This document shows positions 1 to 64,000 of a stretch of DNA of 64,000 nucleotides, piece by piece. Numbering within the stretch: the first letter of the stretch is position 1; every line of letters starts with the position of its first letter. The notes under the pieces were generated by a model. It worked only from the letters and a program-made list of their open reading frames with translations. It made no database searches and was not told the DNA's origin. The DNA is from Phorcus lineatus (lineage: Eukaryota; Mollusca; Gastropoda; Trochida; Trochidae): contig OV121097.1 of the NCBI GenBank assembly GCA_921293015.1, positions 13,517,940 through 13,581,939 of the forward strand, given 5' to 3'. A program made the position numbers and the translations under genes.

Positions 1-226
1 GTAAATAGAGTCAGTCAACAAAACCAACCTTCAGTTTGAGGGACGTACATCAAAACCAGTGTCATCACAAGCAGGTTCATCCTTCTGAAACCAAACAATT
101 CTTCAACTACTGAACACAGCATCAAAGTGACTTCCGGGATTGCTAGAACAGGAAACGAAACACTGACAAACATGTTAATCTATTCCTTTAACACTAGATA
201 AGATGTAAAGTACTTATTTATTAACT

Positions 227-497
227 AAAATCGTCCCCTTAATGTTCATTGCAAAGTTATGTTACAAACATTCAATTGTATCAACCAATTGTTTCTAAAT
301 CCTAATCATGTTAGATAATAAATTATTTTAGTTTTGCTATAAAGATACATCATCAAAGTTATATTATTTAAAATCGTCCTCTTAATGTTCATTGCAAAGT
401 TATGTTACAAAAATTCCATTGTATCAACCAATTGTTTCTAAATCCTAATCATTTTAGATAATAAATTATTTTAGTTTTGCTATAAAGATACATCATC
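227..497 (+). repeat. Two-copy tandem repeat, 143-bp period
   Basis: Bases 227-354 recur at 370-497 with only a few substitutions. Both copies start AAAATCGTCC and end GATACATCATC, separated by a 15-bp AT spacer. This is a local duplication with no coding signal. Confidence 0.9.
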
Positions 498-1356
498 CAA
501 ACCTGTTCCAATCGAAATTTTCAGCAAATACAATTTTCTTCAAAAATTTAAACTTAACATGACATATTGTGTTTCAATATTGATACACATAATCAGTCTT
601 TTCAAAATTCAGTGTACTCGACGAAGTATTTTCTACTAGGATACTCAGCTGGAGGTAACAATATAGACTGACTTGCAATACATCCGAGATCAATTGACAA
701 TATTATCGACAAACCATCAGTTTGTGTTTGCTTGAATCACAATGACAAAACTGCTTTCGCTGACAGGCCTAAGAAGAATGAAGGGAAGAGGCTAATTTCT
801 TTTATGATCGCGAAATATCGAAATATATATGGCAAGAAATGACAAATTGGATCGAATAAAAAACACAGTGTAAATTAAACTTATCAAAACAAACTGTGAT
901 CTTCGGATACCCACAACAGAGAAATAATGTTCTAATCTGATATTGATAATAATAAAATAAAATATTTTTAAAGCAAAACAACAAAATAAACTACAAGCAT
1001 CCCATACATTAAAAATGACATTTGCAATATATATAACATAGACAAATATTCTGCATATACTCAATGTAGTTATTAAAAATTCATGACGTTCATCATGTCA
1101 CAATTTGTTCTCGTTTTAAGCGATTTTTCAATAAGATATCATTTTGAAAATAGTATCATGTACATCATCAGATAATAATTCCCATCAATGAATATTTTGG
1201 GTTTTTTGTTTTTAATTCAAATACACTCTGTCCATCTGTTTGTTCATTACTATTGAAATGCCTTGCTTCTCTATTGATATGCATGTTTGAATTTGTATAT
1301 ACATGAACAAAAATGAATAATGTTAAAAAAAAAGAGGCTAATTAGTGCTGGCATTG

Positions 1357-1655
1357 AGAGACAATTTCTACCAAAGGTATTATTTTGTAATGATGACGAT
1401 TAGTTATGATTTGAAGCAAACCAACGTTCGTTCGTTATAATAAATGATTTCTTTTGAAAAAAGCTTTTTCCCTCATCACTGCTTGCAAATGTTGACAACA
1501 GTTCACGTTTAGGGAAAATTTCTCCTAAAGGTATGAATTCGTAATGATGATAGGATGATTATCAAATAAATTTCAAAGCACACCTACGTTGGTTCGCTAT
1601 TGTAAATGATTTCTTTTGAAAAGAGTTTGTTCTACTTTATCGATCGCAAATATCA
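1357..1655 (+). repeat. Diverged two-copy tandem repeat, about 157-bp period
   Basis: The two halves share CTAAAGGTAT-like, GTAATGATGA and AAATGATTTCTTTTGAAAA blocks in the same order at about 157 bp spacing, with many substitutions. It is an older local duplication than the one at 227-497. Confidence 0.7.
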
Positions 1656-1930
1656 AACCCATAGAAACAAAAAGAAGTTATTGTTTGCACCACGCTATCG
1701 GATTTCCGACTTTCCAAAAGCATTCCCAAGGCTATATTTGAAGAAGAGAATCATTTTAGCCTTGCTGATTGCAATGTAAGTGTTTGTTCTCTCAATCACT
1801 GTTATGGATACTAAAATATATCTAACTTATTTGTAATGCTCAGTATTATTGATTTAACTATTGCACTCATCATTACAATAACAAAGTATTCATAAAAAGT
1901 TATCGATTAAGACTGTTTGTTCTTTCAGAA

Positions 1931-2340
1931 CCAACTGCAATGCCCCTTGTTGTATTTTGGGATTCATTAAAAGGAATTAAAATTTTGTCCTAGACTCGTC
2001 AAAATATCTCTTCCCAGGTAATGTTAAAAGACTAACCCGTAGATTATTTTTCTTGATAACTTAAGAATAATTCAAAATAATTATTCATCAAGTACAATTT
2101 TGACCATAACTTAACCGTAACCATAACTTTTGAAAGCAACATCATAAGCATGTATGTTTTTAAACATGATAGTAACCATCATACTAATTTTTGCTCATTA
2201 TTGAAAACTTTATGTGTAATTGTACAGAACACTTCACATGCTGCTTAAACGTCTTGACTGAATGTTCCTGGATTTTAAAGGTCGACTGCAATGCCCCTTG
2301 TTGTATTTTGGGATTCATAAAAAGGATAAAAAAAATTTTT
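1931..2340 (+). repeat. Pair of ~55-bp direct repeats, ~349 bp apart
   Basis: The block ACTGCAATGCCCCTTGTTGT plus the following TATTTTGGGATTCAT occurs near 1936 and again near 2285, each followed by an AAAAGG(A)-AT-rich tail. The pair could mark the ends of a small insertion or a tandem duplication. I could not assign a family. Confidence 0.7.
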
Positions 2341-3993
2341 CTTTGACTTGACTTCAAATTTCTGAAATGGGTCGATAACTAACTGAATTACGGTCTTTAA
2401 ACATCATGCCTAATTGTCATCAGCGAGCAGACTGTCAATGGGTCTTGTTGTCACTGAAGCGTATCTCCCTTCTCATACTTCATAGGAGTAACCTCGTTAA
2501 ATCTACTGATAATTTTTCAACGTCTATTTGCGTATATGATTTATTGTTAAGATAATATAAATGGCACCACAGTGTATAGGTTTACTGTAATTCTTAGCGA
2601 TGTTAAGATTTTCGTCACAAACTCACTTAACATTTTCCGACCTGATTAAATGGGTAAACTTTTTACAAAATATGTAATATATAACGTTCATTCAATAAAA
2701 TCCTTTATTGTAACAATATGAAATATCACTTATATACAGGTACGTATTGAATATGTTATAGATACATCCTAGGAAAACGAAACTTCGATTCATGAGATCC
2801 CAATTTATCTTTTGTGGATGATATCCTAACCTAATGTTAACCTAACAAAATAGACATTTAATTATGTCGTTTAGGCCGTCTCACGACACGACCAGCTGTG
2901 CTTCAATGATTTTTCAAAACCGCTTGCCTTTCTAAATTCCAGCGTATTTTTAAAACAGGCGACAGGTTTAAAAGGCGAATAAAAGTCTAATTTAAATGTA
3001 CGCTCGATTTTATGCCCATTTCATTCCGATAACTTATATTCTATTTTCTGTTAACTCTTAAAAATAAAACATTACTCTTATCTTTGAAAGTATTTTAAAG
3101 TTTGTGTTGAGGATGCTCTCGGGATTAGAACTTGGGACTTCTGGATACAAAACAAACCTCCAGAAAATGTCATTCAAACCACTCAGCTTTAAGTTGACTA
3201 AGCAGTACATATGCACGTTGAATTAATTGTACTTCAAAATTATTAAAGTGAATCTGGGCCTCCTTTCACAATGCCTTCCGGTGATAGTTAGTCCATAAGG
3301 TAAACTTAGTGCAATGTTAAAGCATGGGAGTTAAGGTTAACCTTATTAAGGTTGCTTAGTAAAGTTAATCAGTGCTAACCTGAGAACCTGAAATACAATA
3401 TAGTGAGCTTTTTAACTCTGACATCTCTTGTTCCATGTGAGAAGCGTTTTATCAGTAGTCACCACAGAAGATCTGATGATCATTCTTCTGTGTTCATTCT
3501 TATATCCATAAGAGAATGAATATTATTTTTTTCAGGAATTTTATATGAGGTATTGGCAATTCGAAAGATTATGATTTAATTAAGCATCTTACCATAAATT
3601 TCCCTCTGACGTTATTTTTTATCGAACCACATTAAAAGTGTTTCATATCTAAGATGTGTATAAAGTAATTGTGTTGCAATCCTTACATCAATTTGAATAA
3701 ATCCTTTGGTGTGCATACTCCTGAAATTACGAATAAGCAGAAGCATATATCATACAAAGAGTTTTGAAAGAGGAAGATGTTATTCTTTGCTAACATTTTG
3801 GTCCCTTTTCTCTTTCATATAAAATGTTAGTTTTCCCCTTTGTTTTAATTGACTTTTGTGTTAAATTCAAATGTAATTAACACAGTTAAACGTAGTTTGA
3901 TTTGACATTATCTTCTCACCTTACTTTAATCATTCAATGGCTTCAAAGCATAATCAACGAAAGTCATGTCCATAGTGTTGTTTTCAAAACAAG

Positions 3994-4543
3994 TGTCATA
4001 GCGTAACTGTTTATATATAATTTTCTGTTTCATGATAAATACTCAGTGAAGTGTCTCAAGTAGGCAGGGTTCAAACCATCCCCTTGCCACGCTCCCAGTG
4101 AAGTGGCTTATGTCGGAAGGGATCAAAGCGTCCCCTCGCCACGCTAATCAGAGCACGTCGGCAGGGATCAAAGCATCCCCTCGCCACGCTAATCAGAGCC
4201 CGATGCAGTAATTGAATGGCCGCTGTTCTCCGGACTTGCCATATTGCAACAGTTTCAAACTGACATCTGGTGTGTAGTTTTAATGTTAAATGACCCTATT
4301 GTCCATATTCTATAAAGGCTCGTCCATAGCGTAAACCAGGCAGACAGGCTCGGAGTCGCAGCTACGGCGCGACACAATCCCCGACTTCTCTCGCCTGTGG
4401 ACGCCATTATTGTAAAAGTTCTGGTGAAAACCTCCCGCAGAAAATACAGAAGAAAAACACAAGGTCTTCTTGTTTGTCATCTTTTATAACCGGCTTGCCA
4501 CTTTCATTGGAGAAACATACGTATTGTATTTCAAGTTGTGTTA
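3994..4543 (+). repeat. 5' LTR of the short element
   Basis: This LTR includes an internal set of three or four short imperfect units of about 40 bp. Each unit contains CGGCAGGGATCAAAGC and CCCTCGCCACGCTAATCAGAG-like blocks, at about 4067-4200. A TATA-like TCTATAAAGG lies near 4309-4318. The GC content is higher than the surroundings. Confidence 0.88.
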
Positions 4544-4737
4544 AATTGGTGGAGAATCCGTGTACTTAGCTTTTCTTAAAGTTAAGTGGTATTCCGGTAC
4601 CTGGTGGAGTTCCCCCTTCTGTGAGAAAAGGACGAGGACTTCTTGGAGAAACTACATTCTGTTTCATCACCCCCAGAGAAGAAACTTCTACCTCCGGCAG
4701 AGTCAAGGATCTTCCCGACCAACACAGATGAGCAGAC

Positions 4738-5583
4738 ATGGCAGTCTTCTTCCCATCTCACTGGAGGATGAGACAGACTGCAAGCCGTCAACGTCAGTGG
4801 CAAGACCAACACACTGATCTACACCAGGATCACCGCTGTCGGCGATGTGGTAAGTGGTCTTCTCATCAGGAAGTTGACTGTCATGCTAATTTCAAAAACT
4901 GCTTCTTGTGTGGTCAGGTTGGTCATTTGACTATTTGTTGTTTTGATGCTCCTTTGTATTTTTCACCTTCAAAACCTAGAAATTACCCTACCGTAGGGCA
5001 CAGTTCAATTACAAGTAAGACACCTTCTTCTGGCCATCATGCTTCTGCCGTATATGCTCTTAAAGTCGAAAATCAAAATCAAAATCGAGGCCAACATCAG
5101 AAACTAGAGAAAAATTCATCTCAAAAGCCAAATACTAAATCTTCAAAGAGAAACGAAAGAGATTCACTCCGAAAAACAGACTTCCATGTAAGGAAATATT
5201 TGGCTAGACAATTACCCTTTTCGAACATAGGAATTAGAGCATTTTTCGATTGTGTAACCACCACCGGTCCGCTGTCACATGCCATCAGTAGGTTAACAGA
5301 CAAAGTCTCTTTGCTTGAAGAAGAGAACCAAGAATTAATGCTTGTTAACGAAGCGTTACAGACTGAAAATATGGTAAATATTGAAGTCTCAGAATCTGAA
5401 ATAAAGGTTTTACAAAAACAATTCCAAGATCTTCAGCTAGAAAATTTGGTCCAAAAAGGTGCTTCCATACGGCAGAATCAAGAAATATCAAGACTAAATT
5501 CATATGTAAGAAGTTTAGAATTTAGATGTCAACAATATCAGAATTATTCAAATCCTCACCACAACAATTACCATTGGAGATAA
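4738..5583 (+). CDS. Zinc-knuckle plus coiled-coil protein encoded by the short LTR element
   Basis: The 281-residue ORF occupies most of the space between the LTRs. Near the N terminus are two CCHC zinc knuckles: C34-x2-C37-x5-H43-x4-C48 (one spacer longer than canonical) and C55-x2-C58-x4-H63-x4-C68. Residues 85-145 are polar and low-complexity, rich in Ser, Asn, Gln and Lys. About 184-265 is a predicted coiled coil with E/L/Q heptads. Zinc knuckles of this type bind single-stranded nucleic acid in retroviral-type Gag proteins, so packaging of the element RNA is the likely role (inference). The order, knuckles first and coiled coil after, is the reverse of normal Gag, where capsid precedes nucleocapsid. 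No capsid domain was recognised. I chose the ATG at 4738 because it is the first in this open frame. The true start could differ if translation begins in the leader after the LTR. Confidence 0.75.
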   Translation: MAVFFPSHWRMRQTASRQRQWQDQHTDLHQDHRCRRCGKWSSHQEVDCHANFKNCFLCGQVGHLTICCFDAPLYFSPSKPRNYPTVGHSSITSKTPSSGHHASAVYALKVENQNQNRGQHQKLEKNSSQKPNTKSSKRNERDSLRKTDFHVRKYLARQLPFSNIGIRAFFDCVTTTGPLSHAISRLTDKVSLLEEENQELMLVNEALQTENMVNIEVSESEIKVLQKQFQDLQLENLVQKGASIRQNQEISRLNSYVRSLEFRCQQYQNYSNPHHNNYHWR

Positions 5584-5746
5584 TGCACGACAGTCATAAA
5601 TCTTCTCATGTTGACCACAAACCATGTCCATCCACCCGCTGGCAGATTCCTGATCTAATCTCCCCAACTGTGCTGGACTCAACTCATCTTCAACATATTC
5701 GAATGCACACCACAAACCCCATTAGGAGATTCGAGGACGAGGAATT

Positions 5747-6296
5747 TGTCATAGCGTAACTGTTTATATATAATTTTCTGTTTCATGATAAATACTCAGT
5801 GAAGTGTCTCAAGTCGGCAGGGTTCAAACCATCCCCTTGCCACGCTTCCAGAGAAGTGGCTTATATCGGCAGGGATCAAAGCATCCCCTCGCCACGCTAA
5901 TCAGAGCACGTCGGCAGGGATCAAAGCATCCCCTCGCCACGCTAATCAGAGCCCGATGCAGTAATTGAACGGCCGCTGTTCTCCGGACTTGACATATTGC
6001 AACAGTTTCAAACTGACATCTGGTGTGTAGTTTTAATGTTTAATGACCCTATTGTCCATATTCTATAAAGGCTCGTCCATAGCGTAAACCAGGCAGACAG
6101 GCTCGGAGTCGCAGCTACGGCGCGACACAATCCCCGACTTCTCTCGCCTGTGGACGCCATTATTGTAAAAGTTCTGGTGAAAACCTCCCGCAGAAAATAC
6201 AGAAGAAAAACACAAGGTCTTCTTGTTTGTCATCTTTTATAACCGGCTTGCCACTTTCAGTGGAGAAACATACGTATTGTATTTCAAGCTGTGTTA
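5747..6296 (+). repeat. 3' LTR of the short element
   Basis: This is the same length as the 5' copy and about 98% identical by eye. It is preceded by a purine-rich tract ending GAGGAATT and followed by CAAG, matching the sequence before the 5' LTR. Confidence 0.88.
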
Positions 6297-7349
6297 CAAG
6301 TGTAATAGGCGCGTTTCAGACGCCCAGTGACAGCAGAGTTTTTTCTTATATTGAATTGAGAAGCAAGATGGAGAAATATCAACCTTTATGTGGACTTTGC
6401 GTTGTGTAATGTGATCTTAAGAGTGTGCGGTTGATATGCTTTCAAATGAATTAACTCAGCTTCCAGTCCGAACATCGGGCACAAAGTATTAGAGAAAAGG
6501 ACAAAAGAAACAAGTGAAGAACAACAATATTTTATTACAAAAATGGTAGAAAAATGAAACAAAAACTCAACAGCGAGAAGATAGCACCAGTTGTTAATCA
6601 CACACCTGTACAGCCGTACGATGCATGACAATGTGTAAACCTTTATTTAATACCACCCAAACCTCCCTTTTTTAAGAATCCTACAAGATTATAATTATCC
6701 CATAACTAATAACTAACTCCTAATCTATTTCCTATACTAATTCTCCCCCGACCCGCCTTAACAATAAACTAAGTACCAAAAAAAAAATCCCGTAATCAAC
6801 CTAACATGCTAAAGGGGTAGGTGGATCCTGAGACAGGACCTGTCGGGACGATGGAATGCTACCTGTCTATATAGTTGCTCGGAACCCCGAGAGTGAGACA
6901 ACTGAACCCGAGAAGCCAGGTCACTTATATACTGCTCTGAGACGACCTCTGACACGGGTCAGAGTTCAGCCACTGACAGCAGACGTCTCCGCCAATAAGT
7001 GCCTACTAATACATAACAAGCGCAACGCCGCACACATTACCCAGAAAGAAGTTATCTCGTACCGCAGACAGTGAAACAATGGGCTACAAGACTAACCAGT
7101 GAACCAATTATCCCCCTCCACTAGGTTCGTACTGTTAATATTTCTATCCTAATTGAAAACCCTAACCCCCATTTACGTTCTTTTATCCCCGTTTTCCTAC
7201 ACAAGCATAGAACACAATCTCATCACAGGTTATCTGTTCATGTTCATTTCCTTGCAAAGTAACTAAGGAAAAGAGGTTGAATATGATATAATGCTATCAT
7301 TCAGTTGGGATACATATTGTAGAAGTAGCCTCTGAATACCATCACACTA
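6297..7349. other. No recognisable gene; GC-richer block at 6,800-7,130
   Basis: Translations here match no family I know. The block at about 6,800-7,130 is clearly GC-richer than its surroundings and could be the remains of a mobile element, but it has no terminal repeats or motifs I can name. Confidence 0.5.
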
Positions 7350-7795
7350 CAGCTGCATGCCAAAAGTTTGTTCACATACCTAAGTATACTAGTGCAAATA
7401 TCATTTAATTTGAGATGCCTTTGAGGTATCGCAGCGTTGAATAAAACCGTGGAATATTGAATTTTCAAAACACATATACAGATCCACTCTTCTTTAAGGT
7501 AAATCTTTATCGCACCCTACAATTACCCGTAACAGTCTTGGCACGTCACTGAAGTGACAAGGGGTCAAAATTCCGAAAATACTGATTTAGATTTTTCTCA
7601 ATAAAATCCTTATATGTTATAATCTTTTTTAAAAAGTAGTCACCTTCGTTCCTTAGCACAAAGTCAATGTGATAATGTTGGTTTAAATCTCAGAGAGTCG
7701 ATATGGAACATTTAATTTGACATTCAACGAAATTAAAATTTCGAAAATGTGACCCCTTCTGTCTAAACAAATATGCCAAAATTCGAATTAAAAAA
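7350..7795 (-). mobile_element. Truncated copy of the CAGCTGCA inverted-repeat DNA transposon
   Basis: The start CAGCTGCATGCCAAAAGTTT matches the terminal repeat of the 608-bp element at 25,835-26,442. The sequence then follows that element's right half in reverse-complement order: the GTAAAAGTTTTTGG-like core, then the block with AGTGAC and GGGGT, then the CGAAAATGT/ACCCCTTCTGTC block. The far end is lost near 7795. It is non-coding and non-autonomous. Confidence 0.75.
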
Positions 7796-9270
7796 CCGAA
7801 CACCCTTGGAACCAAAAATATACTAAGATATGGAAAGGGCGTTGAAACCTACGATAATCTTACGAAACACGGTAACTGAATGAAAACCCAATTCCGTTTT
7901 AGTCCATGAATTTTCAATTTTGATTTAACCATGTATTGTTGTGTGTAATAAGCTGTAAACTAACATAATATACACGACAATTATTCAAGATTTGTTTAAA
8001 TAATATATAATAACTTATTGATTTTGTAACGCGATTTCATACAATTTATTGCTGTTTTACATTGATAGAGGAATTTTTTTAAAAACAATCCTTAAACAAT
8101 GACAAAGAAAAAGATAATGGTGTCTAATATACCAAATTGGCTGGGTGACTAAATTGTCTATCTGAATTTGCAGTGTATCGATCGCTAGACACTCTTATTA
8201 AATCATTTACTATATATATTTTCTTACATGAACTGTGAACATTCTACTTAAAATTAGAACATGTAATATTCATGCATATTTCAACAGTATTTGAAATGTG
8301 TCAACAACAGTCTTGAAAAATTTGGAGTTATGATTTTGCTTCTACGAATCGTAAATGGCTATTTTAAGATTTTTATTTATCACACCTTTGTTATTCATAT
8401 CATCACATAAGGCAGTTTGGTTCATACCAAAGCCCCATGATATGTGATGGAAAACTTTGAATGGCTTTTAAATGGTCTGAAGTTCTAACTTTACTTAAAA
8501 TGCTTTTAATAAATGAAAATTCAATTCTTTCAATAATGAGGACATAAGTTCATTACTTTTAAGATTCGTAAACAGATTAATTATAATATAGATCCGTGAA
8601 TGCGTAGTATACGTTATTCCGGGGTAGGTTGATTTTGTCTTCAGGGAATGTTTTCAAAGAAAACTGTGTTGAGAGAGACAGGCCTTGTTACTTGATCTAT
8701 CACGTTAACAATTAATAATATCGTCATTTGTTGTTTCTGTGTAGCAAATAGAAAACAATTGCTTGCTTATCGATTTTTTCCCTCAAGTAAGTGTACATAT
8801 CTCCAATAGCGTTATTTACCAATAAATCCTGCAACCAATCTTGCATTCAAGACACAGTTGGTTAAAGTTAGTGTCAACTCTCCCCCCCCCCCCCATCAGA
8901 AACATTATCAATCCCTTTTTTTAAATACAAAATTAAACTATTTCCTATGAACATTCGATTAAATGTGATTCATTCCACGGACATCGTAAAAGCATTTACC
9001 TAATACTATTTGGACAGAATTTCGAGGAAAGTTACAGATTATTTCAATATTTAAAACATCTTTTACCGTCTGATGAAATAAAAAATAGTTTAGAATGTGT
9101 AGTAAATATGTATGATATATCTCTTACTACAGTAAAGGCGGCTGATTTAAAGAAACACTCCATGTGTTTTTTGTCGAGTATGCCAAAGGTTAACATTGGC
9201 GTTATATAGTCTCGAAATTTTAATTGTGCCAAATGAAACAACAATCTGAATTTAATCACAATCTTGCTCG
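7796..9270. other. No gene seen; short dispersed repeat at ~8,030-8,110
   Basis: This is AT-rich non-coding DNA. The segment ATACAATTTATTGCTGTT...ACAATCCTTAAA (about 8,030-8,110) recurs diverged at about 33,728-33,805. A run of 14 C starts at 8,881. Confidence 0.5.
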
Positions 9271-9278
9271 GATCAAGA

Positions 9279-9555
9279 CACAGGCACCAGACTCTGATTT
9301 TACAACATCATGTAAGTATATGTACATGTAGCTATATAACATAAACAAGACCTGACACTGTCGTGTGTGCAATAGGTCTGGAAATGCAAACTGGGATCTA
9401 TCTATTAAGTTTACAGAGGGGAACCGAGCAAGGAAACAATTTCCGGTCCTATTGCAGACACGACTCTGTCACTAGTGTCAGAGATTGTTTATGTTAGATA
9501 GCTCCATGTACATACATGTATACTTACATGATAAATTCAGAGTCTGGCGCCTGTG
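9279..9555. mobile_element. hAT-like MITE with 8-bp target-site duplication
   Basis: The ends are long imperfect inverted repeats: the left starts CACAGGCACCAGACTCTGA, and the reverse complement of the right starts CACAGGCGCCAGACTCTGA. Similarity extends about 110 bp inward on each side around a ~45-bp centre. GATCAAGA flanks both sides exactly (9271-9278 and 9556-9563). A 10-bp duplication, GGATCAAGAC, is an alternative reading because of the end symmetry. An 8-bp duplication fits the hAT superfamily. There is no coding capacity. Confidence 0.88.
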
Positions 9556-9837
9556 GATCAAGACGGCAAAATAATTCTGTGTCCAGGCATTAACAATTTG
9601 TGGAGGCGAGTTTTGTTTTTGCTACATGTCTTTTGTCGACAGGGGGAAACATTTTATCCACTTATAGTTTATGACTTTGGTCTCTCTTGCTAAATAAATG
9701 GTTTCAAGTACATCAAGCGGGTTTCCGTTATTACTAATTTGGAAAGAAATCATCCAAAAGATGACTACAATGATTGAAAATCAAAGACAAGACAAGATAA
9801 ATGAACTGAAATTACATGTGTGATAAAAGGTATCTAA

Positions 9838-9840
9838 ATG

Positions 9841-9888
<48 letters not shown>
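9838..9888 (+). repeat. (TAA)n microsatellite
   Basis: About 17 uninterrupted ATA/TAA units. Confidence 0.95.
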
Positions 9889-9917
9889 TGCCTATAAGGT
9901 ATAATAGTAGGTTTTAT

Positions 9918-10253
9918 GATTAAACGTAATTATTTATACTTACCTTTTGACTAGACCTACTATATTTGCCTCCTCTAGGCATGCTTTATTTCAACCTTAT
10001 TATCACAGACGAAACTTCAAACAGTGGAGTAAGGGATACGTAAAATCCCCCTCCAAGGGCGGTAAGTCAGTGGTCTCGTGACTTCACTCCCAGAAGCCTT
10101 CACTCTCCGAACAGACCCATCAAAAGGCAAGACAGGCCAAGCGTTGAGGAAGGGCGGGAATAGCGCGTAGGTCTAGTCAACAGTTAAGGATAAATAATTA
10201 CGTTTATCAAAAAACGTACTCTTATTTAAATACATATCTGTTGACTAGAACTA
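9918..10253. repeat. Terminal inverted/direct repeat set of the older DIRS-like element
   Basis: Arm L (9918-9960) contains ACGTAATTATTTATACTTAC and GACTAGACCTAC. Arm R (10,167-10,208) is its near-exact reverse complement. Directly after R lies a third, less similar copy in L orientation (10,209-10,253). An outer terminal repeat plus an adjacent back-to-back pair is what DIRS-1-type elements show: right ITR plus internal complementary region. Confidence 0.7.
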
Positions 10254-10445
10254 CAATGCCTAGAATCCCACTGCACGGACGTGGGTCAGTAGATATATGG
10301 GAGAGACGAGACCAGCGACAAGCCCTGAGTGTAAGCTATTCTACAAGTCCTCCACCCTGTGGTGAGGACAAGGTACAGCCTGGGAGACACTATCTCTACC
10401 GCTAAGCCGGATCGAAGAGACAACCCAGCCACTCAACTCCTATTT

Positions 10446-10471
10446 GGGGGGGGGGGGGGGGGGGGGGGGGG
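10446..10471 (+). repeat. G26 homopolymer
   Basis: This is an unbroken run of 26 G on the plus strand, inside the older DIRS-like remnant just past its recombinase segment. The length in the assembly may be inexact. Confidence 0.95.
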
Positions 10472-10479
10472 TTGTGTAA

Positions 10480-10795
10480 ATAGGAACAACCGACAAAGAA
10501 CAAACGATGCAAACCGAAGTTTTGCAAGGTTACAGTGGTTAGCTGAGACTTTTCGGATCTCATGCAGGTTGGAACGAGACGGGGGTGGCACCTTGTACGC
10601 GTGAATGACTGCTGACCTCAGGTATACCCCCAACACTCGCTTGTCCAGCTCTTTCGTGCTCCTCGGGAAGAGAGACAAGAACAGACGATGCCTGCCATCC
10701 CTCAGCCTGCATGTACGCTGCACGTAAACCCTCAATGCCCTAACCGGCCACAGAGAGAAATCTATCTCTCCCGGGTCAGACTCCAGTGCCGGAAT
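10480..10795 (-). pseudogene. DIRS-type tyrosine recombinase segment (fossil)
   Basis: The translation parallels the recombinase of the younger element at 13.3-14.1 kb. Shared landmarks are an ALRVYVQRT-type helix (its counterpart is ALRWYMDRT), an R-x-G-R-x-R-L-F strand, and an HEIR motif matching the H-x-x-R catalytic box of the tyrosine recombinase/integrase fold. Tyrosine recombinases replace the DDE integrase in DIRS elements and insert a circular cDNA. Only the middle to C-terminal part is visible here. Confidence 0.7.
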
Positions 10796-10817
10796 ATAGA
10801 ACGTAATAATATATATA

Positions 10818-10824
<7 letters not shown>

Positions 10825-10863
<39 letters not shown>

Positions 10864-10867
10864 TAAT
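10825..10867 (+). repeat. (TAA)n microsatellite with AT flanks
   Basis: About 14 TAA units, bordered on both sides by ATATAATATA-type sequence. Confidence 0.93.
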
Positions 10868-10901
10868 ATAATATCCACATCACATTCAAATATAGTCCCA
10901 T

Positions 10902-11219
10902 TCACCACACTCCAAACAATTGTCCAACACAGTCTACGTATCCCATCTTGCCGATAGACGTGGTTTCATCTCTGAGACGTGTCCTGAAGACGTCAACTTC
11001 GTAGGCGTAGGGAGTGGGAGGATGGTTGTGGTCGGATGTTCTGGTCAGCCTGTCGTCCATGGTCGTCATATGTCCTTTGCAGCTTCTGTCTGTGCATCTC
11101 CAGTAGATGGTGTTGTTCTTTGCCTTGTTTGAAGGGTTGTACTTGAATCCCATGTGATAGGCGAATCTAGTACCTCTAGAATGTGTTAGAAACTGGACTT
11201 GAACAGCAGCGTTTGCCAT
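10902..11219 (-). CDS. FLYWCH zinc-finger ORF, MULE-associated type
   Basis: This 105-residue ORF starts at an ATG. Residues about 8-68 form a FLYWCH zinc finger: phenylalanine and tyrosine in the first strand, the Y-W-R-C box (about 39-42), a second cysteine in S-C-K-G-H, and the closing H-N-H-P-P (about 64-68). The tail continues F-R-T-R-L-R-D-E-T-T-S-I, as seen after FLYWCH domains in many invertebrate proteins that go on to a MULE-type transposase. No transposase follows, so this is an isolated N-terminal piece or a small FLYWCH-only gene. It lies inside the older DIRS-like remnant, so it probably arrived by insertion. FLYWCH domains bind DNA; the target is unknown. Confidence 0.75.
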   Translation of the reverse strand: MANAAVQVQFLTHSRGTRFAYHMGFKYNPSNKAKNNTIYWRCTDRSCKGHMTTMDDRLTRTSDHNHPPTPYAYEVDVFRTRLRDETTSIGKMGYVDCVGQLFGVW

Positions 11220-11617
11220 ATTGACAAGTATGAAGTGTTAGACTTACTTACTTACTTAAGTTGAGAGTTTTACGAGCGCTCTCCAGCGATGTCACGCTCG
11301 ATGTTAGACATGTTATACGTGTATCTATATATGAAGGGATACTTTAATACTTTAATTTGCTAATACCCTTACTCCAAGTTTTATCATTTACAACATAAGA
11401 GAGCTTGAAAATAAAACCCCTTTACTCACTAGCGAAGAGAAGAACACCTCATGCATGTCTTATAAAAACACGGCCACCCCTTCATTAGTGAACTTAGCTT
11501 CTCCCAGTGTCTTATGCACGCCCAGTGAGCACAAAATCACTCAAGCGTTTTTCGACCGATAGGCACAGTGAATATTTTTATTTTCGGCCGATAGGGCCGG
11601 AATCGCTTAACCCTCTC

Positions 11618-12100
11618 TTAATACAAACCAAGTTTGAAGGCAGAAAACCTGAGGGTTCTCGTGTAACCTTCTGCTTGGCCTGCTGAGGAGCAGATCTCTC
11701 CGCGGCTGAATCGGAACAGGTTTCTGATGACAGAGACGCCAGAAAGGAACGAACAGGGGGCGACCAGAAGAAGTCGAAGGACCCTAGTTGTCCCTGTCTC
11801 GGCTACCACCTGAGAGATGATGGCCGGGAACGTAAAAGCACAGGCTTCCATACCCTCCCGCCCTAACGAGAGCGGATCTAAGCCCATAATTCATCAGTCA
11901 TATGACATTAGTCGGTAGCTGATGATTGAGGCACGTCGCGGGGGTTCCCGAACTGGAGACACAAATCCCTGAAGACCACCGGTTCCAGTTGTAACTCAGG
12001 TTGGGGAGGGGCAATGGGTTGCGACAGCGCGTCTGCTAAGATGTTACTTGGCACTGTTCTAGGAATGTGCAGGTACGTACACAATTCATTTGGAGGGCTC
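11618..12100 (-). pseudogene. RNase H end and downstream domain of the older DIRS-like element (fossil)
   Basis: The minus-strand translation shows H-I-P-R-x-V-P-S-N-I-L-A-D-A-L-S (about 12,080-12,030), the usual end of RNase H in DIRS elements (compare H-I-P-G-K-L-N-F-L-A-D-S-L-S in the younger copy). It is followed by V-F-R-D-L-C-L-Q-F-G, then by the L-S-L-G-R-E-G...A-F-T-F-P block, which parallels L-S-M-S-W-D-N...A-F-P-P-F at 14.4-14.5 kb. The residues upstream are too diverged to place. Confidence 0.7.
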
Positions 12101-12188
12101 GAGAGATTGCATTACAGAGTGAAGAGTAAAGAGTCAAAAATATTGGCGGCCGAACGATGTAAGAGCTGTTGAATACCTTCAAGTCGTG

Positions 12189-12533
12189 AATAATGAAACA
12201 ATTACAATTAATGTTAGTAATTATAAGAAAACTTACCTCTAAACCAACATTGACTTATATCTTTCTTTCGGAGAGATCGTACAGAGCGTGAGAATAAAAA
12301 AGAATTTTATTTTTAGTGGTGTGAGTGTTGTTCTTCCCCGATTATCTCCCCTGGGTTACCTCCCTTGAATTTCAAGCTCAACTGTCATTCTTTTCGAAGT
12401 ACGGAGAGCTGGATAACGGGGAGGAGGGTGGGAGTAAACCTTTGGTGTAGAGGTAAGTTTTTATTATTACTAACAATAATTGTGATTGTTTCATAGTTAT
12501 TGTGAAAACCCTTACCTCTAAACCAACATTGAC
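12189..12533. repeat. Terminal inverted/direct repeat set of the younger DIRS-like element
   Basis: Arm L (12,189-12,246) runs from ATGAAACAATTACAATTAAT to CTTACCTCTAAACCAA. Arm R (12,440-12,497) is its reverse complement with a few changes. A third copy in L orientation (TTACCTCTAAACCAACATTG, about 12,512-12,531) abuts R. The layout equals that at 9,918-10,253, although the sequences differ, supporting a conserved DIRS ITR/ICR role rather than an unrelated MITE. Confidence 0.7.
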
Positions 12534-13297
12534 AGAATACCAAGTAAGGAGGAGGGTATCCAGACTTCCAAAGGGTATGTAAATAAATTCAATAACTCTC
12601 CAAACTAGCGTAATTTCGCTTATAACCTGACAACTAGGGGAGATAATCGTTAAGAATAACGGTCAATTTAACAATTTCGTCCCAAAATATCCCAAATAAC
12701 GCTTAATTTTAGTCCGAAACTATGGGAAATCGCAATAATTGCGTAATTTTTGGCGAGGTTTTCCAAGATTAATCGTTGAAAAAATTCATACCGAAGACTA
12801 ATTTACCCCTTATAGGGTAAATTACTATAAATCCTAATAAGGATTGTGAAGAAAACGTAATTCAGGATAATTTTGGTACGAAACAGCCGCCAATGGCTGT
12901 AAAGAATTTCCAAAAACAATAAACTTTCCCGCTCTAGTCTGTACTCTCCACTACATAATTATTATGTTAATAAGGTAGGAGGTGATAGGGAGGATTAATA
13001 CTTGAACTTTGAACAAGGCGGATTAATACATCCCAAGGAGTGATTATACCACGTCACTAAACCACCAACTCAATGAAATATTAAGGTTGAACATGGCGAA
13101 ACTACCCACTCCTTAGTATTGTGCGAAATAGGGTTGAAGACATGCCCACCTGAAGTAGTGGTTGAAGTCCACCATCTCCGTTGATAGGATGGGATTGGAA
13201 ACCACTCGCCCTCGGGAACTCCCACCCCTTTTTTCCCTCCAAGGAGGGCTTCAGGCAGAGAGGTGCTGAGCCGCCACCAAGCGGACAGGCCTCCAAA

Positions 13298-14150
13298 CTA
13301 GGAGGAAATGTCCCGAAGATAGGCCCTGGTGAAGACGCTAGAGGACTTCCACTGGCATGAAGCGACTATTTGGTCGATGGAAACAGACTTCCATGCTGCT
13401 AGAGAAGTCGAGAGCGCTCGAATCTCATGAGGCGAGAACTTGACATCTGCTGTCTCTTGATCTGCTGTAGAATAGGCCAAGACGATGGTCTTATGAAGCC
13501 AAGAAGCATTGGTATTATTGGTAATTTCTGTCGACAGGCCCGGTTTGCAGGGAATAAAGAGACGTCTTCTACCTTCCCTGATGGAATGCGTCCTATCCAT
13601 GTACCAACGTAAAGCTCGCACCAGGCAGAAAGTACGCGCTTTGTTTTTTGCGTCATTAGGCACAGGGAGAGCCGGAAAGGAATAAACCCTGGCCCCCAAG
13701 GGACCAGTGGCCGTTGACTGATTTTTTGCAATAAATTCTGGCAAGGCTCCAAACGACACTGACGTATATCTATGAGCAAAACAATGGAGGATATATCTAT
13801 TGCATGTATCTCGGAGACTCTTGTGGCCGAGGCAAAGGCAATCAAAAAAGCTGTTTTCCATGCGAGGAACTTGAGAGAAGTGGTACACAAGGGTTCGTAT
13901 GGAGCACGTTGCAAGGATTGCAGTACTAATAGAAGGTCCCATTTGGGGAAAATATTTGGCGTTTTAATGTCCTGAAGCTTGGACAACTTTGTTAGCTTAG
14001 CGAGAGTAACGTCCAAGCCGATAGCTAGACAATCGAGATCTGTGACTGAGACGATCGCCAATCTATAGCCTTCAATTGTGCTTGGCCACACCTCTGTTTC
14101 TTCTCCACTGCTCGAACTTGATCCACTTATGGTCGTAGAGTGCAGACGTG
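13298..14150 (-). pseudogene. Tyrosine recombinase region of the younger DIRS-like element
   Basis: The minus-strand frames show the N-terminal SAM-like part (S-T-I-E-G-Y-R-L-A, near 14,080), the catalytic core with R-V-S-E-I (near 13.8 kb), the H-E-I-R box (near 13,430) and a C-terminal W-K-S-S-S-V-F-T-R-A-Y block (near 13,340) carrying the nucleophilic tyrosine position. Together these define the Arg-His-x-x-Arg-Tyr fold used by DIRS elements to integrate circular DNA. It sits directly upstream of the terminal repeat structure, the standard DIRS order. Confidence 0.82.
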
Positions 14151-14228
14151 GAAGGTCTGATGGATCTTGAAATAGCGTCAGAAGTTGGCTGCGCATAACC
14201 GCGTTCTCGCAGCGTTCATTGGATATTT

Positions 14229-14640
14229 TCATATGTGCAGATTGAATGCCTGGAGGTTTACGTTGTCCGGTTGCCACCTCGGCTGTTGGAGCAGATTCCA
14301 CCACAGAGGAAGTTTTAACGGTGGTTCCATGAGAAGATCGATCATCGATGGAAACCACGACCTCTTGGGCCACGCCCGAGCTACCAGATACACGATGCAA
14401 TTGTGTTGCCTCACATTGTTGAGAACATCTGGAATCAACTTGAATGGAGGAAAGGCGTAGGCTATGAGATTGTCCCAGGACATTGACAGCGCGTCCACTG
14501 TCAGAGCCTTGGGATCCGGAACCGGGCTCAAGTAACAAGGGAATCTGAAATTTAGTGCTGTCGCAAACAGATCTACTTGAGGCTTCTCCCATCTGTCGGC
14601 GATCAGATTCAAAACTTGAGGACACAATCAAATGTTCCCT
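14229..14640 (-). pseudogene. DIRS-specific domain between RNase H and recombinase
   Basis: One open frame of 132 codons contains V-D-L-F-A-T, D-A-L-S-M-S-W and A-Y-A-F-P-P-F-K-L-I-P, a signature found after RNase H in DIRS-type and some Pao/Gypsy-like pol proteins. It is thought to derive from a methyltransferase-like fold in DIRS elements; function here is not inferred further. Confidence 0.75.
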
Positions 14641-16350
14641 GGACAGAGAGTCCGCTAGGAAGTTCAGTTTCCCGGGAATGTGCCTGGCTTGAAGAGTTAT
14701 GAACCATGCGTCTACCAGAGCGAAAAGATCCCTGGTGAGTTGCATCAGAGGAGCTGATCTCGTGCCTCCTAACTTGTTGTTATACGCAACCACAGTGGAG
14801 TTGTCCGTTGCAATCCAACACTTGAAGCATGGAGTAGATCTTTCCAGTTGGAGAGAGCCAAGATCACCGCCTTCATCTCGAGCAAATTGATGTGAAGATG
14901 GGAATCCGATTGGACCCACGGCCCGCTTAAATGTCCTGATTCCAATGTGCACCCAATCCCGCTTTCGATGCATCTGTGTAGATCGTGTGTTGAGGCGGAG
15001 GAAGAATAAATAGGCATCCTGACATGACGTGCGTGCGCAAGGTCGACCACTGAAGTTCCCGACAAACCAGGTTCGTTGTCACACTCTTGGAGTCCAGAGG
15101 GAGATGACGGCATCTGTTGATCCAAGATTGAATGTGGCACAGGTTTAGCCGACCGCGTGTGGTGAAGGCCTGAACCAACCTAAGAAAACCCACCAGAGAC
15201 ATCCATCTCCTGAGAGAATGTTTCTGCTGGTATCCATTAGAAGTTGGATTGAAGACTGTATCGTTGTCCAACAGGTCTCCGATGGAGCAATGGTTGAGGT
15301 TGTCGAATCCAACATGGCTCCAAAGAACTTGATCTGAAAGGACGGGTTGAACTCCGCCTTGTCTGGATGAATAATCCAGCCAAAGTGGGTGAAAACATGA
15401 CTGGCCAGCCTCAGGTGGTATCGGAGGGTAGATTGATCCTGATGACGTAGCAAAAAATTGTCTAGGTACCCGTGAATGAGCACGTAATTTAAGTGAAGGA
15501 ACTGGAGAACCGGGGCTGTGACTTTGGTGAACAGCCATGGGGCAATGGAGATCCCGAAAGGAAGCACCTTGAGTTGGAACCGGCGGTTGTTGAGGGCAAA
15601 ACGAAGGAACTTCGGGGATTTGAAATGAATGGGGACATGTAAGTATGCATCCTTCAAGTCGAGGCTGGCAAACAAGGACTGTGGAAGAATCAGTTTGCGG
15701 ATGTTGTTGAGGGATTCCATAGAGAACTTGGGAGGTCTGCTTAGGAATGATTTGTTGAGCACTTTTAGATCTATAATCATTCTTATTTCTACTGTGTCCT
15801 TCTTTGGCAGAAGAAAAACGGGAGAGTAAAAGCCTGGCGAAACGTCGGCGGAATCCAACTCCGTAATGGCGTCCTTCTCCAAGCGTTGCTCGATGGCAGT
15901 AAGAGCGGCTTGTAACTTGGGCCCTTGAAGGAAGAATCTTTCCCCTTGAGGATGGATGGTAACTGGCGGAATTCGATCCCACTGAAGGATGTAGCCTCTG
16001 CCGATGATCGACGGACACTGTTTCCCAAGGAATCGACCCGGACGGCCCCCCAAGGCTGAATGGAAGGTTGGCTGAGGGAAGGGAATTGTCAATGATATGT
16101 CGAGGAACGGAAGAGGTCGTAAGGGTTCGGTCTGAGAAGGGGAAGTGGCGTGGCAGTCATCGCCTATAGCCACCTCTGGATCCACGAAAAGTTCTCTTCT
16201 TATCCTTCCCTGATGGCATTGGAGGCTCCTCAGGATGAGGGGGATGGAAACCCCGACGGCACCGATGTCCGCCCCGGACCTGAGAGGTTGGTTGAGGCAG
16301 TGAATACGAAGGCTTGTTCTGAGGATTCGGTTTAGGGTTTGAGTTCCCAC
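14640..16350 (-). pseudogene. Reverse transcriptase and RNase H region of the younger DIRS-like element
   Basis: A 401-codon frame (15,145-16,350) holds RT motifs in order: G-F-Y-S-P-V-F-L-L-P-K-K, the I-D-L-K-V-L-N palm strand, S-L-D-L-K-D-A-Y-L-H-V-P (motif A), L-P-F-G-I-S-I-A-P-W (motif B) and the G-Y-L-D box (motif C). The RNase H start T-D-A-S-K-A-G-L-G-A-H-W is at about 14,950-14,985. The RNase H end with H-I-P-G-K-L-N-F-L-A-D-S-L-S is near 14,650-14,700. The L-K-D-A-Y-L-H-V-P and F-G-I-S-I-A-P-W wording is diagnostic for DIRS-like RT. It acts on the element RNA in the cytoplasm or nucleus to give circular cDNA (family knowledge). Confidence 0.88.
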
Positions 16351-17640
16351 GACGATGTCCCTGGAAAGAACCTCTAGATATCAAGGCTTGAGTGAGCTTT
16401 TGATTGAGGGCCTTAGTAGTCATAGAATCCTGCGATTCGCTAGCCTGAGTGCATGCTCCATTATAGAGAGACGGTGCTTGAAATGGTTGAGTTAAGATAG
16501 AGCCCTTAACATCTGTTGGTAGATCCCGAACTCGCGAGATATGCTGTTGCCAATTTGCTGAAAGCTTTGAAGGGATTAGGAGCCCTGGTTGAAACCCCCT
16601 TTCCCCCGAAAAGGCTGCTGGCCCTGAGGCTGCTTGCCCTTCCTGTTCTTGCCTTTCTTCCCTGGATAGCCTCCCTTGCCAGAGCCCTGATGGAGCAATG
16701 TGTTCCACCATTGCTTGACTTTGTCCTTGACTCTTGCGCGTCTCCAGCCGTTTGGCGAAGTCCTTGATGACTGTCACCGATCCTGGGAACAGGGTTTGAC
16801 CCAGTTCATACGGGAAGGGGAGCAGTGAATTCTGAGTCGGCTGCGGGAGTGACGAGCAACTCAGCCACAGCCTCCGCCGGCACATCAAGAAATCCCACCG
16901 CCCCTATAGGGTACCTCCTTTTGAGTTTGGATAAATCAAATCTTGTGTGGGTACCCGACAGGAAAGGCAAAATCGCATCAGTGCGGAGACTGTCGACAAT
17001 GCGGAGCCACGTCTGTGCGACCTTGCGCTTAGCAAAGGCCCCCACCGGGAAGATTGAACTCGGTCGCATCAATCTCCTTCTCCGGAACGACAACCTGAGG
17101 GAAGCAGACCACGAACTTGTCACGCAACCCCCTCAAGGCCTCGGAAATTGGGAGATCGGTAGGATCCGACTTCACGCCCCCACCGACCTCCATCACCTCC
17201 TCTGAGCAGCAGTGCCCGAGTCCCGACTCTTGGGTTTGCTGGTTCCCCCCGACCTCTCGACGGTCTCGAGATTATTCGGTAATGGTGCTGGAAGGGATCC
17301 GGCTAGGACCAGCCCTCAACCCCGGCAAGCTCAAGTCATCATCCGAGCCCCTGCCCAGGTTAGCTCGGTACCAACCACAGCCCTGAAGAACCCAGTCGGT
17401 CTGGCATCCAGACCCTGCGGGGGAACTGACGCCCGAATCTCCTTCCGGAGCTCAGACATTAGCTCCCCCATCAGGCCCTTCCGCTTCCCTTCACGTCAAC
17501 AGCAACAGAAGAATCTTGGAAGAAGCGGAGGGGAGATGGAGGCCTGTTCAGTAGTTTCGATTACCGGCCAGCATTGGGAGCGCAGGAGAGCACGCTCAGT
17601 AGATAGACTTAGCTTGTGCGCTGAGCGCTGACATTACATT
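16157..17640 (-). pseudogene. Gag-like region of the younger DIRS-like element
   Basis: Three minus-strand frames (about 17,466 down to 16,157) give a basic, Gln/Pro/Ser-rich protein with no zinc knuckle, as usual for DIRS ORF1. Visible landmarks are L-M-S-E-L-R-K-E-I-R near 17,450, A-W-x-R-I-V-D-S-type and I-L-P-F-L-S-G motifs near 16.95 kb, and the Q-P-F-Q-A-P-S-L-Y block near 16.47 kb. Its 3' part overlaps the RT frame. The whole region is present a second time at 19.0-20.5 kb because of the tandem duplication. Confidence 0.65.
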
Positions 17641-18032
17641 ACATGACTACTTGACGATTCTTTGAAAACAACGTGGGTTGTTACAAAAAAAATTTATTAT
17701 TATTTTCAAATGAGTTTTTACACGTTTATCGACATTTATACCAGAAAATAATATAATTTGCTCAATATGACAATTGTAGGAAAATCAAATTCCACATTAA
17801 AATCAAATTCCACATTAAAACATGCCAACTATTTTGTATTTCCAACATTGTCATATGGTTCATTTTTTGCTACAGCTATGTTCATTGGTCATTCGATATG
17901 CAGTGACATTGCCTAAACTTTTCTTTGACATTCCATCTGTAATAAAGTGAGGAATATCCTCAATTACGGAAATTTATCAACTGATAATTACTTATTATAA
18001 GCAATAACAACATCATCAGTATAATTTTTGTC

Positions 18033-18360
18033 TTGGTATAACTATAAGAGATGTTTCAAATGTCACAGTAGTTAGGATACACACATAAGTGAACACACTT
18101 CTAGGATGCAGCAGTAGAAGGAAAAGATTCAGTTTAAGATTAGACGAATGTGAAAACAAGAACTTACCTTTTGGTTTTGCAACCCTAATAATATTCGTCT
18201 TGGTATAATTATAAGAGATGTTTCAAATCACATAGTGGATAGGCTACACACATAAGTGAACAAACTTCTAGGATGCAGCAGTAGAGGGCATAAATTCAGT
18301 TTAAAATTAGACGGATGTGATAACGAGAACTTACCTTTTGGTTTGGCAACCCCAGGAGAT
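18033..18360 (+). repeat. Internal ~165-bp direct repeat with minus-strand splice-donor motifs (again at 20,912-21,239)
   Basis: The block from CTTGGTATAA to TTACCTTTTGGTTT occurs twice in tandem within each 2,879-bp unit. Each copy contains GAACTTACCTTTTGG, whose complement is an optimal 5' splice site (AAAAG|GTAAGTTC). Before the outer donor the minus strand reads open for about 30 codons (near 18,355-18,440). This could be a leader exon of a minus-strand transcript feeding the DIRS-like element, or an unrelated exon. I cannot name it. Confidence 0.6.
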
Positions 18361-21300
18361 TCTTGAGAACGTATGAAACGTGTGGCTGGATGTTTCCAAA
18401 TGTTCCAATACAGTCGGAAATTTTGTTTTATAGTGATAGGTGAAACGGAAAATACAACTATAACATAAATTCACCACTGAATCTTAACATACTCAATTTT
18501 CATTAGCTGATGTTGAAAATCAATAGATCACTTAACCACGAAGCCAAGTATGAATGGTTGGTTAGACGCTAGGGGGCGGTAATCAAACGTCAAGAATAGT
18601 TTGATTCAGCTGTGGACCAAATGATTGATGTTCAGTTCTTTTGAGTATACTGAAAATGATAAATGAGGGTACTGTATCCAGACTTAAGAAATTAAAACGG
18701 GAGAGTAAAAGCCTGGCGAAACGTCGGCGGAATCCAACTCCGTAATGGCGTCCTTCTCCAAGCGTTGCTCGATGGCAGTAAGAGCGGCTTGTAACTTGGG
18801 CCCTTGAAGGAAGAATCTTTCCCCTTGAGGATGGATGGTAACTGGCGGAATTCGATCCCACTGAAGGATGTAGCCTCTGCCGATGATCGACGGACACTGT
18901 TTCCCAAGGAATCGACCCGGACGGCCCCCCAAGGCTGAATGGAAGGTTGGCTGAGGGAAGGGAATTGTCAATGATATGTCGAGGAACGGAAGAGGTCGTA
19001 AGGGTTCGGTCTGAGAAGGGGAAGTGGCGTGGCAGTCATCGCCTATAGCCACCTCTGGATCCACGAAAAGTTCTCTTCTTATCCTTCCCTGATGGCATTG
19101 GAGGCTCCTCAGGATGAGGGGGATGGAAACCCCGACGGCACCGATGTCCGCCCCGGACCTGAGAGGTTGGTTGAGGCAGTGAATACGAAGGCTTGTTCTG
19201 AGGATTCGGTTTAGGGTTTGAGTTCCCACGACGATGTCCCTGGAAAGAACCTCTAGATATCAAGGCTTGAGTGAGCTTTTGATTGAGGGCCTTAGTAGTC
19301 ATAGAATCCTGCGATTCGCTAGCCTGAGTGCATGCTCCATTATAGAGAGACGGTGCTTGAAATGGTTGAGTTAAGATAGAGCCCTTAACATCTGTTGGTA
19401 GATCCCGAACTCGCGAGATATGCTGTTGCCAATTTGCTGAAAGCTTTGAAGGGATTAGGAGCCCTGGTTGAAACCCCCTTTCCCCCGAAAAGGCTGCTGG
19501 CCCTGAGGCTGCTTGCCCTTCCTGTTCTTGCCTTTCTTCCCTGGATAGCCTCCCTTGCCAGAGCCCTGATGGAGCAATGTGTTCCACCATTGCTTGACTT
19601 TGTCCTTGACTCTTGCGCGTCTCCAGCCGTTTGGCGAAGTCCTTGATGACTGTCACCGATCCTGGGAACAGGGTTTGACCCAGTTCATACGGGAAGGGGA
19701 GCAGTGAATTCTGAGTCGGCTGCGGGAGTGACGAGCAACTCAGCCACAGCCTCCGCCGGCACATCAAGAAATCCCACCGCCCCTATAGGGTACCTCCTTT
19801 TGAGTTTGGATAAATCAAATCTTGTGTGGGTACCCGACAGGAAAGGCAAAATCGCATCAGTGCGGAGACTGTCGACAATGCGGAGCCACGTCTGTGCGAC
19901 CTTGCGCTTAGCAAAGGCCCCCACCGGGAAGATTGAACTCGGTCGCATGAATCTCCTTCTCCGGAACGACAACCTGAGGGAAGCAGACCACGAACTTGTC
20001 ACGCAACCCCCTCAAGGCCTCGGAAATTGGGAGATCGGTAGGATCCGACTTCACGCCCCCACCGACCTCCATCACCTCCTCTGAGCAGCAGTGCCCGAGT
20101 CCCGACTCTTGGGTTTGCTGGTTCCCCCCGACCTCTCGACGGTCTCGAGATTATTCGGTAATGGTGCTGGAAGGGATCCGGCTAGGACCAGCCCTCAACC
20201 CCGGCAAGCTCAAGTCATCATCCGAGCACCTGCCCAGGTTAGCTCGGTACCAACCACAGCCCTGAAGAACCCAGTCGGTCTGGCATCCAGACCCTGCGGG
20301 GGAACTGACGCCCGAATCTCCTTCCGGAGCTCAGACATTAGCTCCCCCATCAGGCCCTTCCGCTTCCCTTCACGTCAACAGCAACAGAAGAATCTTGGAA
20401 GAAGCGGAGGGGAGATGGAGGCCTGTTCAGTAGTTTCGATTACCGGCCAGCATTGGGAGCGCAGGAGAGCACGCTCAGTAGATAGACTTAGCTTGTGCGC
20501 TGAGCGCTGACATTACATTACATGACTACTTGACGATTCTTTGAAAACAACGTGGGTTGTTACAAAAAAAATTTATTATTATTTTCAAATGAGTTTTTAC
20601 ACGTTTATCGACATTTATACCAGAAAATAATATAATTTGCTCAATATGACAATTGTAGGAAAATCAAATTCCACATTAAAATCAAATTCCACATTAAAAC
20701 ATGCCAACTATTTTGTATTTCCAACATTGTCATATGGTTCATTTTTTGCTACAGCTATGTTCATTGGTCATTCGATATGCAGTGACATTGCCTAAACTTT
20801 TCTTTGACATTCCATCTGTAATAAAGTGAGGAATATCCTCAATTACGGAAATTTATCAACTGATAATTACTTATTATAAGCAATAACAACATCATCAGTA
20901 TAATTTTTGTCTTGGTATAACTATAAGAGATGTTTCAAATGTCACAGTAGTTAGGATACACACATAAGTGAACACACTTCTAGGATGCAGCAGTAGAAGG
21001 AAAAGATTCAGTTTAAGATTAGACGAATGTGAAAACAAGAACTTACCTTTTGGTTTTGCAACCCTAATAATATTCGTCTTGGTATAATTATAAGAGATGT
21101 TTCAAATCACATAGTGGATAGGCTACACACATAAGTGAACAAACTTCTAGGATGCAGCAGTAGAGGGCATAAATTCAGTTTAAAATTAGACGGATGTGAT
21201 AACGAGAACTTACCTTTTGGTTTGGCAACCCCAGGAGATTCTTGAGAACGTATGAAACGTGTGGCTGGATGTTTCCAAATGTTCCAATACAGTCGGAAAT

Positions 21301-21575
21301 TTTGTTTTATAGTGATAGGTGAAACGGAAAATACAACTATAACATAAATTCACCACTGAATCTTAACATACTCAATTTTCATTAGCTGATGTTGAAAATC
21401 AATAGATCACTTAACCACGAAGCCAAGTATGAATGGTTGGTTAGACGCTAGGGGGCGGTAATCAAACGTCAAGAATAGTTTGATTCAGCTGTGGACCAAA
21501 TGATTGATGTTCAGTTCTTTTGAGTATACTGAAAATGATAAATGAGGGTACTGTATCCAGACTTAAGAAATTAAA

Positions 21576-24500
21576 GAAAAGTTGTTTCGAGAGAAAAAAT
21601 AATACTGGGACTGGTTTGAGAAAACGACAATCTGAACTTTGTTCTCTGAAACCTTAGAAATGTAAAAAAGAAAATGAAGCATAAATCAATTCGTCGGGAA
21701 AAGGGTCAGGTGGCAATTATTCACACTGTAGTAAATATATTCATGTTGGAGAAATTGAACTTCGAATCAAGGGTTCCGTGGCTCGACACCCAAACATAAA
21801 AACTGTTTTACACGCATTCAGGTTTTGGTGCAATGCTATACTATATTAATTTTCAGCGCAGTTGCACCCATGGATCGCCAGTTCAAGCCAATGCTCGCAG
21901 GTTTCACGACAATGCATAGCATCTTAAGTTTAATTTGCGAGCTTTTTCCCTACCATATTGCTAGCAGTCGTGATATAATTGAAATACTCTTGAAAGCAGC
22001 TCAATGCAGCTCAACTCATGTTTGAGAAATTGAACTATTCGAATAATATCGAGAGGTGTCCAATCGGAAGAAGAATTATCTCTTTACGTAACTGAAAAAA
22101 ACACAATTAACATGTTTTTCTTTCCATTTCTTTTCAAAAACTTGATATATGAAAACTTGCATAATCGTTAGGGAGAAATTAGGTTTTTAGTTTGTTTTAG
22201 AAATGTGTTTGAAAAGATATATTTTACAACAATTAAATATACATGTATAAGCTACACGTCTCCATACAGCCTTTTGTCAAGTTAAAAAAAAACCCTGACA
22301 AGTTGAAGAATTGGAAAATAGTTTAATAGAACCTATAAGCCAAATTCAACAAGCAGCCATAGTTAATACAAATTAACCCCTTTTACAGGAAAAAGCAATG
22401 AAAATCAAAAACGCTTCATGAACAGGATTTATGATATATAAATTGTATAATACCACTTTGCTTTGAAATATACTGCTTTTTTACATCGAATTTTAAAAGG
22501 CTAAGTCCCCTTTTGTCAAATACATTGTGTCCTCTTCATTGATAAGCATTATGAAATGTGAAGACAATAATTGTCATATAAATGGCTGCGCCAAGGTGGT
22601 TGCCTTTCTCCTTTTGTTTTCACGCTCTAAGAAGAACATAATGTCATGTCATTTGTAATATTGACATAGTTTAGTACTAATGATCGTCGTTTATGCCTTT
22701 GAGACGGCAATCAAGTAGATTAATTCTTGTTGTTTGAAAAAAATCAGTATAGTGAGAATGAACGGGTTTAAGTCGTGATTAGATAAGAAAACTGGACAGA
22801 AGCGCGCTAATGATTCAGATGTAATTTTTTAAAAAATATTAACAGCAGACACAAAGACAAACATAGGTTGATGCTGTTAAGTACGTTTATAACTAATGTA
22901 CACAATAATTGGACACAGAATTTCGATTTTTAAAAATATTTATAGGGCCGTTTTGCTGAATTGAAAAAATGTATAAATAATTTGGCATTTTAGAGAAAGA
23001 GAATTAGAGAGTTTAAGGAGGCGATTTTAGTTTGACTAAGGTTATGAGTTATTTTTGCTCTTACTAACGTCAAATTAAAAATCATGGAACATACTCTGTG
23101 TCACTTTAACATATCATTTTGTTGTTAGTATTGTTACCAGCAAACACTTAAAAACATTTGATAACCTATCTATAAATGAATCTAAGTAATAGTCATTAGA
23201 AATTGAATTTCATACATCATTTCTAAGAATCTTTGACACAGCTTTACGCAGGCTATGAAATCAGTGAAGCGTGATATGATGATAATTACTAAAGAATCGA
23301 TTTTTAATGGCTGTTTTGTCTCGTTGTTTATAGATACGCTGTCATCCAACGTCAACACTAAATTCAAATTTCTTGGCTACGTAATGATATGAATGTGTGA
23401 AGTGAAGTCCCGTGACATTCTTTCTATTGAGTCTCTAGTTTCTAGTTTCCTCCAGTCAACAACTCAACAACAGTCAGTTTTTATGTAAGCATATGAATTC
23501 CAAACAGTATGGCACGTGTCCCAAAAGGGTTTGCTAACATTATGGTTATTTTATGAAAAAACAACATGAACATTCACGTTCGTTGGATAGGTTGTGTACT
23601 ATTACCAACTTGATCCTAACCGTTAACATTGAATGAGGTCATCAATTGCACTATTGACGTGTAAGATAACCAACTTGATGCTCATCGTTAACATTTAATC
23701 AATTCATCAATTACACCAATGAAATGGAAATGGACAAATAATAAACTTTCGTTTTTGCTTCCTTATTGAAAAGAAGGTAGTGAACAGTTTATCAACCGCT
23801 GCATTGATCAAAACATATTTCTTGGAAATATATTGAGCGAAAGTCCCATAGAGAACACAACTTTGAATTCTTAAGGATATGTTTGCAAACCAATTTCTAT
23901 CAATGAAATGGTTGTATTTTATAATGAAGAAGATAAATTACGCTTTTGATACATAGCTAGCAGTATTTTACATTCTACAAACTAATTGGTCCGAGCCACT
24001 CCGAGAGTCATATATGCCTTACTTATATAATTAATCAATGGTGTCATTTGATCTCGTAGTATCGACTGTTACCAAAAAGACAAATTTTAAAGCTTATTGT
24101 TTTTTTTACAGTGACAATATGAAGGTAGAACGTCACAAATATGATCTTAAACCGGACAGTGGCGCGCGTCTAATAGTCAAATGTAATATGGATACTTATC
24201 TAAAAAAGCCAGGAGGGCAGTTATGAGTTGATAGCGTTTGTTTGTTATATCACTAGTATCCATGTATAGTTGACGTGATATCGACACGTATGTGCATTTA
24301 TAAGGCTGTTTTGAGATTTTCACGGAAAACCAGTATTTGTCATATGTCTTTTGGACAACAAAAGCTAAGAAGTTTTGATTTTATATCACCACATATGACA
24401 TTTAGGATCGTATCAAAAGTAAATTAAATGTTATGAAAATCACCGAGTGGCTCTTTAAAGGGAATCCCATGTTCAGAGACAAATCAATGTTAAGTTTGAA

Positions 24501-25229
24501 AACTCAATTTGAATAATCATAAGTCAACATTGTGAAAAGTATTCACCTACTTAATTACAATGTTATTTTAACGTTTTCACCATTTTTCTAGTCATAATAG
24601 TTAGTTGTCAAGTGAGTCGAATGATCATTGTTAAAGATGAAGCCCCGCTTCTTTTGTCAAAGTTTTTTGGTCGTTCCAAGGATAGGACTTTCTCAAATGT
24701 TTACACAAAAAGAACACGATGCCACAAAACAGGTGTAAGGTATTAAAGTTTAAACGAAAGAAAGAGACGAACATGTTTGTTGGATTAATTATGTGATTGT
24801 AATGCGAGGCTGTGCTTAAATGACCATTTTATTGAAAGTTAAATTTAAGCGAAAAAACAAATAACCTTTCACACAATCTCTTTTGTCCAGTTATTCTTTC
24901 AATATCTTGTTTCTCGGTCTGGAATAAACTATTCAAGAAACTTATAACGTCAATAAGCATATACTCTATACTGAATGTAGGTATGAAAAAAATCATGTCA
25001 TTTTGGTCTTCTTGCCACAGAATTATTTCTATCAGTTTGTTTCTTTTTCTTTGTGCTTTAAAGAAAAATGTATAACATGTTAAATCAAGTATGTGAATCT
25101 GTCATATATCTGACTGATATACGCTATATGACCTATACATTTTATCATATATATAGATGAGAATATACACTATGTGAATCCAGTCATGCCTATCTGTAGA
25201 TATTCAATGTAAATACTGAAATTGTATGT
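21576..25229. other. Gene-poor stretch with dispersed repeat copies
   Basis: I see no host gene. At 21,820-21,930 is a copy of the TGCAATGCTA/CAGCGCA...GCAGGTTTCAC repeat also at 42,125-42,230. At 22,785-23,110 and, shorter, at about 24,093-24,190 are copies of the family described at 50,840-51,515. At about 23,606-23,725 a ~65-bp segment containing CCAACTTGAT and CATCAATT is tandemly duplicated with changes. Confidence 0.6.
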
Positions 25230-25510
25230 GAAATGATTATGTGAGGTACCCTCAGAAAAGAAATAAAGTGATAAAAAAAATCTACATAGATTGCAATGTA
25301 ATCCCAGAAATGTGGAAAAGATCTAAGATTGTTCTAGTACCAAAGAAGACGGATTCCACCGAAATTAACGATTTTAGACCAGTCGCTCTTACTTCCATTG
25401 CTATGAAACGTTTTGAGCGCATCATTTTAAACTTCCTATTGTGACGTGTGATGTTCGGCGTTCGTACAAGTTTGCGTATAGAGCATGAAGGGGCGTCAAA
25501 AATGCTAAAC
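25230..25510 (+). pseudogene. LINE reverse transcriptase fragment
   Basis: The 67-codon frame reads I-P-E-M-W-K-R-S-K-I-V-L-V-P-K-K, then D-F-R-P-V-A-L-T-S-I-A-M-K-R-F-E-R-I, the conserved fingers/palm start of non-LTR retrotransposon RT. After a stop at 25,442 another frame resumes with Y-K-F-A-Y-R-A and R-G-V-K-N-A, also typical of this position. The wording is closest to L2/CR1-group elements. The piece is truncated at both ends, has at least one frameshift, and ends in a (CAT)n tract at about 25,530-25,575. Confidence 0.75.
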
Positions 25511-25530
25511 TCTGTATTTTGAATAGCGTT

Positions 25531-25575
25531 TATCATCATCATCATCACCATTATCATCATCATCATCATCATCAT
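25531..25575 (+). repeat. Interrupted (CAT)n microsatellite
   Basis: About 14 ATC/CAT units with CACCATTAT interruptions, directly after the LINE fragment. Confidence 0.9.
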
Positions 25576-25834
25576 ACAATAATTGTTGACATTTCACGAG
25601 GCGGACCTAAGACATATGTATTCTCACCAACCTTCGGCTATGTATCTTGAAAGTAGAACAAGAACTAATTAGAATTTTCTAAAGAAACAGTGGCACATTT
25701 GTCAACACAATTCTTTCTATACAAATTAGTTGAACCATACAACATATTATTAATCGATTGTCAAAGTCAATAGTCTACATCGTATTGCACCTGTCATTGA
25801 TTTTTTATTTTAAAAACAACCACTTTAGTGTATA

Positions 25835-26442
25835 CAGCTGCATATCAGAAGTTTATTCACTTTCTACTGTATCTTAATGCAAATATGTAATTTGGGTTTG
25901 GTTTGAATGTCAATAAAACAACTTCAGCAGAATTAACACAGGACTTACTCCAATTGTCAATGTGTAAAGTAGACATTTATTAATTTATTGTGGGAATGTC
26001 TCGTCTCTCGAACAAACATTTTGGCATGATTAAATGGACAGAAGGGGTTACATTTTCGAAATTACGATTTCCCAAAATTTCGATTAAAATGTTCAATTTT
26101 GAATCTTGGAGAACAAAATCAGCAAACTCCTATTGACTTAATGCAAACGAACAAATATGACTTGCATTCAAAAGTTGTAATCAGCTAATAATGAGTTTGT
26201 AGAGAAAAATAGAAATTACTGTTTTCGAAATTTTAACCCCTGGTCAATTCAGTGACCTGCCAAAAACTTTTACGGTTAACTGTTGGTTATGGCATACGAT
26301 TGCGTAAAGGTGCAATGGATCTTCTGTTCTGTATTGATAAATAAAAATAATCTAAATCTTTTTCGAAGTGTTTAATTGCCAAATTATATGATATTTGCAC
26401 CAAGATTCGCAGGTATGTGAACAAACTTTTGGTCTGCAGCTG
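25835..26442. mobile_element. 608-bp non-autonomous DNA transposon with CAGCTGCA inverted ends
   Basis: The left end reads CAGCTGCATATCAGAAGTTT and the complement of the right end CAGCTGCAGACCAAAAGTTT. Similarity continues about 60 bp inward through GTGCAAATAT-type sequence. TA precedes the left end here and in the 7,350 copy, but the right flank is not an exact TA, so the duplication is unresolved. A Tc1/mariner-like origin is possible but unproven. It has no ORF. Related pieces lie at 7,350-7,795 and 62,486-62,550. Confidence 0.8.
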
Positions 26443-28990
26443 CAATATAACTGTCCTTTTTGCAATTTCTAGACATAAATTATAGATCCATCCTTGGTAA
26501 ATTTAAATGCAAAGGTTTGTACATTATCAATAAATTCAAATTCGCACTCTCCCCAATACCTCTGTTATTTATTCCGATACTCTCACCCTATCTCCAACTA
26601 CCTCTGCTTGGCTTTCCTTTAGTAACACTCCAGTTTATTACTAAACTTTGATTGCAAAGAATCAGGATACAGGAGATTAGACAAGAAAAATGTATACGTG
26701 TTACAGAAGCTACGAGGGAAAATGACCTGAGTTACCATTGTGATGAGAGAATGCTGTATCAAATTGATTTCACCTCGTCCAAGAACATTGACATATGATT
26801 AAACCAAATGATTTAGAGCACGACCCAATGATTATCAATCTATATACATGTACCTATAATTTCTCACTTTGAAGATTACACATATTCTTGAATGTTGATT
26901 GGTTGAGAGCACGGTCATGTGGTCTAAATTGCAGAATAATAATTTTTCATATATTCGTGTGTCTCAAGCTTCATTCAAACACTAATGTGAACCCGCAAGC
27001 TCTCTTGGTTCACAGGAGTATGAATATAGATTTGACATCGTTCGTTTTCCATTGCAAACACACACATTGACATTCATTCTTAAATAAATACTGAGTTAAT
27101 GGATACTCTCATTAGTTATTTTTGCCATGAATAAAAGATTCCGGCAAAGGAAATAAAGAAGGAAAAAAAGATAGCAAAGAAAAAGAGCAGACAATAAAGC
27201 ATGTCTTACTTATACTAGAAGGTTGATATATGTACACATTACGCTCTTTGTAGCATATTTTATGAAAAAACTAGGCAACTTCTGGTGGATTTTAAGATAA
27301 GTGAAATGCAGCGCAATGTCAACTTCAAAGATTTGTACGTTTTTTAAAAGTTGATCTTTAAAAAGCATTTCAAGAAAAAAAATTCAAAATAATTCTATTG
27401 ACCTTTCTTATTAAAGTTTGATTCTTTACAATTTGTAATTTATTTGTCTGACTTGTTTAAGCAACTGATTTAGTTAAGTCTGTATTAACTAAAGCAAGAT
27501 AGAGTTCAATTGGTTATTTAAAGTCGGTTTTGCGGATGTTAATGACTTACTCTAAATATATGCCGGCGGTTTTCAAAACATCCTGCATGTTTCCTAAATG
27601 GTCCTCAACAATGCTTTGCAAGTACAAGTGCAAGTGACGATCGCTATATATCGATGTCCTTCACAAACTTCATCTTGATTACATATGGGGATTAAAGGTC
27701 AATCAACCTATTCACAAAAATTATTTGTACAATACAACTTATAAACCATTTGGACCTCACTGTCCATGGTAACCATTCAATGTCCTTATCGATGCAAGGA
27801 AACTTTTCAAGTTAACGAATTCACACTAGAGGACATCTTAGTCGATGAACAAGCTGATGCACTAGTTCCTAAGATTGAAAGTAAATATCTTGAACAAGTA
27901 ATAGAAGATAAACGCCAACCTCTATTTTCTTTACATTCGTGAGTATTTCGTAAATGTGTTTCAGCGACATCAGATAATTTAAATGTTGAACTTCGATTTC
28001 TTATAACAAGATGATAAGTGTTTTTAATTTTTTTAACCTGCGAAATGAAAAATGATTAAATTCAAAAAAATGTTTGGTTAAAATAAAACCACGGGCTCTG
28101 TAGTTCATCGGTCTTTCCATTATTTGATTATACAAAATAATATGAAAATGTACTTAATTATCAACGACCATTTATTTTTGTAGGTTTTTTCATCAACACA
28201 ATTCAGCATCTCAGGGTGTTTTTGTTCAGAGAAATACAATAATTCTATTCTATGGCTCACCTAGGTAAAATGTCATTCCTATTAGACATATTCTTCCTAA
28301 GCATTGACACAATTGATATCACTGATGAATTTGGTTCTGAAGCGAGTTATAGAAGGTTTAGATATGATATGTTTAAAAAACAAGATCTCGAATAGAACCA
28401 TTTGATCATTTAAAAATAAGTGATCTTAGCAACCCGTGTAAAAAAGTCAATGTTCCTTTCTTATAGTATAAGAGTTATGATGGTCTTATAGCAGAGCTGA
28501 ATGATGACATATGCTGACTTTCCCATGCACGAAAAGCATACCTGTTTGTCAACACATCAAATGCCATGATTCAAGCGAAATAGTATGAATCATCAAAAAG
28601 ACTAAACCGCACTGACTGTTGGTTGGTGAGTTATTGGCTAATGGCACAAATAAAATTTGATTTTTTGTCAATTCCATAAGAACAGGTTTAAACGAAAATC
28701 ATTTGGCTATAAATGTTTCATTATGTATATTGAAAGGAAGCATTGATTAAGCATTAATAAAAAATAAGTATTTTGGATGAAAAGAATATGCTAGTGATGC
28801 AAAAAGAACTATAACATGACGTTATAAATGGATATTTCGACGTCATCAATCGTTTGTGTAACTGAAGTAAATGTCCAGTTTCCGGTCACGTGACAATATC
28901 TGCAGTCATTCAGGTTGTACGAATCATTAATTGTTTTCAAGAAATCTCAAAGAAATCCTGACAACGTTATAATACATAAAACAGATAATC
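26443..28990. other. Gene-poor stretch, one orphan open segment at 27,756-27,944
   Basis: Nothing recognisable apart from the open segment listed next. Base composition is AT-rich and uniform. No terminal repeats, microsatellites over 20 bp or RNA genes were seen. Confidence 0.5.
27756..27944 (+). other. Unrecognised open segment, possible decayed exon
   Basis: About 60 codons stay open up to a TGA at 27,942-27,944, with charged, protein-like composition (F-T-L-E-D-I-L-V-D-E-Q-A-D-A, then K-Y-L-E-Q-V-I-E-D-K). It stands out from the hydrophobic, lysine/asparagine-rich noise in neighbouring frames. There is no clear start codon or splice acceptor. It could be a relic of a transposon protein or a host exon. 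Confidence 0.25.
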
Positions 28991-28997
28991 AGATAAT

Positions 28998-29003
28998 TTT
29001 ATT
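28998..29003 (-). terminator. Candidate polyadenylation signal of the lectin-PAN gene
   Basis: The minus strand reads AATAAA here, 165 bp downstream of the stop codon of the lectin-PAN gene, and it is the nearest AATAAA. Confidence 0.6.
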
Positions 29004-29167
29004 GCCTCTGAAATTTTCATTCAAAGATGAACTATTTTTCAGATTCTGAAGTAGAAAAGACAAAGTCAACATCCTTCTGTATTCTTTTAATGAAAAGGGA
29101 AGTACTATATTAAATATATATCGCCAATGCATGTCAAAATACATGTTATACGCAAGAGAGTTTTTCT

Positions 29168-31978
29168 CTAGCAATCCTTGATTTTATAGGTCTTCCAGTC
29201 GGTGTCCAATGTCATGGTCACGACTGTTGCTAGAAGACAGTTGAGTTGTGCCCCTTGACGGAAGCTGAAGGCAATACAGGGTTCAGTTTCGAAGCAGGCT
29301 CTTCCACATTCTGCGACTGAGGTGACCGAGAGAGAACTTGTTGGTGTCGATAATATGTTTGACTTGATAGATATAAACTCCATTCCTGAAATTGAATTGA
29401 TGTTTTTAGAAGATCACCACTGCCGTGTACTCGGTAAAGAGGGGACGTTCGAAGATGGCGACCAAAACAGTACAACAGAGATACATTGTAGGTGTCTGAT
29501 TCCATTCCTCCTAGTTGTCAATGATTAAATGGTAAGATTTAACTTTGAATAGTCAGGATATGAATATGGAATATATTGGTGCAGCGTTTGGTTGCACAAA
29601 CTTCAACAAAAAAAGTAATTTCCGTATAAAGTTGAATTTTATCGCACTTATATTTTCCAAGCGGGACTTTATACTCTAAAAGTGTATTTCTCTACCCTTA
29701 AGGAGCTTGAATGTTAAAGATATCGTCACACACAGTTGCTATCGGGCGTAATAAAGATTTCTGAGTGAAAGTGATTTACTTGAGTAATTTATTAGTTATT
29801 GCCAAATTGAAAAATCAACAAGGCAGCGGAAGGAATTCGGTTTTAAATGGGTGGAGGGAACCCAGAAATATAGGTTTGGAGGGGAGCTTTTTGGATGGGG
29901 AGTGCACAGAAGAAATACTTCAATGCGTTTCAAAATTGATTCGCTGCCTATTTAGTCTGTTACTTACTTAATTTTCTTCCAGTTGCTTGCAATTCAGATG
30001 CTGTAATATGACCTCGTTTCTCTTTCCAGATCCTAACAAACCTCACGGGTCGAGTCAGAGTACAGCTGAAGGTTAGAGTTGCAGCTGAGAGTTTCTGATT
30101 TGGCCATTGTCCACACGTGATGACGTCACTTCCTGGACAGTCGATAGCGTGGGTCGAGACACCAATAGAAGCATTCTTCAAATGGTTTTCTAGAGAAGAC
30201 AAACATTTGCTAAGTAGTGAGACAACAAGCGATTGAACTAGGAACTCTAGCTCGAACCTGGGGTAGATTTAGTTGTTTGAACCGACAATCTTGCATTTCT
30301 GAAATTTAAATTTTTTAGATGAAAATGGTTAATTTTAATCGAATGCTAAGATGGTGATTGTATATTCACATGATTCGGTTTTAGCACATCGAGTTACGCT
30401 AAAGACGATTTAAGACAGACGACTTAACAGTTTTACGATATTTATGAATGATATTTGTATGAATGATTTGGTATCAATTTGCTTTTTTTGAATATGAATT
30501 TCGTTTAACTTTCAAATTGCCTCCACCGAAACATCTCCTGAAGCCCTGAAGAATGTAGATGTGAATGAAAGTAGGGTGTCGTAAGTCAATAATCCAGAAT
30601 TTGGCGTTAGAAGGCAAATATCTCTTCCACACTGGTGTAGTGGTTAACAGGCTGGTCTATCACGCCAATGGCCCTGGTTCGAATCTCGGTGGAGGCACCA
30701 AATATTTGTAACCTTTGCCATGTCATGTGTTGTGTCCCTTGTCAAGACACTTCAACCACATTGCACTCAGTCCACCCAGCTGTAAAATTGGGTACCTGAG
30801 CAAGGGAAGGTATGGACCTACACGGTTGCGCCAAGCGCTGAATAGGCTTCATCGAAGTACTATTCCCAAAGGGTAATAATACAATTTGTGCGCTTTGAGC
30901 ATGCTCTGTCATGTATATATGCGCGGTACAAGAAAGCTTTTATTATAATTATTATTAAAGTAGTATATTGAGACAGGGGAGATGTGATTATAAACAGAAG
31001 ATTTCTAATCTTATCCTTCAGTTAGTACTCCTCGTTTTCTCTAAGAGACCAGGATTGACCCAAGCTATGTTACATCAAAAATAAAATAAACTTTGTAAAC
31101 GTTTCGATGATAATTCATACGTTGGAAAATTTGGTTTGTTCTTAAGACAAATTGTTTAAAGTCTCTTTTGAGGTCTTACTTTCAAATATAAACTCTTAAG
31201 AAAATTAAGTGACGTACCGAATCCATTCGAAGGTGAGCGAAGGGTGAGCTCTGTGACCATGTAGAAAGCCTGAAGATCACCCTGCCAATAAGGTTCTAGT
31301 TCCAAGAGAGTCATACTATTGGTGGATAGATGTCCATCGTTGCCAAACGAAGAACCAAATGTTTGAGGCTGATTTGTGTAAGATCCTGATTGCTTGCTGG
31401 GTTTGTTCAATAAGATATTCTCGCCTGTATAAGAAGAGAAAGATATATATAACTCTTAAGGATTTTCAGAAGAACATTATCAGACCATTGTTAGAAACTG
31501 AATATATATATATATTGACCAGGCATTTTTCTGGAAAACAAAAAAGCATATAATAAATACGAAATAATGAACAAATATTTATTAATTTTGTTTCACTTTC
31601 TGAATGATACAATGAATAGTATGAAATAACAACCGAATGAAATCAAACACAAACACAACTCATGTGATAAACGGGTAGGCATATATTCGAAACGTCATAA
31701 CTTTGAAATAAAGAAGTTGTTTTCTCGAAAATCCTGTCTCTATTCATATAATTCATAAACATAATCTCTATATTATATCCGTATACATATTTCATGTCAC
31801 AACCAAATTGATAAGATAAAAGTTTAAATCTGGCAATAAAATTGACCAAAAAACAAACAAAATATTTTTTTTCAGAATTTATGTCATAATTACAGTTTTG
31901 AAAAACAATAAATGATATATACGAACCGTACATATAGGGCAGAGAAACCAGAGATAGGCAAACTATAAAGACTTCCAT
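29168..31978 (-). CDS. Secreted fucolectin-like (F5/8 C) lectin with PAN/apple domain, four exons
   Basis: Exons on the minus strand are 31,927-31,978, 31,218-31,424, 29,968-30,189 and 29,168-29,385. All introns are GT-AG (donors GTTCGT, GTACGT, GTAAGT) and all fall in phase 1. The spliced frame is 232 residues from ATG at 31,978 to TAG at 29,168. Residues 1-18 are a signal peptide (M-E-V-F-I-V-C-L-S-L-V-S-L). Residues about 19-160 form an F5/8 type C/fucolectin-like fold: N-I-L-L-N-K-P-S at the start, Y-W-Q-G-D-L in the middle, then C-T-L-T-R-P-V-R-F-V-R-I and A-S-E-L-Q at the end. About 172-232 is a PAN/apple domain (V-A-E-C-G-R-A-C, C-I-A-F-S-F, N-C-L-L, ending K-D-C). Such proteins bind glycans outside the cell and are often immune effectors. 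The sugar-binding His/Arg set was not verified. The exon 1 donor is weak but keeps frame. Neighbours give no operon-like context. Confidence 0.88.
30622..30960 (+). mobile_element. tRNA-derived SINE in intron 2 of the lectin-PAN gene
   Basis: The head has a pol III A box (TGGTGTAGTGGTTA, about 30,633-30,646) and B box (GGTTCGAATCT, 30,676-30,686) at tRNA spacing. It is followed by a tRNA-unrelated body (CACTTCAACCACATTGCACT, CAGTCCACCCAGCTGTAAAA) and a tail ending in (TTA)n. The body resembles widespread invertebrate SINE central domains, but I cannot name the family for certain. It is antisense to the host gene. Confidence 0.85.
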
Positions 31979-32005
31979 GTTATCTCTGATCCGTTCACCA
32001 AAGCA

Positions 32006-32032
32006 ACGCTGACAACGCTGACAACGCTGACA
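32006..32032 (-). repeat. Triplicated 9-mer just upstream of the lectin-PAN start codon
   Basis: ACGCTGACA is repeated three times without change, 28 bp upstream of the ATG, so it probably lies in the 5' UTR or the core promoter. The long minus-strand open frame through here is upstream of the preferred signal-peptide ATG at 31,978. Confidence 0.75.
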
Positions 32033-32613
32033 ATTGCGACTAAGCAAAGGAAACATTTAATGTATTTTGAAATCCAGGGCCAATAATCAATGCGAGTTAA
32101 TCCTGTAAACAAGTTTCACTACGATAAACATTGTTAGTGTTTAAAAATCAATCAAAAAGTCATTATATCAAAAAAGTCTTTTATCTGACACGACAAGGGG
32201 TATTGACCAGAACTAATTATGGAAAGTTCAAACAAAACTCTTTGTATTCCTTATATTTCGTCATATGATGATTTTATTGATATATAGTTGATACTAAGTA
32301 AGTAACCTTATTTTAGTTTTAAAATACAGCAGTGACGTCATTGTATTGTTTCAATCATACATTATCCTACAAGAATCTACTGCTTCTATGTGGACAATTG
32401 AGCAATAATAATTTTGAGATGGTCCCCGGAAGGGAACTGGTTTCATTATTTGATAACACAACATCATCCTCCAAAGAAATGTCTTCGAAGTGTGGATACT
32501 CGGCCACGTCTTCCCACTCATCAACAAAATTGCCATACATAATGTCTAAGTTGAATTAAGACCACCTTCTTTTTATACCAAATCCCAAGCTGATTGCGGT
32601 TTCAAACGTCTTG

Positions 32614-32775
32614 CACGTGAATTAAGCTGGTAACGTTGCACGTGCATTAAGAATGTACTAGCTAGATGGTTACATTGCACGTGCATAAAGAATGTACTGG
32701 CGAAATGGTAACGTTGCACGTGCATTGAGAATGTACCGGCAAGATGGTAACGTTGCACGTGCATTAAGAATGACC
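32614..32775 (+). repeat. Minisatellite, 39-bp unit, each with a CACGTG E-box
   Basis: CACGTG recurs at 32,614, 32,639, 32,678, 32,717 and 32,756, the last four spaced exactly 39 bp apart. Each unit reads GTTGCACGTGCATTAAGAAT followed by GTACTGGC-AGATGGTAAC with few changes. The palindromic E-box is kept in every unit. Both strands read open across it only because the unit length is a multiple of three. Confidence 0.92.
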
Positions 32776-32934
32776 GGTGAACCAGTTGGGACCATCTCAA
32801 ATTTTGTTAAAGGATTTTGTTTTATTGAAAAACGTTTTTTGTGTTATAATTATGCAATGAAATACGAATGTTATTATCATAAACCAAAGCAGGTCATACA
32901 AAAAACACTTTAAACTAGGCTGTATTTTAAGTCA

Positions 32935-33034
32935 GATAACATACTCGTAACCGTACATTCGTGAAAACAATGTCCTCGCCGCTTCGCGGCTCGTACATTC
33001 TTTTTCACGAATGTACGGTTACTTGTATGTTATC
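32935..33034. repeat. 100-bp near-perfect palindrome (foldback)
   Basis: The arms GATAACATACTCGTAACCGT and its complement at the right end meet in a GC-rich centre, GCCGCTTCGCGGC. This would fold into a long hairpin and looks like a MITE core. No clear target duplication was seen. Confidence 0.85.
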
Positions 33035-34431
33035 CTTAACGTAACGAACGAAAGGTAACCTAGGTGAATATTATGTCATAAGATTGTTATTATTAGAATG
33101 TTCACTACACTTAAAAGGCATTAAGTTGACACTAAGAAAGAAATGTAACCTTATTTTAGTTGTAACGAATTAAAGGTAACAAAGGTGAATATTCGTGAAA
33201 TAAGCCATTAAATTGTAATCGAAAACACATATCAAATCAATAGATTTCAAAAGATATTTGGATAAACGTTCAAATAAGATATATTATCTTTATCAATTAT
33301 TGACGTAGCATAGGGAACATATACATTACCGTAAGCCAATAACACATTCAACATATACATATACACATCTACATATGTATTGGCTTTTTGATATCTCAAA
33401 GTAGTAGTTCTGTTTTTTGAAATTTGACTATATCAGTAAATAATTACAATCTGATGTTACAAATTTACACGTTTTTCGGCGATTCTGATTGGACGAGAGC
33501 TATCAAAAACATGCAACCATTTCTCGATGAATGCAGAAAATCTTGCTGTTATACTTTGTGCATTCATACTTTATTACTTCTCAATCTGACAGAACAATTC
33601 GACGCAACGGCTAGTCCGCTTATGACAACATCGCGTTACCTTCGGTTTTCTTGCAAAATAAGAAATATACTCATGTCATCATCTTCATAACTGAGTGGAT
33701 AACCAGATAATACTTCGCTACGCTACGCGATGTTATACAATTTGTTGGTGTTATACATCGATAGAGGCACAAAAATTGTAAAACAATCCTTAAATAAAAA
33801 GATAGGCTTCTTAACACAAAATAACACAGGTACAAATTATAGACTACCATCTCAGGTTTCAGACAAATTATAGCATGATAAACATTGACGTACATTGGTA
33901 TAGACGTACCGTGGCAGTCACGATCCTCAGCCATGGTGTAGCCAACTCTACTCAGTGCTCTTAACTTAGTGCACCTTTTCCTCAAAAATTTATTTAAGAA
34001 GAAAAGTAAAAAACGAATTCAAGAACAAACCCTACTTAAATCTTCTTGTGAATGATTATTGAAAATAGAAGTTGAACATAGTTTTAAAAAGCGATTATTG
34101 TAATTGTTCGACTTCATTGTCACTAAAAGTCTGTCATTTACTTCGATTTCAGAATGTAGATTAATAAATTTGCTAAATCCATTTTTTTGTTCATGTGAAA
34201 TCGATAGATGTGTTTATATTACAATTAAAGAGGTAAACAAATACAGAATATTGTGTTATCAAATATGAGATTACGTTTTTCTTGAAATCACTCACAAGGC
34301 CTCATTATTTCCGTATGCTTCGGGAAAGCTTAAGGTTTGCATTTATTACAACTCCAAAATTGTACATCTCGATGACGACGTTGATACTGTCCATGCATAT
34401 GTGTGCGTTGTTTTCATTGACTGACATTTCA
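33035..34431. other. No gene seen
   Basis: There are short local duplications, for example AAAGGTAAC-AGGTGAATATT near 33,050 and 33,172, and the ~75-bp repeat shared with about 8,030 (at 33,728-33,805). The 88-codon plus frame from 33,424 has no recognisable domain, and its composition fits chance. Confidence 0.5.
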
Positions 34432-34440
34432 CAGATTTTT

Positions 34441-34645
34441 CAGTCTGATTAAAATCGACCCTGTTCCGAGGAATAAAATTTTCAAAATATTGACTCTATC
34501 GAGATTCGAACTCTATCTGTCTAGGCCATCCTCTCAACTAGGACCTAGTGGAGAGGATGGCCTAGACAGATAGAGTTCGAATCTCATTAGAGTCAATATT
34601 TTGAAACTTTTATTCCTCGGAACAGGGTCGATTTTAATCGGACTG
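34441..34645. mobile_element. MULE-like foldback MITE with 9-bp target duplication
   Basis: The two halves are almost perfect inverted repeats of about 100 bp around a CTAGGACCTAG centre. The ends begin CAGTCTGATTAAAATCGACC and the complement CAGTCCGATTAAAATCGACC. CAGATTTTT flanks both sides exactly (34,432-34,440 and 34,646-34,654). A 9-bp duplication suits Mutator-like elements. Each arm contains AGTTCGAATCT, close to a tRNA B box, but no A box at tRNA distance. Confidence 0.88.
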
Positions 34646-34654
34646 CAGATTTTT

Positions 34655-35779
34655 CAAATTGTATTTTGAAATCAAACAGGCTTAGAGTCTTCTTTACATG
34701 ACATTGTCGCAATGCATATACATGTAGGCCTCTGTGACAAAAATATGGCAGCCATGCATGCGGTGTTTTCATTTGCTAAAATATTGCAAGGTAGTTCGTA
34801 TTGAGGAGAGGAAAGTTGGATTTCTGTATAATTATTGAAACAATATATTCTTGATATCATAAGTCTTTTTTTTTAAATAATTTTTTTAATTCATAACCAT
34901 CTTCTCTGACAATAATGACAGTTACTATAAAATAATTTTCTGTTCGATGTAAATCTGTAAGATAAAACTTGTGAGACATATTTTTTCGGCAACTCGAGAT
35001 TTATATAAGTACTTGTTGCTATTTTACAACCAATGTTTATTATTATGAAGGTTATTGGTTTTGGTAATTGTTCGTGTGATAATTGTTTCCGGTACAATTT
35101 TTTCATTTCATAAAGCAAGATATCATTCTATAACTGAAATTTATTGATAAAGATGTTTCACGTACAGATCAAAGAGAAAAATACATTGAAATAAAAAAGT
35201 CATATGGATTAATAATTGGTGAATCATTGCATAACAAAGATCCTGTGTTGTTACGAAACACTATTTACATTTCTTGCGTTGTTTATTTTTCTCAAGCTTT
35301 GAGTCAATGTTATTCACTGTCAATTATAGATCAATAGACGCTTCAACCAAGAAAGTAGACATATTTTTTTCGTAGAGTGGCCATAATTAAATATGTTAGA
35401 TCTCACACTGTAGCGATGTCATGAGTAACAAGATTTCTTAGATTACTAACACTGGCTAGACAAAAAATAATTTTGCATTTTGGCGGTTAAGTAGATTGTG
35501 AAAGAAGTATCACAAGCATGTATGCAGGTTTTCAGTGAGGGTTGAATAATGGTTAAATAATTGTTCATAATTTATTTTGAAATATGATGGATCTTGCTAA
35601 GATAAAAGCTGAATTTCCACTATAGTTTTATATGTTCGTCCAAAAATGTCAATAACACATGCATTGAGACTGTGAAAAGGGCTTTGCAAGTCGAAAGATA
35701 GACTAAAATAAGAAATAACATCTGCAATATGCCATTGCTTATTCAAAGAATTTTATCGACTGTCAGAATCATATACAAG
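34655..35779. other. No gene seen
   Basis: AT-rich non-coding DNA; nothing repeated or recognisable at this scale. Confidence 0.5.
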
Positions 35780-38040
35780 TTAATCGTTAACCATTCACGA
35801 GTCCGCCTTCATAATGCATTGTGTGATATATATTCTCCAAAGGTTTGAAAATATGATATGATTCAAGACCTTTAACAAGATCATAAACCTGTAATCGTCA
35901 ATATTCATGTCCAGTCTTTACCTTATACAACCATTTAAGAGCGTCATTACTAACACTATCGTCATGACAGAGACATAAGGCGACGATCACATGTACAGTT
36001 GGCTTCTTTAAAAAAGAATCATGCAACATCTAGAAAAAGCAACAATTGTACTGAATAGTTTGAACGAACCTTATCAATATAGGAATCTAATTCAGTGACC
36101 TTAATGTCAGAGAGAACAACATGTATTGAAAACTGATATTTTTCTAATGTTATATTATTAATATATATTATGAATGCAAAATATGTACCATGAAAACCAG
36201 ATCAACCAAATACTGATAACTTTACATGAGATTATCGCTTTCGTAAATATTATTTCATTAATACTTTGAAGGATTTTAGAGGGGAAGTAGCACGATTTTT
36301 AAATATGATTTACTTTTGTATGTCTTCCCCAATAAACATAATTTTTTGCCGAATGTATTATTTTCAAGGAGTCAAAACATATCATAAAACATCCCGATAT
36401 TCCACAGTCGTACAGGTAGTAATAAAGTTTATAGTAAAATCCACTGACAGCCATTTTGTGGGAACAACTTTGCAATATTTGAGGTAAAACAAATAACCAA
36501 TCAACTCCTTCTTTACATTAAAAAACATTATCTTGCAATCAGGAATTTTTTTTCGTTTTCATGAGATGACTTTTTTTAAAAAAAGCGTGTAACTGTTCCT
36601 TTAATATCCAGTTACACCATTATGTATTTACAAATCTTAATCAACAAGAAAAAGGAGATTTGGCTTGATGATCTTGGAATTTGTTGACACTCGATACATC
36701 CGTGTTGTCATCTTGAAAAAACATAAAAGTGTCTACTGTTTACCAAGAAATAAAAGAGGTATATATAATGTTATAACGGCAAAAAATAACATAGTCTATT
36801 GTTAACCTTGCAATACAAGAGTAATTAGTAATTAGTAAGTATGTACATTGAAAATATATAAAAAAAAGTATTAACCAAGTGTGTTTCCGTATCGTTAATA
36901 GCAAATATTAGGAATAGACTTTTTATTAACAAGCCTAAGGTGAGAATCATACAAAGTTTGTTTTTATTAGTACCAAATGTTCTAACGATACGGAAACACA
37001 CGAGGTTGATAATGTCATATGATAGAGGATTTGTAAAGCATAAATCATTCCTTCTCAAGAAAAGTGAACTAGATTTTGCGGAGTAATTTCATTTACAATA
37101 TACTAACGTAAAGGTCACATTGACGGAGACACAATGTTGTTAGATATTGTTGTTTGATTTGATAAAGTCATCCCATAAAACGAAAACGAATGAGAATGAT
37201 TTTCATCAAAAGAAAGAGTTGATTGGTAAAATACCCTACGTCAAATAATGCAAAGGTTGATTTTGGATATCCAAAATGACGTTCACAGTTGAAAATCTGT
37301 TGATATTTATACTAGTTTTACAGGTCATAAGTAAATAGTTAAGTTTATATGGCTCTATAATATTTTTCAATCACTTGCAAGCGTTCCTACAACAGGGTAA
37401 GTAACTCAAAATTGGAAAGCGTCATTAATAAGCTGCGTTGTCGTGATTGTATGGCTTGGAACGTGATGCTAAAGAGCAAATATTTCAAAGGCCTGTTTCG
37501 TTTGTTAATGCGATACTTGATAAAATATGACATCACTCAAAATATTCACAATGATCGGTTTAACAGAATGAACCTTATCGTTCCTATGTTTTATAAACAT
37601 CAACGGAAAAGAATTGTCAAATTAAAATGGAAGCAAAACATAAAAACTACTCTGTTCGATAAGTAACTGATTGTTGAGCTATTGGTTTTCTATTTGTCAA
37701 TAATTCATACACTCATACACTTAATGAAGTTAATCATCTCGCCATTCATAGAGAAACGCAGGCCTCCTTACGTCAATAGCAACAGGGATATATGAAAGAG
37801 CATAATGAATATCAACAGTCAGAAACATAAGAAGGTATATCGTTAATGTTTCACGAGTCAGCTTTCTTGATGTTTTCTTTACACTTAAAGTGTATCCAAA
37901 ACTTCTTTGTCACCGAGTACGTCGTTTCAAGTTTCTACCATTAAATGTGAGGACTCCCCAAAGGTTTGAAAACATTATATATATTTGATAAACCATGATA
38001 AGATAATGAAGCTTGACTGAAAAGTCGTGTCTTGTTATAA

Positions 38041-39920
38041 ACTTGATACTCAACATTAAACATTTAAAAGCGTCATTAATAACGGTAGATACTATCGTCA
38101 GGAAAGAGTCGTACAGCGGCGATAACAGTTGGCTTCTCTATAAAACATATGCAAAATTAAGAAAAACGATAATTGTCCTGAACGAACCTTAACAAATAAG
38201 GAATCTAACCGACTGATCCTGCTTCTCTATAGGAAATTAAAAATCTAGAAATTGCAAAAATGTCCTAAATATTTTGAACGAAAAAAGGGAATTGGATAAC
38301 TTCAACGATCTAGGAATCTAACCCAGTGATCTAAATGTCAGCGAAAAACAAAACATTTTGAAAACTGATATTTCAATTCGTTGCAAATATTGTAAATGCA
38401 ACATATCTAACATGAAATCTATGTAGATCGACCAAATACAGAACAGATTACAATACATGACTTCTTCTGAAAATCTGGCAGATTTCAATCAAAAATCAAA
38501 ATCTGGAGAATGTTGGAGGGATAGTAGAAGGGTTCATGAAAGATTTACTTTCTAGATTTACCCTAAAACGTTAGTTTATGTCAAATGTATTATATATATA
38601 ATATGAATATTATTATAGTTATTATGTAAAACATCTCATTATTCATTATGTAGTCATGAAGGTAATAATCAAATATCAAGTAATATCAATCATTGCATTT
38701 CTTGAGGTAGGGCATTTAACCAATCAACTCTTTCTTTTGATTAAAATCATTCTCATTGTCTTCGTTTCATGGGATGACTTTATCCCAAAAGACTCTCTTT
38801 TCACTGAGTACGTCGTTTCAAGTTTCAACCAATAAATGCAATCCAATAAGCTCAGGTATCGTGTGATATGGACTCTCAAAAGGTTTGAAAACATCATATA
38901 TATTTAATATACCATCAACAAGATCATGAAGCTTGACTGCAAAGTCGTGAATTGTTATTAACTTGATACTCAACATTAAACATTTAAAAGCGTCATTAAT
39001 AACGGTAGATACTATCGTCAGGAAAGAGTCGTACAGCGGCGATAACAGTTGGCTTCTCTATAAAACATATGCAAAATTAAGAAAAACGATAATTGTCCTG
39101 AACGAACCTTAACAAATAAGGAATCTAACCGACTGATCCTGCTTCTCTATAGGAAATTAAAAATCTAGAAATTGCAAAAATGTCCTAAATATTTTGAACG
39201 AAAAAAGGGAATTGGATAACTTCAACGATCTAGGAATCTAACCCAGTGATCTAAATGTCAGCGAAAAACAAAACATTTTGAAAACTGATATTTCAATTCG
39301 TTGCAAATATTGTAAATGCAACATATCTAACATGAAATCTATGTAGATCGACCAAATACAGAACAGATTACAATACATGACTTCTTCTGAAAATCTGGCA
39401 GATTTCAATCAAAAATCAAAATCTGGAGAATGTTGGAGGGATAGTAGAAGGGTTCATGAAAGATTTACTTTCTAGATTTACCCTAAAACGTTAGTTTATG
39501 TCAAATGTATTATATATATAATATGAATATTATTATAGTTATTATGTAAAACATCTCATTATTCATTATGTAGTCATGAAGGTAATAATCAAATATCAAG
39601 TAATATCAATCATTGCATTTCTTGAGGTAGGGCATTTAACCAATCAACTCTTTCTTTTGATTAAAATCATTCTCATTGTCTTCGTTTCATGGGATGACTT
39701 TATCCCAAAAGACTCTCTTTTCACTGAGTACGTCGTTTCAAGTTTCAACCAATAAATGCAATCCAATAAGCTCAGGTATCGTGTGATATGGACTCTCAAA
39801 AGGTTTGAAAACATCATATATATTTAATATACCATCAACAAGATCATGAAGCTTGACTGCAAAGTCGTGAATTGTTATTAACTTGATACTCAACATTAAA
39901 CATTTAAAAGCGTCATTAAT
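38041..39920 (+). repeat. Recent tandem duplication, 920-bp unit
   Basis: 38,041-38,960 and 38,961-39,880 read the same by eye, and the first 40 bp recur once more at 39,881-39,920 before divergence begins. Each start is ACTTGATACTCAACATTAAA. The lack of differences implies a very recent event, or an assembly duplication. Confidence 0.92.
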
Positions 39921-39990
39921 TACACCATCGTCATGACAGAGGCGTACGGCGATGATCACAGTTTGCTTCTTTATCAGAAATTGAAAATCT
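39738..39990 (-). other. Unrecognised coding-like segment inside the 0.9-kb unit
   Basis: The minus strand is open for about 80 codons with balanced composition: V-I-I-A-V-R-L-C-H-D-D-G-V-I-N-D-A, L-H-D-L-V-D-G-I-L, and F-K-P-F-E-S-P-Y-H-T-I-P. The diverged copy near 35.8-36.0 kb still encodes C-H-D-D-S-V-S-N-D-A and an F-K-P-L-E-N-I-Y-H-T-M counterpart, so similarity survives at protein level. Other copies carry stops or shifts. I do not recognise the domain; it may be an exon of a decayed, duplicated host gene family or an element ORF. Confidence 0.35.
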
Positions 39991-40400
39991 AGAAAATACA
40001 AAAATTTTCCTACATATTTTTGAAGAAAAAAAAGGAATAAGATTACATAAACATTAAAGGAATCGAACCCAGTGACCTGAATGATAAAGAGAAAATCAAA
40101 ACGAATTGAAAACTGACATTTCAATTCGTTGCAAATATTATAAATGCAAAATGTCTAACATGAAATCTATGTAAATCAACCAAAATTATCATGAAATTAT
40201 CTTTCGTAATGATTTTTTTTGGATATTTCTTTAAATCTTTATATCTAATCCTTATTAAATCAAAATGCGTGTAATTGTCACTTTAATATCCAGTTACAAC
40301 ATTGTGTATAAAAACCTTTTGTCACTTGAGATAGAGCAATTAACTGATCATCATATGTTTGTTTTAAAACCCCTGCCTTTGATTAAACAACCCCTTTCTA

Positions 40401-41644
40401 TTGCACTTCGAAGCATATACGATATATAATATATTTTCGCTGCAATCTATCATTCAAAAACACACAACGAAAAAACAAGGTAAATTTTATTGCTCATTTG
40501 TTGATTTTAAAATGGCTTTCGACATGGTTAATAGGACAAAGCTTCTTTATCTTCTTTTGAATAACGGGATACATAAAAACATTTTTAAAGTATTAAAAGA
40601 TTTTTATAAAAAAGGTGAAATCTGTAGTCGTTATAGAAGGTACAAAACTCTCTGATAATTTCAACTGCTCTACAGGAGTAAGACAGGGTTGTGCACTTAG
40701 TCCGCTGCTGTTTTCCATTTTTCATCAAGGAGCTGACCGATTCTATGAGTGAAGTTTTTGATAATGGAATATTTATATCAGAGGATATGTATAACATTTT
40801 GTCTTTACTCTTTGCAGATGATTTAGTTCTGGTTGCTGATACACCTCTCAAGCTACAAAAGCAATTATATTTTCTCCAGAGCTATTGTTGAAAGTGGGGT
40901 ATGGAGATTAATACTGCCAAAACTAAAGTGATTGTATTCCGAAACGGAGGGCGGCTGTCAAGATTTGAAAAATGGACCTATGAAAATGTAGAAATCGAAG
41001 TGGTCAATGCGTATAAGTATCTCGGTATAATGATGACACCTAAACTTGTGTGGACAAGAACATGTATTGTTTTAGCTCAACAAGCTAACAAAACTATGTT
41101 CCCCATAAAAAGTCTTATTCGTTAATATGATGTGAGTATGCATTTAAGATATTTGATATGAAAATTGTTCCAATCTTGATGTATGGTAGCGACATATGGG
41201 GTATAAGGAAATGAATCAACTTGAAATCGTTCATCGATTTTTCTGTAAATTTGTATTGAATGTAAGTAAAAACTTCCCTTATGCTGCTATATATGGAGAA
41301 GGTGGGAGATATCCTTTGTATATCAATTCGTGTTTAAAATGCATCAGATATTGGTTCAGATTGATTACCATGCCAACAGCTAGATACCCTCATCAATCAT
41401 ATCTTATGTTAAAGCAGACTCGTTATAGAAAACGTACTAACTGGGCACCTAAGGTTAAGCAGCTATTATTCACTTATGGATTTGGACATGCCTGGGTACA
41501 ACAGCGAGTAGGGGTTACAGTTATATTTCAAAAGATATTCAAGGAAAGATAAATTGATTGTGCAAAACAAGACTGGCACGCAGGACTTTCAGATAAAGTC
41601 TCACTGCAATTCTATTCTACGATAAAACATCATTTACTTCTGAA

Positions 41645-41707
<63 letters not shown>

Positions 41708-42080
41708 CAATATTACGAAGTACAGGAAAGCATTGTTAATTTTCAGAAGCTGTTACAACGTTTATAAGTTTTTGTGACAATGACAATTCTGATACTAAAT
41801 GTTCTTTATGTAATGTAACTGAAGATGAAATGCATATTATAATCATTGTCCAATGTAACAAACTCTTCGTGGTGATATACCGGTATTATTCTGTCACAAG
41901 AAAAATATAAAGAGTCTTATGTATTTAATGGAATTTAATGATCATATTTTCCTGATTATATAACGTGTTTCGTGTACGAGGAGAAATCCTTTAATGCGCA
42001 TGTGTATAAATTTTCATGTGTTACATCTAATGTATTGTATTATCACATGGCCTTGAAACAATAAAACCATTGATATGATG
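40401..42080 (+). pseudogene. 5'-truncated LINE, RT and C-terminal domain
   Basis: RT motifs occur in order across several frames. F-V-D-F-K-M-A-F-D (motif A) is near 40,505. T-G-V-R-Q-G-C-A-L-S-P-L-L-F (motif B) is near 40,675-40,715. L-L-F-A-D-D-L-V-L-V (motif C) is near 40,805. K-W-G-M-E-I-N-T-A-K-T-K and Y-K-Y-L-G-I follow at 40.9-41.03 kb. The post-RT part with C-K-F-V-L-N-V-S-K-N and G-E-G-G-R-Y-P-L-Y-I is at 41.2-41.34 kb, and the K-Y-R-K-A-L-L-I-F-R-S block at about 41,720. It has shifts near 40,640 and 40,725, stops at 40,888 and 41,123, and an inserted (TA)n tract. The wording is typical of the Jockey/CR1/I group. It ends near 42,080 with GAAACAATAAAACCA. Confidence 0.85.
41648..41702 (+). 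repeat. (TA)n microsatellite within the LINE
   Basis: About 27 TA units interrupt the C-terminal part of the LINE. Confidence 0.95.
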
Positions 42081-42124
42081 AAGCATATATTAAGAGAAAT
42101 GTTTTGCAGAAGAAAACTAATCTA

Positions 42125-42230
42125 CAGGCTGTATGGTTTGGGTGCAATGCTACACTGAATTTCAGCGCACTCTTGGTTGGCTTATTGCGCCAATGTTTGC
42201 AGGTTTCACAGCAATGTATAGCCACAATGG
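42125..42230 (+). repeat. Dispersed repeat shared with 21,820-21,930
   Basis: Both copies contain GGTGCAATGCTA, TTTCAGCGCA, GCCAATG-TGCAGGTTTCAC and GCAATG-ATAGC in the same order and orientation, at roughly 80% identity by eye. The family is unknown. Confidence 0.7.
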
Positions 42231-42239
42231 TATTATGGG

Positions 42240-45028
42240 CTTTCTTCCTGCAATAATATTAGCAGCCGCGATAGTGAAAATACACCTCACCCCATTAATA
42301 GTTGGATTTAACACCAAGTTATATAGAGTGAATGTATAGTTTGGGTTACTTGGTTGGTCACATCGTTCTGTTCATCTTTATTTGTCTCGTTTTTATTGTT
42401 GACCAACAACCACTGGTGCGGCTCGTATGAGTTCCATGCTGTGTCAGATCCAACCCCTTCCTCCTGTGACTGTTTTTACATATTCCATGGAATTGTTTGA
42501 ATCCATTTATCAAACTTTGTTGTAATATTTGATATCAGAAGACACCATGAGATTGTCAGTGTATCTCATTTGACATGAAAAGGGAAACTTTCTGGAACCG
42601 CCAATGGTTTTGCTTGATGATCCGGGAGTTTTATACAAACTCATGTAAAACAACCTTAAAATAGATATCGTTTCAGATTATGTCATTTATTTTTGCGTTG
42701 AAAGGTTACAATCCATAACAAAACTGAGTGGTGAATCGGATTGAAACGGGATTTTACAATTTGCATTAGCCTGAGAATTGAACTTATATTCCTTCAGTGC
42801 CACGAAGTGTACGTCCAAGATTTATCACGTAACACAAGAAATACTACCTCCAGGTCAATTACTGACCTCGTCGTGTAGATAAAGCCATGGAGACTTAAAA
42901 CATCACTGTTTTTAGAAAAATAGACTTATAACTACCGGCATAGAGGTTATAAAGAATAACATTGAAAGAGGGGACCTTTGAGAGAAACTCCAAACTGTGC
43001 GATCGGTGTTGTAAAATATAATTGGAAATAACAAAGTCACAACGTGTCAGAAAATGTCACGTCTGACGATCGCATTAATTTTGGGATTATTTTGTAAAAT
43101 AGACGTCATTGACTTATGCAAACCTTGACGAAAGCGAGAAATGTGCTTAGTGTGAGTCAACAAAGGTTGCAGTCGTGTTAGCTAACTCTTTGTCAATAGA
43201 TATGTGATTTCCACCTTCCTACCACTAGAAACGCACGATATTTTCGCTCTTAACTTCACCCGATACATTCTACGAAAAATAGATAATGCGTTTCTTATTT
43301 TGAGCAGTATATAACTCCTCTTACAGCGCTTTGAATGCATTCAGTGAAGATATAGATGTCCTCATTAATAATATGTGAAGTCAACAGAACACTATTCACC
43401 AAGCACAAGAGACACCCAGGGGAGAACCTTGACTGCTATTAGACTGAAACAAATGTTAAAGCACTTGGAACAATTTTATACTGCATTCACATAGACGTTC
43501 TTTATGCTAACAAAGATTTATCTGACGACAATAACTTAAAACCGTTGATTCCGTTTTAACATTCATTGACTTAAGAAATCCTTTTTAAAAAAGCACAAAA
43601 TCTGAATGGATGAAACGCAGACAAAGCAGATAATTTTTTATTTTCTCTTTTTGAATGCACACGTACATAACCATTATGATATGTAGATTTATACAGGGGG
43701 GTCCCTGTTTATCAATCCACCTTTTCTGTACCATCTGGAAATAATTCCGTTTAAATCATATAAATGTTTTCATCATAACATACTCATTGTTTCAGACATT
43801 ATTATTATACGGTCATTCCTTCTATTATCAAACGTTCGATTTTACTCTTTTTACTGGGCAAAGTGATTGAGCGACTAATGAAACAATTCTTTACGACAAA
43901 TGAACATAATTAATTATATAATTTTGTGAAAAGGGGCCCAAATTTCATGTAATATTCTTCATGGAATCATACCTCAATAGAAATAATGCTGGCTCTAGAA
44001 TAAAACACATACAATGTTTCATAACTCAGTTAATATTTTCAGTTATTACAGAAAGATATTAATGGAATTATAGAACAGAATTTAATTTTATTTTACCATT
44101 TGTAACTTTCAATTTTAGTATTTCATTTACTGTTTGTACACCAATAGTCGAGGTCAGAATACAAATTCTAACTTGCTGCAATGCGTTTGCTTTTTTGGCT
44201 CGATTGAACCTTTCTTGTCTCAGGATAAACATTATAATTCTTTTGTTTTACTTCCAGTTATCATATTTTATAAACACTAACGGAAAAGAATCGTTGTATT
44301 ATAATTGTAGTAAAACATAAAAAAACATTCGTTGATAACCATATCTTTAATGTGAAAGGTGACCATACAGTATATACTACACCGTAATTTACTTTTTAAA
44401 TATCATTTTTAGTTAGAAAATATAAATCTTTGGTATTCCTTTTCAAAGTCAAATGGATTATTACTCAGATTTAAAACGTAGCAAGGAATAACTGAAAGTT
44501 GTAATTTGATTTCAATGAGATTGTTCTTCTGAAATTGGATTTTTTTAAAATACTTTAAACAGATGCATGCGGATAAAATCTATAGTTTCGATATACTGAA
44601 TATAAGATTGTAAGTCAAGAGCCTTTTCTGACAAATTTGCCTTTAAATATTAAAAATCCTTATGTAAAAAAAAGATATCTTACAAGGCTATACGTATATA
44701 ACCAAACATGAATTAGTGATGGATGAGTTCCTTTCTTGTAGAAAGAGAACGATCATAGTATCTATATCTGACCATCAAGTAAAATTGTACATGTACTACC
44801 ATATATTGATATAGAGTTGTTATTTGTATCAGAAAGGGGAGTAATTCTTAGCATCGGTTTGTATTGAAAATAGTTGTTTTTGACGTCAGTTCAAACTATG
44901 AACAATATAACGGTCACTTTTGTATTAAGTTCATTACTTAAATATAATCAAACTGTCATTGAAAAACACTTGGACAAGACTATCGCCTTGATAAATCCCA
45001 TCTAACAAAGTTCATTTCAAATGTTATT
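42240..45028. other. No gene seen; 3' flank of the WAP gene at its right end
   Basis: AT-rich, with no recognisable domain in any frame. The nearest minus-strand AATAAA downstream of the WAP gene that I can find is near 44,091, so a long 3' UTR or a non-canonical signal is implied. Confidence 0.5.
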
Positions 45029-45031
45029 CAT

Positions 45032-51586
<6,555 letters not shown>

Positions 51587-51992
51587 CTGAAACGATAATT
51601 CTTAACTCATTATACATCGTGCTTCATGTATAAAAATTTATATATGTCAAAACACCTTCCTAAATTCACACTTATTATCCTTAGAAATATGTTAGAAAAG
51701 AGCGTGGTGAAATTATTAATTTACTCTCTTTGTTTTTATTATAAGAAAAATGACCGAATAGTGTTTCAAAATTGTATTAATTACGATAGCAAAAAGTATT
51801 AATATCGTTATCGTTTTTACATGAGAGACATAAGAAAGTTTCGATCAGGTGAAAAGTCAGATTCCAACAAACCTTACGTGACCGTGACAACATCATCATT
51901 GTCAAAATTAGCATAACCATCATATGCGATATTGAAAGCACGACAACATCGTTTTTTACTTTATGTAAATTTACAATTTGTTGTCCTCTGAA

Positions 51993-51994
<2 letters not shown>

Positions 51995-52029
<35 letters not shown>
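51995..52029 (+). repeat. (TA)n microsatellite
   Basis: About 17 TA units. Confidence 0.95.
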
Positions 52030-52034
<5 letters not shown>

Positions 52035-52960
52035 TACAAAGCTAACAGGTTTACAATGGTAAGAGAGTGAGACTGAAATTCTGACTTGAAGCTTCTTAAT
52101 ACTAAAGCATTACATTGTACTCTCAGTTGAATTTGACATCAAGAAAATATACAGATGAAAACTAATTACATGTTCATCGTTCAAAAATGCCCTTTAATTT
52201 CATTCAAGATCCAATTGAATTAATTAATTTCTTTTAGACATCCAATTATGAAAAATACAAGATCTTTAGAAGATCGCCAATTCGACTTGCTATTGGGTTA
52301 ATGTTGAGACCCCGTCCAATTTATGGTTAATACGGTAAATTAGGTTATCCTATTAATTAGAAAGTCAATAAAGATTCATATTACTTACAATAAATTTAGA
52401 CCTCTTTGAAATTGTGGAGTTCGTAATAACATTGACAATAACTAATTTTGCCTATTTGCACTTTCTAATTATAGGTATTATTTGACATAAAGAGAACATG
52501 ATAAAGATCGTATTGATTGAAAGCATCATTTTATCTACGGTCATTGTAAACTAAAAACATTTGCAAAAGGAAAAGATCCTTTTGAAAATTGATATTCAAG
52601 GCGAAATTTGATCATGTTGAAACTCAGTTGTCCGTGTTAGGAAGAACAGATGAGCTTTATTCAGTATTTATGGCCAGAAGTACATTTAAAAGCAACGTTT
52701 GAATGTGATATTCTCAAAGACTTATCTACAAATAAACAACCTTTATTCTTTTACATATTCAAAACCTTTCATTATTTTTTTTTGCAAATTTAAAAAGTGA
52801 TGTTTGAACATGATATGCTAAAAGATTCTTTATTCTATTATACAGTACTAATCGTCCATTATCATTAAAAAGTTGATTGTTCATTCCTGTAGTTACGTTT
52901 ACAAGAGGAGGAAGTATTTCATATTCATGTATTTGTCAATTCATATTATGAATATCATAC
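52030..52960. other. No gene seen
   Basis: AT-rich non-coding DNA between the 5'-most WAP exon found and the Tc1 relic. A missing signal-peptide exon of the WAP gene might lie here, but I found none with a convincing start and donor. Confidence 0.45.
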
Positions 52961-52963
52961 ACA

Positions 52964-53725
52964 TATACTGGACAAAAAAGTTAGGGATCACCAGAATAAA
53001 CGGTGAAGTTGATAAAAGAAAAAACCCAAATGAATTGAAATAACGAACATTGTAGTGTTATATGTTTGGAAGTTGAAGCACGTGACAAAGGGGTTTGCAC
53101 GCGCACATCATGCATGTCGTGACAAGAAAGCAGCATGGGGTATGGTTCTTTATTGAAGTTGCCATATGCTGAAGAGGAACTCTGTGGTGAAAAAGCTTTG
53201 TTACCAAGCACACTATCACAGGTTGGTTAACTCTTATGAAACAACAATATGCCTCAAAGACGTCACTCAACCACTGCTGAGGCGAATTCAGTGTGCAATC
53301 GGTATGCTCGAAATGGGCCATTCCCAGAGAAGGGTCGGTGGCATGATTGTTGTCTTCAAAATCGTCATTTCCCGGTTGGCAATAAATAACGGCCAGGAAA
53401 TCCCTAGAAGTGGGAGACCTCGTGCCACGACGGCACGACAGGATCGTTAAATCTGTGTTCTGACGCGCCGGAATCGTTTCCAAGATGCTGTCAGACCGAA
53501 TAGAGCCTTTCAACAAGCCACTAGTGTCAATATCACACCTCAAACTGTTCGTTACCGTCTTCAAAGAATGGGTCTTCATGCACATCGTCCAGCTGTACGG
53601 CCACATCTCCTTCCAAGACACTGAAGAGCCAGAGTCGAGTGGTGTCAATATCACGTTCAATGGCGCATTGTCTTATCGATGGACGAATCACGATTTTGCA
53701 CCTCCCGTTGAAGATACCGCCGTTT
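52964..53725 (+). pseudogene. Tc1-like transposase relic with left terminal repeat
   Basis: The left end TATACTGGACAAAAAAGTTA followed by GGGATCACC is Tc1-type. The plus strand encodes A-I-G-M-L-E-M-G-H-S-Q-R-R-V (paired-type HTH 1) and R-S-G-R-P-R-A-T-T-A-R-Q-D-R (about 53,400-53,450). After a stop at 53,449, other frames give R-N-R-F-Q-D-A-V, T-V-R-Y-R-L-Q-R-M-G-L-H-A-H-R-P and S-M-D-E-S-R-F, which holds the first catalytic Asp. It is then cut off by the CRE-rich repeat. The long minus-strand frame across here is antisense shadow. Confidence 0.85.
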
Positions 53726-53744
53726 AATAAATCTACAAAGTTAT

Positions 53745-54052
53745 AACACATTGTGTAATAACATCGCGTGTTGATTGACGTCACATGACGTCACAATCGT
53801 TAAGAATGACGTCACAATGAAAGCGGCGCAGCGACAATGGTTATCCCGGCGATTTTCATGATTTTTCTTTGATATAATTCAGCGAGTAATAAATAAAATA
53901 CTAAACTCATTCCCGTATAATTACATTTTTATGAAACTCGTGAATGGTATCGGTATCTAACTCGCTTTCGCTCGTTAAATACCAAACCACACACTCGTTT
54001 CATAAATATGTTATTAAACGGGACGTCGTTTAGTATTCTCTATGTATGCCCC
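53745..54052 (+). repeat. CRE-rich dispersed repeat, copy 2
   Basis: Same family as 50,118-50,428. This copy has three perfect TGACGTCA palindromes within 45 bp (about 53,778-53,817). It replaces the right half of the Tc1-like relic, so it inserted there or recombined with it. Confidence 0.82.
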
Positions 54053-57000
54053 ATAAGTAATTTGAAAACTCGTAGGAGAAGAACTATGGCAAACGTAAAT
54101 TCATTATTTCTCATTAACTGACTATTTAGAAAAACACGTGACGATGACATAATGGAACTTTCCCTCATATATGTATACACAAAGAATTACAAAACGTTAC
54201 ATAAAATTTTGTCAATATACCAACACATCTCCCATATTTGTTCAGTTATAATGTCAAATAAAACATTATTTCAACATTGACAATTCATTTCCGAAGACAA
54301 AAGTGAATTTATTAAAAAAAGTGGCCTCTTTGCGTTTGTAGTTTGACTCAAACCAAACCAATCTATTGTTTGATATGTTTTTATATACTATATACTGTAA
54401 ACATAAAGAAATTCATAAAGCAACGCCCTATTTTGTAAACTGAAAAAAGTGCTCTGGGAATATGATTCATTAAACAAATTGACTGCTTCAGATATAACAG
54501 TTGCTTTCAATGACTTATTATTTTATCAAAAAACATCACATGCAAAGTTATGTGAAAAAGAAAAATGTGATGGTACTGATTACCCAATAAACGTAATTAT
54601 TTTTTGTAAACATCATTTCTTGTCAAATTTACATTCAAACACAAAAATATATCTTATAATGTATGGTAGGTGGCTAGCTAAACATTGAACTTTCAAGTAC
54701 ATTTATCGACAATGTGTTGGAAAAAGTCTTCGATTTTATAATCTTTCAACAAATTTGAGTTTCTTGGAGTTCGATCTGCATATAAAGTATTTCCTCTTGC
54801 TAGAGATAGTACATTACTAATAATAGTGACAGTATTTGTACGAAGGGCAATTCTAATGAATTTGACAGATTCATAATTTTGTCATTTTGAAGGATCAACG
54901 TATCTACACTGTTAAATGATTTTCTTACTAATACCACTTATAGCTTGACAAGTTGTCTTTTTTCTTTCAGGACAACTTTGCTGTTAAAAAAATGAAGTGA
55001 TTATTAATGATTCTCCTAAATATCGATTTTCCACCAGTGAAAAACACCAATCGAGATGTTTTGACATCAATAAAGCACAACGAAAAAAACCCATAAAAAG
55101 TCAACTGGATTACTTTATGCAGCCTTTTGTTGATATTTTATGCCGTTTGCGTAAGATCCACAATTTCAACATTTATATAGAACAGAAACGAAACAGTGAA
55201 CTATTTTATCAGGGCATTTATAACGGTTACAAAATAACGTATGAATAGAATTTTATGTTACAATATCGATTGTTTATTTTAATTTTAGTTTTACACATGT
55301 AATAAATCTGAATTAAAAAGCAAAACATATTCTATCCCGTTAAAGTTATTTCCTGATATTATTTTGACAGATTCCTAGTACCTTATTGATTTTTCCCCTG
55401 AGGATGTCAAATTGTAAGTGAAGTATATATATATAGAACGTCATTCTAGTGCATTTTATCGTTTGTATTGAACGAGTAGATGTCACAAAGAGCAAAGAAA
55501 CAACGAGGTTGCAGAACGAGTTGTTTCTTTGCTCTTTGTGACATCTATGAATTCAATGCAAACGAAAAAATGAACTTGAATGACGTTCTATATTTATTAC
55601 ATACCTTTTTTACTTTTATTTACTTCAAATAAAGCCGAAGAGTGTTTACTGTTGTCTTGACCTAAAGAAATTACTCCGCAAACCCTTTCACGTCATATTA
55701 CGTCATCACATCCCTCCACCTATGACGTCACATGGCAATAGAGTGCACACAAAACTGTGATATTTATTTGAAAAAAACCAGACGCAAGATATTTGTTCAC
55801 ATGTTTAAAATTTCTTTAATGACACGTGCATATCACTTACATGTATATCAACATTTCATTCGAATACAATTTAAACATTCATAACTTGAATCATTCGTTG
55901 ACTTTCGGCAAATTCTAAAAATAGCTCACATTACATCTCTCTCGCTGAGAAAGTAGTTCCGTGAGGAGTGCAATACGGAGTGCAATACGGATTGAGGAGT
56001 GCAATACGGAATTCATTGTATTTCATTACGTATTACTATCGTAAGATTACATGGGTATGTAATAAGGATAATTATATAAGGAAATACAATTTGAAATTAC
56101 TTAACTAAAATAAGACTTCTTAGAAGATCGCTGTTTTGGGATTTGCTATGCAATGATTGAAACTCTCTCAAGGCTTTGCGCCGATTGAAAAATCCCTAAT
56201 CGTCTTAAAAATAGTTTATCATTCCGCTATTTTATGTTTCAACGCAGGTTTTACTTGGTTTAAAAGAAGTAAATGTAAAATACCTTTCGTAAATCCAATT
56301 TTAAGTGATCAGTGATTTAAGTGATAATTCAATAATCGGGGAAGGGGATATTTATCTAATGCTTACATAGTTTTCTTGTTCTTTACAATGAATCTTTACA
56401 ATTATAAATAAGATTTCTTATCGCGTTCATTTTATAATTTAAATCAATGTTCTGTATAATAATGTTAAACATATTTTATATTGACTGTTGGCACAGTCGA
56501 GCAAGCTTAATATGCTGAATATAAGCATTGTGACATATTGATTTACGTTTGCGTTATATAAAGATGTTACCAAATGATTATATTCTTACAGTATTTGAGT
56601 ATTCGGGTAGCGGGGAGTAACAAACTTTAAAGTTGTTTAGGTGAACATATTGTAATTTTAAATTGTACATACCCGAACAATTTTATCATCTAAGAAATTA
56701 TTCCTTTTGATTTAAAGTTTATTCTTTAAATATAAAATTACATTGAATCTACGATATTAAAACCCAAACATACGAAGTATTTATTTTATGTGGAGATAGT
56801 TTATTTTCCTTCAGGGATAATATAGAGAAATAAATTTCGCTCTACCCTATAGTATATGAAGTATATATTAGTCCGCCGGCCAAGAGAGGAAGAAAAAATT
56901 TTTCCAAGGCTGAGTTGGTGTATTTCAATGATAGTAGATTAACGGTAGGTCCCTTGGTTTGCTTTTGGACACTTAATTTGTTTGTTATAAGTACACATAG

Positions 57001-57440
57001 GTACACAAAATGGTTACAGGTACTCATATTTCTACTATCAGTGCAAATAATGTAAAATAAAATGATATCCATTAACTGTAGAGAAGAGAAACTAGAATTG
57101 TGACCGGTCGAAGTCATGAATGATGAGTTTTTGTAATGGAAACCTAACTTTTCGTACAAATGACCTATGGTAGCTATCTGAAATGTCTGTCAATGGATTC
57201 AGTGACCTTATAAACATACATTTAGATACCAAGATTATGGTTCTATGATAATTAGAACCAAAGATATGGGGATATCCACCTTTTGGTGTGACGCTTCAGA
57301 GAATAAGTGGCTGAGGGGGGGTACCCATGGAAATATGTAAAAATGACACATTTCGTCCCAGTTTATACACTGTTACCAGTCAAATTTGCATAATAGACAT
57401 GTCAAGGCTTCAAAAAAAGTTAGTCTCAGTCTGCCATGGT
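54053..57440. other. No host gene seen
   Basis: Frames of 79-105 codons here have AT-driven composition and no domains. Features inside are the foldback at 55,432-55,592, further CRE-like sites near 55,695-55,735 (TTACGTCA, ATGACGTCAC) and a short GGAGTGCAATACGGA triplication near 55,975. Confidence 0.5.
55432..55592. mobile_element. 161-bp foldback element
   Basis: The arms of about 72 bp (outer TATAGAACGTCATTC, inner AGATGTCACAAAGAGCAAAG and AAACAAC) are inverted copies differing at few sites around a ~15-bp loop. The perfect inner 32 bp would form a very stable hairpin. No clear target duplication apart from TATA-like ends. Confidence 0.85.
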
Positions 57441-57467
57441 GGGGGGGGGGGGGGGGGGGGGGGGGGG
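57441..57467 (+). repeat. G27 homopolymer
   Basis: An unbroken G run on the plus strand, preceded by CCATGGT. It creates glycine-rich spurious frames. Confidence 0.95.
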
Positions 57468-57469
57468 TG

Positions 57470-58025
57470 CATGGGGACCCCTCTGGGCCGCCGGAACTTC
57501 ACTAAAGCAGGAGGACGTAGACTGTTTTAAACTCATCTTAGAATTAAGAATCAGAGTTGTCCCAACGATCACGTGTTTTTCAAATAAAGTAAAGATTTAT
57601 ATTATATTCATTTTATTGTAAAAGCACGATTCCGAAGGTCAGTGGGTTCCACATTTATAGTAGCAGTGGTAAAACCATAAATTATTGCAAAACACAAGAT
57701 AGTCTTTTTTAGCATGTCGATTTCAATTAATTTAGGCTGCATGTCGATTTTAATTTCTTGGGTTACATTTCAACCTACATAAACGTAAAAGCAATGACTT
57801 ATTTGGCCGTGAATTGAAATAGCTCGACAAGGGCCATTTCTAAAGACTTCAAAAAGATATTGTCATAGTTATTGTTGAGGTCATTGGCAATTGATTCGCG
57901 ACGTCATTTAAAACATATTACGTGTGGAATAAAGGAAGGGCCGAGCCTATGATATTAATCGAAACTATGCTAGGATATTAGCGCGCAGTTTACTGAGCAG
58001 GATAAGGTAACAACTGAAAATTTAC
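57470..58025. other. No gene seen
   Basis: Non-coding sequence between the G tract and the minisatellite. Confidence 0.5.
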
Positions 58026-58029
58026 AAAT

Positions 58030-58880
58030 TCGGTTATAACTGTTTATAGATACCTTAATTACTAACACACACAAGATAGATATATTATTATACTTTTACA
58101 AATAGAACTTTCAAGATAACATTTCTATTGTATGTTTACGAATACCTTATATAAACAGCAAGATAAAGTAACTAGTCGACGTTTACTTATATCTTAGCAA
58201 GATAAAGTAACTAGTCGACGTTTACTAATACCTTAGCACGATAAAGTAACTAGTCGACGTTTACTAATGCCTTAGCAGGATAAAGTTACTGGTCTACGAA
58301 TAATACCTTAGCAAGATAGAGTTACTAGCCGACGTTAACTAATACCTTAGCAATGTAAAGTTACTATTCTACGTTAACTAATACTTTAGCAAGATAAGTA
58401 ACTAGTCAACGTTTGCTAATACCTTACTCAGCATCAAGTATAAGTTACTATACTATTACTTTACATTACTTAGCATGGTAAAGTTACTACTCTACGTTTA
58501 CTATATCCTTACTTATCATCATAAAGTTGCTATTCTAAGTGTGCGAATACCTTACTGAGCAAAATAAAGATACCATTCTTTATTTACGAATACTTGATAT
58601 AACGATATAAAGATACATTTCTATCGTTTCAAATTCCTTACTCATCATGGTAACGTTACTTTTCAGTGTTTATAAATAGAACCTTACCGAACAATATAAA
58701 GTTGCTATTCTATGTGCACGAATACCTCGCTTAGCAATGTTAAGTTGCTAGTCTATGTATACGAGTCATTTGCATAGCGAGATAACTGAACTATTCGATC
58801 TTTACAATTACCTTTTAGAGAGATTTCATTACTATTCTATGTCTGCGAATATCTCACTTTTCTTCGAAAAATAACTTTAC
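58030..58880 (+). repeat. Minisatellite, ~47-50-bp unit, about 16 copies
   Basis: The unit reads AGCAAGATAAAGTAACTAGT then CGACGTTTACTAATACCTT. Copies near 58,140-58,430 are almost identical, and those towards both edges are progressively diverged (AAGTTGCTATTCTATGTG-type variants to about 58,880). Divergence growing outward is the classic sign of expansion by unequal exchange in the centre. Confidence 0.9.
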
Positions 58881-59739
58881 TATTATATCTACGTTTTATC
58901 TTGAATTGGTTACTGTTACACTGAAAAATTGAAATTAACAACTAAGAAGATAGTTGTGATCAAACGATTAAGTTTATTAGGTTATTGTTTTAAATACACG
59001 ATAAATATGCAATTTGAAGTATCTAAAAAAAAGCTCCAAGGTAGTAATCGTTTCAGCTAAAGTTGATGAAATACTTTTGTACAAGAAATAGTTTCAGGTA
59101 AAAACTAGATTGTTTTTTTACGTGTGAAAAAGGTATCCCCCAAACCTTCCACGATTTCTCAAATTGTTTTTGGATGATGGACCATACACAAATCCTTTAT
59201 TGAGAAGACAAAGTCCAAACTCCCCAATAGGCACATCGACATGTTATAGAGTGCCAGCGTACCAACTTTGGTGATGGTTATTCAAATAGTTTTAGGAGTA
59301 TGCTTCGGAAAAACTATATGAACGCCGACGCCGATGAAAACTCAACCAATATCAAAGACAATGATATAAAAGACAATATGTCTCCCGTCCCTATTGGGAA
59401 GACATTATACAAGAAAGATTCACTAGGCAGGAGGATGAATAGGTTTATGATAAATGTGAGGGTGAACTAAGTTTGTCATCTGAAGACTGATGACAATTTT
59501 GTTGAGTAACTTACAGACAAGCTCTATCAACAAATTACTATCTTTGAACAATGAACAAGATATGGATATACTTTTGTACTGATGAAAAGTCTGATAGGCT
59601 CGTTAGAATTGAAATCAAAATATGCAGTTTAACATTAGAAAGCTCTAATTGCTACCCAAAATAGCACACAGATTATAATAATAATAATAATAATTATTAT
59701 TATTATTACCATCATCATCATCATCATCATCATCGAGTA
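58881..59739. other. No gene seen; (ATA)n/(ATT)n/(CAT)n compound microsatellite at ~59,676-59,733
   Basis: AT-rich non-coding DNA ending in a compound trinucleotide tract that abuts the LINE relic. Confidence 0.55.
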
Positions 59740-60345
59740 CCAAACCAGACTTAAAGTTTAGAAAATATTAGAAATATTTAAAAATACATTTCAGTTTGTA
59801 AAAAATTGGGCAAATAAAGGAATAATTACTATCCATGACATATGTGATGAAATCGGTTTACTATCAATGGAATCTTTATAAGACAAATACTGCATCAAAG
59901 GTACATTTCTGGATTATAATTACTTACTATTTATATTGCCTATCTCATGGAAACATACACTTACCCACTCTTCTATATAAATGAATACCAGATGCATAAA
60001 TGTTACCGAATGCCAGTTGAATTTAATGAGAACATCCAAAGGCTCTAGACTTTTTTATGACATACTTTTCTCGACAGATAAATATCCTAACATCTGTAGC
60101 AAATGGCAACTTGTATTTCCTGAAACTACATTTGATTTGAAAAACTCATTTACAAGATGAAGGCAATAAAGACAGTAAATTATTAGATTTTCAATATAGA
60201 TATATTCATGGTACCATATACACTAAAAGAGAATTACTCAGAATGAAAAAGGTTGACAATAGCTTATGTTGTTTTTGTAAGAATGTTGATGAGAGTGTTT
60301 GTCATGTATACTGGGAATGCGAGGAGACAAATCTTCTGGAATAAT
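59740..60345 (+). pseudogene. LINE 3'-end relic (post-RT domain), copy 1
   Basis: The plus-strand frames read F-V-K-N-W-A-N-K-G-I-I-T-I-H-D-I, G-T-F-L-D-Y-N-Y-L-L-F-I-L-P-I-S-W, then Y-R-Y-I-H-G-T-I-Y-T-K-R-E-L-L, and a zinc-knuckle-like C-C-F-C-x8-C-H-V-Y-W-E-C near 60,265-60,320. That is the C-terminal end of CR1/L1/Tx1-type LINE proteins. RT proper is absent, and there are stops near 59,878 and 60,158 plus shifts. Confidence 0.75.
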
Positions 60346-61735
60346 CTACAAGTTTGGCTTAATAATTTCCAACTTCAATTTGTTTGAACATTAACATAAA
60401 ATCACAAACTGATAGTTTTTTCAGTAATTTTACTAAATCTTAATTGATTAATGATTTCTACATAATTACAATATTAATTTCAAACTTAAAGGACTGCAAC
60501 TACAGTATTGTATGATAATATATCAAATATAACAAACTATTAATTTACTACCACTTGTTCGGATCAACATCTTAGTTTTAATCATTATGAACAGAATAAA
60601 TATTCAACATAATAATAGATAGATCAATTTGAAAAAATATGGCTTACCATTAAGAGCGCTGTAATGTGGCAGTTCATTTCGTCTTGATATTTAGAGTCCA
60701 GGACCCTTGTTTCTTAGAGAATCTATTTCATTTACAGAAACGCGGCTTTATATACAAAGCAGTCGCGGGGGTGGTCAGTAGATTAACTATTATGCGATAA
60801 CGATAAGTAGATTTCAACTCCGCCTTAGCCAAAATCAATATTATCAATAGCACAAAAAAAGATACAAAGGGTTAATACAGACAATCATAATAAGGGTTGG
60901 TACAGTTGTCCAAGAAATTCGCCACTGGATAAACAATAGGCCTGAGAAAATGCTAAAAGCAAATGTCTTCATAAACCATAATATTCTTGTAAGTTTCCTT
61001 GCATCTATGTTTATAATATGTTTAGAAAACTGAAATATATGATGACACAAATCTGTCACTATATATCTATATACATATGTACATGTACGTTAGTTAGTTT
61101 ATTATGTGACAACACAGTACATGTGAGAGGTTTAACTACGTTCGATTACCTGTTCCCTAATGCTTCTTTTGAATTTAAATGTTTAAATAACCGCTTAACT
61201 CGATTAAATCACTATTCAAATTTTGTATATGGAAAGGACACGCCTTTGCATTGATATTTCAAACTAAAACAACTTTAATATGATAAATGGGTAATGAATA
61301 CAAGACAAAAGCAGTAAGAAATAAACAGATTATTAGCAGTAATGCGAAAAGAAATTTAACGTTGATTGGAAAAATCAGTAATCAAAAGCCTAGCCCTTTC
61401 AAGAGTGGTGCAAATTTTCAATTCTTTTCCCAATTCTCCACATGCGTTTTGTAAATTCTAACGAGCATTTGTTTCAAATTCATATGAATGATAAAAAAAA
61501 AGATAAAAATGAGCACTTGGAACAGATTAAAGACAAAAGGTGATGAATGTGAAACATTTATTGAAACAATTTGATGATCTACATCAAGAACTTATTGTAA
61601 AATAACCAGCCAAGTTATATATCATTTTATATTTCCTATATGAGGCAAATATGGACGAACTCTTCAAAATTGAAAACCTAATTTGGAAAGATGTTAATTA
61701 AGAATAGAATATATATTGAATAAAGTTCATAGTTG
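60346..61735. other. No gene seen
   Basis: Frames of 71-78 codons have no domains. AT-rich. Confidence 0.5.
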
Positions 61736-61739
61736 GACG

Positions 61740-62345
61740 GGGACAGTACTGATGACTTCCTTGAAGATCCAATATTTCAAACTCATAAATGTTTTTACCA
61801 TTTTATCAGAAACTGGGCTAAAAAGATATTGCTCTTTCGACATTAAAAAAACCCATCTGTAACGAAAATTATTTTATGCGATTTGATTATTTACAATCAA
61901 TAATAACATTGGAGGTACACTTTTAGATTATAGATATTAATTCATAATTTTCCAACTCTTGAAAATCTCTTAAAAATGGTATGAAACTATCCCTACTAAT
62001 GATTTGTACATTAGCATTAATCAAAGAAATATTTTTGATTCTACAAAGGATCAACTTGTCTTTAAAAGGAAAAACTTGATAACTGTAGTATTAATAAATA
62101 TGAAATGATTTTAAACGATTTTGACCAGAATAATATTTTAATTCCTGACAGAGCCTAATTGATGTTAGAATTACTGATCATTAATACCAATTTCTGCAAA
62201 AAAAATTTTATGCTAAGAGGGAATTATTAAAAATTAATCTTGTTGACAATGATGTATTCATTTTTGCAATGATGATTCTGATCGTATCTGTCGTGTATTA
62301 TGGGATTGTTGTTTGACCACAAAATTTTGGAAAGAACAAAATTAT
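61740..62345 (+). pseudogene. LINE 3'-end relic, copy 2
   Basis: This parallels 59,740-60,345 more weakly: F-Y-H-F-I-R-N-W-A-K-K, then G-G-T-L-L-D-Y-R-Y, A-K-R-E-L-L-K-I-N, and C-R-V-L-W-D-C-C at the end. It has many stops and shifts. It is the same or a sister family, and is older. Confidence 0.65.
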
Positions 62346-62485
62346 TGATAAATAACTATTTAGAACAAACAACCAATTTCAAAATATTAAATTTGGTTTG
62401 TAACATTACATAACAATGTATTGATAAATCAAATCATTATTTCTGCCCAAAAAAATCGGTCAATTTAATATGTTATATAAAAAGA

Positions 62486-62550
62486 GAAGATCCGTTGCAC
62501 CTTTGCGCAATCGTATGCCATAACCAACAGTTAACCGTAATAGTTTTTGG
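62486..62550 (-). repeat. 65-bp core of the CAGCTGCA transposon
   Basis: The segment GTTGCACCTTTGCGCAATCG then TATGCCATAACCAACAGTTAACCG is the complement of 26,264-26,328 with only about three differences, although sequence on either side is unrelated. Confidence 0.8.
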
Positions 62551-62814
62551 AAGAAGTTTTTGTAAGTACTATCACGCTTAAGAAACCAATAACATACCTA
62601 CAGCAATTACCGTTAAAGGGGCTGTAGCTAGTTGTTTAAGTTTAAAAAGTTGATCTCACTAACCCAAAAATAAACGTTTTCGAATGGGAGATACATGTCA
62701 AGAAACAGTTTCGAAAATACGATGGTCGGTAAAGTTATGCGAATCCATTTAGCATTACAAATGATTAAAAAGTGTCCACATACAAAACTTCCGCCTGTGG
62801 TTTTTGTTTGATAA

Positions 62815-63490
62815 TAAATAATTTCCTCCACTACAGATGATCGTCGTGAGTAATGAGAGGTTGTGATTTGCTGAAAAATAATAAATAATTTCCTCTACTA
62901 CGAATGGTCGCTGTGAGTAATGAGATGTTTTGATTGGCTAAAAAACAATAAATAATTTCCTCTACTACGGATGATCGTCGTGAGTAATGAGAGGTTGTGA
63001 TTGGCTGAAAAATAATAAATAATTTCCTCTACTACGAATGGTCGCTGTGAGTAATGAGATGTTTTGATTGGCTGAAAAACAATAAATAATTTCCTCTACT
63101 AGGATGATCGCTGTGAGTAATGAGATGTTTTGATTTGCTGAAAAACAATAAATAATTTCCTCTACTATGAATGGTCGCTGTGAGTAATGAGATGTTTTGA
63201 TTGGCTGAAAAACAATGAATAATTTCCTCTACTACGAATGGTCGCTGTGAGTAATGAGATGTTTTGATTGGCTGAAAAACAATAAATAATTTCCTCTACT
63301 ACGAATGGTCGCTGTGAGTAATGAGATGTTTTGATTGGCTGAAAAACAATAAATAATTTCCTCTTCTACGGATGATCGCTGTGAGTAATGAGATGTTTTG
63401 ATTGGCTGAACAATAATAGATAATTTCCTCTACTACGGATGATCGCTTTGAGTAATGAGATGTTTTGATTGGCTGAACAATAATAAATTT
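62815..63490 (+). repeat. Minisatellite, 67-bp unit, 10 copies
   Basis: The unit is AATAAATAATTTCCTCTACT, ACGAATGGTCGCTGTGAGTA, ATGAGATGTTTTGATTGGCT and GAAAAAC. Copies recur every 67 bp from 62,823 with two alternating subtypes at the left end (GATGATCGTCGTGAG against GAATGGTCGCTGTGAG). Each unit keeps GATTGGCTG, an inverted CCAAT box. Confidence 0.93.
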
Positions 63491-63804
63491 GGCATAAAGT
63501 AATTATAATTATTGGGGAAGGATGCCACAATGCCTTGAATAAAAAAAGATCACAAGTTAACACCATGGTACATTCAACAACTTAAAAAACAATTTAAACA
63601 ATGAAAATAATCAACATTATATATATATATATATATATTAAAAACATTAGAAGATCGTTACTAAAACAGCCACCTTTCAGAAGTAGTAGGACGTTTAAGT
63701 AAATAACTTGATCTTAATTAACGAAAATGAAGGTTATGAATTAAGACAAATACATTTTTCTGTTAGATTATGTAAATTCATTTCCCTTGAACAGATGATT
63801 TAAA

Positions 63805-64000
63805 GGTGTTCACACTAAAATGGCCGCCGGTCGTGTGTGCTTGATACTTGATAGTTTACGGATAATCGGGATGCTGACTGTTGGCCCTCAGAAGATAATA
63901 GATTGTCATAATGAAATGTTCGTATGAAAATATCTGCAGAAATAAACTTTTATCACAAGTGCTAATGTCCCATAATCATAAATGATAAAAAATAATGTAT
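63805..64000 (+). repeat. Left half of the 50,840-51,515 repeat family, cut by the window end
   Basis: GTTCACACTAAAATGGCCGCC, TTGATACTTGAT, and CAGAAGATAATA match the start of the 50.8-kb copy in order and orientation. Confidence 0.7.

What the first reader, a model, noticed from the sequence alone, without database searches (positions are those of the whole stretch)
3994..6296. Small, young LTR element whose only ORF puts zinc knuckles before a coiled coil
The LTRs are equal in length and about 2% apart, and the single ORF is open, so this is a recent, probably still mobilised element without pol. Its protein has two CCHC knuckles at residues 34-68 and a C-terminal coiled coil. This is the reverse of Gag order, and no capsid domain was recognised. 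It may be an undescribed non-autonomous family that keeps a dedicated RNA-binding protein.
Basis: partly seen in the sequence, partly recalled or inferred. Interest (0 to 1): 0.72.

Follow-up and report, generated by a model that had tools for sequence, protein, structure and literature searches.

The report
Capsid-less satellite of a gypsy retroelement
A small jumping gene in a eukaryotic genome has no copying enzymes but keeps one selected protein with RNA-binding-type zinc knuckles and a coiled coil, and its own chimeric insertions point to the larger virus-like gypsy element that probably copies it.

Summary
In detail: a 2.3-kb LTR element with 550-bp LTRs (11 differences), target duplication CAAG, and one 281-aa ORF with two CCHC knuckles before a long predicted helix. 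No capsid was recognised. The family is recently active: 7 of 17 LTR pairs have no substitutions, and this copy is the most diverged. The ORF is open in 15 of 16 copies that retain it whole; omega is about 0.5, and knuckle pN/pS 0.17. A distant relative shares the motif KTDFHxRKYLARQLPF.

Two chimeric insertions with outer target duplications join this family to related Ty3/gypsy elements, one of them with env. The exact LTR-end/primer-site junction occurs seven times in 958 Mb: four copies of this family, three gypsy. Best reading: a satellite copied in trans by that gypsy, keeping a nucleocapsid-like, coiled-coil protein without capsid. Against: most copies carry another primer site, and the 5' LTR ends differ. 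The protein's role is inferred. The nearest published parallel, RLG_Quinta/RLG_Cereba in wheat, keeps a recognisable GAG. New variant of a known kind.

The parts
3990..3993 (.). target site duplication, left (CAAG)
3994..4543 (+). 5' LTR, 550 bp, TGTCATAG...GTGTTA; TATAAAG at 4311-4317 (sequence reading)
4547..4558 (+). primer binding site TGGTGGAGAATC; looks like tRNA-Ala (recalled, not tested)
4738..5583 (+). 281-aa ORF: CCHC knuckles (34-68), basic linker, conserved motif 145-161, coiled coil
4837..4941 (+). two CCHC zinc knuckles; pN/pS 0.17 in this part; nucleocapsid-like
5170..5220 (+). motif RKTDFHxRKYLARQLPF, shared with distant relative L056
5266..5547 (+). predicted long helix / coiled coil, residues 177-270
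5709..5746 (+). purine-rich end before the 3' LTR; other copies read here have a hairpin sequence with AGGA loop (folded in L002 only), damaged in this copy
5747..6296 (+). 3' LTR, 550 bp
6297..6300 (.). target site duplication, right (CAAG)

Best explanation
A semi-autonomous Ty3/gypsy-type satellite. Its RNA is reverse transcribed and integrated by proteins of a chromodomain gypsy group in the same genome, of which at least one member carries env. It retains one protein made of a Gag nucleocapsid-like N-terminal part and a motif-plus-coiled-coil module, with no recognisable capsid. Shown: LTR anatomy, 4-bp target duplications, recent activity, purifying selection on the ORF, chimeric insertions with this gypsy group, and a shared exact LTR-end/primer-site junction found nowhere else in the genome as held. 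Inferred: the protein oligomerises through its coil, binds its own RNA through the knuckles and basic linker, and favours packaging or reverse transcription of that RNA in the helper's particles.
For: ORF open in 15 of 16 copies retaining it whole (31 matches, 67 of 67 candidates scored; the 16th, L007, has a frameshift). Codon model on 15 copies and 283 codons: omega 0.50, lnL -2476.5, against -2485.3 for the best of nine runs with omega fixed at 1. Substitution-placing simulation: P <= 0.003 in 13 of 14 pairs; the 14th, L012, has 10 differences and P 0.61. LTR pairs: 7 of 17 without substitutions, two of the seven (L011, L012) with gaps. Exact 4-bp duplications in 14 of 17 (L017 read). Chimera L009: gypsy antisense between LTRs with 0/549 mismatches, duplication GCTT. 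Chimera at C2 (L011 + L029): LTR-interior-LTR, then gypsy with gag, pol and env, then an inverted LTR identical over 556 nt to the facing one, the whole flanked by GCTG. L023 has gypsy sequence abutting the ORF. Junction TGTTAN{0,2}ATTGGTGGAGAATC, no mismatch: 7 places, 4 of this family and 3 gypsy (one of them the gypsy inside the C2 chimera); reversed control 0. The gypsy also makes 4-bp duplications at 4 of 4 places examined, and one pair of its LTRs shows no mismatch over about 457 bp compared. Knuckle region against gypsy Gag: shuffle P 0.002 (L029) and 0.008 (L009) with Cys/His fixed.
Against: 12 of 18 copies with a readable primer site carry a different one (TGGTGTTGAACAGAGG) and L007 a hybrid. 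A second helper or primer is possible; the searches for it did not complete. The exact junction is itself a minority form: 4 of those 18 copies and 3 of 13 gypsy places that span it. The 5' LTR ends differ: TGTCATAG against TATCCCCG in the gypsy. The gypsies in L009 and L029 are only 81% alike, and env was seen only in L029. Other gypsy families were not surveyed. The helper's similar pre-LTR hairpin is not significant on its own (z -0.91 and -0.84). Knuckle similarity is weak by search: tblastn E 0.012 against L029 and 0.50 against L009, where a chance coil hit scores slightly better. AlphaFold2 is uninformative for residues 1-176. C-terminal pN/pS is 0.69, the weakest constraint. Copies recombine, which disturbs tree-based omega.
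Confidence: 0.58

Rival explanations
1. The protein acts in the helper's particle as a Gag partner or structural supplement (as proposed for RLG_Quinta), helping both elements, not as an RNA-recruiting factor for its own RNA.
For: Published model for a GAG-keeping partner (PMC11302176, abstract and passages). The coil could join helper Gag (inference).
Against: No capsid domain recognised, so it is unlikely to build shell by itself.
Confidence: 0.2
2. The ORF is an inhibitor or decoy that modulates the helper, for example by competing with its nucleocapsid.
For: Nucleocapsid-like knuckles without a recognised capsid.
Against: Selection on a copied element favours proteins that help its own copying; no direct evidence here.
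Confidence: 0.1
3. An ordinary internally deleted element whose ORF is a passenger, young enough to look intact.
For: Many copies are very young.
Against: omega 0.50 with lnL gain 8.8; 13 of 14 simulated pairs P <= 0.003; distant relative within an open frame of 251 aa.
Confidence: 0.05
4. The chimeras are later nested insertions and say nothing about a helper.
For: Gypsy is a repeat family here (41 matches, 40 of 172 candidates scored).
Against: Outer target duplications; LTRs without mismatch in L009 and identical facing LTRs at C2; joins within a few bases of the end of U5 with the usual primer site absent; no complete pair of gypsy LTRs at either place.
Confidence: 0.12

Closest known systems
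RLG_Quinta with RLG_Cereba, wheat (PMC11302176; abstract and passages)
   Same: No pol; one ORF with Gag sequence plus a domain of unknown function; partner named by shared primer site, LTR ends and PPT
   Different: Quinta keeps clear GAG homology; here only a nucleocapsid-like part is recognisable, plus a coiled coil; the 5' LTR ends differ from the helper's; the partner at C2 carries env
TR-GAG elements (search listing only)
   Same: LTR element coding only a Gag-type protein (recalled)
   Different: No capsid recognised here
TRIMs, including biv-TRIM (PMC6934838, first part of the text and passages) and Helenus (PMC10886601, abstract and one section)
   Same: Non-autonomous; animal Helenus makes 4-bp duplications and is attributed to Gypsy by primer-site similarity
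   Different: TRIMs are under 1 kb with 100-250 bp repeats; this is 2.3 kb with 550-bp LTRs and a selected ORF; no tRNA found in the window
Complex elements by template switching, Triticeae (PMC1950507, abstract only)
   Same: Fused elements, two of them sharing an LTR, inserted as one unit
   Different: Here an inverted LTR and an antisense partner occur

Membership tests
Non-autonomous LTR retrotransposon | Two direct LTRs, primer site, target duplication | tested here: met
Non-autonomous LTR retrotransposon | No pol | tested here: met
   Window copy has one long ORF; ordinary full-length copies are about 2.2-2.3 kb; pol was seen between such LTRs only as gypsy in chimeras
TRIM | Under 1 kb, 100-250 bp repeats | tested here: not met
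   2.3 kb, 550 bp; definition from PMC6934838
GAG-keeping partner (Quinta-like) | Recognisable Gag capsid | tested here: not met
   absence of recognition only
GAG-keeping partner (Quinta-like) | Primer site same as the autonomous partner | tested here: inconclusive
   exact in 4 of 18 copies, a different site in 12
GAG-keeping partner (Quinta-like) | Same LTR ends as partner | tested here: inconclusive
   3' end TGTTA shared, 5' end differs
Ty3/gypsy origin | Nucleocapsid homology | tested here: inconclusive
   BLASTP E 0.008 (L009), tblastn E 0.012 (L029) and 0.50 (L009), shuffle P 0.002 and 0.008
Autonomous element with the same LTR | LTR pair around gag-pol in normal order | tested here: not met
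   none (40 of 109 candidates scored)

The most novel reading that the evidence does not exclude
The KTDFHxRKYLARQLPF-plus-coil module defines an old protein family of satellites that dispenses with a capsid altogether. It acts as an RNA-specific ticket into another element's particles, a trans-packaging adaptor that my paper searches did not turn up for LTR elements.
Probability: 0.3. Interest if true: 0.75.

Novelty: new variant of a known kind. Interest (0 to 1): 0.56.

Why it matters
How a pol-less LTR element secures copying by another's enzymes is often inferred from shared primer sites and LTR ends, as in two of the papers cited (PMC11302176, PMC10886601). Here one genome offers a selected, compact candidate factor, recent copies, and chimeric insertions that record contact with a particular partner. 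That makes trans-packaging by a satellite-encoded protein a testable question.

Tried and rejected
Pfam, NCBIfam and PDB sequence searches gave no confident family for the ORF; a WTAP hit at E 0.012 was treated as coil similarity. Two scans of viral contigs found no relative. Fold libraries were not searched, since only one long helix was modelled with confidence. L009 was first taken for a possible autonomous element with the same LTR; its gypsy genes are antisense to the LTRs. Splicing as the cause of the leader loss in L015 was considered and dropped on the sequence. In one search the stretch named for L013 was misplaced (it is not the pre-LTR region) and its result is not used. The host was not identified. 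The tRNA-Ala reading of the primer site is recalled and untested. Relatives of L056 in this genome could not be listed, and the match at C2:17362519 (22%, 884-aa frame) was not read. Paper searches: judged by titles and abstract starts; none showed a capsid-less knuckle-plus-coil LTR satellite, which is no proof of absence. Papers also opened and not used further: PMC12440569 (abstract), PMC5408684 and PMC3286476 (passages).

Full report
What is there. The window lies in a 958-Mb genome of 74 contigs. The element at 3994-6296 has 550-bp LTRs with 11 mismatches, a CAAG target duplication, a primer site at 4547-4558, one open 281-aa frame and a purine-rich end.

The family. A DNA search gave 60 matches (40 of 94 candidates scored), an LTR search 44 (40 of 109) and an ORF search 31 (67 of 67). 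I measured 17 loci with two LTRs: 7 have no substitutions (of these L011 has 83 gap bases and L012 one), 3 have one and 3 have two. L022 has 3 over 229 sites, L005 7, L017 8 and the window copy 11, the most. Exact 4-bp duplications were seen in 14 of 17. The exceptions are L011, which is part of a larger unit, L013 with none, and L015 with one base different. ATAT is the target in 7 of the 14. The family is therefore recent and mobile, while this copy is older and its pre-LTR hairpin is damaged.

The protein. Fifteen copies keep the frame open; four of them (L003, L005, L006, L010) end in a different, longer tail. A sixteenth, L007, has a frameshift. Window-against-copy dN/dS is 0.41-0.60 over 14 pairs, and pooled pN/pS is 0.55. 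By alignment segment it is 0.52, 0.17 (knuckles), 0.49, 0.48 and 0.69 (coil and tails). Placing the observed substitutions at random gives more amino-acid changes than seen: P <= 0.003 in 13 of 14 pairs and 0.61 in the closest pair (2000 runs each). A codon model gives omega 0.50; the best of nine runs with omega fixed at 1 is 8.8 log units worse. Copies are mosaics, for example a patch in L005, so tree-based values are approximate. AlphaFold2 with 15 sequences shows one helix at 177-270 and nothing confident before 177. The knuckle region resembles the Gag end of the gypsy described below: BLASTP E 0.008 with L009; tblastn E 0.012 with L029, the best hit there, but 0.50 with L009, where another hit has 0.43; shuffles with Cys and His fixed P 0.002 and 0.008. 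A distant relative at C19:9648141 (L056) shares 25 of 46 residues around RKTDFHxRKYLARQLPF, inside an open frame of 251 aa. Its coil part is little conserved.

The probable helper. At L009 the LTRs show 0/549 mismatches with duplication GCTT, but much of the interior is an antisense gypsy with a 1414-aa pol frame and an overlapping chromodomain frame. At C2 a copy (L011) is followed by a gypsy with gag, pol and an interrupted Baculo_F-like env, then by an inverted LTR identical over 556 nt to the facing one. The whole is flanked by GCTG. The two gypsies are 81% alike over 5068 aligned bases; env was seen only at C2. The gypsy at C2 breaks off inside env and ends in an A-rich tract absent from a genomic copy that matches it 99.75% over the 404 bp up to that point. 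The LTR joins lie within a few bases of the end of U5. At L023 a gypsy piece abuts the ORF; whether that is a chimera is open. In one search the two gypsies were compared with all 44 loci then held; keeping hits wholly inside the gypsy parts, only L023 and L025 (part of the C2 unit) matched outside L009 and L029. Such fusions are most simply template switches between RNAs in one particle, as proposed in Triticeae (PMC1950507, abstract read). The gypsy's own LTR ends in GATGTTA, its primer site starts TGGTGGAGAATC, and it makes 4-bp duplications (ATTC, GAAC, GTTT, GTAT). The junction TGTTAN{0,2}ATTGGTGGAGAATC occurs at seven places in the genome. Four are in this family and three in this gypsy (one of these is the gypsy inside the C2 unit), with none for the reversed control.

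Against this. Of 18 copies with a readable primer site, 5 carry the TGGTGGAGAATC type (L021 with one difference), 12 another, and L007 a hybrid. Likewise only 3 of 13 gypsy places that span the junction match it exactly. Since the primer site is recopied from the primer (established knowledge), two sites point to two primers or two helpers. The 5' LTR ends differ between satellite and gypsy. I did not survey other gypsy families, and the pattern search for the second primer site did not complete.

Mechanism, with steps marked. Shown: recent copying, selection on the protein, contact with the gypsy. Likely: gypsy enzymes copy and integrate it. Inferred: the protein forms coil-based oligomers that bind its RNA by knuckles and basic linker and bring it to, or help it in, the helper particle. 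I give the whole model 0.58; the non-autonomous, selected-ORF part alone about 0.93, the helper about 0.75, the exact role about 0.4.

Comparison. RLG_Quinta in wheat is the nearest published case that I found: a pol-less element with GAG and a DUF, partnered with RLG_Cereba (PMC11302176, abstract and passages). It differs in keeping a recognisable GAG. TRIM size criteria are not met. By titles and abstract starts, no listing showed this protein architecture in an LTR satellite.

Noticed in passing
L045 (C25:43655600-43657250): The gypsy's LTR of about 1.48 kb holds a ~1-kb intron-like insert (GTGAGT...TTTCTAG) flanked by a 40-bp repeat; the C2 chimera lacks it, as do some LTR matches by their span.
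   Followed up: partly
L029: The gypsy has a Baculo_F-like env and, by reading its pol frame, a chromodomain (Pfam-scored in the related L009); an unusual pairing as far as I recall.
   Followed up: partly
window 13298-20510: A reverse-transcriptase element (RVT_1) partly duplicated at 2879-bp spacing with 100% identity over the 300 nt reported; DIRS-like by recall only.
   Followed up: no
L010: A copy with LTRs built of repeated partial units and a second partial interior.
   Followed up: no
window 62679-63569: Tandem array with 66-67 bp period, 10 copies in register.
   Followed up: no
L015: Leader missing from the end of the primer site to just before the ORF; ORF open, LTRs without mismatch.
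   Followed up: partly
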